Shown here one piece after another: positions 1-64,000 of a DNA stretch of 64,000 nt. This DNA is from Nakamurella sp. A5-74 (lineage in GTDB: Bacteria; Actinomycetota; Actinomycetes; Mycobacteriales; Nakamurellaceae), in contig NZ_CP159218.1 of assembly GCF_040438885.1 (NCBI RefSeq), positions 4,154,001 through 4,218,000 of the forward strand. The letters run 5' to 3'. The position numbers and the translations under genes are program-made. Every line of letters starts with the position of its first letter. Within the stretch, counting starts at the first letter, position 1. Under the pieces are notes generated by a model, which was not told the DNA's origin, did not search any database, and saw only the letters and a program-made list of their open reading frames with translations.

Positions 1-269
1 CCGTCCGCTGGTCCTGCCACCGCGGCCACGCGCTCTGCGGCGAACTGCACCCCGTACTGCTCCACCTCCACCCTCCCGCGGGCGACCAGGTCCGCCGGCG
101 AGGTGCCCTCGTTCCCCAGCACCCCGTGCATCTCGTCGGCGAACCGGTTCCGGGTCTCGCCGGCATCGACGACCAACACGGACCGGAGGGATCGACCCAC
201 CATCAGCGCTGCACTCAGACCCGCCGCTCCGCCACCGATCACCACGACATCGAACTCGTTGTTGTCCAT
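1..269 (-). CDS. FAD/NAD(P)-dependent oxidoreductase, thioredoxin-reductase-like (N-terminal 89 residues; runs off the window)
   Basis: Only the amino-terminal part is inside the window; the gene continues past base 1. The ATG lies at 269-267. Residues 8-21 form the dinucleotide-binding strand-turn-helix with the core IGGGAAGLSAA, as in thioredoxin reductase-like flavoproteins, and an acidic residue follows the second strand (LVVDAG). The segment after it (NRF...GVLGNEG) also matches small pyridine-nucleotide disulfide oxidoreductases. No CxxC redox motif can be checked because it would lie outside. The gene is divergent from an XRE-cupin regulator across 84 bp that hold a perfect palindrome, so it is probably a target of that regulator (inference). 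Confidence 0.8.
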   Translation of the reverse strand, partial: MDNNEFDVVVIGGGAAGLSAALMVGRSLRSVLVVDAGETRNRFADEMHGVLGNEGTSPADLVARGRVEVEQYGVQFAAERVAAVAGPAD

Positions 270-300
270 GGGATCCAGCCTCCGCGGCATTCACCACAGT

Positions 301-327
301 GGCAAGTATACTTGCCGAATTGGCAAG
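301..327. promoter_or_regulatory. Perfect 16-bp palindrome plus extra half-site between divergent genes
   Basis: Bases 301-316 read GGCAAGTATACTTGCC, identical to their reverse complement. A further GGCAAG half-site follows at 322-327. The element sits in the 84-bp gap between the flavoprotein gene (start 269) and the XRE-cupin gene (start 354), where a dimeric repressor would control both promoters. The XRE-cupin protein is the obvious candidate ligand (inference). Confidence 0.65.
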
Positions 328-353
328 TCCGGTGCGTGACGACGGGAACAGAC

Positions 354-917
354 ATGGTGGCAGAACTCCAGCAGCTCGGCGCTCGACTCAGAGCCGCGCG
401 CACCGCACGGGGGTGGACGCTCGACGACCTGGCACCGCTCGGCGGCATGTCGGTGAGCACCCTTTCCCGCCTCGAGTCGGGCAAACGTCAGGCCAGCCTG
501 GAGCTGTTGATACCGCTGACCCGCGCGCTGGGGATCCGGGTCGACGACCTGCTGGTGCCGGCACCGGTCGATCCGCGGGTCTCGCGCCCTTCCTTCCGAC
601 GACCCGGGATGACGGTGCGCCCGCTGGCACCCGAGGACTCGACCCTGCTCGCCTACGCCATCGACTACGAGCCGGGGGTCCCGTTACCGGAGCCGAACAC
701 CCACCCCGGTCGCGACTGGGTCTACGTGACAAGCGGAAAGTTGTTGCTGCAGCTCGGATCGCAGGAGCTCGTGCTGGCTCGCGGTGAGGCTGCCGAGTTC
801 GACACCCTGGTGCCGCATGCCATGGGGGCCGCGGGTGCCCGACCGGCGCGGATCATCTCGATCTTCAACCAGGACGGCGATCGCCTGCACGTCCACTCCC
901 CCGACGGCGACCACTGA
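354..917 (+). CDS. XRE-family transcriptional regulator with C-terminal cupin domain
   Basis: A 187-residue protein. Residues about 7-62 form a lambda-repressor-type helix-turn-helix (LGARLRAARTARGWT, then a recognition helix around STLSRLESG). Residues about 85-180 form a cupin-type beta barrel, with the typical WVYVTSGKLLLQL segment and a following H. This architecture is common in regulators that sense a small ligand or redox state through the cupin. The frame stays open upstream, but the ATG at 354 gives the usual short N-terminus and lies just after the palindromic operator, so I chose it. It is divergent from the thioredoxin-reductase-like gene and probably controls it and itself. The ligand is unknown. 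Confidence 0.85.
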   Translation: MVAELQQLGARLRAARTARGWTLDDLAPLGGMSVSTLSRLESGKRQASLELLIPLTRALGIRVDDLLVPAPVDPRVSRPSFRRPGMTVRPLAPEDSTLLAYAIDYEPGVPLPEPNTHPGRDWVYVTSGKLLLQLGSQELVLARGEAAEFDTLVPHAMGAAGARPARIISIFNQDGDRLHVHSPDGDH

Positions 918-953
918 AAGGACGCTCACGAGAACCCTTGATCGGCAACGGGG

Positions 954-1070
954 TCTCGACTCCTGCGTCGCTCGACCACCGAACCATCTCGACTCCTGCG
1001 TCGCTCGACCACCGAACCATCTCGACTCCTGCGTCGCTCGACCACCGAACCAACTCGACTCCTGCATCGG
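954..1070. repeat. Three perfect tandem 33-bp units plus a degenerate fourth
   Basis: Units at 954-986, 987-1019 and 1020-1052 are identical over 33 bp, starting TCTCGACTCCTGCGTCGCTC and ending with CACCGAACCA. A diverged partial copy begins at 1053. The array fills the gap between two convergent genes (the regulator ending at 917 and nadE ending at 1102). Related 'CGACTCC...CGACCACC' words are common as dispersed intergenic repeats in high-G+C actinobacteria. There is no spacer-repeat alternation, so it is not a CRISPR array. Confidence 0.85.
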
Positions 1071-1101
1071 CCGAGCGCCGACGCAGCACTCCACCTCCCA
1101 G

Positions 1102-3243
1102 TCAGGGCATCTCGTCCGGAACCCACTCCAGGTCGGATGCCCACACGGCTGCGGTCGAATCCGACGGCGCTCGCCAGTCGCCGCGCGGCGACAGCGAGCC
1201 ACCGGCCGCCACCTTGGGGCCGTTGGGGATGGCGGATCGTTTGAACTGGCTGAAGCCGAAGAACCGCTTCACGAACACCTCGAGCCAGTGCCGGATCTCC
1301 GCCAACGTGTACTGCTGCTTCGAGTCCTCGTCGAACCCCGGCGGCCACTCCCCGGATGACGCGTCGTGCCAGGCGTGCCAGGCCAGGAAGGCGATCTTCG
1401 ACGGCGGGAACCCATACCGCAGGACGTAGTACAGGGTGAAGTCCTGCAGGGCGTAGGGGCCGATGCTCGCCTCGGTGCTCTGCGGCTTCTCACCCTCGCG
1501 CGTCGGCACCAGTTCCGGGGTGATCTCCGTGTCCAGGATCGACCGCAGTACCACACCCGCCTCGTCCGAGAAGAGTTGCTGGGCGATCGCCCACCGGATC
1601 AGGTGCTGGATCAGGGTCTTGGGCACACCTGCGTTCACCGCGTAGTGCGACATCTGGTCACCGACACCGTAGGTGCACCATCCCAGCGCCAATTCGGACA
1701 GATCACCGGTGCCCAGCACGATGCCGCCTCGATTGCCGGCGATGCGGAACAGGTAGTCGGTGCGCAGACCGGCCTGGACGTTCTCGAAGGTGACGTCGTA
1801 CACCGCTTCACCGCCGGCGTACGGATGCCCGATGTCGGCCAGCATCCGCTCTGCCGCCGGTCGGATGTCGATCTCGGCGAACTCGACACCCAGTGCCGCA
1901 CAGAGCTTCTCGGCATTGAGCTTGGTGTGTTCGGTGGTGGCGAAGCCCGGCAGCGTGTAGGCCAGGATGTCGGTGCGTGGTCGGCCGACCCGGTCCATCG
2001 CCCGCGCAGCCACGATCAGGGCGTGCGTCGAATCGAGCCCACCGCTGACCCCGATGACGATCTTCGGGGTGCCGATCGACTCCAACCGGCGCTGCAGCCC
2101 GGAGACCTGGATGTTGTAGGCCTCGTAGCAGTCGAGGTTGAGCCGCTCGATGTCGTTGGGCACGAACGGGTACCGGTCCACCGGCCTGCGCAGACCACCC
2201 ACGGCGCGCTGGAAGTCGGGCTCCGGGTGTGGGGAGAGGTAGCCCTCCTGGTACCCGCCCAGGCCCTCGAACTCGACCGTCCGGAAGCCGGCGCGGACCG
2301 AGAAGGAGCGAGCATTGTCGTCGAAAGTGCCCTGTCGCAACCGTTCCTGACGGATCCGGCCGAGATCGACGTCGGCAACGGTGATCCGGGTCCCGTCCGG
2401 AAACCTCTCACCCTCGGCCAGCAGCTCACCGCACTCATACACCATCGTCTGACCGTCCCACGACAGATCGGTGGTCGATTCCCCCTGTCCGGCAGCGGCA
2501 TACAGGTAGGCCGCGAGACAGCGGGCGGACGCCGAACGCACCAGCAACCGACGGTCCTCAGCACGGGCAACGGTGATCGGGCTGCCCGACAGGTTGAGCA
2601 GCACGCTCGCTCCGGCCAGCGCGGCCTCCGCGGACGGCGGCACCGGGACCCACATGTCCTCGCAGATCTCGGCGAAGATCGTCAACCCGGGCACGTCCGT
2701 CGAGCGGAACAGCAGATCGCAGCCGAACGGCACCGAGATCCGCAGGTCAGGAGGGACGTCGGTGGTGCCGATCCTCGGCACGAAGACCTCGATCTCCTCG
2801 CCGATCACACCCTCGCCGCTGCCGAAATATCGACTGTCGTAGAACTCCCGGTAGGTCGGCAGGTACGACTTCGGGGCCACCCCGAGGATCACGCCCCGAT
2901 GGATGACGACCGCGCAGTTGTAGACCCGGTTGCCCCACTGCAGCGGCGCGCCGACCACGAGCAGCGTCGGGAGGTCGTGGGTGTCCTCGCACAGCTGCGA
3001 GAGCGCACCCAACGTGCGCCCCAGGACGACGTCCTGCAGGACCAGATCGTCGATCGCATATCCGGTCATGCCCATCTCGGGGAAGACGGCGACCTGCACA
3101 CCGTCCGCCGCCGCGGCGCGCGCGGCAGCTGCAGTCCGGCGCGCGTTCTCGGCGGGATCGGCGATCGCCACCGGCACCGTGCACGCCGCCACACGCACGA
3201 ACCCGTGCGCTGCCGGACTGGCGAAATCGGCTCTGTAGGTCAC
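1102..3243 (-). CDS. nadE: Glutamine-dependent NAD(+) synthetase
   Basis: A 713-residue two-domain enzyme that makes NAD from deamido-NAD, ATP and glutamine in the cytoplasm. The N-terminal nitrilase-type glutaminase has its Glu-Lys-Cys triad at about E56 (FPEMGMTGY), K125 (APKSYLP) and C194 (FAEICEDMW). The C-terminal synthetase carries the PP-loop SGGLDS at about 400-405. The length is close to that of the mycobacterial enzyme (about 680). The open frame extends upstream, but the GTG at 3243-3241 is preceded by GGAAGG eight bases away and gives the standard N-terminus. It converges with the regulator at 917 and stands alone as a transcription unit. Confidence 0.95.
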   Translation of the reverse strand: MTYRADFASPAAHGFVRVAACTVPVAIADPAENARRTAAAARAAAADGVQVAVFPEMGMTGYAIDDLVLQDVVLGRTLGALSQLCEDTHDLPTLLVVGAPLQWGNRVYNCAVVIHRGVILGVAPKSYLPTYREFYDSRYFGSGEGVIGEEIEVFVPRIGTTDVPPDLRISVPFGCDLLFRSTDVPGLTIFAEICEDMWVPVPPSAEAALAGASVLLNLSGSPITVARAEDRRLLVRSASARCLAAYLYAAAGQGESTTDLSWDGQTMVYECGELLAEGERFPDGTRITVADVDLGRIRQERLRQGTFDDNARSFSVRAGFRTVEFEGLGGYQEGYLSPHPEPDFQRAVGGLRRPVDRYPFVPNDIERLNLDCYEAYNIQVSGLQRRLESIGTPKIVIGVSGGLDSTHALIVAARAMDRVGRPRTDILAYTLPGFATTEHTKLNAEKLCAALGVEFAEIDIRPAAERMLADIGHPYAGGEAVYDVTFENVQAGLRTDYLFRIAGNRGGIVLGTGDLSELALGWCTYGVGDQMSHYAVNAGVPKTLIQHLIRWAIAQQLFSDEAGVVLRSILDTEITPELVPTREGEKPQSTEASIGPYALQDFTLYYVLRYGFPPSKIAFLAWHAWHDASSGEWPPGFDEDSKQQYTLAEIRHWLEVFVKRFFGFSQFKRSAIPNGPKVAAGGSLSPRGDWRAPSDSTAAVWASDLEWVPDEMP

Positions 3244-3351
3244 GCCCTCGATCCTTCCACGACACACATCCCCGGCGGTCTCCCCGCACCTCGACCAGCA
3301 CCCGAGCTCCAAAGCTGCGTGCGAGGCGGCGAGCGGGCCCAGGGTTCGTCC

Positions 3352-3798
3352 ATGACCTCGATCGGCGACACGCCGGCCACGAGCGAGGAACCTGTGAGGA
3401 GCGGGCGGCGCGCTGTCTGCGGCCGGCGGCTCGACGCGACGGCCTTCCGGCTGCTGTCGGCGGTCGCTGTACTGAGCGCAGTCGCCGTCGTCGTGCCGGC
3501 AACCCGCCTGCACCTCGTCGACGGGGTGGGCGGATCCGTCCGTGCGACCGTGGTGGAGGCGTTCGGCGCCCCCGGCCTGATCGCGGCGCCGGCCCCGGTC
3601 GCGGCCACCGTCGGGGTCATTTCGCTCTGCGCGGTTGCCCGTCGGCGGAACAGCCGCGATGCCAGGACCGCGGCCACGGTGGTGGCCTCAGCAGTGCTTG
3701 CCGCCGTCGTGGTGGCCACCGCGACGACCCACATCGGCATCGCCGGCCTGCCGACTGCCGCCGTACTGTTCGGCCTGGCCCGATCACGCACTGGGTGA
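3352..3798 (+). CDS. Hypothetical small membrane protein
   Basis: A 148-residue protein with an ATG at 3352. After a charged N-terminus it has about four hydrophobic stretches: near residues 28-50, 63-90 (with a Pro/Ala-rich stretch), 100-120 and 125-142. It starts 108 bp from nadE and points away from it. The hydrophobic pattern and codon position bias suggest a real gene, but no family is recognised and no strong Shine-Dalgarno is visible, so the start is uncertain. No function is proposed. Confidence 0.5.
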   Translation: MTSIGDTPATSEEPVRSGRRAVCGRRLDATAFRLLSAVAVLSAVAVVVPATRLHLVDGVGGSVRATVVEAFGAPGLIAAPAPVAATVGVISLCAVARRRNSRDARTAATVVASAVLAAVVVATATTHIGIAGLPTAAVLFGLARSRTG

Positions 3799-3874
3799 GC
3801 GCCACGGTTGGAACGCACTGCACGACGCCCTGGGAGCGAACGTTCGGCAGGGGCGGCCCGGGTGCTGGGGCAGC

Positions 3875-4459
3875 TCAGCGGCGCACCCGGTATCGCAGGT
3901 GCGTCGCCCGCGTGCCGGCGACGACGGTGGGGTCCTCCAACAGGATCGGTCCGCTCGTCAACGATCCGAAGTAGGCCTTTCCCGAAGTCATCAACAGGGG
4001 TACGAGGCTGACCGCCACCTCATCGACGAGCCCGAGGTCGAGCGCCTGGCCGACAACATCCGCGCTGGCAATCGCCACGTCGCGGTCGCCGGCGATCTCC
4101 TTCGCCAGGGCGATCGCCCTGGGCACGTCGTCGACGAACGTGGTGCGCGGCCAGCGGGAGGCGTCGGCGGGAGGTCGGTGCGTGACCACGACCACCGGTG
4201 CCCCGACCGGGTGTTGGTCTCCCCAGCCGTCCGTGATGTCGAACAGCCGCCGCCCGGACACCAGTGCGCCGACATCGGTCATCATCGAGCGCACCAGAGC
4301 GGCGCCCAGCTCGTCCGGACGGAACCGGATGTCTCGGTTGCGGCTCTCGACCTCCACGGAGCCGGCGCTGTACCACTCGAACAACGCGCCGACCTCGTCG
4401 CTGTGGGTGGCGATGTAGCCGTCGAGCGACATCGTCATGTGTGCTGTCACGTTCGTCAT
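3875..4459 (-). CDS. Dihydrofolate reductase family protein (RibD C-terminal-like)
   Basis: A 194-residue single-domain protein of the bacterial DHFR-like/RibD C-terminal family. The start has the signature M-S-L-D-G-Y-I-A (residues 10-17). The middle shows the GRRLFD nucleotide-binding turn, and the later segment has the DEVAVSLVPLLMTSGKAYF pattern that closes the fold. Such proteins are NADPH-dependent reductases of mostly unknown substrate, often co-regulated with ArsR-family repressors. Two perfect CAACC-N4-GGTTG inverted repeats lie 129-190 bp upstream. An ATG at 4459 with AAGGAGA upstream supports the start. Confidence 0.85.
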   Translation of the reverse strand: MTNVTAHMTMSLDGYIATHSDEVGALFEWYSAGSVEVESRNRDIRFRPDELGAALVRSMMTDVGALVSGRRLFDITDGWGDQHPVGAPVVVVTHRPPADASRWPRTTFVDDVPRAIALAKEIAGDRDVAIASADVVGQALDLGLVDEVAVSLVPLLMTSGKAYFGSLTSGPILLEDPTVVAGTRATHLRYRVRR

Positions 4460-4587
4460 GTGATTCTCCTTCCGTATGTGTTGGGCCGCAGCTGTTTCCG
4501 CTGCGGCGCCCCATCTGATGACCGACGGCTGAGTCGATCAGCCCTGGGGGTGAAGATCGTCGATCACACCTCCGCCATCACCGTCTT

Positions 4588-4601
4588 CAACCGTTTGGTT
4601 G
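4588..4601. promoter_or_regulatory. Inverted repeat CAACC-N4-GGTTG, copy 1
   Basis: CAACC (4588-4592), GTTT, GGTTG (4597-4601). This is the first of two matching perfect inverted repeats in the 321-bp gap between the DHFR-like gene (start 4459, minus) and the DUF4185 gene (start 4781, plus). The spacing and sequence resemble operators of ArsR-family repressors that control SRPBCC and DHFR-like genes (family knowledge; ligand inferred). No such repressor gene is in this window. Confidence 0.55.
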
Positions 4602-4633
4602 TTCATGACCGTAGGCATGACCAGTCCCCGTTG

Positions 4634-4649
4634 TCAACCCTTTGGTTGA
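4634..4649. promoter_or_regulatory. Inverted repeat TCAACC-N4-GGTTGA, copy 2
   Basis: TCAACC (4634-4639), CTTT, GGTTGA (4644-4649). This is a six-base perfect inverted repeat whose centre is 47 bp from that of copy 1. The two copies share N4 = NTTT. Apart from these two sites I see nothing else in the 4460-4780 gap except a Shine-Dalgarno for the next gene (GGAGGAG near 4767). Confidence 0.55.
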
Positions 4650-4780
4650 GCAAGCGGTCGAGATCCGGGAGGACCGCAGCCTCGAATGGCGGGTTGGTCC
4701 AGAGGCGGCTACAAGGAACCTGAGAAATCGTTATCTCAGACCCGGCAGAGCGGCCGATCGGCCGCGGAGGAGACCGACCC

Positions 4781-5905
4781 ATGACCGAGCACCCCCAGCA
4801 GGATCACCACCGACCCACCGGACTGGGCATGCCCGTCAGCCGCAAATCGTTCCTCCGTGCCTCGATGACGGCAGGGCTCGCCGTCGCCGGTGCCGGTGCG
4901 ATGACAGCGCTCGGGCCGGCAACGCCGGCGTCCGCTGCGCCGTCGGTGCAGAAGATCAAGGTCATCGCGGGCACCGGTACCGCCCCGGTCTACGGCGTCG
5001 GGGCCACCGACCTCGGGATCCCGGCCCGCTGCCCGGACGGCCGGAACCTGTACATCTTCGGCGACACCTTCGCCGACCGATTCGGCGGCGCCAACTGGCG
5101 ATCGCCGGTGGGGCTGTACTCGCCGAGCTCCTCCGGTAACCCCATCTTCTTCAACGGAGCGGTCGGCGGACCCACCGCGAGGCAGCTGTGGGACTACCCG
5201 CACGATTCCTACTTCGCGACGGTGATCCCGTCCGACATCATCACCATCGGCTCCACGATGTATCTGCAGGCCATCGTCAACGGACCGACGTTCGGTCAGG
5301 TCCGGTGGACGGAGATCTGGAAGTCGACCGACTCGGGTGAGAACTGGACGCACACCGGGGTCAAGTTCGACGGCACCCAGGACGGCGGCCGCTTCCAGCT
5401 CATCACCTGGGCGCTCGGTCCCGACGACTTCGTCTACCTCTACGGCACCGGGTTCCAGCGCGACAAGGGTCTGATCCTGTGCCGCGTGCAGAGGGACAGC
5501 CTCGAGAACAAGGCCGCCTACCAGCCCTGGGGCTACCAAGGGGGCTGGGGCTGGGGCAAGCCGGCGACCGAGGTGCTCGGCGGCAAGTTCGGTGAGATGT
5601 GCCTGCGTCGGTACGGCAGCAAGTACGTGTTGACCTGGTTCAACGCCGGCGCCTACCGGATGGACGCGATGGTGCTCAACTCTCCGATCGACAACCTGGT
5701 CACCACGACGAAGACGACCCTGATCCAGGGCGGCAGCTGGGGCGCCGAGGACAACACCCACGTGGCCCAGCTCTACGGCGGCTACCAGGTCCCGGGCGGG
5801 TCCATCTCGAACTTCGACCTGATCGTCAGCCAGTGGAACACCACCGCCGGCGCCGACAACACGCCCTATCAGGCGATGCAGTTCCGGGTGTCCGGGCTCG
5901 CCTGA
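4781..5905 (+). CDS. Secreted DUF4185-family protein with Tat-like signal
   Basis: A 374-residue exported protein. The N-terminus carries a twin-arginine-like signal in the variant form S-R-K-S-F-L (residues 20-25), then a hydrophobic stretch and an ASA-type cleavage site near residue 51. The mature part (GATDLGIPARCPDG...IFGDTFADRFGG, later WKSTDSGENWTHTG and AEDNTHVAQLYGGY) matches the DUF4185 beta-propeller-like family of actinobacterial secreted proteins, some of which occur with carbohydrate-active enzymes. A strong GGAGGAG lies upstream of the ATG. The catalytic role is unknown. The RK in place of RR is worth noting, since strict Tat export normally prefers RR. Confidence 0.85.
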   Translation: MTEHPQQDHHRPTGLGMPVSRKSFLRASMTAGLAVAGAGAMTALGPATPASAAPSVQKIKVIAGTGTAPVYGVGATDLGIPARCPDGRNLYIFGDTFADRFGGANWRSPVGLYSPSSSGNPIFFNGAVGGPTARQLWDYPHDSYFATVIPSDIITIGSTMYLQAIVNGPTFGQVRWTEIWKSTDSGENWTHTGVKFDGTQDGGRFQLITWALGPDDFVYLYGTGFQRDKGLILCRVQRDSLENKAAYQPWGYQGGWGWGKPATEVLGGKFGEMCLRRYGSKYVLTWFNAGAYRMDAMVLNSPIDNLVTTTKTTLIQGGSWGAEDNTHVAQLYGGYQVPGGSISNFDLIVSQWNTTAGADNTPYQAMQFRVSGLA

Positions 5906-6026
5906 ACCCAGCAGGGTGCGCTGGCTGTCGAGCACCGCCGCAGGTGCGGCCCATCGGTTCGGCGTGCGTGCGCCGCACAGGTGGGCCGCGTCGCATAGAT
6001 CGGCAGGATGACGTGGACCGCGCTCC

Positions 6027-6048
6027 GGTCGGCGTCATCACGCCGACC
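6027..6048. terminator. Nine-base-pair hairpin downstream of the DUF4185 gene
   Basis: GGTCGGCGT (6027-6035) and ACGCCGACC (6040-6048) pair perfectly around a CATC loop. The hairpin lies about 120 bp past the stop codon at 5905 and is not followed by a T-run, so termination is only a guess. Confidence 0.35.
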
Positions 6049-6123
6049 CGATGATGACGGGCTCGCACGTCGACACGAATACGTGCTCCCGCGCTCCGGT
6101 CGGTGCGGCCAGGTCCAGCCCGA

Positions 6124-6167
6124 TCTCCACCCACACGACAGCTTCTCCACCCGGATCTCGACCCGTG
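6124..6167 (+). promoter_or_regulatory. Direct-repeat promoter element shared with the 9.7-kb promoter
   Basis: Two boxes of TCTCCACCC type (6144-6152 exact; 6156-6164 with one change) are spaced 12 bp apart, and an exact third box lies at 6124-6132. The 26-nt stretch 6142-6167 matches 9740-9715 (minus strand) at 25 of 26 positions. Its 5' end lies 121 bp upstream of the ATG at 6263, and the equivalent element lies 114 bp upstream of the ATG at 9626, in the same orientation relative to the gene. It is probably the binding site of the response regulator encoded at 7036-7776 (inference). Confidence 0.6.
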
Positions 6168-6262
6168 GGCCGATCAGCAGAAGGGGGCGTCGGACGAATC
6201 TTGAGTCAGTCGGCGAGCGCCGAAACCCGTCCCCCGGCGGGCACTGATTCCAGGAGAACACC

Positions 6263-6802
6263 ATGTCGGATCTTCAGCAGGCCCTCGTCATCAGCGGCAG
6301 CATCTTCGCGGTCATCATGATCACCGGGTACGGGCGCCGAGCCTTCTCGTTCCACAAGTTCCTCTACCCGCTGATGAGCTGCGCTGCCTTCGGGTTCTTC
6401 TACCTCAAGGACGCACCGACCGCCTCGGTCGACTGGCTGGTCTACCTGGCAGGCGCGCTCATCGGCGCGGGTGCCGGCGTGGTCGCGGCTCGCGTCACCG
6501 GTGTCGAGCGGGACGGGAAGGGCGCCGCATTCACCGTGTGCGGCCCCGGCTTCGCGGCGACCTGGCTGGTGATGTCGGTGGTCAGGATCGCCTTCATCGT
6601 CGCGGTGGAGCACGTCGATTCGTTCCGCAACGCCTTCGGGACCTTCATGATCTCGCACCACATCTCGTTCGACACGGTGCCGCCTTTCTTCGTCCTGATG
6701 GCCTTGTCCATGGTGGTGGTCCGGCTGACCATCGTGGTGGTCCGGATCCGCCGGAGCAGCGTTTCCGGAGCCACCTGGACCCGCAGGACGGTCGCGGCCT
6801 GA
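6263..6802 (+). CDS. Integral membrane protein, CcdC/DUF1453-like
   Basis: A 179-residue membrane protein with about four to five hydrophobic segments (residues about 8-22, 34-50, 60-82, 95-118, 138-162). An aromatic/basic turn (YGRRAFSFHKF) follows the first helix, and a G-rich cytoplasmic turn (ARVTGVERDGKG) precedes the fourth. The layout parallels the 186-residue protein at 9066-9626: short first helix, basic turn, paired helices, a G-x-x-R turn, then another helix pair. I therefore treat the two as distant members of one CcdC/DUF1453-like family. CCAGGAG precedes the ATG. The gene sits beside the two-component system at 7.0-9.0 kb and shares its promoter element. Function unknown. Confidence 0.7.
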   Translation: MSDLQQALVISGSIFAVIMITGYGRRAFSFHKFLYPLMSCAAFGFFYLKDAPTASVDWLVYLAGALIGAGAGVVAARVTGVERDGKGAAFTVCGPGFAATWLVMSVVRIAFIVAVEHVDSFRNAFGTFMISHHISFDTVPPFFVLMALSMVVVRLTIVVVRIRRSSVSGATWTRRTVAA

Positions 6803-6816
6803 CACCACCACCGACC

Positions 6817-6859
6817 CACGACAGGGCCGCCACCGGATCCCGGTGGCGGCCCTGTCGTG
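6817..6859. terminator. Strong bidirectional hairpin
   Basis: A perfect 20-bp stem: 6817-6836 (CACGACAGGGCCGCCACCGG) pairs with 6840-6859 around an ATC loop. It begins 14 bp after the stop codon of the membrane protein gene at 6802 and lies between convergent transcription units. No T-run follows, as is common in high-G+C actinobacteria. Confidence 0.75.
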
Positions 6860-7004
6860 CGCTCTCCTCGAGTGGGCCTGCGAGGGGTTTCGACTCCCCA
6901 GCTCACGAAGCACTCACTCCGTTCGTCGCAGCACGACGGACAGCGACCGTGGCATCCGCGGAGCACACCTACTGGCGACCGTAGCGTCCGCGAACTGTTT
7001 CTTG

Positions 7005-7029
7005 CTGGTGGGTTGCCGGTGCCCACCAG
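7005..7029 (-). terminator. Short hairpin after the response-regulator gene
   Basis: CTGGTGGG (7005-7012) pairs with CCCACCAG (7022-7029) across a 9-nt loop. It lies just past the stop of the minus-strand regulator gene at 7036. There is no T-run, so it is weak evidence for termination. Confidence 0.35.
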
Positions 7030-7035
7030 GATCGC

Positions 7036-7776
7036 TCAGTGCTCGAGCGTGACCAGGCCGTGGGCGATCGCCAGACGCGCAGCCTGCACCCTGTCCCGGG
7101 CGCCGACCTTCGCGAACAGGTTGTTGATGTGGGTCTTCACGGTCGAGTCGCTGACGAAGAGCCGCTGGGCGATCGCCCGGTTCGGGAGTCCCTCACCGAT
7201 GAGCGCCAGCACTTCGCGCTCCCGCGGCGTCAGGTCCGCCGAGAGCGGTTGCAACGCAACGCTTCCCGGATTCCCGGACGAATCCATCTGCGGGGCGGAT
7301 GCTGCCGGCGACACGGGTGGACCGGACCGGGAACGTCCGGCCGCAGCCAGCAGCCGCGCCTGGACCGCGGGATCGAGAACGGCCTGTCCGGCAGCGGCAC
7401 TGCGGATGGCTCGCAGGATGTCTGCCCGTCCGGCGTCCTTGGTCAGGTAGCCGCGCGCGCCCGCGCCGAGTGCAGTCAGGATCGATTCCTCGTCAGCGAA
7501 GGTGGTCAACACCACCACCGCGATCTCGTCGGCGGCCGCCAGGATCTGTCGAGTCGCCTCGGCGCCACCGATGCCCGGCATGTTGAGGTCCATCAGCACC
7601 ACGTCCGGGCGCTGCAGCGCCGCTGCCTCGACGGCGCGCTCGCCGTCCGCTGCCGTTCCACTCACCCTCAGGTCGGCCTGCAGGTCGATGACGATCGCCA
7701 TCGCCTCGCGGATCGCGGTCTGGTCGTCCACCACCAGCACCGAGATGTCCTGTCCCACAGCAGCATCCTCCGTCAT
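7036..7776 (-). CDS. NarL/LuxR-family response regulator
   Basis: A 246-residue two-domain regulator. The receiver domain (residues about 11-130) has the acidic pair at D17/D18, the phospho-acceptor D63 (VVLMDLNMPG), and the conserved T and K later (VVLTTF, GYLTKDAG). After a Pro/Ser-rich linker of about 45 residues, a LuxR-type helix-turn-helix (LTPREREVLALIGEG...STVKTHINNLFAK) occupies residues about 182-240. The ATG at 7776 overlaps the TGA of the kinase gene by 4 nt, which fixes the start and shows translational coupling. It is the last gene of the 9626-to-7036 operon. It probably binds the direct repeats at 6.14 and 9.72 kb. Confidence 0.92.
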   Translation of the reverse strand: MTEDAAVGQDISVLVVDDQTAIREAMAIVIDLQADLRVSGTAADGERAVEAAALQRPDVVLMDLNMPGIGGAEATRQILAAADEIAVVVLTTFADEESILTALGAGARGYLTKDAGRADILRAIRSAAAGQAVLDPAVQARLLAAAGRSRSGPPVSPAASAPQMDSSGNPGSVALQPLSADLTPREREVLALIGEGLPNRAIAQRLFVSDSTVKTHINNLFAKVGARDRVQAARLAIAHGLVTLEH

Positions 7777-9029
7777 CGACTGTCCTGTCCTGGGATCGGG
7801 GACGGCGAATCGCCGACCGGGACGGTCACTTCGACCCGCCATCCGTCCACCGCGTCGCCACCGGTGACCGGACCGGCTCGCACGGTGCCGTCCACCTCGC
7901 GGACCCGCTCGCGCATCCCGAGCAGCCCGAGCCCTGATCCACTGGTCAGCGACGGAACATGCTGCGGCGCTGCATGATTCGTCACCCGCAGGGTGACGGT
8001 GCCGGTCTTGGTGTCCGCACCGCCATCGGCATGGGCATCGGCCGACAGCGTTCCGAACACCAGCTCGATCTGCACGGCGGCCCCCGGCGCGTACTTGCGG
8101 GCATTGGTCAGCGACTCCTGCAAGGCACGGTGGACGGCATCCGCGGCTCGCGCTGCCACGACCTGCTCGCGGCCACGCACCTCGAGCTGTGTCCCTGCGG
8201 GCGCGGACGTCGCCACCGTGTCGCGCAGTCGGTCGCCGAGCGGACCGGAGTCCTCCCGCAGCGCCCGCACGGCGCTGCCGGCCTCGAGCATGCCTGCCCG
8301 GACCAGACCCTGTGCCGTGGCCACCGCACTTCGGGCTCTGTCGGTGGCGCCCGCTTCCAGCAGTGCGTCAACGGCTTCGAGCTGCAGGTTGACACCCGCG
8401 AGGGAGTGGGCGAGCACGTCGTGCAGCTCGCGGGCGATGCGGTTCCGCTCGGTGAGGGTGGCAGCATCGGCGGTCGCCTCCGCAGCCGCGGCAGCGCTCA
8501 CCGCCGCACTCTGCAGCGCCAGCGCGGTTTCGACCCGGTTGCGGTTGGCGACGCCGACGAAGACCGGGAGTCCGGTCAGCGCGCCGACGTACCAGGGAAC
8601 GTCGATCACCCCGGCGTGGTCGCCCACCAGCAGTGCCAGCGCCCCTGCCGCCGACATCGCCGCAGCCCACCCGACGCCTTCGTAGTCGGGGCGCCGGTAG
8701 CCGATGTGGCCGGCGAAGAAGTACCCGAACAGCGACGCGACGCCGTGCGGATCGACGCCCATCAGCCCGGCCGCAGCGAGCACCGAGGCGCCGCTGTTGA
8801 CGCGCAGGGCGACGACTGACAGCCGATCGTCCGGCACGATCCGCACCAGACTGAGGCCGACGTTGATCGCCAGCAGCACCCAGACCCACCACTGGTGCGG
8901 CGCATCCGCTCCGAGGAACTGCGTGAGGGTGAAGATTCCGATCGCCGCCGAGACGGCGAGTTGCCGCCACGGGTTGTCCCGTGGCGGCAGTCGCAGCGGT
9001 AACGGCGTGCTCACCGCATCATGATCCAC
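7773..9029 (-). CDS. DesK/NarX-type sensor histidine kinase
   Basis: A 418-residue kinase. The N-terminal part (residues about 22-165) has five or six hydrophobic segments and no large extracellular loop, suggesting it senses within the membrane. A HisKA_3 dimerisation domain carries the phospho-acceptor His at about 203 (RIARELHDVLAHSLAG). The C-terminal HATPase domain has an N-box (HRALQESLTNARKYAPG) and G-box (GSGLGLLGMRERV). It is the cognate partner of the overlapping response regulator. It starts 36 bp after the membrane protein gene at 9066, so the three form one operon. A GTG five codons downstream (9014) is an alternative start. Confidence 0.92.
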   Translation of the reverse strand: MDHDAVSTPLPLRLPPRDNPWRQLAVSAAIGIFTLTQFLGADAPHQWWVWVLLAINVGLSLVRIVPDDRLSVVALRVNSGASVLAAAGLMGVDPHGVASLFGYFFAGHIGYRRPDYEGVGWAAAMSAAGALALLVGDHAGVIDVPWYVGALTGLPVFVGVANRNRVETALALQSAAVSAAAAAEATADAATLTERNRIARELHDVLAHSLAGVNLQLEAVDALLEAGATDRARSAVATAQGLVRAGMLEAGSAVRALREDSGPLGDRLRDTVATSAPAGTQLEVRGREQVVAARAADAVHRALQESLTNARKYAPGAAVQIELVFGTLSADAHADGGADTKTGTVTLRVTNHAAPQHVPSLTSGSGLGLLGMRERVREVDGTVRAGPVTGGDAVDGWRVEVTVPVGDSPSPIPGQDSR

Positions 9030-9065
9030 CGCGCGGGGCGCGGATCGCGCACCGAGGTACGCGGT

Positions 9066-9626
9066 TCACGACGCCCACGTCGTGTCGGCGCCGACGCGGG
9101 CCGGGTTCGTCGGCGCCGTGCGCACGGCACCGTCGCGATCCGTCGACCAGACCAACTCGACACCGAGTTCGCGGGCCGCACGCACCGAGCGGAGGTGGAC
9201 CACCCCCGACTCGGCGAGGATCCCGCACCCGATCGCCAGCATGATCGACTGCTCCGCCAGCGTCGACGCTCCTGCACCGACGAACCCGGCCAGCGGAATG
9301 AGCGCGGCCTTCACCGCGATGTTGACCACCCAGAGCAGGATCGTGCTGAACCGGTATCGCATCCAAAGCTGGCCCTCGCGGGCGCCGAAGCCGATGGTCC
9401 CGCCGCGTACCGCGCCGATCAGCACACTCACCAGCACACCTGCGGCGGCCACCCCGATCGCCGCAGCGCTCGCCGAACCGAGGTTCTTGATCTCGGTCGC
9501 GCCGATCACCGTCAGGATCACCGGCATCAGCAGCAGCGACTTGAGCTCCACCCGTTGGCCGGCCAGCCGGCGCACGAACAGATAGCCGACGCCCAGGACG
9601 ATTGCTGCGATACCGATGGGGCTCAT
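9066..9626 (-). CDS. Integral membrane protein, CcdC/DUF1453-like, first gene of a two-component operon
   Basis: A 186-residue protein with about four to five hydrophobic helices. It has a basic turn after the first helix (FVRRLAGQRVELKSLLLMP) and a G-rich, R-containing turn (GAVRGGTIGFGAREGQ) in the middle, as in CcdC/DUF1453-type proteins. The C-terminal 35 residues are hydrophilic. A clear AGGAGG precedes the ATG at 9626. It heads the operon with the kinase (9029) and regulator (7776), and its topology parallels the protein at 6263-6802, whose promoter shares the same 26-nt element. It could be an accessory sensor or an effector of the system. This is inference from context. Confidence 0.75.
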   Translation of the reverse strand: MSPIGIAAIVLGVGYLFVRRLAGQRVELKSLLLMPVILTVIGATEIKNLGSASAAAIGVAAAGVLVSVLIGAVRGGTIGFGAREGQLWMRYRFSTILLWVVNIAVKAALIPLAGFVGAGASTLAEQSIMLAIGCGILAESGVVHLRSVRAARELGVELVWSTDRDGAVRTAPTNPARVGADTTWAS

Positions 9627-9714
9627 GGTGTTCTGCCTCCTGCTCGGGTCGGATCCGGATGATCCGATCTGCCGCCGACGACGCTACGAAGATCGGCGCA
9701 GGGTCACCTCGGAG

Positions 9715-9761
9715 CACGGGTGGAGATCCGGGTGGAGAAGCCGGACGGACCGGGGTGGATT
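9715..9761 (-). promoter_or_regulatory. Direct-repeat promoter element of the two-component operon
   Basis: Read on the minus strand, two exact TCTCCACCC boxes (9738-9730 and 9726-9718) are spaced 12 bp apart. A degenerate third box (7 of 9) lies at 9761-9753. The 26-nt core 9740-9715 matches 6142-6167 at 25 of 26 positions, and that site has the same position and orientation relative to its own downstream gene. The element is 90-115 bp upstream of the ATG at 9626. It could equally affect the GH25 gene on the plus strand. Confidence 0.6.
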
Positions 9762-9802
9762 CCCACCAATTGATTGCCTCGGGCAGAAGATTTTTGCGTT
9801 TC

Positions 9803-9816
9803 GAGTCGCGCGACTC
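9803..9816. promoter_or_regulatory. Perfect 14-bp palindrome upstream of the lysozyme gene
   Basis: GAGTCGCGCGACTC at 9803-9816 is self-complementary. It lies in the 315-bp divergent region between 9626 and 9942, about 125 bp upstream of the GH25 start codon. The binding protein is unknown. Its high G+C content makes chance occurrence possible. Confidence 0.35.
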
Positions 9817-9941
9817 CGGCCGCAGTCGTACGTTCGATCTGCAGTGACACCGCCGCAGCGCCCGCCGTCGGGGCGGACGCACCACCGGAGATCGCGCTAC
9901 CGGACCACCATCGGGTCGGCGCACGAAGGAGAAGGTTCGTC

Positions 9942-10778
9942 ATGAGGGCACTTCACAGAGCACGACTGATCGCCACCGTGGGAGCGGCTGTACTGACCGG
10001 ACTGTTGACAACAGCCGGCCAGGCCTCCGCAGCCGAGAACACCGCGACCCCCGGCCATCCCGCCGTCACCCAGCGCGGTGAGGCCTACGCGGGCTGGCAC
10101 GAAGCGACGGCGGCCAACGGCGCGACGCCAGACGGAGCACGCGTCCAGGACATCAACGCAGCTGCAAATCCGATCGGTATCGACGTGTCCAGCTACCAGG
10201 GCAACGTCGACTGGGCCTCCTACTGGAACCAGGGCTACCGGTTCGCGTACACCAAGGCGACCGAGGGTGACTACTACACCAGCGATTACTTCAGCCAGCA
10301 GTACACCGGGTCCTACAACCAGGGATTCATCCGCGGCGCGTACCACTTCGGGATCCCGAACGGATCGAGCGGTGCCAGCCAGGCCCAGTACTTCGTCAGT
10401 CACGGTGGCGGCTGGAGCGCCGACGGCAAGACGTTGCCCGGCATGCTCGACATGGAGTTCAACCCGTACGGCGCCACCTGCTACGGCCTGAGCCAGGCGG
10501 CGCTGACCAACTGGATCAAGGACTTCACCAACACCTATCGGTCCCTCACCGGACGGGACGCGGTGATCTACACGAACACCGGCTGGTGGAACCAGTGCGT
10601 CAACTCGTCAGCTTTCGGCGCGACCAACCCGTTGTGGGTGGCCAACTATTCGTCCTCGACACCACCGGTGCCGGCCGGCTGGGGTTACTACACCTTCCAC
10701 CAGTACAGCAGCGACCCGGTCGACCAGAACCGCTTCAACGGCACGATGGATCGTCTGATCGCCCTGGCCACCGGCTGA
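9942..10778 (+). CDS. Secreted GH25 family lysozyme (1,4-beta-N-acetylmuramidase)
   Basis: A 278-residue exported cell-wall hydrolase. Residues 1-31 are a Sec signal peptide (basic start, hydrophobic core, QASA cleavage near 30). The GH25 domain starts at about residue 78 (IGIDVSSYQG with D81). It shows YTKATEGDYYTS and has the catalytic D-x-E pair in MLDMEFN (D170, E172). The fold closes with YTFHQYSSD. Enzymes of this family cleave the MurNAc-GlcNAc bond of peptidoglycan. GAAGGAGAAGG upstream fixes the ATG at 9942, although the frame is open further upstream. Its role could be cell-wall remodelling or defence. It neighbours the two-component operon promoter. Confidence 0.93.
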   Translation: MRALHRARLIATVGAAVLTGLLTTAGQASAAENTATPGHPAVTQRGEAYAGWHEATAANGATPDGARVQDINAAANPIGIDVSSYQGNVDWASYWNQGYRFAYTKATEGDYYTSDYFSQQYTGSYNQGFIRGAYHFGIPNGSSGASQAQYFVSHGGGWSADGKTLPGMLDMEFNPYGATCYGLSQAALTNWIKDFTNTYRSLTGRDAVIYTNTGWWNQCVNSSAFGATNPLWVANYSSSTPPVPAGWGYYTFHQYSSDPVDQNRFNGTMDRLIALATG

Positions 10779-11083
10779 GCGGCTGACGGGTTCCGACGCC
10801 CTCCTCCGTCGCTCGCACGACCGGCGACCTCTCGGTGGTCGAGGTGGATGGGCCCAGCGGCACGGAGTGATGCGGGGCGGACCGAGACGAGATCCCGTCC
10901 ACCCCGGCCGGTCCGGAACACCAGCACCGATGCCCCGATCGTCACCGACGGTCGGGGCACCGGTGGGCGCCCATGGGCCCGGTCCGCTCGCCCGCTACAC
11001 CGTCACCATCACCAGCGCCGAGATTCGCAGGTGGTTCCGATGCTGCTACCGAGCCTGCGGCGAGGCCCTGGGTGTTCCGGTCG
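10779..11083. other. Gap of 305 bp with one hairpin
   Basis: I see no gene in this stretch. It contains a hairpin, TGCCCCGA (10931-10938) pairing with TCGGGGCA (10952-10959) with a partly paired loop. This hairpin could terminate the GH25 transcript or the decayed minus-strand gene next to it. Confidence 0.4.
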
Positions 11084-11630
11084 TCATGACCGCCGGATCG
11101 TGACGGTGGGGTGGAGCCCCCCATCGCCCACAACAGTGATGTCGACGCCGTTGCCTGCAAAACTCAGCGGGTCGATGGCCACGCTCTTGGACTTCGGGTA
11201 CCCCATTCCCGGGAGGGCGTCCTGGTAGTACTGCAAGGCTTCGTCCGCAGTCGCTCCGTCGAGCGACACGACAACCGCGCCGTCGGTGACACGAGGCGAA
11301 CCAGCTGTGGTACCGGGCGGGAGTGGAAAGTTGCTGCGCTGCAGCTCATTCAGCCATCGCGGTGTTACCGATCACCCGGGCCCGATTCGTGGTGGCGAGT
11401 TCTTCGGTTCGGCTGGTCGGAGCGCGGCCCCACAGGGCGGGATGGCCCGCGATGAGGAACTCCATGGTGGCACCGAAACCGTCCGCCTCGCGACGCGGCG
11501 CCCTGTCACCCGACCCGTCGGGTGACAGGTGCGCGGCCTCAGGTGGGGTGATTCCCAGAGCCAGCAACAGGATCGCGCTCCCCATCGGTGGTGCGCCGCC
11601 GAACGGTTGCACGACAGCTGTTCTCAGCAA
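11084..11630 (-). pseudogene. Possible frameshifted hypothetical gene
   Basis: The frame ending at 11084 encodes a protein-like stretch (PLPPGTTAGSPRV, then SLDGATADEALQYYQDALPG and GVDITVVGDGG). That frame is open only back to about 11365, where no ATG or GTG gives a full start; an internal GTG at 11269 would leave 61 residues. A second minus-strand frame, 11630-11346, ends exactly where the first begins, and a single-base indel near 11350 would fuse them into about 180 residues with a hydrophobic N-terminal segment (AILLLALGI). No family is recognised. It may be a decayed gene, a sequencing indel or just the small 61-residue protein. Confidence 0.35.
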
Positions 11631-11696
11631 GCCCTCAGGTGGGCACAGCCATCATCACCGAGGGGCACGATCCACTTCTCAGGACGGACGTCAACA

Positions 11697-12893
11697 ATGC
11701 AAACGATCACCGGACGAACCCATCGCAGTCAGGTGCTGCTCTCCAAGGTTCCCGAGGTCACGCTGTTCTTCTGGATCATCAAGATCCTCTGCACCACCGT
11801 CGGTGAGACAGCAGCGGACTTCCTCAACGTGAACCTCGGGTTCGGCCTGGGACTGACATCGCTGGTCACCGGCGCCCTGTTGGCGCTGGTGCTGGTGGCG
11901 CAGTTCCGCGCCAACCGGTACATCCCGGCGTTGTACTGGCTCACGGTCGCGCTGATCAGCGTCTTCGGCACGCTGGTCACCGACAACCTCACCGACGTCG
12001 CGGGATTTCCGCTGGAGGCCAGCACGCTGATCTTCGCGGCACTGCTCGCCACTACCTTCCTGGTCTGGTATGTGAGCGAGCGCACCCTGTCCATCCACTC
12101 CATCCTGACCCGCCGACGGGAGGCGTACTACTGGCTGACGATCCTGTTCACCTTCGCACTCGGTACCGCCGCGGGTGACCTGATGGCCGAGGGTCTCGGC
12201 CTGGGATACCTGACCACCGGACTGATCGTCGCCGGCGTCGTCGCGCTCTCGGTGATCGCCTGGAAACTGGGAGCCAATCCGATCCTCACGTTCTGGATCG
12301 CGTACATCCTGACCCGCCCGCTGGGCGCTTCGATCGGCGACTACCTGACCCAGCCTGGCGACCATGGAGGCCTGGGGCTCGGCGCGACAGTCACCAGCAT
12401 CATCTTCGGCGTCGGGATCGTCGGCATCGTGCTCTACCTGGCCATCAGCAAGAAAGACGTCATCGATCGTCCGGATGGGCCGGCACAGCATGCTCCGCGG
12501 CACGGCATCCTGCAGACGGCGATCGCCGTCGTGCTGTTCGCCACCGCCGGCAGTGTCGGCTACGCAACCAGGTCGGCTGCCCTGGCGAGCCCACCGGCAG
12601 CTGGAACCGTCACTGCTGCAGCACCTCTCGGTGATCTGACCCAGTTCCGCAGCATCGGCCAGGACTCTCTCGCGCTGCTGCAGAAGGGCGACCAGGCCGG
12701 CGCCACCACCCGGATCGACGATCTCGAATTCGCCTGGGACCAGGCCCAGGCCCGACTGAAGGCGCTCGACGGGGCCGCCTGGACGAAGGTCGACGACACG
12801 ATCGACGTCGTCCTGCGGGAGCTGCGCGCCACCAACCCGGACGTGACCCGCGAGACCGCTGCACTGAAGGACTTCATCGCCGCGACCAGCTGA
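11697..12893 (+). CDS. COG4705-family multi-pass membrane protein
   Basis: A 398-residue protein. The first 285 residues hold about eight hydrophobic helices in a repeated pattern. Each repeat has a charged D or E inside a helix (KVPEVTLFFWIIKILCTTVGE at the start, later VTDNLTD, TAAGDLMAEG, ASIGDYL), which is the hallmark of the COG4705 uncharacterised membrane family. Unusually, after a further helix at about 285-300, a soluble C-terminal tail of roughly 100 residues follows (DLTQFRSIGQDSLALLQKGD ... DDTIDVVLRELR). It looks helical and resembles small periplasmic domains in cation-related proteins. The ATG at 11697 follows AGGACGG. Transport or metal sensing is possible but unproven. Confidence 0.8.
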   Translation: MQTITGRTHRSQVLLSKVPEVTLFFWIIKILCTTVGETAADFLNVNLGFGLGLTSLVTGALLALVLVAQFRANRYIPALYWLTVALISVFGTLVTDNLTDVAGFPLEASTLIFAALLATTFLVWYVSERTLSIHSILTRRREAYYWLTILFTFALGTAAGDLMAEGLGLGYLTTGLIVAGVVALSVIAWKLGANPILTFWIAYILTRPLGASIGDYLTQPGDHGGLGLGATVTSIIFGVGIVGIVLYLAISKKDVIDRPDGPAQHAPRHGILQTAIAVVLFATAGSVGYATRSAALASPPAAGTVTAAAPLGDLTQFRSIGQDSLALLQKGDQAGATTRIDDLEFAWDQAQARLKALDGAAWTKVDDTIDVVLRELRATNPDVTRETAALKDFIAATS

Positions 12894-12929
12894 CCGGGTC
12901 CTACCTCGCGCAGCCCGTGACCCTCCGGT

Positions 12930-14243
12930 TCACCGGATCGGGGGTGCGGGCGGCGTCAGCACGATGGTGAAGGTGGTCGGCTCGGTCCGGCTCAGGAGCA
13001 GTCGACCACCGACCGCCTCCACCAACTCACGACTGACGGACAGCCCGATGCCGCTCCCGTCCGCCCCGGACACACCCCGCTCGAACGCGTCCTCAGGCGC
13101 CAGCACCATCGCACCCTCGTCGGCGATGTCGATCAGCACCGCGGCGTCACCGAGTTCGCGCCCGGTGACGGTGAGGGTGCCGCGACCGTGTCGGAGGCTG
13201 TTGTCGATCAGCGCGTCGAGGACCTGGCGGAGCACCTGGCCGGGCAGCAGCGTTCCGGCGACGGAGGTCGCGACGTCGATCCGGATGATGCGACCGTGCG
13301 CTGCGAACCGTCCGTGCCAGTGCTTCTCGCGTCGATCCAACAGATCCGCCAACGGTTCACTCGGCCCGGAGGACCAGTGCTGCTCCCGGCCGCCGGCCAA
13401 CCGGAGGACGTCATCGAGACGACGGTGCAGCTCTTCCACCTGACGGCGGCTGTCCCGCAGGTGTTCCCTGAGCACTTCCGAGCCGGACTCAGGGTCGTCC
13501 AGCGCGCCGTCCAACCCCAGTTGCAAACCGGCCAGTGGGGTTCGGAGTTGATGGGAGGCGTTGAGCGTGAACTGCCTACCGCGATCGAGCAGCTCCGACA
13601 ACCGGTCGACCATGAAGTTCTGGGTGGCGGCGACCTGCGCGATCTCGCGGATCCTGCTCGTCCTCGCGCGCGCTGTGAGGTCGCCGTCCGCGATGCGGAG
13701 CGATACCGCCGACAAGTCCTCCAACGGCTCGCTGAGCAGCCGGGCCTGCCGTCGAGCGACGAGCAGTGTCGCCGTCAACGCAAGCAGCACCAGGATCAGC
13801 TCTGCGATCCAGGTCAGGATGATCCGCCGCCACACCGTCGCGACCGGAACCGAGGCTCGCACTGCGGCGATCACCGTCTCGTTCGCCGAGACCGGCACCA
13901 CGACGACCACTTGCCCGTCGAATCTCCCGTCGACCGCAGACCCCGCCCGAACACCGACCCCCAGTGGTTCTTCCAGAGTCGCAGGACCGCTGCCGACGAC
14001 GCGCCGCCCTTCCTGGTCGTAGACCGCGACGTTCGTGTCAGCCTCGAGCTGGGCGAGTTCCACCGGGTCTCCCGCCGCGAAGGAGGGCCCCACCCGGGTC
14101 ACCGCGCTGAGTGCTTCACGTTCCAGTTCGCGCTGCTCATCGTCGAAGAACCAGAACCGGGCGACGACACCCAGCGGCACCGCAAACGTCAGCAGCGCCA
14201 GGGCAACGACGATCAGGACGGTACGGATCACGAGCCGGCGCAT
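12930..14243 (-). CDS. HisKA-type sensor histidine kinase (probable partner of the 19071 regulator)
   Basis: A 437-residue classical kinase. TM1 is at residues about 7-28, an extracytoplasmic sensor at about 29-135, TM2 at about 141-163 and HAMP at about 164-215. HisKA carries the phospho-acceptor H231 in NASHQLRTPLAG. The HATPase domain has an N-box (DALIDNSLRHG) and G-box (DGSGIGLSVSRELV). It is divergent from the ABC exporter operon beginning at 14366, whose last gene is an OmpR-type regulator without a kinase beside it, so the pair is probably split across the operon (inference). An inverted repeat, GGAGGT-N8-ACCTCC, lies just upstream. Confidence 0.9.
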   Translation of the reverse strand: MRRLVIRTVLIVVALALLTFAVPLGVVARFWFFDDEQRELEREALSAVTRVGPSFAAGDPVELAQLEADTNVAVYDQEGRRVVGSGPATLEEPLGVGVRAGSAVDGRFDGQVVVVVPVSANETVIAAVRASVPVATVWRRIILTWIAELILVLLALTATLLVARRQARLLSEPLEDLSAVSLRIADGDLTARARTSRIREIAQVAATQNFMVDRLSELLDRGRQFTLNASHQLRTPLAGLQLGLDGALDDPESGSEVLREHLRDSRRQVEELHRRLDDVLRLAGGREQHWSSGPSEPLADLLDRREKHWHGRFAAHGRIIRIDVATSVAGTLLPGQVLRQVLDALIDNSLRHGRGTLTVTGRELGDAAVLIDIADEGAMVLAPEDAFERGVSGADGSGIGLSVSRELVEAVGGRLLLSRTEPTTFTIVLTPPAPPIR

Positions 14244-14267
14244 CGCCCCATCATGGTCGCCGTTGCG

Positions 14268-14287
14268 GGAGGTTCGGGGCGACCTCC
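14268..14287. promoter_or_regulatory. Inverted repeat GGAGGT-N8-ACCTCC between kinase and exporter operon
   Basis: GGAGGT (14268-14273) and ACCTCC (14282-14287) pair perfectly with an 8-bp spacer in the 122-bp divergent gap. It is a candidate site for the OmpR-type regulator at 19071. However, OmpR-type proteins more often use direct repeats, so the assignment is weak. Confidence 0.3.
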
Positions 14288-14365
14288 GATCACGGATGCA
14301 GGATTTTGCCGACCGCTTACCTTCACCTCGCCGTTGCCTTGCCGGCCGGTTCCTACCGTCGAGGA

Positions 14366-15010
14366 ATGGACACGAACCCCCTTCCCTCTGCGCGCAGGTC
14401 GACCGGCGCCGTCCTGGTCGGTGCGGCAGCTCTGGTGCTCAGCCTGGCCGCGTGCAGTGCACCCGGAACGCCCGCGACCGGTGCACCCTCCGGCCAGATC
14501 TCCTCCTCTGCGCCGACGTCAGTACCGCTGACCGAATCGAACCCGCCGGGAGACATCCCCGACAACCAGGCCTTCGTGCCTTTCACCGACCCCTCCGGTG
14601 CCGTGACCGTGAAGGTGCCCGAGGGGTGGGCGCGGACCGCCGGCGGCGATGGCGGGACGACATTCACCGACAAGTTGAACAGCATCGCGCTCCAGGTCGC
14701 TGCTGCGCCGTCCGGACTCTCACCGGCCCAGGTGCGCAGCACCGTCGTCGCGAAGCTGACATCGAAGGTGCCGGCGTTCGCCCTCGGCGATGTGCAGCAG
14801 ATCACCCGTTCCGGTTCCCCGGCGGTTCTGGTGACCTACCAGGGCGACTCCGCCCAGGACCCGGTGACCGGCAAGGTCATTCGCGACGCGTTCGAGCTGT
14901 ACGTGTTCTTCCACAACGGCACTCAGGTCTTGCTGACCCTCACCGGGCCGGCGAATGCCGACAACGTCGATCCGTGGCGGATCGTCTCCGACTCGATCAC
15001 CTGGCCATGA
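14366..15010 (+). CDS. Putative lipoprotein, first gene of the ABC exporter operon
   Basis: A 214-residue protein with a lipoprotein signal: a basic start, a hydrophobic run, and a lipobox LSLAAC with the acylated Cys at residue 30. A Ser/Thr/Pro-rich linker follows. The folded part (FTDPSGAVTVKVPEGWARTAG ... GSPAVLVTYQGDSAQDPVTGK ... VFFHNGTQVLLTL) resembles LpqN-like or PsbP-like actinobacterial lipoproteins. The stop overlaps the ATG of the first ATPase by 4 nt. It could be the extracytoplasmic partner of the exporter. GAGGA lies immediately before the ATG. Confidence 0.8.
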   Translation: MDTNPLPSARRSTGAVLVGAAALVLSLAACSAPGTPATGAPSGQISSSAPTSVPLTESNPPGDIPDNQAFVPFTDPSGAVTVKVPEGWARTAGGDGGTTFTDKLNSIALQVAAAPSGLSPAQVRSTVVAKLTSKVPAFALGDVQQITRSGSPAVLVTYQGDSAQDPVTGKVIRDAFELYVFFHNGTQVLLTLTGPANADNVDPWRIVSDSITWP

Positions 15011-15675
15011 CTGCCTCAGCGCTCCGAGCCGAGGACCTGTACCGCTTCTTCCGCACCGGTGGTGAGGAGATCCTGGCGCTGCGCGGAGTGTCGCTGGCAG
15101 TCGAATCCGGGGAGACCGTCGTCGTCGCGGGGCCGTCCGGAAGCGGCAAGTCAACACTGCTGAGCTGTCTGGCCGGTCTGGACGAACCTGCGGGCGGAAG
15201 GGTGACCGTGGGCGGGGAGCAGCTCAGTCACCGTCCCGAAGCCGTCCGGGCACGAGTACGCGGCCGCCGTATCGGCGTGTTGCTGCAGTCGCGCAACTTG
15301 ATCACGCACCTCAGTGTGCAGAACAACATCCGCATCGCCCAGACCGCCGGCAGGCGTCAGCGGAACCGGCCCACCGTCGGCCTGCTGCTGGACCAAGTAG
15401 GGCTGACGGCCCACCGGCACTCCCGACCAGCACAGCTGTCCGGCGGCGAACTCGCCCGAGCCGGGCTCGCCGTGGCCCTGGCGAACGCACCGGACATCGT
15501 GCTGGCCGACGAACCCACCGGTGAGCTCGACGGCCGCACCGAGCAGCACATCCTCACGCTGCTCCGCGATCAGGCAGGTCGGGGTGCCGCACTGCTCATC
15601 GTCACCCACAGCGCTGCGACAGTCGCCGCCGCAGATCGGGTCATCACCCTGACTGACGGACGGATCACCACATGA
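15007..15675 (+). CDS. ABC transporter ATP-binding protein (MacB/LolD type), subunit 1
   Basis: A 222-residue cytoplasmic ATPase. Walker A GPSGSGKST is at residues 42-50, the Q-loop at about 94 (LLQSRN), the signature LSGGE at 144-148, Walker B IVLADEPTGEL at about 163-173 and the switch His in IVTHS. The signature's last residue is E rather than the usual Q. It overlaps the lipoprotein gene and the second ATPase gene by 4 nt each (ATGA). Two different ATPases before one large permease suggest a heterodimeric nucleotide-binding pair (inference). Confidence 0.92.
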   Translation: MTASALRAEDLYRFFRTGGEEILALRGVSLAVESGETVVVAGPSGSGKSTLLSCLAGLDEPAGGRVTVGGEQLSHRPEAVRARVRGRRIGVLLQSRNLITHLSVQNNIRIAQTAGRRQRNRPTVGLLLDQVGLTAHRHSRPAQLSGGELARAGLAVALANAPDIVLADEPTGELDGRTEQHILTLLRDQAGRGAALLIVTHSAATVAAADRVITLTDGRITT

Positions 15676-16361
15676 ACGACGCCGAGGTACTCGTCCGCTG
15701 CGACGATGTCGGACACACCTTCGGCTCGGGGCCAGCTGCGATCGTCGCCGTGCACGGCGCCACCTGCGTGGTCCGGGACAAGGACCGGATCGCCCTGGTC
15801 GGGCCGTCGGGCTCCGGAAAATCCACCTTGCTGCACCTCATGGCTGGTCTGGAAGAACCCACCAGCGGCCGGCTCAGTTGGCCGGCGCTGAGCTCGGACT
15901 ACTACGACCGCGCAGCCAGCATCGGAGTCGTCTTCCAGAGCCCCAGCCTGATCCCTGATCTGGATGTCTTCGAGAACGTCGAACTGCCGTTGCTGATCGC
16001 GCCCTCCCCCGGCGACCGCAGCTCCGAGCGAACAGCCGTGCTCATCAAGGACGCCCTGGCGAACGTGGGTGTCGAGGACCTCATCACCCGGCTGCCGGAA
16101 GAGCTCTCCGGGGGTCAGGCCCAACGCGTCGCCGTCGCCCGGGTGCTGGCCCAGGCACCCCGACTCATTCTCGCCGACGAACCGACGGGCCAACTGGACA
16201 GCCGCACGGCGCACCACGTCATCGACGTGCTGCTCAGCGCTGCCCGTCGATTGGACGCCGCCCTGGTGGTCGCCACCCACGACCCGACCGTCGCCGGCCG
16301 CCTGGACACCACGTGGAGCATGCACGAAGGTCGGCTGGCTCCCCGGGGTGACACCCGATGA
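15672..16361 (+). CDS. ABC transporter ATP-binding protein (MacB/LolD type), subunit 2
   Basis: A 229-residue ATPase. Walker A GPSGSGKST is at 44-52, the Q-loop at about 89 (VFQSPSLIP), the signature LSGGQ at 145-149 and Walker B LILADEPTGQLD follows. The switch His lies in VATHD. It differs clearly from subunit 1 outside the motifs. The ATG overlaps the stop of subunit 1 by 4 nt, and its own TGA overlaps the permease ATG by 4 nt, so the operon is tightly coupled. Confidence 0.92.
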   Translation: MNDAEVLVRCDDVGHTFGSGPAAIVAVHGATCVVRDKDRIALVGPSGSGKSTLLHLMAGLEEPTSGRLSWPALSSDYYDRAASIGVVFQSPSLIPDLDVFENVELPLLIAPSPGDRSSERTAVLIKDALANVGVEDLITRLPEELSGGQAQRVAVARVLAQAPRLILADEPTGQLDSRTAHHVIDVLLSAARRLDAALVVATHDPTVAGRLDTTWSMHEGRLAPRGDTR

Positions 16362-19015
16362 TCGGCACCTGGACAGCGGGCCTGATCCGGCACCGGGCTG
16401 GTCGGCTCGGCGCAACCGCCGCCGGTATCGCCCTCGCGGTCGGGCTGGTGGCATCGCTGGGCACCTTCCTCACTGCGTCCGAGAACACGATGACCCGCCG
16501 AGCCGTCAGCTCGGTGATCGTCCCCTGGCAGATAGAAGTCCAACGAGGCGCCGATGCAGCGGCCATGGGCACCCTGGTGCGGGCCGAGCCCGGGGTGGCG
16601 AAGGTCGAGGCGGTCCAGTTCGCGTCGACGTCCGGATTCGAATCGACGGGCAGCGGAACCACCCAGACAACCGGTCCCGGTGTCGTGCTGGGCATCAGCC
16701 CGACCTACCGATCCACGTTCCCCGATGAGTTCCGGACACTGACGGGTGCGACCACCGGCGCCCTGCTCGCCCAACAGACAGCAGCCAATCTGCACGCCGG
16801 CCCCGGGGACACCATCAGGGTGCGGCTCGCCGGCGGAGCGTGGCGTGCCGTGACCATCGCCGGGATCATCGATCTGCCCCAGGCAGATTCACTGTTCCAG
16901 CGGATCGGCGCACCACCTCAGTCGCAACCCTCCGCCCCCCCGGACAATGTGCTCGTCCTCCCCCAGAACTCGTTGAACTCGCTCCTGGGAGGCACAGCGG
17001 GCGCGAGCGTCGGAACGACCGAACAGTTCCACGTCACGCTGGACCCGCTGCAGGCCCACGACCCAGCGGCGGCGTACACCGCGACGGTCACCGCGGCCCA
17101 CCATCTCGAAGCTGCCTCCACCGGCGGAACCCGGGTGGGAAACAACGTCGGAGCTGCCCTTGACGCTGCCCGGAAGGACGCCCGGTACGCCGAGCTCCTG
17201 TTCCTGTTCCTCGGACTCCCGGGAGTCATCCTCGCCGCTTTGATCACGGCCGGCCTGGTCGGAGCCGGAGCGAACCGTCGGCGTGAAGAACAGGCACTCC
17301 TGCGGCTCAGGGGGCTCAGGCCTCGCGACGTCGCCACTCTGGCAGCCGTCGAGGCAGCGATCGTGGGCGTCGTCGGGGGACTCCTCGGGCTGGCCCTGGC
17401 CTCGGTGGCCGGGAGCTGGGCGTTCAGTTCGCTGTCGGTCGGATCCAGCGGATTGCCGACGGTGGGGTGGGCAGTGGCCGCCGTCGCCGCCGGGCTCGTC
17501 GTCACGGCGATCACCGTGCTGCTGCCGGCGACCGCAGATCTTCGCGGCCGAACTGTTGTCGACACACGTCGGCAGCACCAGAGGAGACGGGGAAGCTGGT
17601 GGTCGAAGATCGGGCTGGACGTGCTGCTGATCGTCAGCGCACTGCTGATCTTCCGCGCCGCGGCATCGGACAACTACTCGCTGGTCCTGGCTCCGGAGGG
17701 GGTGGCCTCGATCTCCGTGTCCTACTGGGCATTTCTCGGACCGGCACTGCTGTGGTTGGGAACGTCGCTGCTGCTGTGGCGCCTGACGAATCTGCTGCTG
17801 CGCGCCGCCCGCCGCCCGCTGACCGCGATCTTCCGCCCCGTCGCCGGGGCGCTCGCACCCGTCGGTGCAGCGGGCATGGCCCGACGCCGTCGTCCGCTGG
17901 CCACCGCTGTCGTCCTGCTGGCGCTCGCGGTGTCGTTCGCCATCTCCACCGCCACCTTCACTGCGACCTACCAGCAGCAGGCCGAGGTCGATGCCGTCCT
18001 CACCAACGGCGCCGATGTCACCGTCACCCAACCGCCGGGAACCATCAGCCCACCGTCCGCCGGTGATCGGCTGTCATCCATCCGTGGGGTGAAACACGTC
18101 GAACCACTCCAACATCGCTTTGCCTACGTCGGATCCGACCTCCAGGACCTCTACGGAGTCCGTCCGGACACCATCACCGACGCCACCGCACTGCAGGACG
18201 CCTACTTCGTCGGCGGGTCGGCACGGCAGATGATGGGCATCCTGCAGACGAAACCGGATTCGATCCTCGTCAGCGACGAAACCGTGAAGGACTTCCAGCT
18301 CGCCCCCGGGGACTTGGTGAACCTGCGCCTGCCGGACAGCCGCACACACGCCCTGATCACCGTTCCGTTCCACTACGCCGGAATCGTGACCGAGTTCCCC
18401 ACGGCTCCCAAGGACAGCTTCTTCGTCGCCAACGCCGCCTACATCGCCACCGCCACCGGGTCCGACGCCGTCGGATCGTTCCTGCTGGACACGAGCGGCG
18501 CGGATCCCGCCGCGGTCGCCGCCGACATCCGTACCGCCGTCGGGACATCGGCGTCCGTCACCGACATCACCCAGACCCGACTGCAGGTCGGCTCCAGCCT
18601 GACTTCGGTCAACCTGACCGGCCTCACCCAGTTGGAACTGGCATTCGCCATCCTGCTGGCGGCCGCAGCCGGAGCACTGGTGATGTGGATCGGACTGGCA
18701 GAAAGGCGGCGGAGCCGGGCCATCATGACGGTGATCGGTGCCCGCCGCCGGCAACTGACCGGTCTGGTGATCAGCGAAGCGATACCCATCGCCGCACTCG
18801 GCACGTTCGGTGGGCTGGTGATCTCCTGGGCGCTCTCCCAGATGCTGGTGAAGGTCCTCACCGGGGTTTTCGACCCGCCCCCGTCCTCGATCGCGGTTCC
18901 GTGGACATATGTGGCGCTGGTGCTGGTCTCGACCGTGCTCACGCTCGGTCTCGCAGCAGTCATCAGCACTCGACGCTCGAACCGCCCGCCGATCGAAGAA
19001 CTGCGTGACCTGTGA
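16358..19015 (+). CDS. FtsX/MacB-type ABC transporter permease (two FtsX domains)
   Basis: An 885-residue permease. A first TM helix near residues 20-42 is followed by an extracytoplasmic domain to about 275. Then come the three helices of the first FtsX domain (about 280-395) and two helices in the middle (about 415-475). A second N-terminal helix near 520-540 leads to another extracytoplasmic domain, and a final FtsX helix triplet lies at about 755-875. This duplicated layout is typical of the large MacB-like permeases of Gram-positive bacteria, which move lipoproteins or hydrophobic or antimicrobial compounds out of the membrane. The substrate is unknown. It overlaps the second ATPase by 4 nt. 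Confidence 0.9.
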   Translation: MIGTWTAGLIRHRAGRLGATAAGIALAVGLVASLGTFLTASENTMTRRAVSSVIVPWQIEVQRGADAAAMGTLVRAEPGVAKVEAVQFASTSGFESTGSGTTQTTGPGVVLGISPTYRSTFPDEFRTLTGATTGALLAQQTAANLHAGPGDTIRVRLAGGAWRAVTIAGIIDLPQADSLFQRIGAPPQSQPSAPPDNVLVLPQNSLNSLLGGTAGASVGTTEQFHVTLDPLQAHDPAAAYTATVTAAHHLEAASTGGTRVGNNVGAALDAARKDARYAELLFLFLGLPGVILAALITAGLVGAGANRRREEQALLRLRGLRPRDVATLAAVEAAIVGVVGGLLGLALASVAGSWAFSSLSVGSSGLPTVGWAVAAVAAGLVVTAITVLLPATADLRGRTVVDTRRQHQRRRGSWWSKIGLDVLLIVSALLIFRAAASDNYSLVLAPEGVASISVSYWAFLGPALLWLGTSLLLWRLTNLLLRAARRPLTAIFRPVAGALAPVGAAGMARRRRPLATAVVLLALAVSFAISTATFTATYQQQAEVDAVLTNGADVTVTQPPGTISPPSAGDRLSSIRGVKHVEPLQHRFAYVGSDLQDLYGVRPDTITDATALQDAYFVGGSARQMMGILQTKPDSILVSDETVKDFQLAPGDLVNLRLPDSRTHALITVPFHYAGIVTEFPTAPKDSFFVANAAYIATATGSDAVGSFLLDTSGADPAAVAADIRTAVGTSASVTDITQTRLQVGSSLTSVNLTGLTQLELAFAILLAAAAGALVMWIGLAERRRSRAIMTVIGARRRQLTGLVISEAIPIAALGTFGGLVISWALSQMLVKVLTGVFDPPPSSIAVPWTYVALVLVSTVLTLGLAAVISTRRSNRPPIEELRDL

Positions 19016-19070
19016 AACGGCCCACTCGTGCACGAGAGCGCGAACACCGTCCGGGGGTACGGTCACGGCC

Positions 19071-19817
19071 ATGACCAAGCACCCCGGTCACGCGGCCGGC
19101 CGCATCCTGGTGGTGGAGGACGACGACGCCATCGGTCGGCACCTGCAGTCCGGGCTGACGACCAACGGCTACGCGGTCTCCTGGAAGCGCGGCGGACGGG
19201 CCGCCATCGCAGCAGCCGATGCCGTTCCCCCCGACATCGTCCTGTTGGACCTCGGCCTGCCCGACATCGACGGCATCGAAGTCGCTCGGAAACTGCGATC
19301 CGACCACCCCGACGTGCTGATCGTCATCCTGACAGCGCGCAGTGACGACATCGACGTCGTCGTCGGACTCGACGCCGGGGCCGACGACTATCTGGTGAAG
19401 CCGTTCACGATGGCCGTTCTGCTCGCGCGATTGCGCGCACATCGACGCCGACCGGCGGGGAGCGGCGCGGATGTCCGGACCCTGACCGTCGCCGGCCTGG
19501 AGATCGACATCGCAGCTCGAGAATGCCGGTTGGCCGGAGCACCAGTGGCGTTGAGGCTGAAGGAGTTCGAGTTGATCGTCGCACTGGCCCGCAAGGCCGG
19601 CGAGGTCATCAGTCGCGAAGATCTGATGCGGCAGGTCTGGGACGAGAACTGGTTCGGATCGACCAAAGTCCTGGACGTCACCATCGCCGCGCTCCGCAGG
19701 CAGCTCGCGAACGCGGCCGCCCGACAGCACACACCGCATCCCCCGACGATCACCACCTTCCGAGGAGCCGGTTACCGTCTCGACCGACCGAACTGCGTCA
19801 CATCGACAACTCCCTGA
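19071..19817 (+). CDS. OmpR/PhoB-family response regulator at the end of the ABC operon
   Basis: A 248-residue regulator. The receiver has the acidic triplet at E16-D19, phospho-acceptor D60 (DIVLLDLGLPD), T at about 86 (VILTARS) and K at about 108 (DDYLVKPF). The winged-helix DNA-binding domain occupies residues about 130-238 (LRLKEFELIVALARKAGEV and a C-terminal TTFRGAGYRL). It starts 55 bp after the permease. No kinase follows, and the kinase at 12930-14243 on the opposite side of the operon is the likely partner. The ATG at 19071 matches the family N-terminus; the frame is open further up inside the permease gene. Confidence 0.93.
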   Translation: MTKHPGHAAGRILVVEDDDAIGRHLQSGLTTNGYAVSWKRGGRAAIAAADAVPPDIVLLDLGLPDIDGIEVARKLRSDHPDVLIVILTARSDDIDVVVGLDAGADDYLVKPFTMAVLLARLRAHRRRPAGSGADVRTLTVAGLEIDIAARECRLAGAPVALRLKEFELIVALARKAGEVISREDLMRQVWDENWFGSTKVLDVTIAALRRQLANAAARQHTPHPPTITTFRGAGYRLDRPNCVTSTTP

Positions 19818-19865
19818 GGCTGATCGAGGCCGACCACATCGAGCCAGGTCACCAGGAGACCGTCG

Positions 19866-21293
19866 CTACAAGATGTCGCCTGGCGTGTAGGCGGCGGCTT
19901 CCGGATGCTCATGGACGAGACGGGCGATCCGCCCGGCCACCGCGTCGATCTGCGACCGCGCGGCGCCGGTGAACGACAGCGGGGCAGCCAGGAGTGCTTG
20001 CAGCGCAGCAAGATCCAGCGGCAGTCTGTCGTCCGCGGCCAAGCGCTCCAGCAGGTCGTTGTCGGCGCGGCCCCGCTCCCGCATGTCCAACGCCACCGCG
20101 ACCGCGTGCTCCTTGATCGCCGCGTGCGCGACCTCGCGACCGACACCGGCCCGCACCGCGGACATCAACACCTTGGTCGTGGCCAGGAACGGCAGGTAGC
20201 GCAACAACTCCCGCTCGATGACGGCCGGGTAGGCGCCGAAGTCGTCGAGCACCGTCAGGAACGTCTCCAGCAGCCCGTCGATCGCGTAGAACGCATCCGG
20301 CAGGGCCACGCGGCGGACGACCGAGCAGAACACATCGCCCTCGTTCCACTGCGCGCCGGACAGTTCGGCGGCCATCGAGGCGAACCCGCGGAGGATGACG
20401 GCAAGCCCGCACACCCGTTCGCAGGAGCGGGCATTCATCTTGTGCGGCATGGCCGACGAGCCGACCTGCCCAGGCCGGAAACCCTCGGTGGCCAACTCCG
20501 CCCCTGCCATCAGGCGGATCGTGGTGGCCAGTGACGACGGCCCGGCGGCCAGCTGCACCAGCGCGGAGAGCACTTCGTGATCGAGCGACCGCGGATACAC
20601 CTGACCGACCGAGTCCAACACTCGGTCCGTACCCGAGATCTCCTGCACCACAGCATTTTCCAACGTGGCGACGGCGGCGGACGAACCGAGCAGGTCGAGC
20701 ATGTCCTGGGCGGTGCCCACCGGACCCTTGATGCCTCGCATCGGATAGCGCCCCAGCAGCGACTCGATCCGCTCGTGGGCGATCAGCACTTCATCTGCGG
20801 CCGAGGCGAACCGCTTGCCGAGCGTCGTCGCCTGGGCAGGGACGTTGTGCGAACGACCGGACATCACCAGGTCTGCGTGTTCGACGGCCCGTTCGGAGAG
20901 TCGGCGCAGCAGGGCGACCGACCGGTCTCGGACGAGGGTGAGCGCCTGCAGGATCTGGGCCTGCTCGACGTTCTCGGTGAGATCCCTGCTGGTCATCCCG
21001 CGGTGGATGACCTCGAAACCGGCGAGCGCGTTGAACTCCTCGATGCGCGCCTTGACGTCGTGCTTGGTGACCCGCTCCCGCTGCGCGATCGAGGCGAGAT
21101 CGACCCGGTCGACGACCGCTGCGTAGGCGTCGACGGCGCCGTCGTCCGTCGGCACACCCGCTGCGATCTGCGCGCGCAGCACAGCCAGCCACAGTCGTCG
21201 TTCGGCGATGATCTTGTTCTCCGCCGACCAGATGGCGCGCATCTGCTCGGACGCGTAGCGCTGGGCAAGGACATCGGGGGTCACGGTCGTCAC
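19866..21293 (-). CDS. purB: Adenylosuccinate lyase
   Basis: A 475-residue member of the fumarase/aspartase superfamily. The family signature is complete: SSAMPHKMN at residues 279-287. The upstream substrate motifs TSRDLTEN (101-108) and SGRSHNVPAQ (145-154) are also present. The enzyme acts twice in purine synthesis, splitting SAICAR to AICAR and adenylosuccinate to AMP. The length is normal for the actinobacterial type. It faces the response regulator across a 48-bp gap, and no other pur genes lie beside it. purD and purA are 13 and 34 kb away in this window. Confidence 0.95.
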   Translation of the reverse strand: MTTVTPDVLAQRYASEQMRAIWSAENKIIAERRLWLAVLRAQIAAGVPTDDGAVDAYAAVVDRVDLASIAQRERVTKHDVKARIEEFNALAGFEVIHRGMTSRDLTENVEQAQILQALTLVRDRSVALLRRLSERAVEHADLVMSGRSHNVPAQATTLGKRFASAADEVLIAHERIESLLGRYPMRGIKGPVGTAQDMLDLLGSSAAVATLENAVVQEISGTDRVLDSVGQVYPRSLDHEVLSALVQLAAGPSSLATTIRLMAGAELATEGFRPGQVGSSAMPHKMNARSCERVCGLAVILRGFASMAAELSGAQWNEGDVFCSVVRRVALPDAFYAIDGLLETFLTVLDDFGAYPAVIERELLRYLPFLATTKVLMSAVRAGVGREVAHAAIKEHAVAVALDMRERGRADNDLLERLAADDRLPLDLAALQALLAAPLSFTGAARSQIDAVAGRIARLVHEHPEAAAYTPGDIL

Positions 21294-21345
21294 TCCTGGA
21301 TTCTCCCAGAGTCCGACCAGGCCATTGACAACCGCAGCTCCCCGA

Positions 21346-22500
21346 TCAGCGTCGGGCGCCGAGCACCGCGGTCGCGACCTGCGTCAGCTGTCGATCGGTG
21401 ACCGAGCTGCCCGCCGGGGTCGTCACCAGCACCCGCACACCACCGCTGCGGAGCTCCGCCGACCGCACCGCGGCACCGTTGGAACTGGTGGAACCACCGG
21501 CGCTGAGCTCGACATCGGGGTCTCTTGCCAACAGCACTGTCAGCTGACTGCCGTCGGTGGTCGTGAAGACCTGCCCGGCGAGCACCTGGTCGCGGCAGTC
21601 CCCCACCGAATCGACAGCCGCATCGAGCTGCAGGGAACTCGACCTGCCCGGGACCCCCATCACCGCGGCGACCGCTGCGGTGGAGAGCCGGGGAACCTGA
21701 CACCGACCGATAGGTGCAGACGCCGAGGAGGCACTGCCGGACGCGCTGGACGTCCCGCTGGATTCGCTCGCGCTCCCTGCTGAGGACCGAGATCCAGTTC
21801 CGCCCTGGTCCGGGGCGCTTGCGCTTCCACCACCTGTCGATTCCATCGGGCTCATCGCCGTGGCGTAGGACCCCGCCGAGCTCGGGGCTGCAGGGGCCTT
21901 CGCCGGCGCGGATGAACTCCCAGCGTCCGATTCTGGAGCCATGGCTCCTGCTGTCGCGGAACCGGCCGCGACGGCCCCGGAATTTGCGGAGTACCCCGTG
22001 CCGGCCGCAGGCAACGACGACGCGGTGTCGGATCCGCCCTGGGAGTTCAGCGCCGCGGTGGCCCCGATGACGAGCACGGCGACCGCTGCCGCCGCCAGCA
22101 GGCCGCGGGACATCCAGCTGCGGCGCCGGCGTTGGCGTGCCAGTTCATCCACCTTTGCGTCGCGGGCGCGCCTCGCAGCGGGATCTGCGACGGACCGCTC
22201 CGGCGTGCGAGCTGCAGCAGTGGCGCCGGAGCCGGAACCCGCAGCGGGCCGAGCGGCGGCCACGAGGTCGGCAACCGAGAACCGGGAAGCCGGCTCGTCG
22301 GCCAGGTCGGCGGCGAACAACTGCGCCATCAGCAGGGCGTCGGCCGCGTCGGCCTCACCGACAGCATCGTCCCGCTCGACATCGCCGTCGTCGGGCTCGT
22401 CGTCCAGCTCGTCGCCGAACAGCGCGGTCAGATCGATCGGCTCGAGTTCGTTGAACGGATCAGTCGGGTCGACCGGGTCGTTCCCGTCATGCTCAGGCAT
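21346..22500 (-). CDS. Membrane-anchored partner of the SigE-family sigma factor (putative anti-sigma)
   Basis: A 384-residue single-span protein. An acidic N-terminus (residues 1-50, many D and E) leads to a conserved-looking patch, RFSVADLVAAARPA, then a basic stretch (RQRRRRSWMSRG) just before one TM helix at about 133-152. A long Ser/Gly/Ala-rich extracytoplasmic linker (about 155-265) ends in a folded C-terminal domain with two Cys (GRCQVPRLS ... VGDCRDQV) that could form a disulfide. It overlaps the sigma gene by 8 nt. The cytoplasmic N-domain next to a sigma factor gene is the usual anti-sigma arrangement, but no zinc motif or known family is visible. Confidence 0.75.
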   Translation of the reverse strand: MPEHDGNDPVDPTDPFNELEPIDLTALFGDELDDEPDDGDVERDDAVGEADAADALLMAQLFAADLADEPASRFSVADLVAAARPAAGSGSGATAAARTPERSVADPAARRARDAKVDELARQRRRRSWMSRGLLAAAAVAVLVIGATAALNSQGGSDTASSLPAAGTGYSANSGAVAAGSATAGAMAPESDAGSSSAPAKAPAAPSSAGSYATAMSPMESTGGGSASAPDQGGTGSRSSAGSASESSGTSSASGSASSASAPIGRCQVPRLSTAAVAAVMGVPGRSSSLQLDAAVDSVGDCRDQVLAGQVFTTTDGSQLTVLLARDPDVELSAGGSTSSNGAAVRSAELRSGGVRVLVTTPAGSSVTDRQLTQVATAVLGARR

Positions 22501-23065
22501 CCTTGTTCACCTCCCTTCCGAATGCCGCCAGGCCTTCCGGCCCGAGTGCCGCCTTGAGTGCTTGCAGACCGCGGGCGGTCTGCGATTTCACGTTTCCTTC
22601 CGAGCAGCCCAGGGTCGACGCCGTCGCCGCGACGTCCAGCCCGTCGTAGTACCGCAACACCAGGATCACCCGCTGACCCGGAGGGATCGCGTCCAGTGCG
22701 GTGCGCACGACTTGACGATCGGCGACCGATCCGGAGTGATCGCTGCTGTGCGCGGCCGGCGCACCGAACCCGGCGGGTGCGAACGACCGGCCGCCACCGT
22801 CCGGGACCTCGTCGGTGTCGTGTTCCCGGCGCCACGGTCGTCGCGACTCGTCGATGACCGCCCGCACCAAGCACGAGCGGAGGTACGAATCGCGGGCCGC
22901 CTTGTCGCGGATCCGCGTCCAGGCGCTGTAGAGCTTCACGAACGCGATCTGGGTGAGGTCGTCGGCGCGATGCCAGTCCCGGCACAGCAGATGCGCGGTC
23001 CGTCGGGTGCGCGCGCGACGCGATTCGACGTAGGCAGTGAACTCAGCCTCCTCCGCGGGGTCCAC
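22493..23065 (-). CDS. SigE-family ECF RNA polymerase sigma factor
   Basis: A 190-residue ECF sigma factor. Region 2 is at residues about 8-75 (FTAYVESRRARTRRTAHLLC, then DDLTQIAFVKLYSAW) and region 4 at about 115-170 (LDAIPPGQRVILVLRYYDGL and the helix-turn-helix LGCSEGNVKSQTARGLQAL). This is the 'SigE family' type seen in streptomycetes and relatives. Its stop lies inside the start of the membrane-anchored partner gene (8-nt overlap), so the two are made together. The promoter region 23066-23274 shows no sequence I can assign. Confidence 0.9.
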   Translation of the reverse strand: MDPAEEAEFTAYVESRRARTRRTAHLLCRDWHRADDLTQIAFVKLYSAWTRIRDKAARDSYLRSCLVRAVIDESRRPWRREHDTDEVPDGGGRSFAPAGFGAPAAHSSDHSGSVADRQVVRTALDAIPPGQRVILVLRYYDGLDVAATASTLGCSEGNVKSQTARGLQALKAALGPEGLAAFGREVNKDA

Positions 23066-23274
23066 GAGTGTCGCCTCCAGCCGCTGTCGGATGGACGGAA
23101 CCTATCGCGAGCGGGGTTGCATGCGGGCGCGGATCACCACATGCGGCAGTCTGAATCCGCGAACCCGAGACCGACCCGACCGCTGGGTGCGCGAAACCGG
23201 GGTACGTCGTGCTGCGCTCGGTGCTCGATCCGACCTGGCCCCGGCGCCCGGCCGGACACCACTCCGGCGGACCC

Positions 23275-23315
23275 AGAAAAGAGCCGACGGCCCGGGAAGG
23301 CGAGTTCCCGGGCCG
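23275..23315 (-). terminator. Intrinsic terminator after rskA
   Basis: An 11-bp perfect stem, 23288-23298 (CGGCCCGGGAA) with 23305-23315 and a 6-nt loop. On the minus strand it is followed by TCGGCTCTTTTCTG, giving a short T-run at 23280-23277. It lies 40 bp past the anti-sigma stop at 23355 and is the best classical terminator in the window. Confidence 0.85.
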
Positions 23316-23354
23316 CCGACGACTGTGGGCGGTACAGCTACCGCTGCGGCTCGA

Positions 23355-24098
23355 TCAGAGGTCGGCCTGCCAGAAGATGTCACCCTGGGGCTGTTCGGAT
23401 CCGCCGGCCGGCTCGGTGGTCACCGCAACAGCCTTGTCGGTGTCCGACAGGGAGAACGAGACCATCGAGGCAGGCACGCTACCGTCGGCGCCGTGCTTCG
23501 CCAGACCGAGCGAGTGCTTGCCGGTGGCATCCACTCGCCAGATCTGGAAATCACTGCCGGCAGGAACAGTGCCCATCTCCGGGAGCTGGACCACCACGGC
23601 GTTGCAGATGCGGGATGTCCTGATCTCGCCGCCGGTGCCGACGCTCGGAGCCGTGCTGACGACATCGGTGGCGGACGCCACACATTCCTGCAGGGTCGCA
23701 ATCGATCGCGGGTCGTCCGATCCTGACAACGACCAGGTGACTCCGGTGGCGATGACTGCAGCCGCCGCAGCAGCAGCGAGCCAGGTCACCGGACGGCGCC
23801 AGGCCGGCCGACGGGAGTCGAGGGTCGTCACCGGGGGCGGCAGCTGCCGCGTGTGGGACACGTCCTGCAGGACCCGGCGGCGCAGGGACCGCGGCGGGCT
23901 GGCGGCTTCGGCAGCACCCAGCATGGCGGCGGTGGCCACCAGCGAGGAGTACTCCTCGGCGCAGGTGGGGCAGTCCGCCAGGTGGTCGTCGAAGCTCTGC
24001 GCCTCCGCGACATCGATGGCACCGAGGGCGCGAGCGCCGGTCAGCAGATGGATTTCCGGATCGGACGCTCGTCCGCTTCCCAGCGGTCGGATGGTCAT
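23355..24098 (-). CDS. rskA: Anti-sigma-K factor (RskA-like)
   Basis: A 247-residue single-span protein. The N-terminal anti-sigma domain (residues 1-85) has the RskA pattern with a His and a C-x-x-C (DDHLADCPTCAEEY), then an RRR-rich segment. One TM helix lies at about 108-128, followed by an extracytoplasmic RskA domain of about 115 residues (FQIWRVDATGKHSLGLAKHG, TTEPAGGS). Such proteins hold SigK at the membrane until regulated proteolysis frees it. The ATG at 24098 overlaps the TGA of sigK by 4 nt. A terminator follows at 23.3 kb. Confidence 0.9.
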   Translation of the reverse strand: MTIRPLGSGRASDPEIHLLTGARALGAIDVAEAQSFDDHLADCPTCAEEYSSLVATAAMLGAAEAASPPRSLRRRVLQDVSHTRQLPPPVTTLDSRRPAWRRPVTWLAAAAAAAVIATGVTWSLSGSDDPRSIATLQECVASATDVVSTAPSVGTGGEIRTSRICNAVVVQLPEMGTVPAGSDFQIWRVDATGKHSLGLAKHGADGSVPASMVSFSLSDTDKAVAVTTEPAGGSEQPQGDIFWQADL

Positions 24099-24688
24099 GA
24101 GTTCACTCCGAGGCAATCGCGCAGTCGGATGAGCCCATCACGCAAGCGCGTTTTGATGGTGGGCAGTGGAGCGCCGAGGACGCGAGCGACCTCGGCGTAG
24201 GTGTAGCCGCTGTAGTACGCGAGTCCGACGGACTCCCGCTGCAATTCGGTGAGGGTGGACAGACACCGCCGGACGTTCGTCCGCTCGATGTTGGACTCGA
24301 CGGTTTCGACGACCGTGTCCACGTCGCGCTCGGTCGAGCGGGAGGCGACCTTGGTGTCGCGCTCCAGGGCTGCCTGGGCGGACCGGACCCGGTCGACCGA
24401 CCGGGCATGGGTGAGGGTCAGGATCCAGGCCGTCGCTGATCCCTTCTTCGCGTCGAAGCGGGTCGCGCGTCGCCAGATCTCCAGGAACACTTCCTGGGCG
24501 ACGTCCTCGGCCTGCGACGGATCACGGACCACCCGGCGGGCCAGGCCGAACACCCGGGCGGAGAACGCATCGTAGAGCTCGGCGAATGCCGGCTCGTCTG
24601 CCCGCGCGACTCGCTCCATGAGCTGCTCAGGGGTGCTCTTGCCACCACCGCCGTCGTCCGGCACAGCGGACAATGATCGAGCTGGCAT
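24095..24688 (-). CDS. sigK: ECF RNA polymerase sigma factor SigK
   Basis: A 197-residue ECF sigma factor. Region 2 (FAELYDAFSARVFGLARRV, then AEDVAQEVFLEIWRRATRFD and WILTLTHARSVDRVR) is at residues about 30-100, and region 4 (LTELQRESVGLAYYSGYTYAEVARVLG, then TIKTRLRDGL) at about 135-190. The strong match to actinobacterial SigK and the coupled RskA-type gene support the name. The ATG at 24688 follows AGGAG; the frame is open for another 55 codons but with no Shine-Dalgarno. It is divergent from a molybdopterin oxidoreductase that may be in its regulon. Confidence 0.92.
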   Translation of the reverse strand: MPARSLSAVPDDGGGGKSTPEQLMERVARADEPAFAELYDAFSARVFGLARRVVRDPSQAEDVAQEVFLEIWRRATRFDAKKGSATAWILTLTHARSVDRVRSAQAALERDTKVASRSTERDVDTVVETVESNIERTNVRRCLSTLTELQRESVGLAYYSGYTYAEVARVLGAPLPTIKTRLRDGLIRLRDCLGVNS

Positions 24689-24859
24689 CGGATCTCCTGA
24701 CAACGGACGCGGCCGGAACGGTTTTCCCGGGTGTGCTACGGGTCGTACGACGTGACGGAACTGGGCACCGCGGTGATGACCGAGTTGTCCGGCCGCTGGT
24801 GACGACGATCGAGCCCTCGGCGAGCCCGGCACCCTGGCCATTCCTCCGGTCAACCGGTG

Positions 24860-24886
24860 GTTCGGATCCTAGGACCTTGTGGATGG
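24860..24886 (-). promoter_or_regulatory. Candidate SigK-type promoter for sigK-rskA
   Basis: On the minus strand, CCATCC (24886-24881) is followed after 15 bp by CCGAAC (24865-24860). Mycobacterial SigK promoters are described as CCATCC and CCGAAT with a 16-17 bp spacer, so this is close but one base off in the -10 and slightly short. It would start transcription about 165 bp upstream of sigK. No equally good match is seen for the plus-strand oxidoreductase in the 24689-25002 gap, which holds nothing else I can name. Confidence 0.4.
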
Positions 24887-25002
24887 GTAACGGATGGAGC
24901 GTCCGCCGGTCGGGTGAACGAACGAGTGGCATCCTGGATGCAGGCGGTCGATTCCGGGCCGATCCGCCGGATCCGCCACCCTCCCGGGGGAACGAGGGCC
25001 TC

Positions 25003-26838
25003 ATGCCCAGCACCGTTCCGACGGTTCACCACTCGGTCGGCTCGCCCGGCCACGCACCCCGCGGGAGGCTCCGCGCTGCCGTCCTGGGTCTGATAGCCGT
25101 CGCGGTGACGGTCGCCGTCGCAGAACTGGTCGCAGCCGTGGGTTTCTGGCTCGGTGTGCTCGGTCCGGCGGCGGCGCCGGTCTTCTCCCTGGGCACCTCG
25201 GTGATCGACGTGAGTCCCGGCTGGCTCGTCGAATGGGCCAAGCAGAACCTCGGCGCACCCGGCGACAAGATCTTCCTCGGCGTCGGCATCGGTGTCGTCT
25301 CGCTGCTGTTCGGGGCGCTCGTCGGCATCGTCGCCCGGTTCCGCTTCCGGCTGGCGATGACGCTGACCGCAGTGCTCGCGCTGGTGGCCGGATCCGCCAT
25401 CGTCGCGCGGACCGACTCCCGGCCGGTCGATCTGCTGGCGCTGGCCCTGGGCCTGGCTGCAGGCATCTGGTTCCTGCATCACGTGTTCCACCGATCCGTC
25501 GCCAGTGCCGCACCATCTGGAACCTCCAGCCCCGACTGGCTTCCTGCGCACTCGGGGGCGTCCGGCTCCGCGGATGCGACCCCGGTCCGCAGCGGCGACG
25601 GATCACGCCGCCGGTTCGTCCAGGTCGCAGGCACCGGCGCCCTCGGAGCCCTGGCGGCAGGCGCCCTCTCCCGGATCATTCCCGCCGATGCAGCGGTCCG
25701 GGCGTCCCGCGCAGAGGTCGTGCTGCCGTCCATCGCGCCGAGGACGACGTCGCGCGCGGCCTCCACCTCGAGTGCGGCGTCGAGCAGGAGCTCAGCGGCC
25801 GGCACGACGAGCAGCAGTGCGAGCAGCAGTGCGAGCAGCCGTGCGAGCACCAGTGCGAGCAGTAGCACGACGCCCACCACCAGCTCAGCCATTGCCTCGG
25901 CCACCCCGTCGTCCACCGTCGAGGCGGGCACCTTCGACGACGTACCCGGCCTGAGCAGCTACGTCACCCCGAACAGCTCGTTCTACCGGATCGACACCGC
26001 CTTCAACGTTCCGCAGATCACCACCAAGAAGTGGTCGCTGAACATCCACGGCCTCGTCGACACCCCGATCCAGCTCAGCTACGACGAGCTGCTGCGGATG
26101 CCCATGACCGAGGCGATGGTCACCCTCACCTGCGTGTCGAACGTCCGCGGCGGCGACCTGGTCGGCAACGCACTCTGGCAGGGGGTCCGGATCTCGGACG
26201 TCCTGGCGTTGACCGGAACCAACGGCGGTGCCGACTGCGTGCTGTCGTCCGACCCCCAGGGCTGGACCTGCTCGACCCCGCTGCTGGCCCTGACAGACTC
26301 CCGCGACGCACTGCTGGCCATCGGTATGAATGGTGAACCACTGCCGCTGGAGCACGGCTTTCCGGTGCGGATGGTGGTGCCCGGGCTGTACGGCTACGTC
26401 TCGGGCACCAAGTGGGTGATCGATCTGGAGGTGACGAAGTTCTCCGAGGTCACCGCGTACTGGACCGGGCTCGGGTGGTCTGATCACGGCCCGGTGAAGC
26501 TGTCGTCGCGGATCGACGTCCCGGGGGATTCCGTCTCTGCCGGCTCCGTGACGGTCGCCGGCGTGGCCTGGGCACAACACACGGGTGTCGAGGGCGCGCA
26601 GATCCAGATCAACGGCGGATCCGGCTGGGGAGCGTGGCTGGACTGCGAGCTGTCCCGGCCGGTGTCGGTGGACACCTGGGTGCAGTGGCGGACGAGCTGG
26701 CGGGCGAGCCCGGGTACGTACAAGATCCGCTGCCGGGCGATCAACCGGTTCGGCAACGCGCAGATCGGCAAGGACTCCGACGTGCTGCCCGACGGGGCCA
26801 CCGGATACCACCAGATCACCGTTGTGGTCACCGCCTGA
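25003..26838 (+). CDS. Membrane-anchored molybdopterin-dependent oxidoreductase (sulfite oxidase/YedY-like)
   Basis: A 611-residue protein. The N-terminal part has about four TM helices (residues about 25-48, 75-105, 118-135 and 140-160). A RRRF segment near 203 leads into another hydrophobic stretch (about 210-222). A Ser/Thr/Ala-rich linker covers about 246-306. The catalytic oxidoreductase_molyb domain (about 320-500) holds the predicted Mo-ligand Cys in LTCVSNVRGGD at about residue 377, with pterin-pocket segments (GFPVRMVVPGLYGY). A C-terminal Ig-like Mo-co dimerisation domain ends the protein. It is divergent from sigK; the link to SigK control is inferred. The ATG at 25003 was chosen over upstream frame because it precedes the first helix. 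Confidence 0.88.
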   Translation: MPSTVPTVHHSVGSPGHAPRGRLRAAVLGLIAVAVTVAVAELVAAVGFWLGVLGPAAAPVFSLGTSVIDVSPGWLVEWAKQNLGAPGDKIFLGVGIGVVSLLFGALVGIVARFRFRLAMTLTAVLALVAGSAIVARTDSRPVDLLALALGLAAGIWFLHHVFHRSVASAAPSGTSSPDWLPAHSGASGSADATPVRSGDGSRRRFVQVAGTGALGALAAGALSRIIPADAAVRASRAEVVLPSIAPRTTSRAASTSSAASSRSSAAGTTSSSASSSASSRASTSASSSTTPTTSSAIASATPSSTVEAGTFDDVPGLSSYVTPNSSFYRIDTAFNVPQITTKKWSLNIHGLVDTPIQLSYDELLRMPMTEAMVTLTCVSNVRGGDLVGNALWQGVRISDVLALTGTNGGADCVLSSDPQGWTCSTPLLALTDSRDALLAIGMNGEPLPLEHGFPVRMVVPGLYGYVSGTKWVIDLEVTKFSEVTAYWTGLGWSDHGPVKLSSRIDVPGDSVSAGSVTVAGVAWAQHTGVEGAQIQINGGSGWGAWLDCELSRPVSVDTWVQWRTSWRASPGTYKIRCRAINRFGNAQIGKDSDVLPDGATGYHQITVVVTA

Positions 26839-26873
26839 GCCATTCCTCGGCGGGCCGGTCGAGGAATGGCTCA
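26836..26873. terminator. Bidirectional terminator that contains both stop codons
   Basis: A perfect 14-bp stem: 26836-26849 (TGAGCCATTCCTCG) with 26860-26873, loop 10 nt. The first three bases are the TGA of the oxidoreductase and the last three are the complement of the LysE stop, so one hairpin closes two convergent genes only 32 bp apart. Confidence 0.85.
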
Positions 26874-27479
26874 GCCGAACAGCGGCAGGACCAGCAGCGT
26901 GGCGAGGGCGATCATGACCAGCCCGATGGTCAGATCGATGAGTTGCCAGACCCGTGGCCGGGACACCCAGCGTGAGGCGCGCCTGGCCCCGAACCCCAGG
27001 CCGGTGAACCACAGCACGCTGGCCAGCACGGCACCGCCGGCGAACCACCAACGACCGGTCCCACCCGCTCGATTGGCGAGCGTGCCGAGCATCAACACCG
27101 TGTCCAGATAGACGTGCGGGTTGAGGAACGTCAACGCCAGTGCGGTGAGTGCGACCACCCGCACCGTCGCTCCGTCGCCGGAGCCCGTCATGCCGGTGGG
27201 TGTCCGGGCGGCCAGCAGTGAACGGATCCCGAACCACAGCAGGTATGCCCCACCCGCCACCCTCAGCACCGCGAGCACGCCGGCATGGGTGGCGACCAGC
27301 GCTCCGAGGCCGGCCACCCCCGCCAGGATCAGCAGCACGTCGCCGGTGATGCAGATGGTGACCACGAGCCCGACGTGGCGAGAAGTCAGTCCCTGGCGGA
27401 GGACGAACGCATTCTGGGCACCGATGGCGACGATGAGCGACAACCCGGTGAGCAATCCGATGACGACCTGAGCGAGCAC
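26871..27479 (-). CDS. LysE/ArgO-family amino acid exporter
   Basis: A 202-residue membrane protein with the LysE fold. It begins GLLTGLSLIVAIGAQNAFVLRQGL, the family signature with conserved GAQNAF. It continues with a GVAGLGALV helix, a conserved GGAYLLWFG segment, and LTFLNPHVYLDTVLMLG, where the NPH(V/A)YLDT motif is diagnostic of the ArgO/LysE branch. Six helices are predicted. It exports basic amino acids such as lysine and arginine to prevent toxic accumulation. It is divergent from its LysR-type regulator at 27550 across 70 bp. Confidence 0.92.
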   Translation of the reverse strand: MLAQVVIGLLTGLSLIVAIGAQNAFVLRQGLTSRHVGLVVTICITGDVLLILAGVAGLGALVATHAGVLAVLRVAGGAYLLWFGIRSLLAARTPTGMTGSGDGATVRVVALTALALTFLNPHVYLDTVLMLGTLANRAGGTGRWWFAGGAVLASVLWFTGLGFGARRASRWVSRPRVWQLIDLTIGLVMIALATLLVLPLFG

Positions 27480-27549
27480 CGGTCCACTGTGCGGTCACGA
27501 GTGGCGAACAGTCCAGCGAATGATTCTGCACGATGATTAACTGGGCTTC

Positions 27550-28485
27550 ATGGAACGCGACCAGCTCAAGGCGATCAGCGCCATCGTCCGGGCCGGAACC
27601 TTCGAGGCCGCGGCGCGGGCACTGAACATCACCCCGTCCGCTGTCAGCCAGCGCATCAAAGCCCTGGAGGGCTCGGTCGGCAAGGTGCTGCTGCGCCGCG
27701 GCACGCCGTGCACGGCCACCGAGGCCGGGGAGGTGGTGCTGCGCCACGCCTTCCGACTCGAGGCGCTGGAGGACGAGACGCATCAACTGCTCGGGGTGGG
27801 TGCAGCGGGACCGACGGTGACGGCCATCGCGGTGAACGCCGATTCGCTCGCCGACTGGTTCACCGCCGTGCTGCGGTCGGTGGCCGCCGCTCGCGACACG
27901 CTGCTCCGCATCCACGTCGAGGACGAGGGACATTCCGGGAGCCTGCTCCGGGCCGGCACGGTCGTGGGGGCGGTGACCTCGGACCCGGTACCGGTCGCCG
28001 GCTGCACCGTCCTCCCACTGGGCTCGCAGCGCTACCGGGCGGTGGCCACCCCGGCCCTGCTCGCCGCCCACCACACGCCGGAGGGACCCGACTGGGCGCG
28101 GATGCCGATGGTGCGGTTCAACGTCAAGGACGACCTCCAGCATCGACTGCTCCGACAGCTGTCGCGCCAGAACTGCGTCGACGAGTGGGACCCTCCCCAG
28201 CACCACCTGCCGGCCGCGGACGGCTACCGCGAGGCCGTGCTGGCCGGCCTCGGTTGGGGTGTGCTGCCGGATGCCCAGGCCGTCCGTGCGGTGGCAGACG
28301 GCTCAGTCGTCCGGCTGGATCAGCCGGCCCTGGAGGTTCCGTTGTACTGGCAGGTGTGGAACCTGCACACCGACCGGATCGATGCGCTGACCCGACAGAT
28401 CCGCGAGGCCGCCCGGGCTCGGCTGGCTACCCCGGCCGGCAGCCGCATCCGGACGGATCGGACCATTGGCAGATCAGACAACTGA
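27550..28485 (+). CDS. LysR-family regulator, LysG/ArgP type
   Basis: A 311-residue regulator. Its N-terminal winged helix (residues 1-60: DQLKAISAIVRAGTFEAAARALNITPSAVSQRIKALE in outline) is followed by a substrate-binding domain (about 90-295), with TVTAIAVNADSLADWF and the later AADGYREAVLAGLGWGVLP, both typical of ArgP/LysG. These proteins activate the divergent exporter gene when lysine or arginine is in excess. The 70-bp gap to the LysE gene would hold the operator; I do not see a clean inverted repeat there. Confidence 0.92.
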   Translation: MERDQLKAISAIVRAGTFEAAARALNITPSAVSQRIKALEGSVGKVLLRRGTPCTATEAGEVVLRHAFRLEALEDETHQLLGVGAAGPTVTAIAVNADSLADWFTAVLRSVAAARDTLLRIHVEDEGHSGSLLRAGTVVGAVTSDPVPVAGCTVLPLGSQRYRAVATPALLAAHHTPEGPDWARMPMVRFNVKDDLQHRLLRQLSRQNCVDEWDPPQHHLPAADGYREAVLAGLGWGVLPDAQAVRAVADGSVVRLDQPALEVPLYWQVWNLHTDRIDALTRQIREAARARLATPAGSRIRTDRTIGRSDN

Positions 28486-28534
28486 CAACAAAACCGCAGG
28501 TGGGCGGTATGAAACCGATTGCTCGGGGCATCTT

Positions 28535-28603
28535 CTGACAGTCGTCAGCGGGTCAGGGCACCGCGTCGGGAACCCAACATGGGCAGCGCCGTCGCCCCTG
28601 ACC
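28535..28603 (+). terminator. Two nested-style hairpins after the LysR gene
   Basis: CTGAC-AGTC-GTCAG (28535-28548) and GGTCAGG (28551-28557) pairing with CCTGACC (28597-28603) across a 39-nt loop. The first starts 50 bp past the LysR stop. Termination is possible, but neither is followed by a T-run. Confidence 0.35.
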
Positions 28604-28680
28604 TGCGACGGGCCGCTCGTCGTCAAAAATTCATGTAGGTGGCTGTCAACGGGGCGCGGAGTTACGCAACAAAGTGAACG

Positions 28681-28716
28681 GTGACTTACTGCATTCGATT
28701 CTCTACCCTCACTCGA
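28681..28716 (+). promoter_or_regulatory. Candidate leaderless promoter for the phosphodiesterase gene
   Basis: GTGACT at 28681-28686 and TACCCT at 28703-28708 are 16 bp apart, resembling -35 and -10 boxes. The GTG at 28717 lies 8 bases after the -10 and has no Shine-Dalgarno, as expected for a leaderless transcript starting on the start codon. Confidence 0.4.
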
Positions 28717-29580
28717 GTGACACCTTGGACGCAGCCGCTCCGTATCCTGCACCTGTCGGACACCCACCTGTTCGGTGACGACACGCTGCATCACGGCATC
28801 GTGGACACCACCGCCGCCCTGCAGCGGGTGCTCGCCCGGGCAGACACTCTCGAAGACCTCGATCTGGTCGTCGTGACCGGCGATCTGGGTGAGGACGGCA
28901 GCGTCGGTTCCTACCGCAAGCTCGTCGCCCTGATCGAGCCGTTCGCCGCCCGGCACGGGGCCAGGGCGTTCTATGTGATGGGAAACCATGACGATCGGGC
29001 GGCTTTCGAGCAGATCGTCGGACCCCGGGACGGCACCGACGTGGTACGCGGCTTCGGCATCGTGCGGCTCGACAGTTCCGTGCCCGGTTTCGGGTACGGC
29101 GAGGTGAACCCCGACAAACTCGACCGGCTGGTCGAATCGCTGATGTTCTCTGAATCCGACCAGGGCACGGTCGTACTGGTGCACCATCCACCGATCCCCG
29201 CATTGACCCACCTGCTGGCCTCCCTGGAACTGCAGTACCCGCAGCTGTTGCTCGACATCTGCGCGGCCGGTGGTGTGCGCCTGGTGCTCTGCGGCCACTA
29301 CCACCACCCGCTCACCACGTTGGCCCGCGGCGTCACCGTCTCGGTCGGTCCCGCAGTCGCCGAGACCTGCGACATCACCGTCCGCCGTGGACGCCACCGC
29401 AGTGTCGTGGGATCGGCCTGCGCACTCGTCGAGATCCCCGCTGTCGGACAGGGCGATCCACGGGTCACCGTGATCAACGCCCCGTCCGACCGCGACGGCG
29501 AGATCGTCTTCGAGTTCGACGAGGCCCAGGTGGCAGCGATCGCGGCCCAGGCCGGCCCACCGGGCGCGAACGCCGCCTGA
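28717..29580 (+). CDS. Metallophosphoesterase, CpdA-like cyclic-nucleotide phosphodiesterase
   Basis: A 287-residue calcineurin-like phosphoesterase with the full class III metal-binding set: LSDTHLF (D15, H17), VVTGDLGEDG, YVMGNHDDR, VHHPPIP and CGHYHHP. The order and spacing fit the CpdA/Rv0805 type, which hydrolyses cyclic nucleotides and related phosphodiesters using two metal ions. The GTG at 28717 sits close to the first strand and matches a leaderless start; an alternative GTG at 28681 would add 12 residues. A terminator-like hairpin follows at 29659. Confidence 0.88.
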   Translation: MTPWTQPLRILHLSDTHLFGDDTLHHGIVDTTAALQRVLARADTLEDLDLVVVTGDLGEDGSVGSYRKLVALIEPFAARHGARAFYVMGNHDDRAAFEQIVGPRDGTDVVRGFGIVRLDSSVPGFGYGEVNPDKLDRLVESLMFSESDQGTVVLVHHPPIPALTHLLASLELQYPQLLLDICAAGGVRLVLCGHYHHPLTTLARGVTVSVGPAVAETCDITVRRGRHRSVVGSACALVEIPAVGQGDPRVTVINAPSDRDGEIVFEFDEAQVAAIAAQAGPPGANAA

Positions 29581-29658
29581 GTCAGGACCCTGCGGCCCGC
29601 CCTGGCTCGACGCCGGCGGAACTCCCGCACCCCGACCCGAACGCTGGCGGAACATCCC

Positions 29659-29684
29659 AACGCCGGCAGCACTCCGCCGGCGTT
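29659..29684 (+). terminator. Hairpin after the phosphodiesterase gene
   Basis: AACGCCGGC (29659-29667) pairs with GCCGGCGTT (29676-29684), loop 8 nt. Two related words (CGCCGGCGGAAC, CGCTGGCGGAAC) precede it and GCGCCGGCGTT follows at about 29695, so the gap holds a small family of CGCCGGCG words. Confidence 0.6.
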
Positions 29685-29735
29685 CTGAGGTTGCGCCGGC
29701 GTTCCGAGCCAAAGGGGCTGCGCTCCGGATCGCGG

Positions 29736-29942
29736 TCAGCGCAGCGTACTGTGGCGCTCGGCGCCCATCGCCCGGCGGCTGCGACCGGTGACCGCGCTGA
29801 ACAGCCAGATGCCGCCGGCGATCAGGCCGACCCAGAACACCGCTCCTACCAGGAACTTGAAGATCAGCCCCAGCAGTCCGAGGGCGATCCAGGCAACCAC
29901 GACGATGCCGGCGACCTTGAGGATCTTGTCCATCGAGCTCAT
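29736..29942 (-). CDS. Small two-helix membrane protein (hypothetical)
   Basis: A 68-residue protein with two hydrophobic helices (about residues 9-30 and 32-50) and a basic C-terminus (GRSRRAMGAER). The ATG at 29942 and another at 29933 are both possible starts; AAGGAGATGAG overlaps the first. It resembles short actinobacterial proteins of unknown role that sit between unrelated genes. It lies between the phosphodiesterase and a decayed gene. Confidence 0.65.
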   Translation of the reverse strand: MSSMDKILKVAGIVVVAWIALGLLGLIFKFLVGAVFWVGLIAGGIWLFSAVTGRSRRAMGAERHSTLR

Positions 29943-30089
29943 CTCCTTGATGTCGGCGGCGAGCCAGTCCCGCGCCGATCTGACTCCAGAGTGCTCGGCG
30001 GAAGGTGTTGGGGCATCAGGGATCGACCCTGAACTCTCCGCTCGGGGTGGGTCAGGGTCCCGTCACCGCGGGACCAGGGAACCGAACAG

Positions 30090-30345
30090 GAACTGAAGCC
30101 GGCACCGGCCGCGCTGGTGGTCCCGATGGTGGCGGTGACCGGCACCGAGGACCACCCGTAGGTGGAGTTGAACGCACGCAGCTCGAACCGGCCGGTACCG
30201 AACAGGCTCAGAAAGGCGCCCGGCACCGTGAAGGACGTCTGCCCGGCCGCGATTGCCGAGCGACGACGCTCTGGAATCCGTACGGGTTCAGGTCACCCGG
30301 GGCTACCGACAACGCGACCGAGCGGGTCCAGCGTTCTACGATCCG
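30090..30345 (-). pseudogene. Frameshifted remnant of a possibly extracellular protein
   Basis: Two minus-strand frames together read like one protein. The first, from about 30345 down to about 30270, gives WTRSVALSVAPGDLNPYGFQ. A second frame from about 30260 gives AAGQTSFTVPGAFLSLFGTG, then a segment with FELRAFNSTYGW and SVPVTATIG. The composition, rich in aromatic, Ser/Thr and Gly residues, looks extracellular. Neither frame has a start or a sensible end. It begins directly after the aminotransferase stop, inside the 29943-30347 gap, which otherwise holds nothing I can name. A decayed gene fragment is the simplest reading. Confidence 0.4.
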
Positions 30346-30347
30346 CC

Positions 30348-31514
30348 CTACCGGGTGAGATATTCACCCAGGACTGCAGGGGTGGCTGCGACATCCATGT
30401 CCGACCCGGCGAACGAGAACCGGACGAAGCGGTGCCCGCGCCGCAGATCGAAGTCGATCCCAGGGGCGATGGCGACCCCGGTGTCGGCCAACAGCCGGCT
30501 GACCCAGACTGCACTGTCGTCCGTCAGGTGGGAGACGTCCGCATAGACGTAGAACGCGCCGTCAGGGGGCGCGACGTCCGTGATGCCGACGGAAGCGAGC
30601 CCGTCGATCAGGATCCGACGGTTCGCCGCGTACCGCTGCACGTGGGCGTCACACTCAGCGATCGCGTCCAGCGCGCCCAGTGCCGCGATCTGCGAGATCG
30701 CCGGTGGACAGATCGAGAGGTTGCCGGCCAACGCATCTACCGCCGTCCGCAGATCCTCCGGCACCAGCAGCCAGCCGATCCGCCAGCCCGTCATCGAGAA
30801 GTACTTGGAGAAGGAGTTGACGACGATGCCCGACCGATCGGTCGTCCACGCACACGACTGTTGACGAGTGCCGTAGGTGATGCCGTGGTAGATCTCGTCG
30901 GAGATCAGCCGGATCCCCCTGGCCGCGCAGAATGCGGCCAGTGCGGCGACCTCGTCCGGCGCCAACATCGAGCCGGTCGGGTTCGCCGGCGAGGCGATGA
31001 TGAGGCCGTCGATGCGCTGCCCCTGCGCCAACCGCTGCTCCAGCATCGCGACCGTCGGCTGGTAGCGGGTCTGCGGCCCGCAGGGCAGATCGAGCACCTC
31101 GCAGCCCAACGCCTGCAACGTGTTCCGGTAGGCGGGGTAGCCCGGCGAGACCACCGCGACGACGTCGCCGACGTCGAACGCGGACAGGAACGACAGGATG
31201 AACCCGGACGACGACCCGGTGGTGACGAACACCGACGCGGGGTCGACCACCAGGTCGTACCGGTCGCGGTACAGCGCGGCGATGCCTTCCCGGAGGGCCG
31301 GGATGCCCGGGGTCGGGGTGTAGCCCAGGACCTGGCTCTCGAGCGACTCGTGCACCAGAGCCCTGGCAGCGCTCGGTGCCGGGGTCGACGGTTGACCGGC
31401 GGTGAGATCGTAGGTCGCCGCACCGGTCGCCCGACGGGCACTCGCGGCCGCCAGCACCTGCATCACCCGGAACGGGTCGACGGAGCTGCGGGCGCTGGGT
31501 CCTCTGCCGACCAC
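30348..31514 (-). CDS. Class I/II pyridoxal-phosphate aminotransferase
   Basis: A 388-residue fold-type I aminotransferase. The substrate and cofactor signatures are in order: DLTAGQPSTPAP near residue 35, TTGSSSGFILSF, ASPANPTGSM, the DEIYHGITYG segment with the pyridine-binding Asp, and NSFSKYFSMTGWRIGW with the Schiff-base Lys at about 237. An R for the substrate carboxylate is in HRFVRFSFAG. The GTG at 31514 gives the usual N-terminus and lies 11 nt after the glycosyltransferase stop; the frame is open further upstream without a good start. The substrate is unknown. It shares an operon with the glycosyltransferase. Confidence 0.9.
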   Translation of the reverse strand: MVGRGPSARSSVDPFRVMQVLAAASARRATGAATYDLTAGQPSTPAPSAARALVHESLESQVLGYTPTPGIPALREGIAALYRDRYDLVVDPASVFVTTGSSSGFILSFLSAFDVGDVVAVVSPGYPAYRNTLQALGCEVLDLPCGPQTRYQPTVAMLEQRLAQGQRIDGLIIASPANPTGSMLAPDEVAALAAFCAARGIRLISDEIYHGITYGTRQQSCAWTTDRSGIVVNSFSKYFSMTGWRIGWLLVPEDLRTAVDALAGNLSICPPAISQIAALGALDAIAECDAHVQRYAANRRILIDGLASVGITDVAPPDGAFYVYADVSHLTDDSAVWVSRLLADTGVAIAPGIDFDLRRGHRFVRFSFAGSDMDVAATPAVLGEYLTR

Positions 31515-31525
31515 GGGTGCGCCGG

Positions 31526-32662
31526 TCAGCGGGCGGACGAGCGCACCGGTTCGGTCACACCGCTCGGGTCGCCGGGCGCCGGAGTGCTCCCGGACTCGAC
31601 GACCGCGGGCTGCCCACCCTCGGTCGCAGTGCGCTTCACGCCCAACGGCGAGCGGGGCATCAGGCTGCCGACCGGCTGGGCGCGGTGCAGGGCCTGCTCC
31701 TCGTTCAGCGGGATGTACTCGTCCCGTCCGAAGCGCATCTTCTTGGTGTGTTCCAGGGTGTCCTCGATCAACATCCTGTTGGTACGGATGAGGTCGGCGG
31801 TGATGCCGATGACGAGCATCAGGATGGCCAGCACGATGCTCACGGCGCCGACGATCACCGACTGCACGTGCTGGCCGGGGTTGGTCTGGAACTGCAGGAT
31901 CAGGAACCGACCGAGCAGGATGATGCCGAGGGCACCGAAGATCCCGCCGAACAGGGAGAAGATCGCCCACGGCTTGTACATGATGTACGCCCGGATGATG
32001 GCACCGGCCGACTTCATCATGTGCTCGCGCATCGACTTGAACAGTCGGGATTCGCGGGTCTTCGGGTTCGTCCGGATCGGGACGCTCACGATCTTCAGCT
32101 TCTTGTTGCCCGCCTGGATGATCGTCTCCATGCAGTAGCTGAAGCGGGTGATCGTGTTGAGCAGCATCAGGCTGTCGCGCGAGTAGGCACGGAAGCCGGA
32201 CGCGGCGTCCGGGAGCTTGGTCCCGGCAGCCATGTTGACGACGTCGCTGCCGAACTTCTGCATCCGCTTCTTGAAGCCGGAGAAGTGCTCGATCTCGGCC
32301 GTCTGCCGGTCACCGATGGTGATCTCGGCGCGGCCCTCGAGGATCGGCCGGACCAGCTCCCCGATCATCTCCTGCGGGTACTGGTTGTCGCCATCGGTGT
32401 TCACCACGATGTCGGCGCCGAGCTCCAGCGCGCGCTGCACGCCGTCGTGGAAGGACCGGCCCAGGCCGCGGTTGCGGGCGTGCCGGACGAAGTGGGTGAC
32501 GCCGTGCTCCCTGGCCACCTCGACAGTGCGATCGGACGAACCGTCGTCGATCACCAGGATGATGATGTCGTCGATCCCGTCGATCTGCTTCGGGATGGTG
32601 GAGAGCACCATCGGGAGCGTCTCTTCCTCGTTCAGACACGGAATCTGCACGACCAGGCGCAC
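31526..32662 (-). CDS. Family 2 glycosyltransferase (polyprenyl-phosphate sugar transferase type)
   Basis: A 378-residue GT-A enzyme. The N-terminus VVQIPCLNEEETLP, the nucleotide-sugar motif VIDDGSSDRT, and a DxD-type metal site (VVNTDGDNQYP) are all present. After the catalytic domain, two TM helices (about 245-270 and 285-310) precede a charged cytoplasmic tail. This fits the DPM1/GtrB-like enzymes that load sugars onto polyprenyl phosphate. The GTG at 32662 has GAAGAAGG upstream and gives the family's standard start; an ATG at 32710 would add 16 residues. Confidence 0.88.
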   Translation of the reverse strand: MRLVVQIPCLNEEETLPMVLSTIPKQIDGIDDIIILVIDDGSSDRTVEVAREHGVTHFVRHARNRGLGRSFHDGVQRALELGADIVVNTDGDNQYPQEMIGELVRPILEGRAEITIGDRQTAEIEHFSGFKKRMQKFGSDVVNMAAGTKLPDAASGFRAYSRDSLMLLNTITRFSYCMETIIQAGNKKLKIVSVPIRTNPKTRESRLFKSMREHMMKSAGAIIRAYIMYKPWAIFSLFGGIFGALGIILLGRFLILQFQTNPGQHVQSVIVGAVSIVLAILMLVIGITADLIRTNRMLIEDTLEHTKKMRFGRDEYIPLNEEQALHRAQPVGSLMPRSPLGVKRTATEGGQPAVVESGSTPAPGDPSGVTEPVRSSAR

Positions 32663-32837
32663 GGGATGACCTTCTTCTTCTCGGGTGACTGCCGACCGGA
32701 CGGCGCTCATGCTCGTCGCCGAGCCCCTCGCGCACCACTGATCAACAGCGGCGCCAGCGGCCGAACGACGACCATGCACGCTTGCGTTCGCCCGTCAGGA
32801 TACGCCGGATGCGGACGGATCCCGCTCAGCCGACGAC

Positions 32838-34139
32838 TCAGCGCGGGGTGTGCGTCGCTCCCTGCACAGTGCCCTGCACCTTGCCCTGCTCCGCGGCCAT
32901 GGCGATGTCCCGGCGGAAGTGGCTGCCTCGCAGCGAGATCGACTCGGCGATCCGGTACGCCGCGGCGCGGGCCGTCGCGAGGTCCGGCCCGTGCGCCGTC
33001 GCCGACAGCACCCGACCTCCGGCGCTGACCAATCGGCCGCCGGAATCCCTGGCCGTCCCGGCGTGCAGCACCACGGCATCTTCGGCCGGCGCGGTGACAC
33101 CGGTGATCTCGTCACCGCTGGTCGGCGTCCCCGGATAGTTCTCCGCGGCGATCACCACGGTCACCGCTGAACCCAGTTTCCACTGCAGCGCAGCGGTTCC
33201 CAGCTCACCGATGGCCGAGGAGTACAGCAGCTGCGCCAGCGGTGAGTCGAGCAGTTCCAGTACCACCTGCGTCTCCGGATCCCCGAAGCGGCAGTTGAAC
33301 TCGATCACCTTCGGTCCCTCGTCGGTGATCACCAGACCCGCGTACAACAGGCCCGCGAACGGGGTTCCCCGGCGGCCCATCTCGGCGAGCACCGGGTCGA
33401 GTACGTCCCGCTGCACGGTCTCGACCAGGTCGTCCGCGATCCACGGCAACGGCGCGTAGGCACCCATCCCGCCGGTGTTCGGTCCGGTGTCGCCGTCGCC
33501 GACCCGTTTGAAGTCCTGGGCCGGGATCAGCGGAACACAGCGGGATCCGTCGCAGACGGCGAACAATGACACCTCAGGGCCCGCCAGGTACTCCTCCACC
33601 AGCGCCGGGTGACCCGCGGCGAGCACGTCGTGGGCGTGCGCCGCGGCGACGGCCCGGTCGATGGTGACGACGACGCCCTTGCCGGCTGCCAGCCCGTCGT
33701 CCTTCACGACGTAGGGCGCGCCGAACTCCTCCAGTGCCCGATCGACCGCCTCGGCGGGGACGTCGGCGGCCAGCGAGACGGCGCGGCCGGTGGGCACACC
33801 GGCGGCGGCCATCACGTCCTTCGCGAACGCCTTGCTGCCCTCGATCGCCGCGGCAGCCGCGGTCGGCCCGAACGCCGGGATGCCGGCGGACCGCAGGGCA
33901 TCGACCGCGCCGGCGACCAGCGGAATCTCCGGTCCGATCACCACCAGGTCGACCTCCAGCGACACCGCCAACGCCGTGACGGCGGCCGGGTCGGCGATCG
34001 TCAGCGAGTGCGCGGTGGCGAGGTCGTGGGTGCCGGCGTTGCCGGGGGCGATGTGCAGCTCCCGGACTTGAGGATCGCGGGCCAGCCCGCGCAGCAAGGC
34101 GTGTTCACGAGCTCCGGAGCCGATGACGAGGATGCGCAC
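32838..34139 (-). CDS. purD: Phosphoribosylamine-glycine ligase (GAR synthetase)
   Basis: A 433-residue ATP-grasp enzyme, normal length, catalysing the second step of purine synthesis. The N-terminus RILVIGSGAREHALL is the PurD signature. The ATP-grasp core includes KDDGLAAGKGVV and EYLAGPEVSLFA, and the metal-binding segment VIEFNCRFGDPETQ is complete. It starts with GTG at 34139. It stands alone here: the 175-bp gap upstream of the glycosyltransferase and the 96-bp gap to the divergent methyltransferase separate it from neighbours. Confidence 0.96.
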   Translation of the reverse strand: MRILVIGSGAREHALLRGLARDPQVRELHIAPGNAGTHDLATAHSLTIADPAAVTALAVSLEVDLVVIGPEIPLVAGAVDALRSAGIPAFGPTAAAAAIEGSKAFAKDVMAAAGVPTGRAVSLAADVPAEAVDRALEEFGAPYVVKDDGLAAGKGVVVTIDRAVAAAHAHDVLAAGHPALVEEYLAGPEVSLFAVCDGSRCVPLIPAQDFKRVGDGDTGPNTGGMGAYAPLPWIADDLVETVQRDVLDPVLAEMGRRGTPFAGLLYAGLVITDEGPKVIEFNCRFGDPETQVVLELLDSPLAQLLYSSAIGELGTAALQWKLGSAVTVVIAAENYPGTPTSGDEITGVTAPAEDAVVLHAGTARDSGGRLVSAGGRVLSATAHGPDLATARAAAYRIAESISLRGSHFRRDIAMAAEQGKVQGTVQGATHTPR

Positions 34140-34235
34140 CCGACCAGGCTAGGTGGTGGATCCCGCGACCTCCGCAGGACTCCTCCGCGCGTCAAACCCG
34201 TGGCGTGTTCGGCAGCGGCGGGCAAAGCTGGGCGG

Positions 34236-34997
34236 ATGCCGATCGAGCTCACGCCGCCGTATCAGGACCTGACCTTCATGACCCCACTGTCGGAGGGGCA
34301 TGCGGACCGGTTGGTCGCATTCGCCTCCCGTGACACGAACTCGGTGGTGGACGTCGGCTGTGGCTGGGCGGAACTACTGCTCAGGGTGGTCGCCGGGGCA
34401 CCGGGGGCTCGCGGAGTGGGCATTGATCTGGACCAGACGGCGATCGAGCACGGCCGCTCGACGGCGGCGCTGCGGCACCTGGACTCCCGGGTCGATCTCC
34501 GCGTCGGCGACGCCGCAGAGACTCCTGGCGACCGGGTCGATGCGGCGATCTGCATCGGGGCCAGCCAGATCTGGGGGCCACCCGTCGAACAGGCGCAGCC
34601 GCTGGACTACCGGGCGGCGTTGCACGCACTGCGGTCGCTGCTGACCCGCGGTGGGCGACTGGTCTACGGCGAGGGAGTGTGGTCGAGGGAGCCCACCCCA
34701 GCCGCGACCGCAGCGCTGTCCGGCCGCGCCGACGAGTTCATCGCCCTCCCCGACGTGCTCGACATCGCGGTGTCGGAAGGGTTCCGGCCGGTGCACGTGT
34801 TCGAGGCGTCCCAGGACGAGTGGGACGAGTTCGAATCGGGATACTCGGCCTGCTACGCCACCTGGCTGAGCAGGCATCCCTGCGATCATCCGGACGCCGA
34901 CGCCGTCCGGCAGCGCGCGGACCGGCAACGGCAGGCCTACTTCCGCGGGTACCGGGGTGTTCTCGGCATGGCGTACTTCGGCCTCATCGCCGTCTGA
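34236..34997 (+). CDS. Class I SAM-dependent methyltransferase
   Basis: A 253-residue Rossmann-fold methyltransferase. Motif I is VVDVGCGWAELLL (residues about 38-50), motif II has the acidic GVGIDLD, and a post-motif DLRVGDAAE follows. The insert CIGASQIWG and the C-terminal helices (DEFESGYSACYATWL) resemble small-molecule methyltransferases in actinobacteria. Substrate unknown. It is divergent from purD and unrelated to it by function. The ATG at 34236 fits the domain start. Confidence 0.85.
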   Translation: MPIELTPPYQDLTFMTPLSEGHADRLVAFASRDTNSVVDVGCGWAELLLRVVAGAPGARGVGIDLDQTAIEHGRSTAALRHLDSRVDLRVGDAAETPGDRVDAAICIGASQIWGPPVEQAQPLDYRAALHALRSLLTRGGRLVYGEGVWSREPTPAATAALSGRADEFIALPDVLDIAVSEGFRPVHVFEASQDEWDEFESGYSACYATWLSRHPCDHPDADAVRQRADRQRQAYFRGYRGVLGMAYFGLIAV

Positions 34998-35050
34998 GCC
35001 GCCGGATCTGCTCGACTCGCGCAGTCGGCCCGACGTGAAAGGCTGTCGCC

Positions 35051-35110
35051 ATGAACGCCGCGCCCATGAACGCCGCGCCCACGAACCCCGCGCCCACGAA
35101 CCCCGATGCA
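35051..35110 (+). repeat. In-frame 15-bp tandem repeat at the start of a gene
   Basis: Four units of the type ATGAACGCCGCGCCC (two exact, then two with ACGAACCCC...) encode M/T-N-A/P-A-P. Being in-frame, the repeat changes only the length of a disordered N-terminus. Two copies carry an ATG, so two start codons (35051 and 35066) are possible. Confidence 0.8.
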
Positions 35111-35887
35111 CCCGACGTCGCCACGGGTGTACCGCTCGAGGTCCACCTCACCACCATCCGGCGAGCCGCCAGATCGTTGGCCGAGCACCTCGGCGTCACC
35201 GGTCCCGGCCGGCCGGTGCCCACTTGCCCCGAGTGGACGATGCGCGATCTGGTGCTGCACGCCGGTGAGGTGCACCGCTGGGCACTGCACCATGTGGCCA
35301 ACGGTTCCGGCGCCGCGGTGAGCATCCCGCCACCAGCAGCGCCGGACGACAAGGACCTGGGTGCCTGGCTGGTCCGCGGCGCCGACCAACTGGTGGACGC
35401 GCTGGCGAGGGCCTCCGACGACCTCGATGCGCTGGTGTTCCTCAAGAACGCGCCGGCGCCGCGGTCGTTCTGGGCCCGTCGGCAGGCCCACGAGACGCTG
35501 ATCCACTCGATCGACGGCCTGAGCGGGCGGTTGGGCCGGATCCCGACGACCAGGGAGGCCGACGTGCCGCCGGCCCTGGCCGTCGACGGTCTCGACGAGC
35601 TGTTGACGGGCTTCATCACCCGGTCCCGGTCGCAGCTGCGAGCGCAGGTGCCGCACCGGGTGGTGGTCGCCCCCACCGACGCGAGAGTCGCGTGGACCCT
35701 GACGCTCTCGCCCGAACCCCCGGTGGCAGCCCGGTCGGCAACCCCCGACGACCGCTCCACCCTGATCACCGGGACCGCAGCGTCGCTGTACCTCGGGCTG
35801 TGGAACCGCGGCGACGAGGTGGCGGTGACCGGCGAACCCGAACTGCTGGGCATCTGGCGGGACAAGGTCCGGGTCTCGTGGGCCTGA
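35051..35887 (+). CDS. Maleylpyruvate isomerase-family mycothiol-dependent enzyme
   Basis: A 278-residue protein of the MDMPI/DinB_2 superfamily. The helical bundle shows the conserved PTCPEWTMRDLVLHAGEVHRW and FWARRQAHETLIHSIDG; the His residues in these two motifs bind the metal. The C-terminal domain of about 90 residues is the usual SCP2-like part. These enzymes use mycothiol as cofactor, which supports an actinobacterial host. The N-terminus is an odd in-frame repeat (M/T-N-A/P-A-P). The gene follows the methyltransferase by 53 bp and precedes a lactonase-type gene by 25 bp, so they may share a transcript. Confidence 0.87.
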   Translation: MNAAPMNAAPTNPAPTNPDAPDVATGVPLEVHLTTIRRAARSLAEHLGVTGPGRPVPTCPEWTMRDLVLHAGEVHRWALHHVANGSGAAVSIPPPAAPDDKDLGAWLVRGADQLVDALARASDDLDALVFLKNAPAPRSFWARRQAHETLIHSIDGLSGRLGRIPTTREADVPPALAVDGLDELLTGFITRSRSQLRAQVPHRVVVAPTDARVAWTLTLSPEPPVAARSATPDDRSTLITGTAASLYLGLWNRGDEVAVTGEPELLGIWRDKVRVSWA

Positions 35888-35912
35888 GATCCGTGGGTAC
35901 GAAGGAGACGTC

Positions 35913-36926
35913 ATGAGCACCGAGGCACGCGCAGTGGCCTGGATCGGTGGCTACCCCGAAGACAGCGGGACCGGGCAGCAAGGCATACGCCTGCTGACGG
36001 CCGACGAGGCAGGGGAGGCCGCCGAGACCCGCTGGGTCGGCGCCGCGGAGTCGCCGTCCTGGCTGGCCCGCCACCACAGCGCTGCGGTGCTGTACGCAGC
36101 GCAGGAATCGGCCGGCACGCTCGCCGCTTTCCGGATCGTCGGCACGACGCTCACCCCGTTCGATGAGATCCCGGCCGGCGAGGCCGTCTGTCACCTGCTC
36201 GTCGGGCCGGATCTCCTGATCGCCTGCTGTTACGGCGACGGCGACGTGGTGCGGGTGGAGCTGCACGACGACGGTTCGTTCGGTGAGCGCAGCCTGGCCG
36301 TCCCGTCGATCGACCCCCATGCGCCGGAGGGCGACCGGCAGTCCCGGGCGCACTGTGCGGCGCCGTTGGGCGACGGGCACATCGTGGTGTCCGACCTGGG
36401 ACATGACCAGCTCCGGTTCTTCGACACCGCCGACATCCTGCAGCAGATCGGCACGGTCGTCCTACCGATGGGCAGCGGTCCCCGCCACCTGTGGGTGCAC
36501 AGCACGTCGAAGGTCTCGGTGATCACCGAGTACAGCTGCCAGGTGATCACGGTGGAGCGGATCAACGAAGGCCCGTGGCGGATCCTCTCGACCGTCTCAC
36601 TGCTGGTGGGTGACGTCCCGGCAGACGCCGCCGGCGCCGAGCTGACCGGTTCGAGCGACGGCGCGGTGCTCTACGCCGGAGTGCGCGGTCCCGATCTGAT
36701 CGTCACCCTGGACGCGACCGCGACCACCGTGCTCGGCCGGACACCCAGCGGCGCCCGGTGGCCGCGTCACCATCGGCAGCTGGGCGACCGGCTGCTGGTG
36801 GCGAACCAGGAGTCCGACGAGATCAGCGTGCTGCAGATCGATCCGGCCACCGACCTTCCCGGCGGGGTCGTCGGACGCATCTCGACGCCGGCACCGGCAC
36901 ACATCCTGGCGATCGACGCCCCGTGA
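35913..36926 (+). CDS. Lactonase-family beta-propeller protein (6-phosphogluconolactonase-like)
   Basis: A 337-residue seven-bladed propeller of the lactonase (PF10282) type. Characteristic blade segments are HCAAPLGDGHIVVSDLGHDQLRFFD, MGSGPRHLWVH and WPRHHRQLGDRLLVANQESDEISV, with paired His/Arg residues. Members hydrolyse lactones or act as quinohaemoprotein-like binders. No signal peptide is visible, so it acts in the cytoplasm. AAGGAGA lies upstream of the ATG. It probably forms a unit with the MDMPI gene 25 bp upstream. Confidence 0.87.
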   Translation: MSTEARAVAWIGGYPEDSGTGQQGIRLLTADEAGEAAETRWVGAAESPSWLARHHSAAVLYAAQESAGTLAAFRIVGTTLTPFDEIPAGEAVCHLLVGPDLLIACCYGDGDVVRVELHDDGSFGERSLAVPSIDPHAPEGDRQSRAHCAAPLGDGHIVVSDLGHDQLRFFDTADILQQIGTVVLPMGSGPRHLWVHSTSKVSVITEYSCQVITVERINEGPWRILSTVSLLVGDVPADAAGAELTGSSDGAVLYAGVRGPDLIVTLDATATTVLGRTPSGARWPRHHRQLGDRLLVANQESDEISVLQIDPATDLPGGVVGRISTPAPAHILAIDAP

Positions 36927-36962
36927 GCGGCACACAGTGAGCGGTACTCCGGGGACGCACCG

Positions 36963-36998
36963 CCGGCGCGGGTGACGGATCCGGCGCGGGTGACGGAT
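36963..36998. repeat. Two tandem 18-bp units
   Basis: CCGGCGCGGGTGACGGAT at 36963-36980 is repeated exactly at 36981-36998. In the adjoining frame it encodes a repeat of D-P-A-R-V-T. It lies at the start of a truncated phosphotransferase-like frame. Confidence 0.85.
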
Positions 36999-37205
36999 CC
37001 GATGGATCCCGCCGCGGTGGTCGGCGCGGCATCCGACCTGCTCGGGCAGCAGCTGCGGCTCGAGCGCGTGCCGGCGGGTGGGCAGCACGCGACGACCGTC
37101 GTCGTCACCGACGGTGCGGACCGGCTGGTCGTCAGGCGCTTCCCGCCCTCCGACACCGCCGTGGCACGTGAGGTCGCGGTGTTGCCGCGGCTCGTCCGGG
37201 ATGGA
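36972..37205 (+). pseudogene. Truncated aminoglycoside-phosphotransferase-like gene (N-lobe only)
   Basis: The frame from the GTG at 36972 (or ATG 37002) encodes the small lobe of an APH/choline-kinase-type enzyme: [15 protein letters not shown], then [19 protein letters not shown] and [10 protein letters not shown], the expected ATP-binding strands and helix. After about residue 75 the sequence turns into low-complexity, Arg/Cys-rich translation and no catalytic loop (HGDxxxxN) follows. The rest of the 36927-37410 gap holds nothing I can assign. It is a 5' fragment left by a deletion. The next gene, at 37411, is unrelated. Confidence 0.6.
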
Positions 37206-37410
37206 GGCGGATCACAACGGCAGTACTGCGGACGCGGCTCGACTCGTGGAACGACCCGCTCTGAGGCGCTGTGCGGACGGTCGCGACCCGCGTTCCGCGC
37301 CCACTCGCACAGAGCCGAAGGAGTCGGCGTCGTGCTGCTCGAGGCCGGAGCTCACCACGGTGATCGGGGCCGACCGACGCCGCGCGAACCGATGCGGAAT
37401 GCTGGGACGC

Positions 37411-38187
37411 ATGAGGAATCCTGCATCGCCCTTGCGTGTCGTCGTCTGGGGCGAGAACCACCACGAGACCACCGAGCACGACCGTGAGGGCATGGCTGAG
37501 CGATACCCGACAGGGATGCACGGTGCCATCGCCGAGGGCCTGACGGAGCTGCTGGGCGACACCGTCCGGGTGCGCACCGCCACCCAGGACCAGCCCGAGC
37601 ACGGTCTCACCGAAGAGGTGCTCGCCGAGACGGACGTGCTGACCTGGTGGGGCCACATCACCCACGAGGACGTGTCGGACGAGGTCGTCGAGCGGGTCCA
37701 CCAGCGGGTGCTCGGCGGGATGGGCCTGCTGGTGCTGCACTCGGCGCACTTCGCCAAGATCTTCAAGCGACTGATGGGCACCACCTGCTCGCTGCAATGG
37801 CGTTCCGCTGACGATGCCGAACTGGTCTGGACGGTCGCTCCCGACCATCCGATCGCCGCTGGTGTCCCGCACCCGCTGGTGATCCCGCAGCAGGAGATGT
37901 ACGGCGAGTACTTCGACATCCCGCAGCCCGACGAGCAGGTGTTCCTCTCGAGCTTCACCGGCGGTGAGGTGTTCCGCTCCGGCTGCACGTGGCGTCGCGG
38001 CAAGGGCCGGATCTTCTACTTCTCCCCCGGCGACCAGGCCTTCCCCGTCTACCACCACCCCGACATCCGCCGGGTGCTCGCCAACGCGGTCGGCTGGGCA
38101 GCGCCGGATGCGGCCTCCGACCGCACCGTCCCAGCCGTCGTCGACAGGGCAGAGCCGTGGTTCGGCCCGCACGGCAGGAACATCTGA
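37411..38187 (+). CDS. ThuA-family protein (glutamine-amidotransferase-like fold)
   Basis: A 258-residue ThuA-like protein. It begins [11 protein letters not shown], has [20 protein letters not shown] and [14 protein letters not shown], then [18 protein letters not shown] and [17 protein letters not shown] near the end. All are hallmarks of this family, which occurs with sugar dehydrogenases in trehalose and related sugar use. There is no nucleophilic Cys as in true amidotransferases. The stop overlaps the start of the Gfo/Idh/MocA gene by one base (TGATG), so the two are translated together. Confidence 0.9.
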
Positions 38188-39293
38188 TGAGGATGAGCGC
38201 CACCACCCCGCTGCGCGCGGGCGTCATCGGCCTGGGTTGGGCCGGTCAGCAGCACATGCAGGGCTACCTGGAGGCAGCGAACGCGGAGCTGGTGGCGATC
38301 TGCGGTCAGGAGGGCGATGTCGCGGCCAGGCTTGCCGGACAGTTCGGCGTCGAACAGACCTACCGCGAAGTGAGCGACCTGTTGCGGGATGCGCAGCTCG
38401 ACGTGGTCTCCATCGCGACGCCAACGTCGCTGCATGCCCCGATGGCGATCGCCGCCCTGGATGCGGGCGTGCACGTGCTGTCGGAGAAACCGATCGCGGA
38501 GAACGCGGCCACCGCCGCCATGATGGTCGCGGCCGCCCGCCGCAATGACCGGGTCCTCGAGGTCTCCTACAACCACCGGCGACGCGGCGTCGTCACCGCC
38601 CTCAAGCAGGCCATCGACGACGGCATGCTGGGCAAGATCTACTACGCCAAGGCCGGCTGGGTGCGTCGGCAGGGCATCCCTGGCCTGGGCACCTGGTTCA
38701 CCCGCAAGGACAGCGCCGGTGGCGGCCCGTTCATGGACATCGGCGTGCACATGGTCGACATGGCGCTGCACCTGCTCGGTGAGCCGGGCGTCTCCGCCGT
38801 CAGCGCCAACACCTACGCCGAGTTCGGTCCGCGCGGGCTGGGCGGATCCACCGGCTACCGCGGCACGTCTGCGGGTACCACCGACTACGAGGTCGAGGAC
38901 CTGGCGACCGCGTTCTGCCGACTCGACGACGGCGGCACGCTCGTCGTCGAGGCCAGCTGGGCCCAGTGGGTGCCGCACGATCTGTGCTTCGTCGATCTGT
39001 ACGGGTCCGAGGCGGGGGCGCACCTGCAGTGGGGCTCCCCCACCTCGGGCGACGGCGGCGAGTTGGTGATCATGACCGACGTCCAGGGCCGGCCGGCGGA
39101 GATCCGCCCGCAGATCCCCGCGAACGGTGGCCACAGCGCCTGCGTCGCCGAGTTCTGCGACCTCGTCCTCTCGGGTGACCGGCAGGGCGTCGACGGTTCG
39201 CTCTCGCTGACCCGGGCCGGGCTGATCGACGCCGCCTACGCATCCGCGGCGCAGCAGCGCGAGGTGCTCACGACCCAGCCGGAGATCGGCTGA
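38187..39293 (+). CDS. Gfo/Idh/MocA-family NAD(P)-dependent oxidoreductase
   Basis: A 368-residue sugar dehydrogenase. The N-terminal Rossmann domain has AGVIGLGWAGQQHM. The family's SIATPTSLHAPMAIAAL and VLSEKPIAEN follow, the last holding the catalytic EKP Lys. The C-terminal domain includes GPFMDIGVHMVDMALHLLG with the conserved D-x-x-x-H. It pairs with ThuA in one operon, suggesting oxidation of a sugar or inositol-like compound. The sugar importer at 42.6-46 kb could supply a substrate (inference). ATG 38187 overlaps the ThuA stop. Confidence 0.92.
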   Translation: MRMSATTPLRAGVIGLGWAGQQHMQGYLEAANAELVAICGQEGDVAARLAGQFGVEQTYREVSDLLRDAQLDVVSIATPTSLHAPMAIAALDAGVHVLSEKPIAENAATAAMMVAAARRNDRVLEVSYNHRRRGVVTALKQAIDDGMLGKIYYAKAGWVRRQGIPGLGTWFTRKDSAGGGPFMDIGVHMVDMALHLLGEPGVSAVSANTYAEFGPRGLGGSTGYRGTSAGTTDYEVEDLATAFCRLDDGGTLVVEASWAQWVPHDLCFVDLYGSEAGAHLQWGSPTSGDGGELVIMTDVQGRPAEIRPQIPANGGHSACVAEFCDLVLSGDRQGVDGSLSLTRAGLIDAAYASAAQQREVLTTQPEIG

Positions 39294-39361
39294 CTTCCGA
39301 TCGACCTCACGTACCACCCGTGACCGAGCCACCCTCCGCCGGTGACCGCCCCTCCGTCCCG

Positions 39362-39396
39362 CATGCCAGAAGGTCAGCCGCATGCCAGCTGGTCAG
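39362..39396. repeat. Direct repeat CATGCCAG-N2-GGTCAG, two copies
   Basis: CATGCCAGAAGGTCAG (39362-39377) and CATGCCAGCTGGTCAG (39381-39396) differ only in the central two bases and are spaced 19 bp start to start, about two helical turns. This is a plausible operator pair for a protein binding on one face of the helix. Confidence 0.5.
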
Positions 39397-39431
39397 TTCC
39401 GGGCCATACCGGGGCCGAATGTGACCATCGA

Positions 39432-39454
39432 GCATGCGGCGGACCGCCGCATGC
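39432..39454. terminator. Perfect 10-bp hairpin
   Basis: GCATGCGGCG (39432-39441) pairs with CGCCGCATGC (39445-39454) around GAC. It is 139 bp past the Gfo/Idh/MocA stop, without a T-run; it could end that transcript. Confidence 0.5.
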
Positions 39455-39619
39455 GGCACGACGAGGAGTCACGGGCCGAAGAGCTCGGCGCGCCCCAAGT
39501 GCAGGCCGAACGCAGACCGGTGCCCGATGACAGATGTCACGGGCGCCGGTCCTGTTGTCATGGTTCACTCGGCTCGAGTCGATCTCCCCGGAGGTCGTCA
39601 ATCGAATCAGGGAGACCTC

Positions 39620-39811
39620 ATGGGTGAACATCTTCGTAGTGCCCTCCTCGGCGGCTTCGCCGCCGGGTTCATCTTCATGTTCATCTCGAACCTGACGGGG
39701 ATGGGCCCGACCACCGCGGCGCTGGTGGGGCTCGCCTTCGTGGTGGTGGGGGCCCTGGTCACCGGCGTGATCGCCGGGATGATCCACAAGTCCCACACCG
39801 GGCGCACCTGA
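39620..39811 (+). CDS. Small two-helix membrane protein (hypothetical)
   Basis: A 63-residue protein with two hydrophobic helices (residues about 7-24 and 30-53), short charged ends (HKSHTGRT) and a Gly-rich turn containing TGMGPTTAA. The ATG at 39620 follows GGGAG. The frame is open upstream into the repeat-rich gap, but nothing there looks coding. It converges with the glycosyltransferase at 39826, leaving only 14 bp. Function unknown; the direct and inverted repeats upstream suggest tight regulation. Confidence 0.7.
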   Translation: MGEHLRSALLGGFAAGFIFMFISNLTGMGPTTAALVGLAFVVVGALVTGVIAGMIHKSHTGRT

Positions 39812-39825
39812 TCCAGCTCGGCAAC

Positions 39826-41418
39826 TCAGTCGAGGTGCCGGAACTCTCGCCAGGCCGCCGGGAAACCGCCGATCGGGTTGCGGCACAGGGCGATCGGCTG
39901 GTCCTGTTCCTCGTTGTCGGCGTCAACCCCGTTGTCGAGCACGGCGACGGTGCGGCAGGATTCGAACACCGTGCCGGCGGTCCGGACCTGCTCACCGACC
40001 ACCACGGCGACCGTCACCGACGCGGGCACGGCGGATTGATCGGCCAGCGCATTGTGGCCGGACAGGATGGGCGGCAACGCAGATGCCGGCCCGAACCGGT
40101 CGAGGGCGCCCGCCTCGCCGTAGTTGGTTGCGATGATCACCGCCCCGGCGCGATCCGCCGGCGACAGGCTGTCGATGACGGAACGGATCTGGGCGACATA
40201 GGTCGGCCAGCCGATCTGGTCGCCGACGGTCTGGTTGATGTCGAGCACGGGCGTCGATCCCACCACCGAGAGCGGTAGTACCGGCAGCGAGATGACCGAG
40301 CAGACAACGACATCGAGGGCGACGGCCGTCGTCACCAGCACGCGCCGGACGCGACCCCGTCCCCGGTGGATCCAGTCGGCGGTCGGCACCGCACCGATCG
40401 CGAACACCACGGCCAGCAGCCCGAGCGGATAGTAGACCTGCGCGCCGCCGATCACCGTCAACGCCACCACGACGAGCAGCGCCACGACGAGGCTCCGCAG
40501 CGGGCGCCAGTCCGGGCGCCGGGCCAAAGCGACCAGCCCCGCCACCCAGATCGGCACCATCGGCGGACCGATCAGCAGCGCCAGGAACGGGACCGCCTGC
40601 ACCCGGACGTCGCTGCCGTTGTTCCCCGAGAGTGCCGCTCCCATCGCGAGTTGCGGCCAGTCGTGGGTGGCCTGATAGATCAGGTTCGGCAGTGCGATCA
40701 GCACTGCGAGACCGGCCGCGCTCCACGGCCACGGCGACCTGAACACCCGGCGCGGACCCCATGCCGCCAGACCCATCAGCAGCGCGATCACCAGGTACGC
40801 GATCAGCAGCTTGTTGTAGGTGGACAGTCCGATCAGGACGCCGGCCGGGATCCACCAGCGGGCGTCCTCCCGCCGCAGTGCCCGGATGACGAACAGCGCC
40901 ACCAGCGGCCAGACCAGCAGGTCGACGGAGGCCGTCAGCATGACGTGACCCATGGTCAGCGGGAGCGCACCGAATGCGTAGCCCCACGCCGAGATCATCT
41001 GCGCTGCAGCACTTCCGCCGACCTCGCGGGTGATCGCCGCGATCACCAGCACCGAGCCGGCCAGGAACAGCGTCGCCGGGATCCGGACCGCCCAGGCTTC
41101 GTCGGCCACCAGCGAGGTCATCGTCCGCACCAGCCAGGGCGTGAGCGGCGGCTGGTCCAGGTAGTTCCACGCCGGGGTGAGCATCCGGAAGTACAACTCG
41201 TCGCGGTGGAATCCGTACCTGGACGACAACACCGTCAGCAGCACGGCGACGGTCAGCACGGCAGACCACGCCGGGAGGCGGGCGAACGGTGGACGGGTCG
41301 CCGCAGGGTGGTGGGGATCGGTGTCGGCAGGTGCCGCGCTGGTCACGTCTGATGACGCTACCGCCGTCGGGAACGATCCGGGAGGTTCGACGAGATCCCC
41401 GATGGCCGACCGCATCAC
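39826..41418 (-). CDS. GT39/ArnT-type integral membrane glycosyltransferase
   Basis: A 530-residue protein with about ten to eleven TM helices after a 50-residue Pro-rich N-terminus. The first outer loop holds RYGFHRDELYFRML, where the D-E pair is the catalytic acidic motif of the GT-C superfamily, followed by the family's LDQPPLTPWLVRTM. A soluble C-terminal part of about 130 residues follows the last helix. These enzymes move sugars from polyprenyl phosphate to lipid or protein acceptors outside the membrane. GTG 41418 and ATG 41415 are adjacent alternative starts. Confidence 0.88.
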   Translation of the reverse strand: MMRSAIGDLVEPPGSFPTAVASSDVTSAAPADTDPHHPAATRPPFARLPAWSAVLTVAVLLTVLSSRYGFHRDELYFRMLTPAWNYLDQPPLTPWLVRTMTSLVADEAWAVRIPATLFLAGSVLVIAAITREVGGSAAAQMISAWGYAFGALPLTMGHVMLTASVDLLVWPLVALFVIRALRREDARWWIPAGVLIGLSTYNKLLIAYLVIALLMGLAAWGPRRVFRSPWPWSAAGLAVLIALPNLIYQATHDWPQLAMGAALSGNNGSDVRVQAVPFLALLIGPPMVPIWVAGLVALARRPDWRPLRSLVVALLVVVALTVIGGAQVYYPLGLLAVVFAIGAVPTADWIHRGRGRVRRVLVTTAVALDVVVCSVISLPVLPLSVVGSTPVLDINQTVGDQIGWPTYVAQIRSVIDSLSPADRAGAVIIATNYGEAGALDRFGPASALPPILSGHNALADQSAVPASVTVAVVVGEQVRTAGTVFESCRTVAVLDNGVDADNEEQDQPIALCRNPIGGFPAAWREFRHLD

Positions 41419-41432
41419 CTACGCTCGGCAGA

Positions 41433-41595
41433 GTGCACCCACCGGCTGGGTTGAGCGGGCGAACCAGGTTGTTCCCGATCATCGGCGACCCGATCGGCCA
41501 GGCCGATGCGATCGAGCGCTCCGAACGTCGCTCCGGCGATGTCGGCAGTTTCGACGCCGATCTTGGTGCGGCAGGACCGAGACGCTCCGCCCTGA
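41433..41595 (+). pseudogene. Possible shikimate-dehydrogenase N-terminal remnant
   Basis: The frame from GTG 41433 encodes SGRTRLFPIIGDPIGQA within its first 25 residues, which resembles the substrate-binding start of AroE-like shikimate dehydrogenases (TxLFxIIGDPI). The following 30 residues match nothing I know and the frame runs into the LacI gene on the other strand. It lies in the 181-bp gap between two minus-strand genes. A short decayed fragment is likely; chance similarity is possible. Confidence 0.3.
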
Positions 41596-41599
41596 CGCG

Positions 41600-42601
41600 T
41601 CAGCCGGTGGTGCGGACGACCAACCGGGGCGTGAGCAGGGCAGCGCGATCCGCAGTCTGCTCGCCGTGGACAGCAGACAGCAGGATCTTGACGCAGCGTT
41701 GGGCCGCCTCGACGAGCGGTTGGGCGACGGAGGTCAACCCGATGACACCGGCCACATCGGTGTCATCGAACCCGATCACCGAGAGGTCCTGACCGGGGCG
41801 CAGACCGCGCGCCGAGAGCTCCGCCAGTACCCCGAGAGCCAGTGCGTCGGACACGCAGACCACCGCCGTCGGTACCGGGCCGGCGGCATCGAGCATCGCC
41901 GCGGCCGCCCGTCGGCCTTCGGTCAGATCGTTGGCACAGCGGAAGATCCGTTGCTCGGCCAGACCGGCCCGGTGCATCGCGTCGCGCCACCCGGACAGCC
42001 GGTCCTCACCGACCCCCGGACCCTCCGGCCAGCCCAGGAAACTGATCAGGGTGTGGCCACCGGCGATCAGGTGCTCAGTGGCGGCCCGGGTACCGGCGGC
42101 GCCGTCGACGTCGACCCACAAATCGTCGTCAGCACCCCACGGCCGTCCGAACGCCACATAGGGAATGGCGCCCGCGGTCAGGTGGGATCGGCGGGGATCC
42201 TCTGCGTGACTCCCGGTCAACACGAATCCGTCGACGTCCCAACGGCCGACCAGTTCGTCGATGGCCTCGATCTCGGAGGCGTCGTCGTGCGCGGTGTAGA
42301 GCATCAGCCGGTTGTCGACGAAATTCGCCGCATCCGTCACCGCATGCAGGAACCGGTCGAGGATGGAAATCCTGTTGGACTGCTCCACCCGCAGCCCGAT
42401 CACCTGCGACTGTCGGGTCCGCAGCTGACGGGCCACCCGGTTGGGTCGGTAACCGAGCTCGGTGATCACCGCGCGCACCCGGGCGGCCGTCTCGCTGGCG
42501 ACGAGTTCGGGGTTGTTGATGACGTTGGAGACCGTCTGCCGCGACACGGCGGCACGCTCGGCCACCGAGCCCAACGTCGGCGCTCCCGAACCCTTCCTCA
42601 T
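41600..42601 (-). CDS. LacI-family transcriptional regulator of the sugar importer
   Basis: A 333-residue regulator. The DNA-binding helix-turn-helix and hinge are at residues 8-60 (LGSVAERAAVSRQTVSNVIN and RPNRVARQLRTRQS). The sugar-binding domain has a PBP-like layout (DGFVLTGSH, VDVDGAAGTRAATEHLIAGG, PTAVVCVSDALALGVL, DLSVIGFDDTDVAG). The ATG at 42601 overlaps the TGA of the permease gene by 4 nt, so it is co-translated with the importer, a feedback arrangement. Its operators are probably the TTGGATCG sites at 46.0 kb. Confidence 0.93.
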   Translation of the reverse strand: MRKGSGAPTLGSVAERAAVSRQTVSNVINNPELVASETAARVRAVITELGYRPNRVARQLRTRQSQVIGLRVEQSNRISILDRFLHAVTDAANFVDNRLMLYTAHDDASEIEAIDELVGRWDVDGFVLTGSHAEDPRRSHLTAGAIPYVAFGRPWGADDDLWVDVDGAAGTRAATEHLIAGGHTLISFLGWPEGPGVGEDRLSGWRDAMHRAGLAEQRIFRCANDLTEGRRAAAAMLDAAGPVPTAVVCVSDALALGVLAELSARGLRPGQDLSVIGFDDTDVAGVIGLTSVAQPLVEAAQRCVKILLSAVHGEQTADRAALLTPRLVVRTTG

Positions 42602-43491
42602 TCCTTGACGGCCCCCTCGAGTGATCCTGCGACGATGCGCTTCTGGAAGTAGATGTACATCAACGCGACCGGGATCGTCATCAGCACCGCAGCCGCCAGC
42701 TTCAACGGGAACCGTTGACCGGCACCGAACCCGCCCGTCAGCAGACCGGCGATACCGGTCGTGAGCGTGTTCAGGTCGGGGTCGGAGCGCGAGATCAGGA
42801 AGTGCGGCAGCTCGTTCCACGACGACTGGAACGACATGATCGTGATCGTGATGATCGCCGGCCTGGCCACCGGGAGCACCACCGACCAGAAGGTCCGGAA
42901 CACCCCGGCCCCGTCGATGCGCGCCGCTTCTTCCAGGCTCGGTGGGACCGACTCGAAGAACTGCTTCATGATGAAGATGCCGGCAGCATCGGCCAGCAGC
43001 GGGATGATCATGCCGGAGTACGAGTTGTACATCCCGAGCTGGTTGATGATCAGGAACTTCGGGATCAGCAGCACCACACCCGGCACCGCCATCGTCGCAA
43101 TGATCGCGGCATTGATGAACGTCCGCCCTCGGAAGCGCAAGCGCGCCAACGCATATCCGGCGAGCGAGTCGAAGAACACCCGCCCCGCCGTGACGAAGAT
43201 GGCGACCACGACGGAGTTGCCGAACCAGCGCGGGAGGTCCTGCTGGAACAGCTGGGTGTACGCGGCCACCGTCCAGTGCGTTGGGAACGGGTTCAACGGC
43301 GATGCCGTCGCCTCGGCGTCGAACTTGAAGCTGGTACCGAGCTGGAGAGCAAAGGGATACAGGTAGATGAGCGCGATGAGGACCAGGGCGGTGTACCCGG
43401 CGATCCGGCCCACTCGCAGCCGGGTGGCCTCCGGGACGACTGCCGGATGAGAAGGCGTCTGCTCGACAGGACGTTCGGTGGTCGTGGTCAT
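42598..43491 (-). CDS. Carbohydrate ABC transporter permease, MalG type
   Basis: A 297-residue permease with six TM helices. The cytoplasmic EAA loop reads EEAARIDGAGVFRTFWSVVLPVARP, the docking site for the ATPase. The N-terminus carries a Thr-rich tail. It pairs with the MalF-type permease (4-nt ATGA overlap upstream) and with LacI downstream (4-nt overlap). No ATPase gene is present in the operon, so a shared ATPase encoded elsewhere (MsiK-like) probably powers it (inference from family knowledge). Confidence 0.94.
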   Translation of the reverse strand: MTTTTERPVEQTPSHPAVVPEATRLRVGRIAGYTALVLIALIYLYPFALQLGTSFKFDAEATASPLNPFPTHWTVAAYTQLFQQDLPRWFGNSVVVAIFVTAGRVFFDSLAGYALARLRFRGRTFINAAIIATMAVPGVVLLIPKFLIINQLGMYNSYSGMIIPLLADAAGIFIMKQFFESVPPSLEEAARIDGAGVFRTFWSVVLPVARPAIITITIMSFQSSWNELPHFLISRSDPDLNTLTTGIAGLLTGGFGAGQRFPLKLAAAVLMTIPVALMYIYFQKRIVAGSLEGAVKE

Positions 43492-44663
43492 GACATCGGT
43501 CCCGACATGTTCGTCGTCGGCAGCGGAGCGACTGCCTTCGGTCCGGTGTACGTGTTGTCGCCCGCCCCGCGGCGTCCGCGGCGCTTCGGCTTGTCCCTGT
43601 CCCGCATGACGTACCGCTGGATCGCCGTCATCACCAGGATGATCGCGAACAGGATGAATGCCATTGCCGTACCGGTACCCCACTGCCCGTTGTTGATCGA
43701 CTGGTCGTAGGCCAGGAACGCGGGCGTCAGTGTCGTCTTGGAGGGGTTGCCCTTGGACATGATGTAGATCTGGTCGAACACCTGCCAGGTGCCGATCAGC
43801 CCCAACGTCAGGACGGTGAACAGGGTCGGCTTGATCTGCGGGATGATCACCGAGACGTTGCGGCGCCAGGTGCCCGCCCCGTCGATGGAGGACTGCTCCC
43901 ACATCTCGGACGGGATGTTCTGCAGCGCGGCCAGGAACAGCAGCATGTACCCCCCGGTCGACACCCAGATCACCAGCATGATGATCGTGGTCATCGCGAC
44001 GGAGGGCCCGGCCAGCCAGTCCCACCAGCTCAGACTCAGGAAGCCGTGTTCGGTCAGCACCTGCGGGCCTGCGCCCTCCGCACCGTTCCCGATGCCGAAC
44101 CAGCCCAGGATCATGTGTCCGACCCCGCGCGGGTCGCTGAACCACTGCGGACCCCTGATCCCGAAGAACCCGAGGAAGGCGTTGATACTGCCGCCGCCGG
44201 CGAACAGGAACAGGAACACCGAGGCGACGGCCACCGAGCTGGTGACGGACGGGAAGTAGTACGCCGTCCGGAAGAAGCTCAGCCCCTTGAGCCGCCGATT
44301 GTTGAGCAGCAGCGCGAGGCCCAGCGCCAGCACGGTCTGGATCGGCACCACGATGATCACGTAGTAGAAGTTGTTGCGCAGCGAGGTGGCGAAATCGCTG
44401 CGGGTGAGCGAGTCCTCGCCCAGCAGCTGGGTGTAGTTGTCCAACCCCACGGACGACACGTTCGACCCCAGCGGCGATCCCTTTCCGCTCCAGTCGGACA
44501 GGCTGACCCAGAACGCCATCACGATCGGCGCCAGCAGGAACAGCCCCAACAGGATGATCACCGGGGTGACGAACAACCAGCCGGCCCGGTTCTGGCCCAC
44601 CGTCGTCCCCCCGTGGCGCCGCTTCGACTTCTGCGGCGCCACGGACGAAGTGCTGGTGCTCAC
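43488..44663 (-). CDS. Carbohydrate ABC transporter permease, MalF type
   Basis: A 391-residue permease, longer than the usual 300. The extra length comes from a large loop between the second and third helices (about residues 150-210, including FFGIRGPQWFSDPRG and NGAEGAGPQ). Its EAA loop is SSIDGAGTWRRNVSVIIPQIKP. The C-terminus ends in a basic RDRDKPKRRGRR tail. GTG 44663 overlaps the stop of the binding-protein gene by 4 nt (GTGA). It forms the channel with the MalG-type subunit. Confidence 0.93.
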   Translation of the reverse strand: MSTSTSSVAPQKSKRRHGGTTVGQNRAGWLFVTPVIILLGLFLLAPIVMAFWVSLSDWSGKGSPLGSNVSSVGLDNYTQLLGEDSLTRSDFATSLRNNFYYVIIVVPIQTVLALGLALLLNNRRLKGLSFFRTAYYFPSVTSSVAVASVFLFLFAGGGSINAFLGFFGIRGPQWFSDPRGVGHMILGWFGIGNGAEGAGPQVLTEHGFLSLSWWDWLAGPSVAMTTIIMLVIWVSTGGYMLLFLAALQNIPSEMWEQSSIDGAGTWRRNVSVIIPQIKPTLFTVLTLGLIGTWQVFDQIYIMSKGNPSKTTLTPAFLAYDQSINNGQWGTGTAMAFILFAIILVMTAIQRYVMRDRDKPKRRGRRGAGDNTYTGPKAVAPLPTTNMSGPMS

Positions 44664-45988
44664 TTGAGGACTGCCTCACCGTTCTTCTGCAGCCGCGCCA
44701 GGATCGTCGTGGGGTCCGCGTTCGGCAGTCCCTGGAGCTGGGCGTCGAAGTCCTTGAGCACCGGATCCATTCCTGCGACGGTCACCGGACCCTGGGCGTA
44801 GGTGGCACCGTCCAGGAAGGCACCGTCGTTCGGGAATGCCTTGCGGTAGGCCGCATCCGCCGACTTGAGCGACGGCATGACACCCAGACCGGACGCGAGC
44901 GCCATGGCCGGCGTGTCGGTGGAGAGGTACTTCACCAAATCGATCGCCGCCGCCTGGTTCTTGCTCGCTGCAGCGATGCCGTAGCACTGGGTGAAGGAGA
45001 GCGTGCCCTTGCCCTTCGGGCCCTCCGGCAGCTCGACCGCCTGGTACTTGATCTTCGGGTAGTCGGACTTCATGGCGCCCTTGATCCAGTTGCCCTCGAT
45101 GGTCATGGCGGCCTTGCCGGTACCCAGCGCCTCGCCGCCCCAGCCGGCGTCGACACCCTTCGGGAACGACGCGCTGCCGCTGGACAGCAGCTTGGCGACC
45201 TCCTGCAGCGCGGTGACGTTCTCCGGGCTGTTCGCGGTCATCGCGGTCTGGTCGGCGTTGGTGATCCAACCGCCTGACTGCTTCATGAACGCGCCGATCC
45301 GGTCACGGGTGTCGCCGATGACGAGGCCCTTGACCTTGCCCTTCGTGAGCGTGGTGGCGACCTTCTCCAGATCGGCCCAGGTCTTCGGGTAGGCGGCATC
45401 GGTGAGGCCGGCCGCCGACCAGAGATCGGTGTTGATGACCAGCGCCAGGGTCGAGAAGTCCTTGGGGGCGCAGGTGAACGTCCCGTCGTAGGTGAAGGTG
45501 CTCACCAGACCGTCGTAGAAGATGCTCTTGTCGAGCTGGTCGCCGTAGGCATACATGTTGCCCGCCTTGGCATACGTCGGGAACACGTTCGCATCGGTGA
45601 AGAAGACGTCCGGCGGGTTGCCGGCTGCGAAGCCCTGGCTCAGCTGCTGGTTGATGTCCGAGGCGGCCACGACCTTGACCGTGTTGCCGGTCTTGGTCTC
45701 CCACTCCTTGACGGTGTCCTGCTGGAGCTTGACGTCCGCAGGACCGTTGGAGGTGATCATGAAGTTGAGCGTCACCGGTCCGGCCGAGGACGTCGGTGCG
45801 GGCTGCGAGCTCCCGCCGGCGCTACCGGCCCCCGAAGTGCCACCCCCGCCACCGGCTGCCGGAGCGCTCGTTCCCGAGTCGAAGCTCGAGCCGCCACACG
45901 CGCTCAGGACCAGGACTCCGCCGAGTGCGGCGCCCGTGAGCGCCACCCTGGTTCGAGCAGTCTTGTGAGCATTCCGCCGTATGGACAT
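44660..45988 (-). CDS. Carbohydrate ABC transporter solute-binding lipoprotein
   Basis: A 442-residue extracytoplasmic binding protein. The lipobox LVLSAC places the acylated Cys at residue 31, followed by a Gly/Ser-rich linker. The mature part has the family-1 SBP features: NFMITSNGPADVKLQQDTVKEW, GNPPDVFFTDANVFPTYAK, and WGGEALGTGKAAMTIEGNW. It binds a sugar or oligosaccharide. The ATG at 45988 follows GGAGG. First gene of the operon, which continues through both permeases to LacI. Two LacI-type operators lie in the 152-bp gap to the divergent glucosidase. Confidence 0.93.
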   Translation of the reverse strand: MSIRRNAHKTARTRVALTGAALGGVLVLSACGGSSFDSGTSAPAAGGGGGTSGAGSAGGSSQPAPTSSAGPVTLNFMITSNGPADVKLQQDTVKEWETKTGNTVKVVAASDINQQLSQGFAAGNPPDVFFTDANVFPTYAKAGNMYAYGDQLDKSIFYDGLVSTFTYDGTFTCAPKDFSTLALVINTDLWSAAGLTDAAYPKTWADLEKVATTLTKGKVKGLVIGDTRDRIGAFMKQSGGWITNADQTAMTANSPENVTALQEVAKLLSSGSASFPKGVDAGWGGEALGTGKAAMTIEGNWIKGAMKSDYPKIKYQAVELPEGPKGKGTLSFTQCYGIAAASKNQAAAIDLVKYLSTDTPAMALASGLGVMPSLKSADAAYRKAFPNDGAFLDGATYAQGPVTVAGMDPVLKDFDAQLQGLPNADPTTILARLQKNGEAVLK

Positions 45989-46004
45989 CCGCGCCTCCGT
46001 TGGC

Positions 46005-46018
46005 TTGTAACGATCCAA
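46005..46018 (-). promoter_or_regulatory. LacI-type operator O1 (TTGGATCG half-site)
   Basis: On the minus strand the site reads TTGGATCGTTACAA, an imperfect palindrome with central CG, 17-30 bp upstream of the binding-protein start codon. It shares TTGGATCG with O2. Location over the operon promoter and the linked LacI gene support the assignment. Confidence 0.5.
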
Positions 46019-46035
46019 TTCAGCCCCGCTGGCGT

Positions 46036-46049
46036 TTGGATCGATCAAA
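46036..46049 (+). promoter_or_regulatory. LacI-type operator O2 (TTGGATCGATCAAA)
   Basis: TTGGATCGATCAAA with central CG; six of seven base pairs match across the dyad. It lies between the importer promoter and the divergent glucosidase gene (start 46141) and could repress both. It shares the eight-base half-site with O1 in the opposite orientation. Confidence 0.55.
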
Positions 46050-46140
46050 AGGGAGGGCCTAGTGTCAGCGGCGTCACACGTCGCTGTCAAGCCGGGACCC
46101 CGGTCTCTTCCAGCGATCACGCCGACGACGATGGGGACCC

Positions 46141-48201
46141 ATGGTGGAACACAGCGCTGCGACCCGCGTCGTCAACCTGCAGCCGGCCCTGCACGAGTTG
46201 GTGACCGTGCTCGCTGCTCCCGTCACGGCGCTCTCCGCGACCTCGGGGGACATCACCGGCGAGGGTGCAACCGGCGTGTTCGCCGCGGACCTGCGGGTGT
46301 TGTCGCGATCCCTGTTGACAGTGGACGGACGGTCGCCCGAACCGGTGGCCCACCACCTCGACGGTGCGCACTGCGTCGAGTTCCTCGGGGTGTGCCGCGG
46401 TCTCGGTGATCCGGGGCCGGACCCGACCGTGTGGCTGCGCCGGCGACGCACGGCCCTGCGGGACGGACTCCGGGAGGAGATCCTCGTCGAGAACGTCGGA
46501 GCTGGGATGCTCGAGATCCTGTTGGAACTCGAGTTCGCCGCCGATCTGGCACCGATCGAGACCGTGAAGCTGGGGGGAGCTGGCCCGGCCGGCGAGCACG
46601 AGACCGGGTTTCGGGTCGACGCCGGCATCGCGGTCGCCGAGCTGGCGGATGTCCGGATCCGGATCCGCGCTGAGGGCAACGCCGAAGCCACCGCCGACAT
46701 GCTGCGGTGGAGCCTGCAGATCCCCTCCAGGGCAACAGCTTCGGTCGGATGGACGTTGACCGTGCAGGATCCGGGGGCGGTGATGGGGCCGGCCACCCGG
46801 CTCGGCCTGCAGAATCCCGTCGTCGTCGCGGACGACGCACGGCTCGGGCGCATCGTCGCCCGGTCCGTCGCCGATCTCACCGCGCTGGCCGCTGCGACCG
46901 TCGAAGCGCCGGCCGACACCGTACTGACCGCCGGTTCTCCTTGGTATCTCACCCTTTTCGGGCGCGACTCGCTGTGGTCGGCGCGGATGACATTGCCGCT
47001 GGGCCTCGGTCCGGCCCGAGGAACTTTGCGCACGCTGGCCGCTCGTCAGGGCACACGGGTCGATCCGCGGACGGCAGAGCAGCCCGGCAAGATCCTGCAC
47101 GAGCTGCGCCGCTCCGCCTTCCAGGCCGTCGACGCGTTCCTGCCGCCGGTCTACTACGGGACGGTGGATGCGACCCCGCTGTGGATCTGCCTGCTCCGGG
47201 ATGCCTGGAAGTGGGGGCTGACCTCCGCCGAGGTGAGGCCACTGCTCGACCCGCTCGAGCGCGCGCTGGGCTGGATCCGCGACCACGGGGACGCCGACGG
47301 CGACGGATTCCTCGAGTACGTCGACGAAGCAGGCGGGCTCACCAACCAGGGCTGGAAGGATTCCGGCGACTCGGTGCGGTTCGCCGACGGGACGATCGCC
47401 ACCGGCCCGGTCGCGCTCGCCGAGGTCCAGGGTTACTCGTACGAGGCGATGCTCGCCGGCGCCGAGCTGCTGGCGGCCTTCGGCCGACCAGGTGCGGTCG
47501 AGTGGCGCCGCCGGGCTGCGGACCTGCGCGCGAACTTCCGGGCTCACTTCTGGACCGAGGACGAGCTCGGACCGTTCCCTGTCCTCGCGCTGGACGGCGC
47601 CAAACGAAAGGTCGACTCCCCGGCTTCCAACATGGGTCATCTGCTGGGTACCGGCATCCTGGATCCCGACGAGGCCGCCGTGATCGCCGCCCGGCTGGTG
47701 CATCCGTCGATGAACAGCGGCTTCGGACTGCGCACCATGTCCACCACCGCGGGCGGGTACTCACCGCTGTCGTACCACTGCGGGACGGTGTGGCCGCACG
47801 ACACCGCGATCGCCATCCTCGGCCTGGTGCGCGAAGGCTGCACCGAACAGGCCGCCGAGCTCGCCCGCGGACTGCTGACCGCCGCGGACGCCTTCGACGG
47901 TCGGCTCCCCGAACTGTTCGGCGGCTTCGGGATCGACGACACCCCTGCCCCGGTGCCCTACCCGGCCTCGTGCCGGCCGCAGGCTTGGGCGGCTGCCGCC
48001 TCGGTGGTGCTGCTGCAGGCGTTCCTCGGGCTCACCGCGGATGTCCCGGCGGGCACCGTCACGCTCACTCCGGCGCCGCTCATCGGTGGATTCTCCGTCG
48101 ATGGGCTGGAGATCGCCGGCCAACCCTGGTCCGTCCGCGTCGATCGCTCCGGCGTCGCCGAGGCGAGCCCCCTGGCCGGGATCGAGATCCGCGGCCTCTG
48201 A
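46141..48201 (+). CDS. Glycogen-debranching-type amylo-alpha-1,6-glucosidase / trehalase-like glycosidase
   Basis: A 686-residue two-domain protein. The N-terminal part (residues about 10-215) is the glycogen-debranching N-terminal domain (ATGVFAADLRVLSRSLLTVDG). The C-terminal (alpha/alpha)6 barrel (about 250-640) has LFGRDSLWSAR, DGFLEYVD...LTNQGWKDSGDS and YHCGTVWPHDTAIAI, where the acidic residues are the likely catalytic pair (family GH15/GH37-like clan). It probably trims imported alpha-glucosides. No signal peptide is visible, so it acts in the cytoplasm. It is divergent from the importer operon and shares its control region. Confidence 0.9.
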   Translation: MVEHSAATRVVNLQPALHELVTVLAAPVTALSATSGDITGEGATGVFAADLRVLSRSLLTVDGRSPEPVAHHLDGAHCVEFLGVCRGLGDPGPDPTVWLRRRRTALRDGLREEILVENVGAGMLEILLELEFAADLAPIETVKLGGAGPAGEHETGFRVDAGIAVAELADVRIRIRAEGNAEATADMLRWSLQIPSRATASVGWTLTVQDPGAVMGPATRLGLQNPVVVADDARLGRIVARSVADLTALAAATVEAPADTVLTAGSPWYLTLFGRDSLWSARMTLPLGLGPARGTLRTLAARQGTRVDPRTAEQPGKILHELRRSAFQAVDAFLPPVYYGTVDATPLWICLLRDAWKWGLTSAEVRPLLDPLERALGWIRDHGDADGDGFLEYVDEAGGLTNQGWKDSGDSVRFADGTIATGPVALAEVQGYSYEAMLAGAELLAAFGRPGAVEWRRRAADLRANFRAHFWTEDELGPFPVLALDGAKRKVDSPASNMGHLLGTGILDPDEAAVIAARLVHPSMNSGFGLRTMSTTAGGYSPLSYHCGTVWPHDTAIAILGLVREGCTEQAAELARGLLTAADAFDGRLPELFGGFGIDDTPAPVPYPASCRPQAWAAAASVVLLQAFLGLTADVPAGTVTLTPAPLIGGFSVDGLEIAGQPWSVRVDRSGVAEASPLAGIEIRGL

Positions 48202-48275
48202 CCTGACGGGTCTTCACTCCCTCTTCGCTCGACCGACGAACGGTGGCGCAGGGGGTCGGATGACGATCAGCAGCT

Positions 48276-48390
48276 GGGGGCCGCGGATGAGGGCGATGCG
48301 CAGCCCTCTGCAGCGCCAGACGCGCCGGTGAGCCTGCGAACCGGCGCGTCCAGCGAAGCCTGCGGAGCGGCGCCCTCATCCGCGGCCCCC
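48276..48390. repeat. 115-bp compound hairpin between convergent genes
   Basis: The outer arms 48276-48295 (GGGGGCCGCGGATGAGGGCG) and 48371-48390 are perfectly complementary over 20 bp. Inside, 48319-48329 pairs perfectly with 48340-48350 over 11 bp with a 10-nt loop, and partly matching GCAG/CTGC arms lie between. It fills the gap between the glucosidase (stop 48201) and the minus-strand regulator (stop 48403). It may act as a bidirectional terminator or be a small non-autonomous palindromic element. Confidence 0.7.
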
Positions 48391-48402
48391 AACTCCCAGG
48401 CA

Positions 48403-49269
48403 CTAACCGGCGAGGGCCACTGCAGAGTCCGGGATGTCGGCGGTCCGCTCGGCGAGCTGCTGGAGCCGCTGGGCCGTCACCTCGTCGGTCGGCGTCATGG
48501 TCGTCATCCGAGTGCCGGACTGCTGGTCGACGTAGGTCCAGACGAAGTTGAGCTGCAGCAGTCCCACCCGCGTCGACTGCAGCCGCTTCACCTCGTAGTT
48601 GTGCACCAGCACATCGTGGCGGCTCCACAGATCGGCGAACTGCGCCGAGCGGGAGCAGAGTTCGTCGACCAACGCGACGATGCCCGGATCGTTGAGCCGC
48701 CGGGCAGCGGTCGCGCGGAACTTGGCCACCATCCGGCCGGCGACGATGTCCGGATCCAGGTATCCGGCACGCCAGGCGTCGTTCAGGAAGAACAGCTTCA
48801 TGCAGTTGCGATCCCCGACCGGATGGGCGTCGAAGTCGTCGATCAGGAATCGATAGGCCCGGTTGTAGGCGAGTACCGAGTACGCGTGGTCCTGGATCAC
48901 TGCCGGATAGGGATCCAGCTTGTCGAGTACCGGTTGGAAGGCAGTCCGCAGATCGGCGACGTCCGCGGCCGTCGGGTCAACAGCGCCCCGCGACGGCAAT
49001 CCGGCCAGGTCCCAGACGTGGGCGTACTCGGCCTCGGTGAGTTGCAGTGTCCGGCAGATCGACTGCAGCACCTGCGCGCTGGCGTTGATCGACCGGCCCT
49101 GCTCGAGCCAGGTGTACCAGGTGACACCCACCCCGGCCAGCGTCGCAACCTCTTCGCGCCGCAGGCCCGGTGTGCGGCGGCGGCCGCTGAGCGGCAGCCC
49201 CGCCTGCTCGGGAGTGACCCGCTCGCGACGGCTGCGCAGGAAGTCGCCGAGTTCACGTCGTGCGTCCAT
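48403..49269 (-). CDS. XRE-family regulator with MmyB-like ligand-binding domain
   Basis: A 288-residue regulator. The HTH (residues about 5-75) reads ELGDFLRSRRERVTPEQAGLP, then TPGLRREEVATLAGVGVTWYTWLEQGR, the well-known signature of this actinobacterial family. The MmyB-like domain (about 105-275) includes PAVIQDHAYSVLAYNRAYRFLI and the conserved N-x-x-x-L-F pattern. These domains bind fatty-acid-like ligands in studied members. The ATG at 49269 was chosen for its GGTGGAG. It is divergent from an MFS exporter and likely regulates it. Confidence 0.9.
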   Translation of the reverse strand: MDARRELGDFLRSRRERVTPEQAGLPLSGRRRTPGLRREEVATLAGVGVTWYTWLEQGRSINASAQVLQSICRTLQLTEAEYAHVWDLAGLPSRGAVDPTAADVADLRTAFQPVLDKLDPYPAVIQDHAYSVLAYNRAYRFLIDDFDAHPVGDRNCMKLFFLNDAWRAGYLDPDIVAGRMVAKFRATAARRLNDPGIVALVDELCSRSAQFADLWSRHDVLVHNYEVKRLQSTRVGLLQLNFVWTYVDQQSGTRMTTMTPTDEVTAQRLQQLAERTADIPDSAVALAG

Positions 49270-49297
49270 GACTCCACCCTCCCCCATTCCCTGGCGC

Positions 49298-49356
49298 GTA
49301 CCCACCCGCCAGCCGGGTACAGGTGATACCAGGATAACCAGGCTCTCACCACCAGG
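49298..49356. promoter_or_regulatory. Divergent control region with inverted repeat and three ACCAGG boxes
   Basis: GTACCC-N11-GGGTAC spans 49298-49320. Downstream, ACCAGG occurs three times (49328-49333, 49337-49342, 49351-49356). The same hexamer, as an inverted pair, forms the operator-like site beside the second MmyB-like regulator at 60843-60864. Confidence 0.5.
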
Positions 49357-49381
49357 ATCCGGCACCGGTCAGAGTGGTTGC

Positions 49382-50848
49382 ATGACCGCACTCCTGACCC
49401 CGCGCGACGGGACCGCCACTCCTGTGACCCCGTCCGGCACGCCACCGACCTTGAGCACCGCTGGCCTGCTGACAGCTCTCTCGGCATTGCTCATGTCGGT
49501 GTTGTCGTTCTCGGCAACCAGCGTCGGTCTGCATGACATCGGCCTGGCGCTCGGCGCCAGCCCGGCCTCCCAGTCGCTGGTGATGGCCGCCTACTCCGTC
49601 GGGTTCGCCACCCTCATGGTCGTCGGCGGACGGCTGGGGGATCTCTACGGTCGACGGTTGCTGTTCCTGATCGGGATGATCGCCTTCACCCTGACCTCGG
49701 TGCTGGCCACCATGTCGCCGGACGTCGGTGTGCTCATCGCCGCCCGGGCCGCCATGGGCCTCTCGGCCGCCATGATGGTGCCGCAGGTGCTGGCCACCAT
49801 CACTGCCGCCACCTCCGGTACGGCCAGGTCGCGGGCCGTCGCCCTCTTCGGCGCGACGGCCGGCGGCGGCACGGCGCTCGGTCAGGTCCTGGGCGGGTTG
49901 CTGTTGTCGGGCAACGTCTTCGGCCTCGGCTGGCGCGCGGTGTTCGCCTTCGCGATCCCGTTCGGGGTGGTCGCCACCCTGGCCGCACTGCGCTGGATGC
50001 CGGAAACCCGGCAGCCGGGTCACCGTCATCTGGACCTGGTCGGCACCGCACTGCTCGGCATCTCGCTGGTGACGCTGATGCTGCCGCTCGCCGAAGGCAG
50101 CGCGCTCGGCTGGCCGTGGTGGTGCTGGGTGAGCCTGGCCGCATCAGGAGTGTTCGGCTGGGAATTCTGGCGGACCCAGCAGCGACTGCACCGCGCCGGC
50201 ACCCCGCCGCTGGTACCACCGCCGCTGCTGCGGCTGCGAAGCTACCGGCTGGGGCTGGTGCTCGCGCTGATCCTGATGTCCGGCTACGGCGCCTTCACCT
50301 ACGAGTACACCCTCGTCACCCAGACCGGGTTGGGCTGGCTGCCGCTGCATGCCGCCCTGGTGACGCTCCCCTTCGCGCTGGTGTTCCTGACAGTCTCGAT
50401 CGCTTCCGGGCGGTTGGTGCCGCGGTTCGGCGGTCGGCGCATCCTCGCTATCGGTGGTCTGGTGCAGCTCGTCGGGCTGGTCGCGATAGCACTCGTGTCG
50501 CTCATCGAGGCGGGCGGTCTGGGCTCGATCTCGTTGGGCGCCACCATGTTCGTGATGGGGATCGGACAGGCGATGATGCTCGGCCCACTGGTCGGCGTCA
50601 TCCTGGCGCAGGTGCCCGCGTCGTCCGCCGGGGCCGGGTCGGGGGTGTTCACCACCGTCCAACAGGGTTCACTGGCCCTGGGCGTCGCCGCACTCGGCGC
50701 GGTGTTCGTCGCCGTCGCGCAGCCCGGGTCCGGTGCGGTGCAACCATCGCACTTCACCGTTGCGTTCGCGGTCTGCCTCGGGATCCAGGCGCTGGGTTCG
50801 ATCGTCTTCACCGTCACCGCGCTCCGGCTCCCGCGCTCCGACGCCTGA
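49382..50848 (+). CDS. MFS transporter, DHA2 (14-helix drug/proton antiporter) type
   Basis: A 488-residue transporter with about 14 hydrophobic helices. Motif A between helices 2 and 3 is GGRLGDLYGRRLLFL, and motif C-like GxxxGPxxGG is partly present (ATAGGGTALGQVLGG). It fits exporters of drugs, dyes or metabolites. The ATG at 49382 is divergent from the MmyB-like regulator, the usual arrangement for repressor-controlled efflux. Its 3' end forms one arm of a bidirectional terminator. Confidence 0.92.
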   Translation: MTALLTPRDGTATPVTPSGTPPTLSTAGLLTALSALLMSVLSFSATSVGLHDIGLALGASPASQSLVMAAYSVGFATLMVVGGRLGDLYGRRLLFLIGMIAFTLTSVLATMSPDVGVLIAARAAMGLSAAMMVPQVLATITAATSGTARSRAVALFGATAGGGTALGQVLGGLLLSGNVFGLGWRAVFAFAIPFGVVATLAALRWMPETRQPGHRHLDLVGTALLGISLVTLMLPLAEGSALGWPWWCWVSLAASGVFGWEFWRTQQRLHRAGTPPLVPPPLLRLRSYRLGLVLALILMSGYGAFTYEYTLVTQTGLGWLPLHAALVTLPFALVFLTVSIASGRLVPRFGGRRILAIGGLVQLVGLVAIALVSLIEAGGLGSISLGATMFVMGIGQAMMLGPLVGVILAQVPASSAGAGSGVFTTVQQGSLALGVAALGAVFVAVAQPGSGAVQPSHFTVAFAVCLGIQALGSIVFTVTALRLPRSDA

Positions 50849-50860
50849 ACGGCGTCGGAG
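50836..50860. terminator. Bidirectional terminator between MFS and DUF2277 genes
   Basis: CTCCGACGCC (50836-50845) pairs perfectly with GGCGTCGGAG (50851-50860), loop TGAAC, which contains the MFS stop codon. The DUF2277 gene on the other strand ends at 50861. Confidence 0.8.
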
Positions 50861-51151
50861 TCAGCCGGCAACCGTTGCGGGCCGCTCGCCGAACCGCTTG
50901 ATCGAGCGCTCCTTGGCCTTGGTCGCTTCCACCTCGCGGTCCTTCGGCGGGGTGGAGGTGACCAGGTCCTCGAGCAGATGCCCGGTGAGGTGGGCGATCT
51001 CGGACACCGCGTGGTCGAAGGCCTCCTGGTTCGCGGCCGACGGCTTGTTCATGCCGCTGATCTTGCGGACGTACTGCAGCGCGGCAGCCTGGACCTCGTC
51101 CGATGTGGCGTGCGGCTCGAAGTTGTGCAAGGGGCGAATGTTTCGACACAT
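50861..51151 (-). CDS. DUF2277 family protein
   Basis: A 96-residue protein that starts M-C-R-N-I-R-P-L-H-N-F-E-P, the diagnostic beginning of DUF2277, followed by AALQYVRKISGMNKPSAANQEAF and LLEDLVTSTPPKDREVEATKAK. The family is widespread in actinobacteria and has no known function; the conserved Cys-2, Arg and His suggest metal or cofactor binding. The ATG at 51151 is fixed by the conserved N-terminus even though the frame is open upstream. Confidence 0.93.
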   Translation of the reverse strand: MCRNIRPLHNFEPHATSDEVQAAALQYVRKISGMNKPSAANQEAFDHAVSEIAHLTGHLLEDLVTSTPPKDREVEATKAKERSIKRFGERPATVAG

Positions 51152-51419
51152 GCGTCCACTGTGGCACTGCGCGACGGTCCCGTCACCCCTGTCCTCCGCA
51201 ACCGTGCGGAACCGGCCACGGTCAAGCTCAGGAGAACCGGCTCGAACACGACGCTCGGGCGCACCCGCCGCCGAGTGGGCGCGCCGGGCCCGGGATCTGC
51301 AATCGCGCATCGCGACAACCGACATCGGCGACATCCCCGGACCGGCCCGCCAGATCGACGAGCTGCAGGCGGAGCTCAGTCGGGGTCGATGGTCGTCAGC
51401 GACCACCCCACGCCGGTAG
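51150..51419 (+). CDS. Possible small protein (low confidence)
   Basis: The plus-strand frame 51150-51419 ends with a helical-looking segment (RARDLQSRIATTD and ARQIDELQAELSRG) that resembles a short coiled coil. The first half is Arg/Ser-rich and not convincing, and the 3' end overlaps the zinc-ribbon gene by 24 bp. A shorter form starting at an internal GTG is possible. It may be spurious. Confidence 0.25.
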   Translation: MRPLWHCATVPSPLSSATVRNRPRSSSGEPARTRRSGAPAAEWARRARDLQSRIATTDIGDIPGPARQIDELQAELSRGRWSSATTPRR

Positions 51420-51656
51420 GTCCGCGCGGTCGGCGCACCACGGCCAGATCCACGTCGCACCGCAGGCCCGGCACGTCCAGGTGCGGTGCGGGTGGCCGGT
51501 GCACCGGATGCACGGTTCGGAGCCGACCAGGCAGCGCCCGGCGCCGAGGCCGTGGCCGTTCGGGCACCGCAGCGGAGTCAGCTCTATCAACTCGCCGCGC
51601 CGGCCACGGCGGTAGTGCGACGGGGGATGACCTCGCTGATCGTCACCGCCCGCCAT
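51396..51656 (-). CDS. Small zinc-ribbon-like protein (hypothetical)
   Basis: An 86-residue protein with an ordered set of Cys residues: PLRCPNGHGLG, then EPCIRCTGH, TWTCRACGAT and WPWC. This is typical of short actinobacterial zinc-ribbon proteins that begin CPxGH. A TTG ten codons before the first Cys would give a shorter form; the ATG at 51656 has only a weak Shine-Dalgarno. Nucleic-acid or protein binding is possible, function unknown. Confidence 0.6.
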   Translation of the reverse strand: MAGGDDQRGHPPSHYRRGRRGELIELTPLRCPNGHGLGAGRCLVGSEPCIRCTGHPHRTWTCRACGATWIWPWCADRADLPAWGGR

Positions 51657-51697
51657 GAGATCTTTCTAGCACACACGTTCGATTCTGCCGCCGGCGG

Positions 51698-52927
51698 TCA
51701 GCGTCCGAGTTCGTTCCGCCGGCCGGACAGGTGTGCGATCTGGGTCGGGTTGTCCGACAGCTCGATGGCGCGGTCGTAGGCAACCCGCGACAGCTCCTGG
51801 TGACCCAGCCGACGCAACAGATCCGCGCGGGTGGCGTGGAAGGGGTGATAGGCGGCGAGCACCGGCTCGAGCCGGTCGACGACGGCCAGCGCCACCTGGG
51901 GACCGTCCCTCTCGGCGACCGCGACCGCCCGGTTGAGCTCGACGATCGGGGACTTCTCGAGCCGTACCAGCTGGTCGTACAGCGCCACGATCTGGGACCA
52001 GTCGGTGTCCTGGAAGGTCCCAGCGGAGGTGTGCACGGCGTTGATCGCGGCCAGCACCTGGTACCGCCCGGGCGCCTCTCCGGTGGCCAACCGTTCCCGG
52101 ACCAACCGGTGACCTTCGGCGATCAGTTCGGCGTCCCACGAGCTCCTGTCCTGGTGTGCCAGGGTGACCAGCGCGCCGTCGGCAGTCAGCCGCGCGGTGC
52201 GCCGGGAGTCCGTCAGGAGCATCAGCGCCAGCAGCCCGGCGACCTCGCCGTCCGTCGGCAGCAGCGAGCGAACCAGCCGGACGAGCCGGACGGCCTCGGC
52301 GGTCAGCTCGCGGCGGATCGGATCAGTACCGGCACCGCTGGCCAGATATCCCTCGTTGAACACCAGGTACAGCACGGACAGCACGCCGGCCACCCGCTCC
52401 GGGAGATCCTCGGCGCCCGGCACCCGGTACGGAATGCCGGCCGCCCTGATCTTGACCTTGGCGCGGGTGATCCTGCGGCCCATGGCATCCTCCTGAACCA
52501 GGAAGGCGCGGGCTATCTCGGGCACCGTGAGGCCACCGACCATCCGCAGCGTCAGGGCGACGCGCGTCTGCGGCGCCAGCGCCGGATGACAGCAGGTGAA
52601 GATCAGCCGCAGCCGGTCGTCGTCGACGACGCCGGCCGGCTCGGGATGTCCGGTGTCATTCACCTCCCGCGCCTGCCTCTCCTTGGCCGGGCGCGCACTG
52701 TCGCGCCGGATTCGATCGATGGCACTATGAGCGCCGGTGGTCGTCAACCAGGCACCGGGGCTGGGTGGCACACCATCCTCAGGCCAGCGGGCGAGGGCAA
52801 CCGCGAACGCCTCGGCGGCCGCCTCCTCGGCGATGTGCAGGTCACCGAAGCGCCGAGCGAGCGCAGCAACCACCCGCGCCCACTCCTGCCGGTGGACCCG
52901 GGCGATCACCTGCTGCACGTCCGTCAT
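51698..52927 (-). CDS. ECF42-type RNA polymerase sigma factor with C-terminal TPR-like extension
   Basis: A 409-residue protein. The sigma domains occupy residues 1-165: region 2 with FGDLHIAEEAAAEAFAVALARW and region 4 with RLIFTCCHPAL (the ECF42 family mark), then VALTLRMVGGLTVPEIARAFLV. A SnoaL-free, helical extension of about 230 residues follows, with the family's NEGYLA, YDQLVRLEKSPIVELNRAVAV and ADLLRRLG. ECF42 genes pair with DGPF/YciI-like genes, as here (upstream gene, 3 nt apart). They act without a classical anti-sigma factor; the extension is thought to control activity. Confidence 0.93.
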   Translation of the reverse strand: MTDVQQVIARVHRQEWARVVAALARRFGDLHIAEEAAAEAFAVALARWPEDGVPPSPGAWLTTTGAHSAIDRIRRDSARPAKERQAREVNDTGHPEPAGVVDDDRLRLIFTCCHPALAPQTRVALTLRMVGGLTVPEIARAFLVQEDAMGRRITRAKVKIRAAGIPYRVPGAEDLPERVAGVLSVLYLVFNEGYLASGAGTDPIRRELTAEAVRLVRLVRSLLPTDGEVAGLLALMLLTDSRRTARLTADGALVTLAHQDRSSWDAELIAEGHRLVRERLATGEAPGRYQVLAAINAVHTSAGTFQDTDWSQIVALYDQLVRLEKSPIVELNRAVAVAERDGPQVALAVVDRLEPVLAAYHPFHATRADLLRRLGHQELSRVAYDRAIELSDNPTQIAHLSGRRNELGR

Positions 52928-52930
52928 CCG

Positions 52931-53260
52931 TCACTCACCCAGCAACGGACGCACTTCCACCTTGCGATTGCAGTGCAGGGATGCCTCGGTGGCCAGCGCG
53001 AGCGCCACATCGAGGTCCGGCGCCTGGATGATCCAGAAACCGGCCATGAGCTCCTTGGTCTCCACGAACGGTCCGTCCGTCACGAGCCCGGCGGAGTCCC
53101 GGTTGTCGATCGTGGTGGCGGTGTCGGGTCCGCCCAGACCGGCGGCGAACACCCAGTGGCCCTGCGCCTGCAGCCGCTCGTTGAAGACATCGATCGCAGC
53201 CATCTCCTCGGGGGTCCCCGAGTTGGCTCGGTCGTCGATCACGCTGAACAGGTAGTGCAT
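52931..53260 (-). CDS. YciI-like DGPF-domain protein, partner of the ECF42 sigma factor
   Basis: A 109-residue ferredoxin-like-fold protein with the family mark VTDGPFVETKELMAGFWII. It has HYLFSVIDD at the start and a C-terminal VEVRPLL. Strong GAGGAG lies 7 nt before the ATG at 53260. It is three bases upstream of the sigma gene, so the two form one operon. The biochemical role of DGPF proteins is not settled; the gene pairing is the main clue. Confidence 0.93.
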   Translation of the reverse strand: MHYLFSVIDDRANSGTPEEMAAIDVFNERLQAQGHWVFAAGLGGPDTATTIDNRDSAGLVTDGPFVETKELMAGFWIIQAPDLDVALALATEASLHCNRKVEVRPLLGE

Positions 53261-53395
53261 GGCGCATCTCCTCGCGGTCGGGGCCGCCCCGCTGGGCCGC
53301 CACTCACCAGTACCACGAACGAGGATCTCCGGATCCGACATCCCGCACGGAGGAATCTCGCCGCAGTCGCCGACGCACCGGACCGGTCGGGCCGA

Positions 53396-54229
53396 TCAGG
53401 CAGTCGGGTCGTCCATCGCGTCGAGCGTGGCGATGTCGTCCACCGAGATCTCGAAGTCGACGTCGGCGTTCTCGACGATCCGGGACGGGGTGGTCGTCTT
53501 CGGCAGCGGCAGCAGACCCTTGTCGAGCACGTACCGGATCGACAACTGCGCGACGCTCCTGCCGTACTTCCGGGCGAGCGCCTGCAGCTCCGCGTTCTCC
53601 AGCAGACCGCCGGTGGCCAGCGGCGAGTACGCCTCGACTAGGATCTCGTGCTCGGCGCAGAACGCGGTGACCTCGGGCTGGGTGTGGCCGATGAAGTAAC
53701 GGATCTGGTTGGCGTGCGGGACCACGTCAGTGGCCTCGATCAGCGACTCCAGGTCGGGAACTTGAAAGTTCGAGACGCCGATCGACCGCACGGCGCCGGA
53801 GCCGTAGAGCTCCTCGAAGACCTTCCAGACGGCGATGTTGCCCTCGCGGCAGTCCTTGCCGATCTCCGTCCACGGCCACGGCGCGTGGATCAGGTACAGG
53901 TCGATCGCACCCAGATCCAGGTCACCCGTGGTCCTGGCGAACCGCGCGCGGGCCTCGTCGGCGTCCTTGATCTCGGCCGGCAGTTTGGTGGTCACGAAGA
54001 TCTCGTCGCGCGGGATGCCACTGTCACGGACCGCTCGCCCGACGCTCTCCTCGTTGCCGTAGGCCTGCGCGGTGTCGATGTGCCGGTAGCCGGCCGCGAG
54101 CGCGGCGGCCACCGAGTCGTACGTCTCGGGACCGTCCGGGATCTGCCAGGTACCGAAGCCGACCTGCGGGATCTCCACCCCGTTCGACAGGGTGAAGCGG
54201 TCGGTCAGGGCATTCGGAAAAGTGGGCAT
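53396..54229 (-). CDS. Aldo/keto reductase
   Basis: A 277-residue (alpha/beta)8 NADPH-dependent reductase. The catalytic tetrad is visible: D52 and Y57 in HIDTAQAYGNEESVG, K82 in VTTKLPAE, H114 in YLIHAPWPW. The cofactor segments SIGVSNF and the late LPKTTTPSRIVEN are in place. It resembles the AKR5/2,5-diketo-D-gluconate reductase type. The ATG at 54229 is 64 bp after the purA stop on the same strand. Confidence 0.93.
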   Translation of the reverse strand: MPTFPNALTDRFTLSNGVEIPQVGFGTWQIPDGPETYDSVAAALAAGYRHIDTAQAYGNEESVGRAVRDSGIPRDEIFVTTKLPAEIKDADEARARFARTTGDLDLGAIDLYLIHAPWPWTEIGKDCREGNIAVWKVFEELYGSGAVRSIGVSNFQVPDLESLIEATDVVPHANQIRYFIGHTQPEVTAFCAEHEILVEAYSPLATGGLLENAELQALARKYGRSVAQLSIRYVLDKGLLPLPKTTTPSRIVENADVDFEISVDDIATLDAMDDPTA

Positions 54230-54293
54230 GTCAGATCCTCCGTGATCAGTGATGGGCGTCGGCTGTCCTGCCGGTGCCCGAATCCGGCCGGGC

Positions 54294-56354
<2,061 letters not shown>

Positions 56355-56387
56355 TCGCTGCGTTCCGACCTGTCCGGAGCCCGCGCC

Positions 56388-56950
56388 TCAGCCCATCGAC
56401 TTCTTACCGTCGATGGCCTCGCGGATGATGTCGGCGTGACCCGAGTGCTGGGCGAGCTCCGAGACCATGCCCATGAACACCCGACGGTGCTCCGCACGGC
56501 GCCGGGCGGGAACCACGGCGCCGCAGGCAGCGGGTGTGCCTCGTCCAGGTCGACGGTGCGGACCAGCGCATCGGTGCGCTCGGCGACCGCCTGGTAGGCG
56601 GCGACAGTTCCGGCCACTGACTCGTTCTCGAGCAGGGTGAAACTGTCGGACCTGGCGGCCCAGTCGGCCTCGGTCATCTCGTCGAAGCCACGGGACATCG
56701 AGCCCGCCGTTCCCTCGACGAAGTCCATCCAGCTGTTCTCGGTGTCGATGAGGTGCTTGATCACCCCGCCGAGGGTCAACTCGCTGACGGTGCTGCGATG
56801 CCGCGCCTGCTCGTCGCTGATGCCCTCAACGGTGCTCAACAGCAGCCACCGCTGGAACCCCAGGATGTCGAGCAGATCCGCCCGATCCTGCTCGGGCGAC
56901 GCGCCCCCGAACGTTGCACTGGTGTGTTCGGTGCCCGCTGAATCCGACAT
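56388..56950 (-). pseudogene. DinB/DUF664-family gene with a frameshift
   Basis: The first 140 codons read as a DinB-family protein (DRADLLDILGFQRWLLLST, VSELTLGGVIKHLIDTENSWM, VDLDEAHPLPAAPWFP). At about 56515-56480 the frame changes. The expected C-terminal motif SELAQHSGHADIIREAIDG is found in another frame and ends at 56388. In the original frame the tail is Arg/Ser-rich nonsense running to 56306. One or two bases have been lost or gained. It is either a sequencing indel or a recent pseudogene; the intact motif argues for recent damage. Confidence 0.75.
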
Positions 56951-57017
56951 CGGTCCTCCAAAGGTGAGCGTGGTCGCGTGCGCTCAATCTAGGACCGAGG
57001 ACCGACAGTGCGACCGG

Positions 57018-57422
57018 TCAGGGCAGCAGGTCGGTGGGGATCTCCGGGTCCGCGTCCAGCAGCAGTGCGCGGATCCGGGTCACCTCGGCGTCCTCCTCGA
57101 ACAACGTGGCAGCCTGGCCGAGCGCCGAGATCGCCCGCAGGATGCCGCGGTTCGGTTCGTGGCTCCACGGCACCAGGCCTGCACCCTTCCAGCCGTTGCG
57201 CCGCAACGAGTCCAGGCCGCGGTGGTAGCCGGTGCGGGCGTAGGCGTAGCCGGCAACGTCGTCACCTGCGTCGAGGGCCGTCTCGGCGAGGACGGCCCAG
57301 ACCAGGCTGGACGTGGGGTTCGCGCGGGCGACATCTGCCGGGTTCTCGCCGGCCGCCAGCGCTGCGGCCGCCGGGTCCTCGGGCAGACGGATCGGATCGG
57401 GGCCCAGCAGGTTGTGCATCAT
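57018..57422 (-). CDS. DUF3151 family protein
   Basis: A 134-residue actinobacterial protein with the family's ordered segments: LLGPDPIRLPEDPAAAAL, SSLVWAVLAETALDAGDDVAGYAYARTGYHRGLDSLRRNGWKG in outline, and VPWSHEPNRGILRAISAL. The function is unknown; it is restricted to actinobacteria and lies near purA as in mycobacteria. Two adjacent ATGs (57422 and 57419) are possible starts. No secretion signal. The repeat (GGGCCCC)4 lies upstream. Confidence 0.9.
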   Translation of the reverse strand: MMHNLLGPDPIRLPEDPAAAALAAGENPADVARANPTSSLVWAVLAETALDAGDDVAGYAYARTGYHRGLDSLRRNGWKGAGLVPWSHEPNRGILRAISALGQAATLFEEDAEVTRIRALLLDADPEIPTDLLP

Positions 57423-57468
57423 CCGTCCATCCTGCTCGGCCCACCCCGCGCCACGGTCACCGGGACCC

Positions 57469-57496
57469 GGGCCCCGGGCCCCGGGCCCCGGGCCCC
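57469..57496. repeat. Four tandem GGGCCCC units
   Basis: Four perfect copies of the 7-mer (57469-57475, 57476-57482, 57483-57489, 57490-57496). GGGCCC is itself palindromic, so the tract can form cruciforms. It sits in the 121-bp gap between the DUF3151 and WXG100 genes and is a likely slippage site. Confidence 0.85.
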
Positions 57497-57543
57497 GATC
57501 ATCATCAGGTGCTGCCTGCAGCTCCGCCGCCGCCGGGTGGGCG

Positions 57544-57828
57544 TCATCCGAACTGCGCGGCGAGCGCGGCGTCCAGGCTGCGGTAGTGCTCGCCGGCCGA
57601 CCGCACCGCCTGGGCAAGGGATTGCAGGGTCCGCTGCCTGTCGTCCGCGGCGGCGTTCCACCGGGTGAACAGTGCCCGATAGCGCACCAGGGTCTCTGCA
57701 TCCATGTCTGCAGTGCTCCCGACGACCTTCTGCAACTCGGCCAGGTGTTGTTCGATACGGCGCCAACTGGCCACCAGCGCATCCGCGCCGCCGGCCATCG
57801 CGGCGTAGTTCACCGAGATCGCCGTCAT
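57544..57828 (-). CDS. WXG100-like protein, second of a pair
   Basis: A 94-residue, all-helical protein with the WXG100 size and profile: helix 1 (residues about 8-42) with a central Trp in the turn-adjacent segment VASWRRIEQH, then a longer helix 2 (FTRWNAAADDRQRTLQSLAQAVRSAGEHY). The W-x-G is degenerate (SWRR). The ATG overlaps the stop of the upstream WXG100 gene by 4 nt. It probably forms a heterodimer with it and is exported by a type VII system encoded elsewhere, as none is in this window (inference). Confidence 0.75.
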   Translation of the reverse strand: MTAISVNYAAMAGGADALVASWRRIEQHLAELQKVVGSTADMDAETLVRYRALFTRWNAAADDRQRTLQSLAQAVRSAGEHYRSLDAALAAQFG

Positions 57829-58127
57829 CGGTGTGCACCACCCATCGCGCCGGCCAGCGCGGCCTCGGCCGCTGCCATCCGCTGTGCGCTTCCGGTGAGT
57901 GCCGTGCTCTGACCGAGCAGCGCATCCTTCATCGCCGCGACCTGCTCGAGGTGGGCGAGCATGGCGGCGGCGAACCGTGGCGCCGCCTCGGTGGACCGCC
58001 AGCCCGCCTGGATCTGCTCCAGCGTGCGATGCATGGCCTGGATCTCGGCCCCGAGCGCGGCCGCTCCCCGACCGACCTCCGACCCTGCGGCGGCCACCCG
58101 CTGCGTCTCGACCACGAACCCGTTCAT
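57825..58127 (-). CDS. WXG100-family type VII secretion target
   Basis: A 100-residue helical hairpin protein: helix 1 through TQRVAAAGSEVGRGAAALG, then LEQIQAGWRSTEAAPRFAAAML where the GW and the preceding acidic/Gln pattern match the WXG turn, and helix 2 to LTGSAQRMAAAEAAL. Length is exactly in the family range. It overlaps the second WXG100-like gene by 4 nt. No EccA-E or PE/PPE genes are nearby, so this is an orphan pair within the window. Confidence 0.8.
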   Translation of the reverse strand: MNGFVVETQRVAAAGSEVGRGAAALGAEIQAMHRTLEQIQAGWRSTEAAPRFAAAMLAHLEQVAAMKDALLGQSTALTGSAQRMAAAEAALAGAMGGAHR

Positions 58128-58282
58128 CCCTGTGCCCCCTCGGTACAGCGGGATCGGTTCCCGCTCGTCCGAGAAGCTTCGCCCGTGCCGCCGCGCCGGT
58201 CGAGGACAGCATTCCGGGATGTGGACAGCTCCGGGCCTGTGGACAACTCGCCGCGGCTACACAACGGCGAAACGGCGCCCGC

Positions 58283-59581
58283 TCAGGCCGGGGCGAGGAA
58301 GGCAGCCAACGCTGCGACGTACTGCGGCTGATCCAGTGCTCCGCAGACCTCGCGAGCCGAGTGCATGGAGAGCATCGGGGCACCGAAGTCGACGGTGGTG
58401 ATGCCGGTCAGCGCGCCGGTGGTCGGGCCGATCGTCGAGCCGCACGGCAGGTCGGAGCGGGTGACGAAGCGCTGCATCGGCACCCCCGCCTGCTCGCACG
58501 CCAGCGCGAAGGTCGCAGCGCCAGGAGCGTCGGTGGCGTAGCGGAGATTGGTGTTGATCTTCAACACCGGCCCACCGTTGATGGCGATGCGATGCTCGGG
58601 CTCGTGTCGCTCCGAATAGTTCGGATGCGTGGCGTGAGCCATGTCGCCGGACGCCACGACGCTCCGCGCCAGGGCCGTGAGCAGGTCTTCCCGATCGCCG
58701 CCGGCGGCCAGCACGATGCGCTCGAGCACCGCGGGCAGCAGGGTCGATCCGGCGCCGGTTGCCGACGTGCTGCCGACCTCTTCGTGGTCGAACAGCACGA
58801 TCACCCGGGTACCGTCCGCCGTCTCGTCGTCGGCGAGTGAGCACAGCGCCTGCACCGCGGCGTGGCTGGTGGCGAGGTTGTCGAGCCGCCCGGAGGCCAG
58901 CAGATCCTGGTCCCGACCGATCAGCCGCGCCGGCGTCAGATCGAAGGTCATCAGCTCCCACGCGAGCACGTCTGCGGCGTCGACGCCCAGCTGCTCCCCC
59001 AGCCAACCGTCGAACGCGACCGGCGCCGAGCTGCTCCCCCAGTGCGGCGTCAGGTGCTGCTGCGGATTGAGCACCAGCCCGCGGTCGTTGACCCCGCGAT
59101 CCAGGTGCACGGCCAGCTGCGAGACCCGCAGTAGCGGCTCGGCGCAGTGCAACAACTCGGTACGCACGCCGGATCCGTCCCGCACGCTGACCCGACCGGC
59201 CAACCCCAGATCACGATCCAGCCACGAATTGAGCAGCGGACCGCCGTAGACCTCGACACCGAGCATCTCCCACCCGGCACGGCTCACCTCGGGCTGCGGC
59301 TTGATCCGCAGGTTCGGGCTGTCGGTGTGCGCGCCGATCACCCGGAACGAACCAGCACCTCCGCGGGAGTCCCAGGCAATCAACGAACCATCTCGCCGCA
59401 GCAGATACCGGCCCGGCTCCCGCGGAAACCGCCGCGCCTCGTCGATCTCCACATACCCGCTGCGCTGCAACAACTCCGCAGCACTGGCACCGGCATGGAA
59501 CGGCGTCGGCGACGCGTCGAGATACTGCCGCAGCCCCAGGGTCGGGTCGTCGACGATGGCGGCAGAGGCGGCGGCGGTCAT
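58283..59581 (-). CDS. M18 family aminopeptidase
   Basis: A 432-residue zinc aminopeptidase (DAP2/ApeB family). Metal-binding residues are in order: the first His-Asp pair in VIGAHTDSPNLR, an Asp in LASGRLDNLATSHAA, the Glu-Glu pair in FDHEEVGSTS, an Asp in SGDMAHATHPNY, and the last His in SMHSAREVCG. It removes N-terminal acidic or neutral residues in the cytoplasm. Length is normal. The gene stands between the WXG100 pair (155 bp away) and a small divergent gene. Confidence 0.94.
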   Translation of the reverse strand: MTAAASAAIVDDPTLGLRQYLDASPTPFHAGASAAELLQRSGYVEIDEARRFPREPGRYLLRRDGSLIAWDSRGGAGSFRVIGAHTDSPNLRIKPQPEVSRAGWEMLGVEVYGGPLLNSWLDRDLGLAGRVSVRDGSGVRTELLHCAEPLLRVSQLAVHLDRGVNDRGLVLNPQQHLTPHWGSSSAPVAFDGWLGEQLGVDAADVLAWELMTFDLTPARLIGRDQDLLASGRLDNLATSHAAVQALCSLADDETADGTRVIVLFDHEEVGSTSATGAGSTLLPAVLERIVLAAGGDREDLLTALARSVVASGDMAHATHPNYSERHEPEHRIAINGGPVLKINTNLRYATDAPGAATFALACEQAGVPMQRFVTRSDLPCGSTIGPTTGALTGITTVDFGAPMLSMHSAREVCGALDQPQYVAALAAFLAPA

Positions 59582-59680
59582 CCTGCGACTCTAGGACTCT
59601 CCCGGCGCGATGCACGTCGGCCGCTGCGCTTCGGCAACTCCGTGCCCGGCGCATGCCTGCGGTGACATGATCGGCCGGTG

Positions 59681-60019
59681 ATGCGTGCCCAGCCTGTCGA
59701 CACCCGTGATCAGCGGTGGGAGTCAGGCGCGCCTGCCTACCGCGTCTTCTTCTGGTCACGGCCCCGAGGGGTTGGTCCGGACCGGATGTGGCTGTCGGAC
59801 GAGTGGGAGCTCACCGGCGCCGACATCGACCATGTGGTCGCCTGGGTGCACGAGCAAGCCGACGGCCGGCCGGCCAGCCTGTGGGCGGTGACCGGTTCCG
59901 GCGATGACGTCACCCACATCCGCCTGGCGGGCACCGATCCCACCGCGTCCGACGACACCTGGCCGGAGTGGGCGGACGCCGACTGGCCCGGTCGTGCACA
60001 CCCACACCACGACAGCTGA
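59681..60019 (+). CDS. Hypothetical small protein
   Basis: A 112-residue soluble protein. A conserved-looking core (FFWSRPRG, then MWLSDEWELTGADIDHVVAWVHEQADGR in outline, and SLWAVTGSGDD) is rich in Trp and acidic residues. The start is ATG 59681 (GTG 59678 is adjacent). It converges with the short-chain dehydrogenase at 60041. No family recognised. Confidence 0.65.
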   Translation: MRAQPVDTRDQRWESGAPAYRVFFWSRPRGVGPDRMWLSDEWELTGADIDHVVAWVHEQADGRPASLWAVTGSGDDVTHIRLAGTDPTASDDTWPEWADADWPGRAHPHHDS

Positions 60020-60040
60020 CCCGGGGACCTACCGCATCCG

Positions 60041-60811
60041 TCAGGCGGACCGTGTGCTGGTGATCCCGCCGTCGACGGCCAGCTCGGCGCCGTGCAGATA
60101 GGTCGATCCGTCCGACAACAGCCAGACCACCGCCGCGGCGATCTCCTCGGGGGTGCCCGGCCGACCGGCTGGGATGCCGCCGGTCATGGTGGCGATGATG
60201 TCGCCGTCTTCCGCGTTGATCGGGGTACGGGTGGCCCCGGGTGAAACGGTGTTGACCCTGATCCCCCGCGGTCCGAACTCCGCGGCCCAGCTCCGGCCAA
60301 ACTGGATCTCGGCGGCCTTGGTGGCCGAGTACAGGCCGACGAACGGGTGCCCGACGTGCGCCATCCAGGACCCGATGACGACGATCGCGCCGCGGCCGCG
60401 ATCGATCATCGCCGGCACGAGCGCTGCGGTGAGCACGTGCGGTGCGCGGATGTTCACCGCGAGCGTCGCATCGAGATCGTCGTCGGTCAGGGTGAGGCTG
60501 TCGACCGCGGGACACAGCGCAGCGTTGTGGACGACCGCGTCCAGGTTGCCGCCGGCCGCGTCGACCGCGGCCGCAGCGAACGCGCGCAATTCGGCCGGCG
60601 ACCCGGTGAGGTCGGACGGCAGGAACACGGCTCGACCGCCGTCCGCCTCGATCTCGTCCACCACCACCCGGCCGCGCCCGCTGTCCCGACCGGTGACGAC
60701 GACACGCCATCCCTCGGCGGCCAGGGCGCGGGCGGTGGCGGCGCCGATCCCACTGGTGGATCCGGTGATCAGGACGGTCGAAGGGGCGGGCGCGGTGTCG
60801 ATGGAGGTCAT
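60041..60811 (-). CDS. Short-chain dehydrogenase/reductase
   Basis: A 256-residue classical SDR. The cofactor motif TGSTSGIG is at residues 16-23, the NAG-type motif appears as HNAA (about 95-98), and the catalytic S148, Y161 and K165 (YSATK) are present. The conserved PG motif follows (NTVSPGATRTP), and the C-terminal AVDGG is in place. The Arg at 42 near the second strand suggests NADP. The ATG at 60811 fits the family start. It is divergent from the MmyB-like regulator at 60913, its probable controller. Confidence 0.93.
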   Translation of the reverse strand: MTSIDTAPAPSTVLITGSTSGIGAATARALAAEGWRVVVTGRDSGRGRVVVDEIEADGGRAVFLPSDLTGSPAELRAFAAAAVDAAGGNLDAVVHNAALCPAVDSLTLTDDDLDATLAVNIRAPHVLTAALVPAMIDRGRGAIVVIGSWMAHVGHPFVGLYSATKAAEIQFGRSWAAEFGPRGIRVNTVSPGATRTPINAEDGDIIATMTGGIPAGRPGTPEEIAAAVVWLLSDGSTYLHGAELAVDGGITSTRSA

Positions 60812-60842
60812 GCCCACCAGTGCAGCCCACCCGTCGACGGCG

Positions 60843-60864
60843 CACCAGGCCGGGCGGTGCCTGG
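60843..60864. promoter_or_regulatory. Inverted repeat ACCAGGC-N8-GCCTGGT
   Basis: ACCAGGC (60843-60849) and GCCTGGT (60858-60864) are perfect complements with an 8-bp spacer, centred in the 101-bp gap between the SDR gene and the MmyB-like regulator. The ACCAGG word recurs three times beside the other MmyB-like regulator at 49.33 kb. Confidence 0.6.
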
Positions 60865-60912
60865 TCACCGGATGCCCAGGCTGCACCACCCCCTTCCTCC
60901 TACGCTGGAGGA

Positions 60913-61761
60913 ATGACCGCCGACCGCACTGCGCTGGGGGCGTTCCTGCGTTCCCGTCGGGACGGCCTCACTCCTGCGCGCGCGGGCATGACGGCCTTCC
61001 CCGGTCCCAGGCGGGTTCCGGGCCTCCGCAAGGAGGAGCTGGCGATGCTAGCCGGCTTGAGCTCCGATCACTACAGCCGCCTGGAACAGGGCCGGCAACA
61101 CACCATCACCGATGAGGTTCTACGGGCGCTCTCGCGAGCGCTGCAGCTCGACGGGGTGGAACAGGCCCATCTCCGCGACCTGGCCGCTCCCACCTCGCGC
61201 CGTCGCGAGGTGCACGAAACGTCCCAGCGCGCCGAACCGGGCATGCTCCGGCTGATGAACGTGCTTGATCACGTTCCGGTACTGCTGCTGGGGCGCCGAT
61301 CTGAGGTGTTGGCCCGCAACAGCTTGCTGACCACGGTCCTGGGCAACCCGATGGAACCGGGATCGTCGTTCGTCCGGTGGCTCTTCGTCGATCCGGAGGC
61401 GAGGACACGCATCAGCAACTGGGCCGATTTCGCTGCCGCTTCCGTGGGGGCGCTGCGCTACGAGGTCGGTCAGCGCCCGCAGGACCGCCGACTCACCGCG
61501 ATGGTCGACGAACTCCGCAAGCGGGACGAGGACGTCGCGCGCTGGTGGGACGACCAGGGGGTCACCTTCCGCACCTCACTGACCAAGAACATCACCCACC
61601 CGGTTGCCGGGCCACTCACCTTCGGCATCGAAAGTGTTGTCGGTCCCCATGATCCGGACCAGCGGTTGGTCGTCTACACCGTCGAGCCACACTCCACCAC
61701 GGCCGCTGTGCTGCCGATCCTCGCCGGTTGGTCTGCGGACGCACCCTCGCAGCGGGGTTGA
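60913..61761 (+). CDS. XRE-family regulator with MmyB-like ligand-binding domain (second copy)
   Basis: A 282-residue paralogue of the protein at 48403-49269. The HTH reads ALGAFLRSRRDGLTPARAGM, then RRVPGLRKEELAMLAGLSSDHYSRLEQGR (outline). The MmyB-like domain (about 105-270) includes VPVLLLGRRSEVLARNSLLTTVLG and the SFVRWLFVDP segment. GGAGG directly precedes the ATG at 60913. It is divergent from the SDR gene and probably represses it through the ACCAGGC inverted repeat. A methyltransferase follows 27 bp downstream on the same strand and could be co-transcribed. Confidence 0.92.
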   Translation: MTADRTALGAFLRSRRDGLTPARAGMTAFPGPRRVPGLRKEELAMLAGLSSDHYSRLEQGRQHTITDEVLRALSRALQLDGVEQAHLRDLAAPTSRRREVHETSQRAEPGMLRLMNVLDHVPVLLLGRRSEVLARNSLLTTVLGNPMEPGSSFVRWLFVDPEARTRISNWADFAAASVGALRYEVGQRPQDRRLTAMVDELRKRDEDVARWWDDQGVTFRTSLTKNITHPVAGPLTFGIESVVGPHDPDQRLVVYTVEPHSTTAAVLPILAGWSADAPSQRG

Positions 61762-61788
61762 TCCCGGGCCCCGGCATACCCTGTTCCG

Positions 61789-62442
61789 ATGGACGGCGAG
61801 GGTGCACTCGAGCGCACGCGGCAGGACTACGACACCTTCGCGCTGGCGTACGACGCATTCATCCGGAATGACGTCAGCCATGCGCGCACCATCGGGACCG
61901 CGATGGTCACCGCCCTGGCTGAACTGGTGCGCGCCAACGGATCCCTGTCACCGGTGCTGGACGCCGGGTGCGGCCCCGGGCACTGGACGGCCTTGCTCGT
62001 CGAGCTGGGGACACCTGCCTACGGCATGGATCTGTCACCGGCGATGGTGGCCATCGCCCGGGGCCGGAGGCCTGACGTCCGGTTCGAGATCGGGTCCGTG
62101 CTCGAGCTCAGCGATGCGGACTCATCGGTCGGTGGGATCCTGGCCCACTTCTCCCTGATCCACCTCCCGCCGCCGCTGGTGGACGCCGCCCTGGCCGAGT
62201 TCGCCCGTGTCGCAGAGCCGGGAGCCCCGCTGCTCGTCGGCGTACAGATCACCGACGATGCGCATCCCGACGGCTGGGTGCGCTACGGCCACCCGGTCTC
62301 GGCTGCCTACCGCTGGAACCTCGACGCCTTGTCGGCACGCCTGCGCCGGAGCGGATTCGCAGAACTCGTGCGCCTGCGGATGGAGGGGTCCTCCGCCGAC
62401 AAACCGCCGGCCGGCTATCTGCTCGCACGGCACCGACCGTGA
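61789..62442 (+). CDS. Class I SAM-dependent methyltransferase
   Basis: A 217-residue methyltransferase. Motif I is VLDAGCGPGHWTALLVELG (residues about 48-66), motif II has GMDLSP, and motif IV follows as SVGGILAHFSLIHLPP. It fits the UbiE/type 11 methyltransferases acting on small molecules. It lies 27 bp downstream of the MmyB-like regulator. Substrate unknown. Confidence 0.9.
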   Translation: MDGEGALERTRQDYDTFALAYDAFIRNDVSHARTIGTAMVTALAELVRANGSLSPVLDAGCGPGHWTALLVELGTPAYGMDLSPAMVAIARGRRPDVRFEIGSVLELSDADSSVGGILAHFSLIHLPPPLVDAALAEFARVAEPGAPLLVGVQITDDAHPDGWVRYGHPVSAAYRWNLDALSARLRRSGFAELVRLRMEGSSADKPPAGYLLARHRP

Positions 62443-62571
62443 GGAGCGTGCGCCCGGGCCCGGCGCCCTGCTCGGCGTCCACCGACGGGGCAGGCAAGCC
62501 CGTCAGCCGACGTCGATGCCCGAGTCCCGCTGCGCCGAAATGCGGTTGACGCGCATCGCGAAGATGATCGG

Positions 62572-63195
62572 GTGCCCCAGACGACGCTGTTCACGGACCG
62601 CATGACGCTCCTACCCCTCGGCGACGAGCACCTCGAGCTCGAGGTCGAACTGGACTCCGACCCCGAGGTCATGCGCTACCTCACGGGCGCCGGGCGGACC
62701 CGCGAGCAGGTGATCAGAGCTCACCGGATGCGGCTCTCGACCGCAGAACCGGTGCCAGGACTTGGGTTCTGGATGGGGTTCGTGGAGGAGGAGTTCGTCG
62801 GTTGGTGGCTCCTGGAGCCGGCCGGCTGGGCCGACGGCGAGCTGATCGAGGGGCAGGCCGAACTCGGCTACCGCCTGTTGCGGCGGCATTGGCGGCAGGG
62901 CCTGGCGAGCGAGGGTTCCCGGGAGTTGCTGCGCCACGCCTTCCAGGATCTGGGGATGCACCGCGTGTTCGCCCTGACGATGACGGTCAACGCAGGCTCT
63001 CGCGCCACGATGGCATCCGTCGGCCTGCAGTACGAACGGACGTTCGCCGACGACCACGGACTCGCCGACCTCGCCGGCGCCGAGGAGGGCGGGGTCGAGT
63101 ACGCGATCACCCGGGACGCCTGGGAGGCGGCGCGACTCGTTGATCCCCCGGCCGGGCCGAACCGTTCGTCGCAAGGCTTCCCGCCACCGGCGTAG
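62572..63195 (+). CDS. GNAT-family N-acetyltransferase (RimJ/RimL type)
   Basis: A 207-residue acetyltransferase. It begins LFTDRMTLLPLGDEHLE, has AELGYRLLRRHWRQGLASEGSRELLRHAF (the acetyl-CoA-binding motif R-x-x-G-x-A as RQGLAS) and VFALTMTVNAGSRATMASVGL, all typical of RimJ/RimL-like members. The GTG at 62572 gives the natural N-terminus, with no clear Shine-Dalgarno. The C-terminal 15 residues are Pro-rich and may be an extension. Confidence 0.85.
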   Translation: MPQTTLFTDRMTLLPLGDEHLELEVELDSDPEVMRYLTGAGRTREQVIRAHRMRLSTAEPVPGLGFWMGFVEEEFVGWWLLEPAGWADGELIEGQAELGYRLLRRHWRQGLASEGSRELLRHAFQDLGMHRVFALTMTVNAGSRATMASVGLQYERTFADDHGLADLAGAEEGGVEYAITRDAWEAARLVDPPAGPNRSSQGFPPPA

Positions 63196-63256
63196 TCGAA
63201 CACCAGGAATGCGCCGGGACATCGGCGGCGTGCGGACCGGTTCACCTCTGCACAGG

Positions 63257-64000
63257 TCAGCGGGAGTTCCGGCGCTCCATGACGTCTGCGAAGAACGCAG
63301 CCAGCTCGTCCGTCGCCTGCAGCGGCAGCACGTGCGCGACGTACTGGTCGGGGCGGACGATCACCAGCGCGCCGTCCCGGTCGATCTCCCGGAGGTCGAA
63401 GATGTCCGCAGCCGGGTCCGCGGCGTAGACGTGCTCGTAGTCGATCAGGCCGAAGGGTCCGACCCTGGGCAGGAACACCGACGACACCATCGACGTGTCG
63501 AACGCGGTGTGCAGCTGCTGGTGGATCACCTTGACGTCGAAAACGGCGTCCGGATCGGCGTCGGCCGGGGTGTGGACGAGTAGGGGTGACGACGGGTCGG
63601 TCAGAACCCAAGCAGCCCAAGCGGACAGCGCAGAGTCGCGGTCAGCCGGGGCGGCCCGGTCGGCGAAGGCGTACAGCCGCCACCGACCGTCGGCGCGGGC
63701 ATGGTGGCCCAGCTGCACCGGATTGCCATCGGCCACCCGCACCACGGGCGCCGACTTGAAGCGCTTGCCGATCGGGAACCCGGCGGCGAGCTCGGCCTGG
63801 TTCCCTCCGCCGACGATCATCGACGGTCGGTACTGCGTCATGAAGCCGGCCGGGAACTCGGCGGTGGCCACGTAGAACTCGCCGAGCTCCGCGGGGCTCG
63901 CGAAGTAGTCCGGCTTGCGAGACATCATGGAGGACCACTCGCGGTCGAAGTCGATGAGGTTCTGGGCGATCTCCTGCCGTTCCGCCGAATACGTGGCCAG
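63257..64000 (-). CDS. FAD-dependent aromatic monooxygenase, phenol hydroxylase type (C-terminal part; runs off the window)
   Basis: Only the last 247 residues are inside the window and the frame continues past base 64000. The visible part holds the end of the FAD domain (the QEIAQNLIDFDREW helix) and the C-terminal thioredoxin-like dimerisation domain of phenol 2-monooxygenases (MIVGGGNQAELAAGFPIGKRF, later VRPDQYVAHVLPLQATDELAAFF). These enzymes hydroxylate phenols with NADPH and O2. The short motif PDQYVAHVLP is well conserved. The regulator and partner genes lie outside. Confidence 0.88.
   Translation of the reverse strand: MATYSAERQEIAQNLIDFDREWSSMMSRKPDYFASPAELGEFYVATAEFPAGFMTQYRPSMIVGGGNQAELAAGFPIGKRFKSAPVVRVADGNPVQLGHHARADGRWRLYAFADRAAPADRDSALSAWAAWVLTDPSSPLLVHTPADADPDAVFDVKVIHQQLHTAFDTSMVSSVFLPRVGPFGLIDYEHVYAADPAADIFDLREIDRDGALVIVRPDQYVAHVLPLQATDELAAFFADVMERRNSR

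Follow-up and report, generated by a model that had tools for sequence, protein, structure and literature searches.

What kind of machine is encoded where a lipoprotein gene and two different ATPase genes precede a single large permease gene, with the genes of a two-component system (TCS) on either side? Such a locus lies in the DNA of Nakamurella sp. A5-74, within the stretch of 64,000 nucleotides that was analysed as a whole and is called the window below. Its features are as follows.

9774-10778: GH25 lysozyme-like gene, a neighbour in the window
11697..12893, plus strand: DUF347 membrane protein, convergent with the kinase gene; a recurring neighbour, not core (start codon picked by eye; the domain search used 11694-12893)
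12930..14243, minus strand: sensor histidine kinase (domain matches to HAMP, HisKA and HATPase_c), divergent from the core operon
14304..14321, plus strand: candidate operator block TTTTGCCGACCGCTTACC, from the comparison of promoters across loci
14306, 14317, 14328 and 14339 (starts), 11-bp register: half-sites TTGCC, TTACC, TCGCC and TTGCC, the series given by the operator block together with further half-sites
14354..14359, plus strand: -10-like hexamer TACCGT, 6 nt 5' of the lipoprotein ATG
14366..15010, plus strand: lipoprotein with lipobox LAAC and a predicted PsbP/Mog1-like fold, the proposed extracytoplasmic partner
15007..15675, plus strand: ATPase 1 (A1), LSGGE type, PF00005
15672..16361, plus strand: ATPase 2 (A2), LSGGQ type, PF00005
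16358..19015, plus strand: permease of 885 amino acids with two FtsX and two MacB-like periplasmic domains (domain matches and model)
19071..19817, plus strand: OmpR-family response regulator (domain matches; ATG chosen at 19071)

The order lipoprotein, ATPase, ATPase, permease, with 4-nt overlaps, had been reported in a preliminary description of this DNA and is found as described, with overlaps of -4, -4 and -4 at the three core junctions. The kinase gene (start 14243) is transcribed divergently from the lipoprotein gene (start 14366) and the regulator ATG lies 55 nt downstream of the permease stop; both TCS genes are thus clear of the core. A leaderless start of the lipoprotein gene at 14366 is possible.

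Two ATPase genes directly 5' of the permease gene were identified in 60 of 66 loci, including all 60 with intact upstream DNA and an intact permease start; the co-occurrence of both ATPases in relatives, which the preliminary description had left to be checked, thus holds. In five of the other six loci (L024, L036, L040, L042 and L045) the contig begins within the permease, and the sixth, L038, is a remnant: its permease lacks the N-terminal half, its regulator is split over two frames, and the 6 kb upstream of the permease showed no ATPase. The partner gene is present in 55 of the 60 two-ATPase loci; three distant homologues counted among the 66 loci (L082, L124 and L125) have two ATPases and no detected partner gene. 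The survey omits L046-L076 and L083-L105, except L090 and L104, the omitted loci being places refetched with more flank, weak matches and broken pieces (for example, L096, L097 and L105).

The system occurs on both chromosomes and plasmids, in actinobacteria, rhizobia, one cyanobacterium and Deinococcus. Annotated plasmid records show the same core order in Hyphomicrobiales, Chroococcidiopsis, Deinococcus, Rhodococcus and Mycolicibacterium; in a few of these records one core gene is split or unannotated. Since the order recurs both in relatives and in plasmid records, the arrangement is beyond chance, and we consider it a real, conserved bacterial membrane machine. It seems to be previously undescribed: the records name only an FtsX-like or ABC transporter permease, and we noticed no description of the operon in the open-access PMC literature, as judged from titles and the beginnings of abstracts. 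The NCBIfam names LolD, MacB and ADOP were considered for the system and dropped, because the matches to these and other NCBIfam families score far under their cut-offs.

The two ATPases of the window differ and the LSGGE motif is in the first of them, both as previously noted; their sequences are 36% identical. Across loci, A1 and A2 fall on opposite sides of one branch (60 + 60 rows, SH-aLRT 88). The Walker A lysine, the DE of Walker B and the histidine of the H-loop are kept in 60/60 of A1 and in 60/60 of A2, and the Q-loop glutamine is present in every variant among the rows listed (50 and 58 of 60 in the two sets), so that in neither set does one ATPase lack a catalytic residue, as it would in a pair with a degenerate site. 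Two distinct ATPases encoded together, as in heteromeric pairs, occur at all the loci with intact upstream DNA. The sequences strongly suggest an asymmetric A1-A2 dimer on one permease. We looked for a different permease to which one ATPase might belong and found none. An assignment of A1 and A2 to the permease halves by mirror-tree comparison was also tried and rejected: all distance matrices correlate at 0.81-0.93, and the partial correlations (A1 with the C half 0.41 and with the N half 0.20; A2 with the N half 0.39 and with the C half 0.36) are too weak to call.

The permease, a single FtsX-type protein of 885 residues as first described, has two matches each to PF02687 (FtsX) and PF12704 (MacB_PCD). 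Its predicted model, built on 30 sequences, contains ten transmembrane helices, with one periplasmic domain after TM1 and another after TM7, that is, the pseudosymmetric ten-helix form with two periplasmic domains of the YbbAP type. The best Foldseek match of the model is YbbP (9ge6, E 1.3e-18), which is also the first match found by VIA (Z 21.9, rmsd 8.1 over 547 residues), nearly tied with BceB (7tch, Z 20.7, rmsd 6.9 over 571); MacB structures are among the fold matches as well. The domains, PF00005 in both ATPases and the top Foldseek and VIA matches place the system in the type VII, or MacB-FtsX, superfamily.

The lipoprotein, for which the preliminary description had considered the role of a periplasmic partner, is a core gene, and this role gains from the predicted fold and from an anchoring that follows the envelope type. 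The model (pLDDT 83.5) aligns in VIA with 2xb3 (Z 15.7, 140 residues aligned) and with LpqN 6e5d (Z 11.0, rmsd 3.4 over 130), which places the protein in the PsbP/Mog1/LpqN (PsbP/CyanoP/LpqN) fold by predicted structure, the family placement being by fold only. The window protein has no Pfam or NCBIfam match at the limits used. Among 30 partner members, PsbP (Pfam) weakly matches 11 at E<=1 (best 0.0017, none above the curated cut-off), and the LpqN Pfam family is listed for none. LolA, MacA and TesA are outside the 50 VIA rows listed for the partner, an absence that is no test of likeness to them. The invariant partner residues include no evident Cys/His metal site. The lipobox pattern, which is loose and was applied to starts that could shift by up to 40 codons upstream in the loci of the core survey, occurs in 54 of 55 actinobacterial partners, the remaining one (L112) having LGSAC, and in none of ten diderm partners. 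Seven of these ten are alphaproteobacterial (six Hyphomicrobiales plasmids and one Rhodobacteraceae MAG) and therefore they are not ten independent cases. As far as the sequences indicate, the partner has a lipid anchor in Actinomycetota and seems to be soluble in diderms. A Lol-like reading, with the anchor as the cargo, was set aside because no diderm partner has a lipobox.

The TCS had been assigned to the operon, with its two genes at opposite ends. The assignment agrees with the genes found within 3 kb of the core in 47 loci whose flanks reach no less than 1.4 kb upstream and 1 kb downstream: both TCS genes are present in 32, only the kinase in none, only the regulator in three, and neither in 12 (Fisher 9e-9). 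The position at opposite ends is true of the window and is one of several layouts, with the kinase upstream on the minus strand and the regulator downstream on the plus strand in 11 of the 32 loci with both genes. A pairing of the kinase with another regulator was looked for and not found, and the sequence data support one TCS dedicated to the operon. The kinase has about 110 residues between two hydrophobic stretches, in addition to HAMP.

The candidate operator scores at least 11 of 15 in 33 of 40 regulator-bearing loci, being missed in seven, and in none of 11 regulator-lacking loci; its presence in the former is partly circular, since it was derived from regulator-bearing promoters. Across 74 loci, 28 sites score at least 13, and 26 of these fall in the promoter of the partner gene; none of 13 plasmid loci has such a site. 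The regulator-bearing and regulator-lacking groups exclude three unclassed loci, L013 (score 14), L034 (9) and L035 (8). A regulator fragment at L018 counts as absent in the TCS count (140-bit limit) and as present in the operator count (80-bit limit). L106, counted as having neither TCS gene, has a kinase fragment 5.4 kb away, where its stretch ends, and an operator-like site elsewhere; its regulator may therefore be located beyond the stretch. The regulator would act at the candidate operator upstream of the lipoprotein gene; the architecture of the operon and its tie to this TCS are well supported by sequence. At one locus, L078, a polysaccharide deacetylase gene lies under a perfect operator, and a cluster of deacetylase-like ORFs is found in 3 of 67 loci.

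Four families are enriched within 10 kb of the core in 25 genomes, mostly drafts, on the assumption of random placement and independent genomes: DUF347 (7 vs 0.14 expected, P 5e-11), PAP2 (5 among the matches listed vs 0.74, P 7e-4), VTT, that is, DedA (4 vs 0.47, P 1e-3), and BacA/UppP (3 vs 0.21, P 1e-3). The control, a beta-lactamase family, was also above expectation (2 among the matches listed vs 0.64, P 0.13). Genes within 10 kb were picked out by eye in the match tables and totals were taken from the per-genome table, the number of DUF347 genes being the matches divided by four, as each gene has four repeats. The plasmid loci L126-L131 had suggested DedA, PAP2 and UppP as families to test, and DUF347 came from a clustering of 67 loci, among them loci of the 25 tested genomes, so that discovery and test are not fully independent. 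DUF347 lies near the core in only 23 of 67 loci and is absent near 44; DedA, PAP2 and BacA are rarer still and each only moderately significant. ZIP-like genes occur at 4/67 loci, and in rhizobial loci a DUF1344 gene with a sub-threshold CusF match lies downstream. According to a passage of one article, UppP-DUF347 operons are among the genes induced by lead, the organism measured not being fully clear there (PMC4531530); undecaprenyl phosphate translocases are the topic of two others (PMC9876793, PMC11474028). The neighbours identified, from the annotated part of the neighbouring genes, gave no sign of a link to peptides or antibiotics. Of the lipid, peptide or antibiotic exporter proposed at the outset, the lipid or lipid carrier, in a setting of metal stress, accords with the folds and neighbours; the other two cargoes find no echo in what was annotated.

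Our best explanation, to which we give an even chance, is a heteromeric type VII ABC machine, with its own TCS, that presents a membrane lipid to the PsbP-fold partner under envelope or metal stress. Its core would be one ten-helix, internally duplicated permease of the MacB/FtsX type, driven by two ATPases of different kinds that serve it alone, presumably with one on each permease half; the partner, held outside the membrane, would work with the permease. The kinase and the OmpR-type regulator would turn the operon on through the candidate operator, which lies in the gap separating the kinase gene from the lipoprotein gene. If it works like YbbAP-TesA and LolCDE, the machine would close its two permease halves upon binding ATP, lift an amphiphile from the outer leaflet and hand it to the partner. 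In view of the DedA/VTT, PAP2, BacA/UppP and DUF347 neighbours, the likeliest substrate would be undecaprenyl-(pyro)phosphate or another membrane lipid, handled during metal or envelope stress. We infer that the machine probably handles membrane lipids during envelope stress; the undecaprenyl carrier is perhaps the lipid presented.

An antimicrobial defence of the BceAB kind is unlikely; in it the permease would sense, on the outer side, a peptide antibiotic or the lipid that the antibiotic targets, the machine would free that target and the TCS would report on it. The near tie of BceB with YbbP and the dedicated TCS would fit it, and so would the neighbours, as UppP/PAP2 phosphatases act on the lipid bound by bacitracin; against it, HAMP and an extracytoplasmic stretch set the kinase apart from BceS, the permease has two large periplasmic domains where BceB has one, there are two ATPases and a partner with the PsbP fold, and the core lacks the TCS in 12/47 loci. 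Signalling of the FtsEX kind, in which ATP-driven motion would toggle the partner or a cell-wall enzyme with no transport, we hold to be very improbable: FtsEX belongs to the same superfamily and the GH25 gene of the window and the deacetylase gene of L078 would offer possible cell-wall enzymes, but these links are single cases and the permease has two full periplasmic domains, as in YbbP and Lol.

A metal-resistance role, in which the machine would itself expel or sequester a toxic metal or a complex of one and the partner would bind the metal, is decidedly unlikely. The DUF347 genes with their connection to lead, the ZIP-like genes and the DUF1344 genes point that way; however, the partner lacks an evident metal site, DUF347 is missing from most loci, and we know of no type VII system that exports bare metal ions, the nearest being heme export by HrtBA. 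Just as improbable as FtsEX-like signalling is MacAB-like export of a small molecule, siderophore or peptide with the partner as adaptor, since the MacB_PCD domains and the MacB fold matches are set against a PsbP-like partner, MacA being a membrane-fusion protein, and against two separate ATPases, MacB being a homodimer with fused ATPase; moreover, the recurring neighbours identified, among the part that is annotated, are lipid phosphatases, DedA and DUF347 and not biosynthesis genes.

Lipid presentation by a heteromeric type VII machine can be extended to a more speculative proposal, which we consider possible and rather doubtful: a distinct, horizontally mobile subclass of type VII machines, with an ATPase for each half of a fused permease and a dedicated sensor of metal or envelope stress, would raise undecaprenyl-(pyro)phosphate or some lipid akin to it towards the PsbP-fold carrier and, together with DedA flippases, PAP2/UppP phosphatases and DUF347, form a module for lipid-carrier rescue or metal precipitation not known before. 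The system would carry two obligate ATPases of different kinds on one fused type VII permease, and would make it possible to test directly why a mechanotransmission engine should lose its symmetry. The anchored partner in Actinomycetota and the apparently soluble one in diderms give a clean handle on its role, and the link to DUF347, undecaprenyl-phosphate phosphatase and DedA gives a concrete hypothesis for a family that the records name only as FtsX-like or ABC transporter permease.

Among known systems, BceAB-BceRS likewise has a ten-helix type VII permease beside a dedicated TCS, with a structural score near that of YbbP; it has one ATPase gene, one large extracellular domain and a kinase without an extracytoplasmic sensor domain, whereas the system of the window has two ATPase genes, two periplasmic domains and a kinase with an extracytoplasmic stretch. 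LolCDE shares two unlike permease halves, a periplasmic acceptor and extraction from the outer leaflet, and differs in having two permease genes and a LolD homodimer, in contrast to one fused permease with two ATPases, and in the fold of the acceptor. In CopRS and CusRS, according to parts of PMC3140484, an OmpR-family regulator acts at one intergenic site between divergent genes; the candidate operator of the window also lies between divergent genes, although copper genes are controlled there and a type VII ABC operon would be controlled here, with the link between regulator and operator drawn from sequence. LpqN, a lipoprotein that shares the PsbP-like fold of the window partner (6e5d), is reported in excerpts of PMC7458404 to interact with the lipid exporter MmpL3, which is of the RND family, whereas the window permease is of the ABC type. 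There is a likeness, too, to YbbAP-TesA of Escherichia coli, described in passages of PMC12646458 as a type VII system with a ten-helix pseudosymmetric permease, two periplasmic domains and a separate extracytoplasmic partner, and proposed there to extract hydrophobic molecules; YbbP is the best structural match of the window permease model. YbbA is one ATPase in two copies and the partner is the hydrolase TesA, while the window system has two ATPase genes of separate groups, a PsbP-fold partner, a TCS with its candidate operator, and DUF347, DedA, PAP2 and BacA neighbours.

The window (G000:C1:4154001-4218000) lies in a genome consisting of one contig of 4.75 Mb, and its sequence bears out all six operon genes of the preliminary description (Pfam families in brackets):

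12930-14243, minus strand: kinase (HAMP/HisKA/HATPase_c)
14366-15010, plus strand: lipoprotein, called the partner below (no family in the Pfam search)
15007-15675, plus strand: ATPase 1, A1 (ABC_tran)
15672-16361, plus strand: ATPase 2, A2 (ABC_tran)
16358-19015, plus strand: permease (two FtsX, two MacB_PCD)
19071-19817, plus strand: regulator (Response_reg/Trans_reg_C)

The divergent kinase and lipoprotein genes are separated by 122 bp, overlaps of 4 nt join the lipoprotein to A1, A1 to A2 and A2 to the permease, and the regulator ATG follows the permease stop after a gap of 55 nt. A glycosyl hydrolase family 25 (lysozyme-like) gene (9774-10778, plus strand) lies near the operon, and roughly 4 kb separate the operon's kinase gene from a second two-component system (TCS; 7036-9029, minus strand), in which a HisKA_3 kinase accompanies a regulator of the LuxR type (GerE).

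At 60 of 66 homologous loci the permease gene is immediately preceded by exactly two ATPase genes, the other six being five loci cut inside the permease and one degraded remnant (L038). The partner gene was present at 55 of these 60; of the five lacking it, L082, L124 and L125 are distant homologues, and at L090 and L104 the available upstream sequence is too short. In an unrooted quick tree, the 60 A1 and 60 A2 sequences fell on opposite sides of one branch (SH-aLRT 88). The signature motif of A1 is LSGGE in 56 of 60 sequences (LAGGE in three, LSGGQ in one), while that of the 60 A2 sequences is LSGGQ (42), ISGGQ (10), LSGGM (5), LSRGM (2) or VSGGQ (1). The Walker A lysine, the Walker B Asp-Glu and the H-loop His occur in all 60 sequences of either type, and the Q-loop Gln in every variant among the matches listed (50 of 60 A1 rows and 58 of 60 A2 rows). 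Both sites look able to work, and since the catalytic motifs are intact in A1 and A2, the pair is not of the common heterodimer type with one dead site.

The permease model (pLDDT 80.9, built on 30 sequences) is predicted to contain two periplasmic domains and, by our reading of the helix list, ten long helices arranged 4+2+4. Its best Foldseek match was YbbP (E 1.3e-18), which also came first with VIA (Z 21.9, rmsd 8.1 over 547), nearly tied with BceB (7tch; Z 20.7, rmsd 6.9 over 571). One paper (PMC12646458) describes YbbAP-TesA, a 2:1:1 complex whose coupling helices lie between TM2-3 and TM8-9 and by which hydrophobic compounds are thought to be extracted. In 55 permeases the two coupling-helix regions (RRRrEQALLR.RG and ERRRtfAi...LGA) are unlike each other and each is conserved, as expected if different ATPases contact them. 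In three genomes (L081 in G007; L136 in R. opacus B4; G541:C137) the permease is in two frames or annotated as two overlapping genes, with the break near residue 447 (G007) or 324 (G541); this may be a frameshift, a sequencing error or a true split.

The partner model (pLDDT 83.5) has a predicted PsbP/Mog1 fold according to Foldseek, with Z 15.7 against 2xb3 and 11.0 against LpqN (6e5d). According to a review (PMC7458404), LpqN was found to be an interaction partner of the lipid exporter MmpL3 and has been studied using a lipid mimic. Anchoring was surveyed in 65 partners, 55 from Actinomycetota and ten from Pseudomonadota, Cyanobacteriota and Deinococcota. The lipobox pattern was found in 54 of the former (the remaining one, L112, has LGSAC) and in none of the ten latter, most of which, among those listed, start with a Sec signal by our reading. 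Predicted anchoring of the partner tracks the envelope type, resembling the known pattern of substrate-binding proteins, and this suggests that the sole role of the lipid is to hold the partner near the membrane.

Window-like kinase and regulator genes were counted within 3 kb of the core (partner, A1, A2 and permease genes) at 47 loci with enough flanking DNA: both were present at 32, the kinase alone at none, the regulator alone at three and neither at 12 (Fisher 9e-9). Relative to the core, the kinase/regulator layouts were up(-)/down(-) at 12 loci, up(-)/down(+) at 11 and up(-)/up(+) at four, and more rarely up(-)/up(-) (two), up(+)/up(-) (two) and down(+)/down(+) (one). As the pair is kept while its positions shift, the two genes very probably belong together.

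Reading of 31 kinase-partner intergenic regions identified a common block TTTTGCCGnCCnCTwACC, further half-sites and a TAGCGT-like -10 element. In the window, this candidate operator (14304-14321) is part of a series of four half-sites in 11-bp register (14306, 14317, 14328, 14339), and TACCGT (14354-14359) ends 6 nt ahead of the lipoprotein ATG. The operator score, calculated over 15 positions with three loci unclassed for regulator presence, was at least 11 at 33 of 40 regulator-bearing versus none of 11 regulator-lacking loci (Fisher 7e-7); about 4% of shuffled control regions scored 11 or more. Among loci outside the 31 read, the scores were 14 (L014, L017), 13 (L078), 12 (L018, L019, L026), 11 (L043, L107), 10 (L025) and 9 (L028). 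Of 28 sites scoring at least 13 across 74 loci, 26 were in the partner-gene promoter, and no such site was found at the 13 plasmid loci. The window genome has one perfect site, one with two mismatches and none with one, versus three matches to a reversed control pattern. The regulon is predicted to be essentially one promoter. One of the two off-core sites (L078, 15/15) lies upstream of a polysaccharide deacetylase gene (13983-14699 of L078, minus strand); next come a short fragment resembling a kinase, the regulator and then the core genes, an arrangement that may represent a rearranged operon whose kinase has decayed. At L106, a weaker operator-like site (13/15) precedes a small predicted membrane protein (12447-12959 of L106, minus strand), presumably DUF1707-like.

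A scan of genome contigs yielded 37 loci, and whole-genome searches (E<=1e-40) found matches in 35 of 397 genomes of the order and 18 of 396 genomes of the phylum. Within the genus (17 genomes, including that of the window), strong matches were confined to the window genome and G007, the others having weak matches or none. TBLASTN matched 29 plasmid records, 11 of them of conjugative type: Rhizobium (15), Rhodococcus (3), Mesorhizobium (3), Deinococcus (2), Paraburkholderia (2) and one each from Mycolicibacterium, Agrobacterium, Chroococcidiopsis and Bradyrhizobium. In the ATPase tree, the sequences from the window and from G007 occupy separate parts, which, together with the patchy distribution, suggests that the operon has spread by horizontal transfer.

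Neighbouring families were obtained by clustering ORFs around 67 loci, with TCS genes and shadow frames set aside; names other than DUF347 are our sequence reading, backed by plasmid annotations. DUF347 (11697-12893, plus strand, in the window) occurred at 23 loci, DedA-like proteins at 15 (with an apparent DedA-PAP2 fusion at L009), UppP/BacA-like at six, PAP2-like at five and ZIP-like at four. In 25 operon-bearing genomes, genes within 10 kb of the permease were compared with random placement, the P values being rough as this placement and independence of genomes are assumed: DUF347 was found in seven genomes (0.14 expected, P 5e-11), PAP2 in five among the matches listed (0.74, P 7e-4), VTT in four (0.47, P 1e-3), BacA in three (0.21, P 1e-3) and a control beta-lactamase family in two among the matches listed (0.64, P 0.13). 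One paper (PMC4531530) proposes DUF347 as a possible metal transporter and lists three UppP + DUF347 operons among lead-up-regulated genes. In G040, contig 13 carries matches to DUF347, BacA, VTT and PAP2 inside 9 kb, apart from the operon, which is on contig 5; these neighbours are thus able to form a module which the ABC system joins. A C-terminal extension (LGDLxxFRxIxQDxLxLL ... VLRELRAxNPD) is common to the DUF347 proteins encoded in the window and at L106, in which Pfam names only the DUF347 repeats; at L126, DUF347 adjoins a separate 129-aa protein with a sub-threshold WXG100 match. A DUF1344 gene follows the permease at Hyphomicrobiales plasmid loci L126, L132, L133, L134, L137 and L138, the L126 protein having a sub-threshold CusF match.

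In the mechanism we propose, the kinase would respond to a metal or envelope insult and the regulator would activate the operon; driven by ATP, the permease and its A1/A2 pair would raise a membrane amphiphile to the PsbP-fold partner. The DedA, PAP2 and UppP neighbours suggest that the undecaprenyl phosphate cycle or phospholipids are served. We are confident, short of certainty, in the architecture and regulation described, and consider a lipid or lipid-carrier function tentative and somewhat doubtful; the joint statement of architecture, regulation and lipid function, loosely covered, is evenly balanced. Every part of the system belongs to known superfamilies. What appears new, as we noticed no description of it in the open-access literature, is the way these parts are combined: a fused type VII permease served by two obligate ATPase types, a PsbP-fold partner and a TCS with its own operator.
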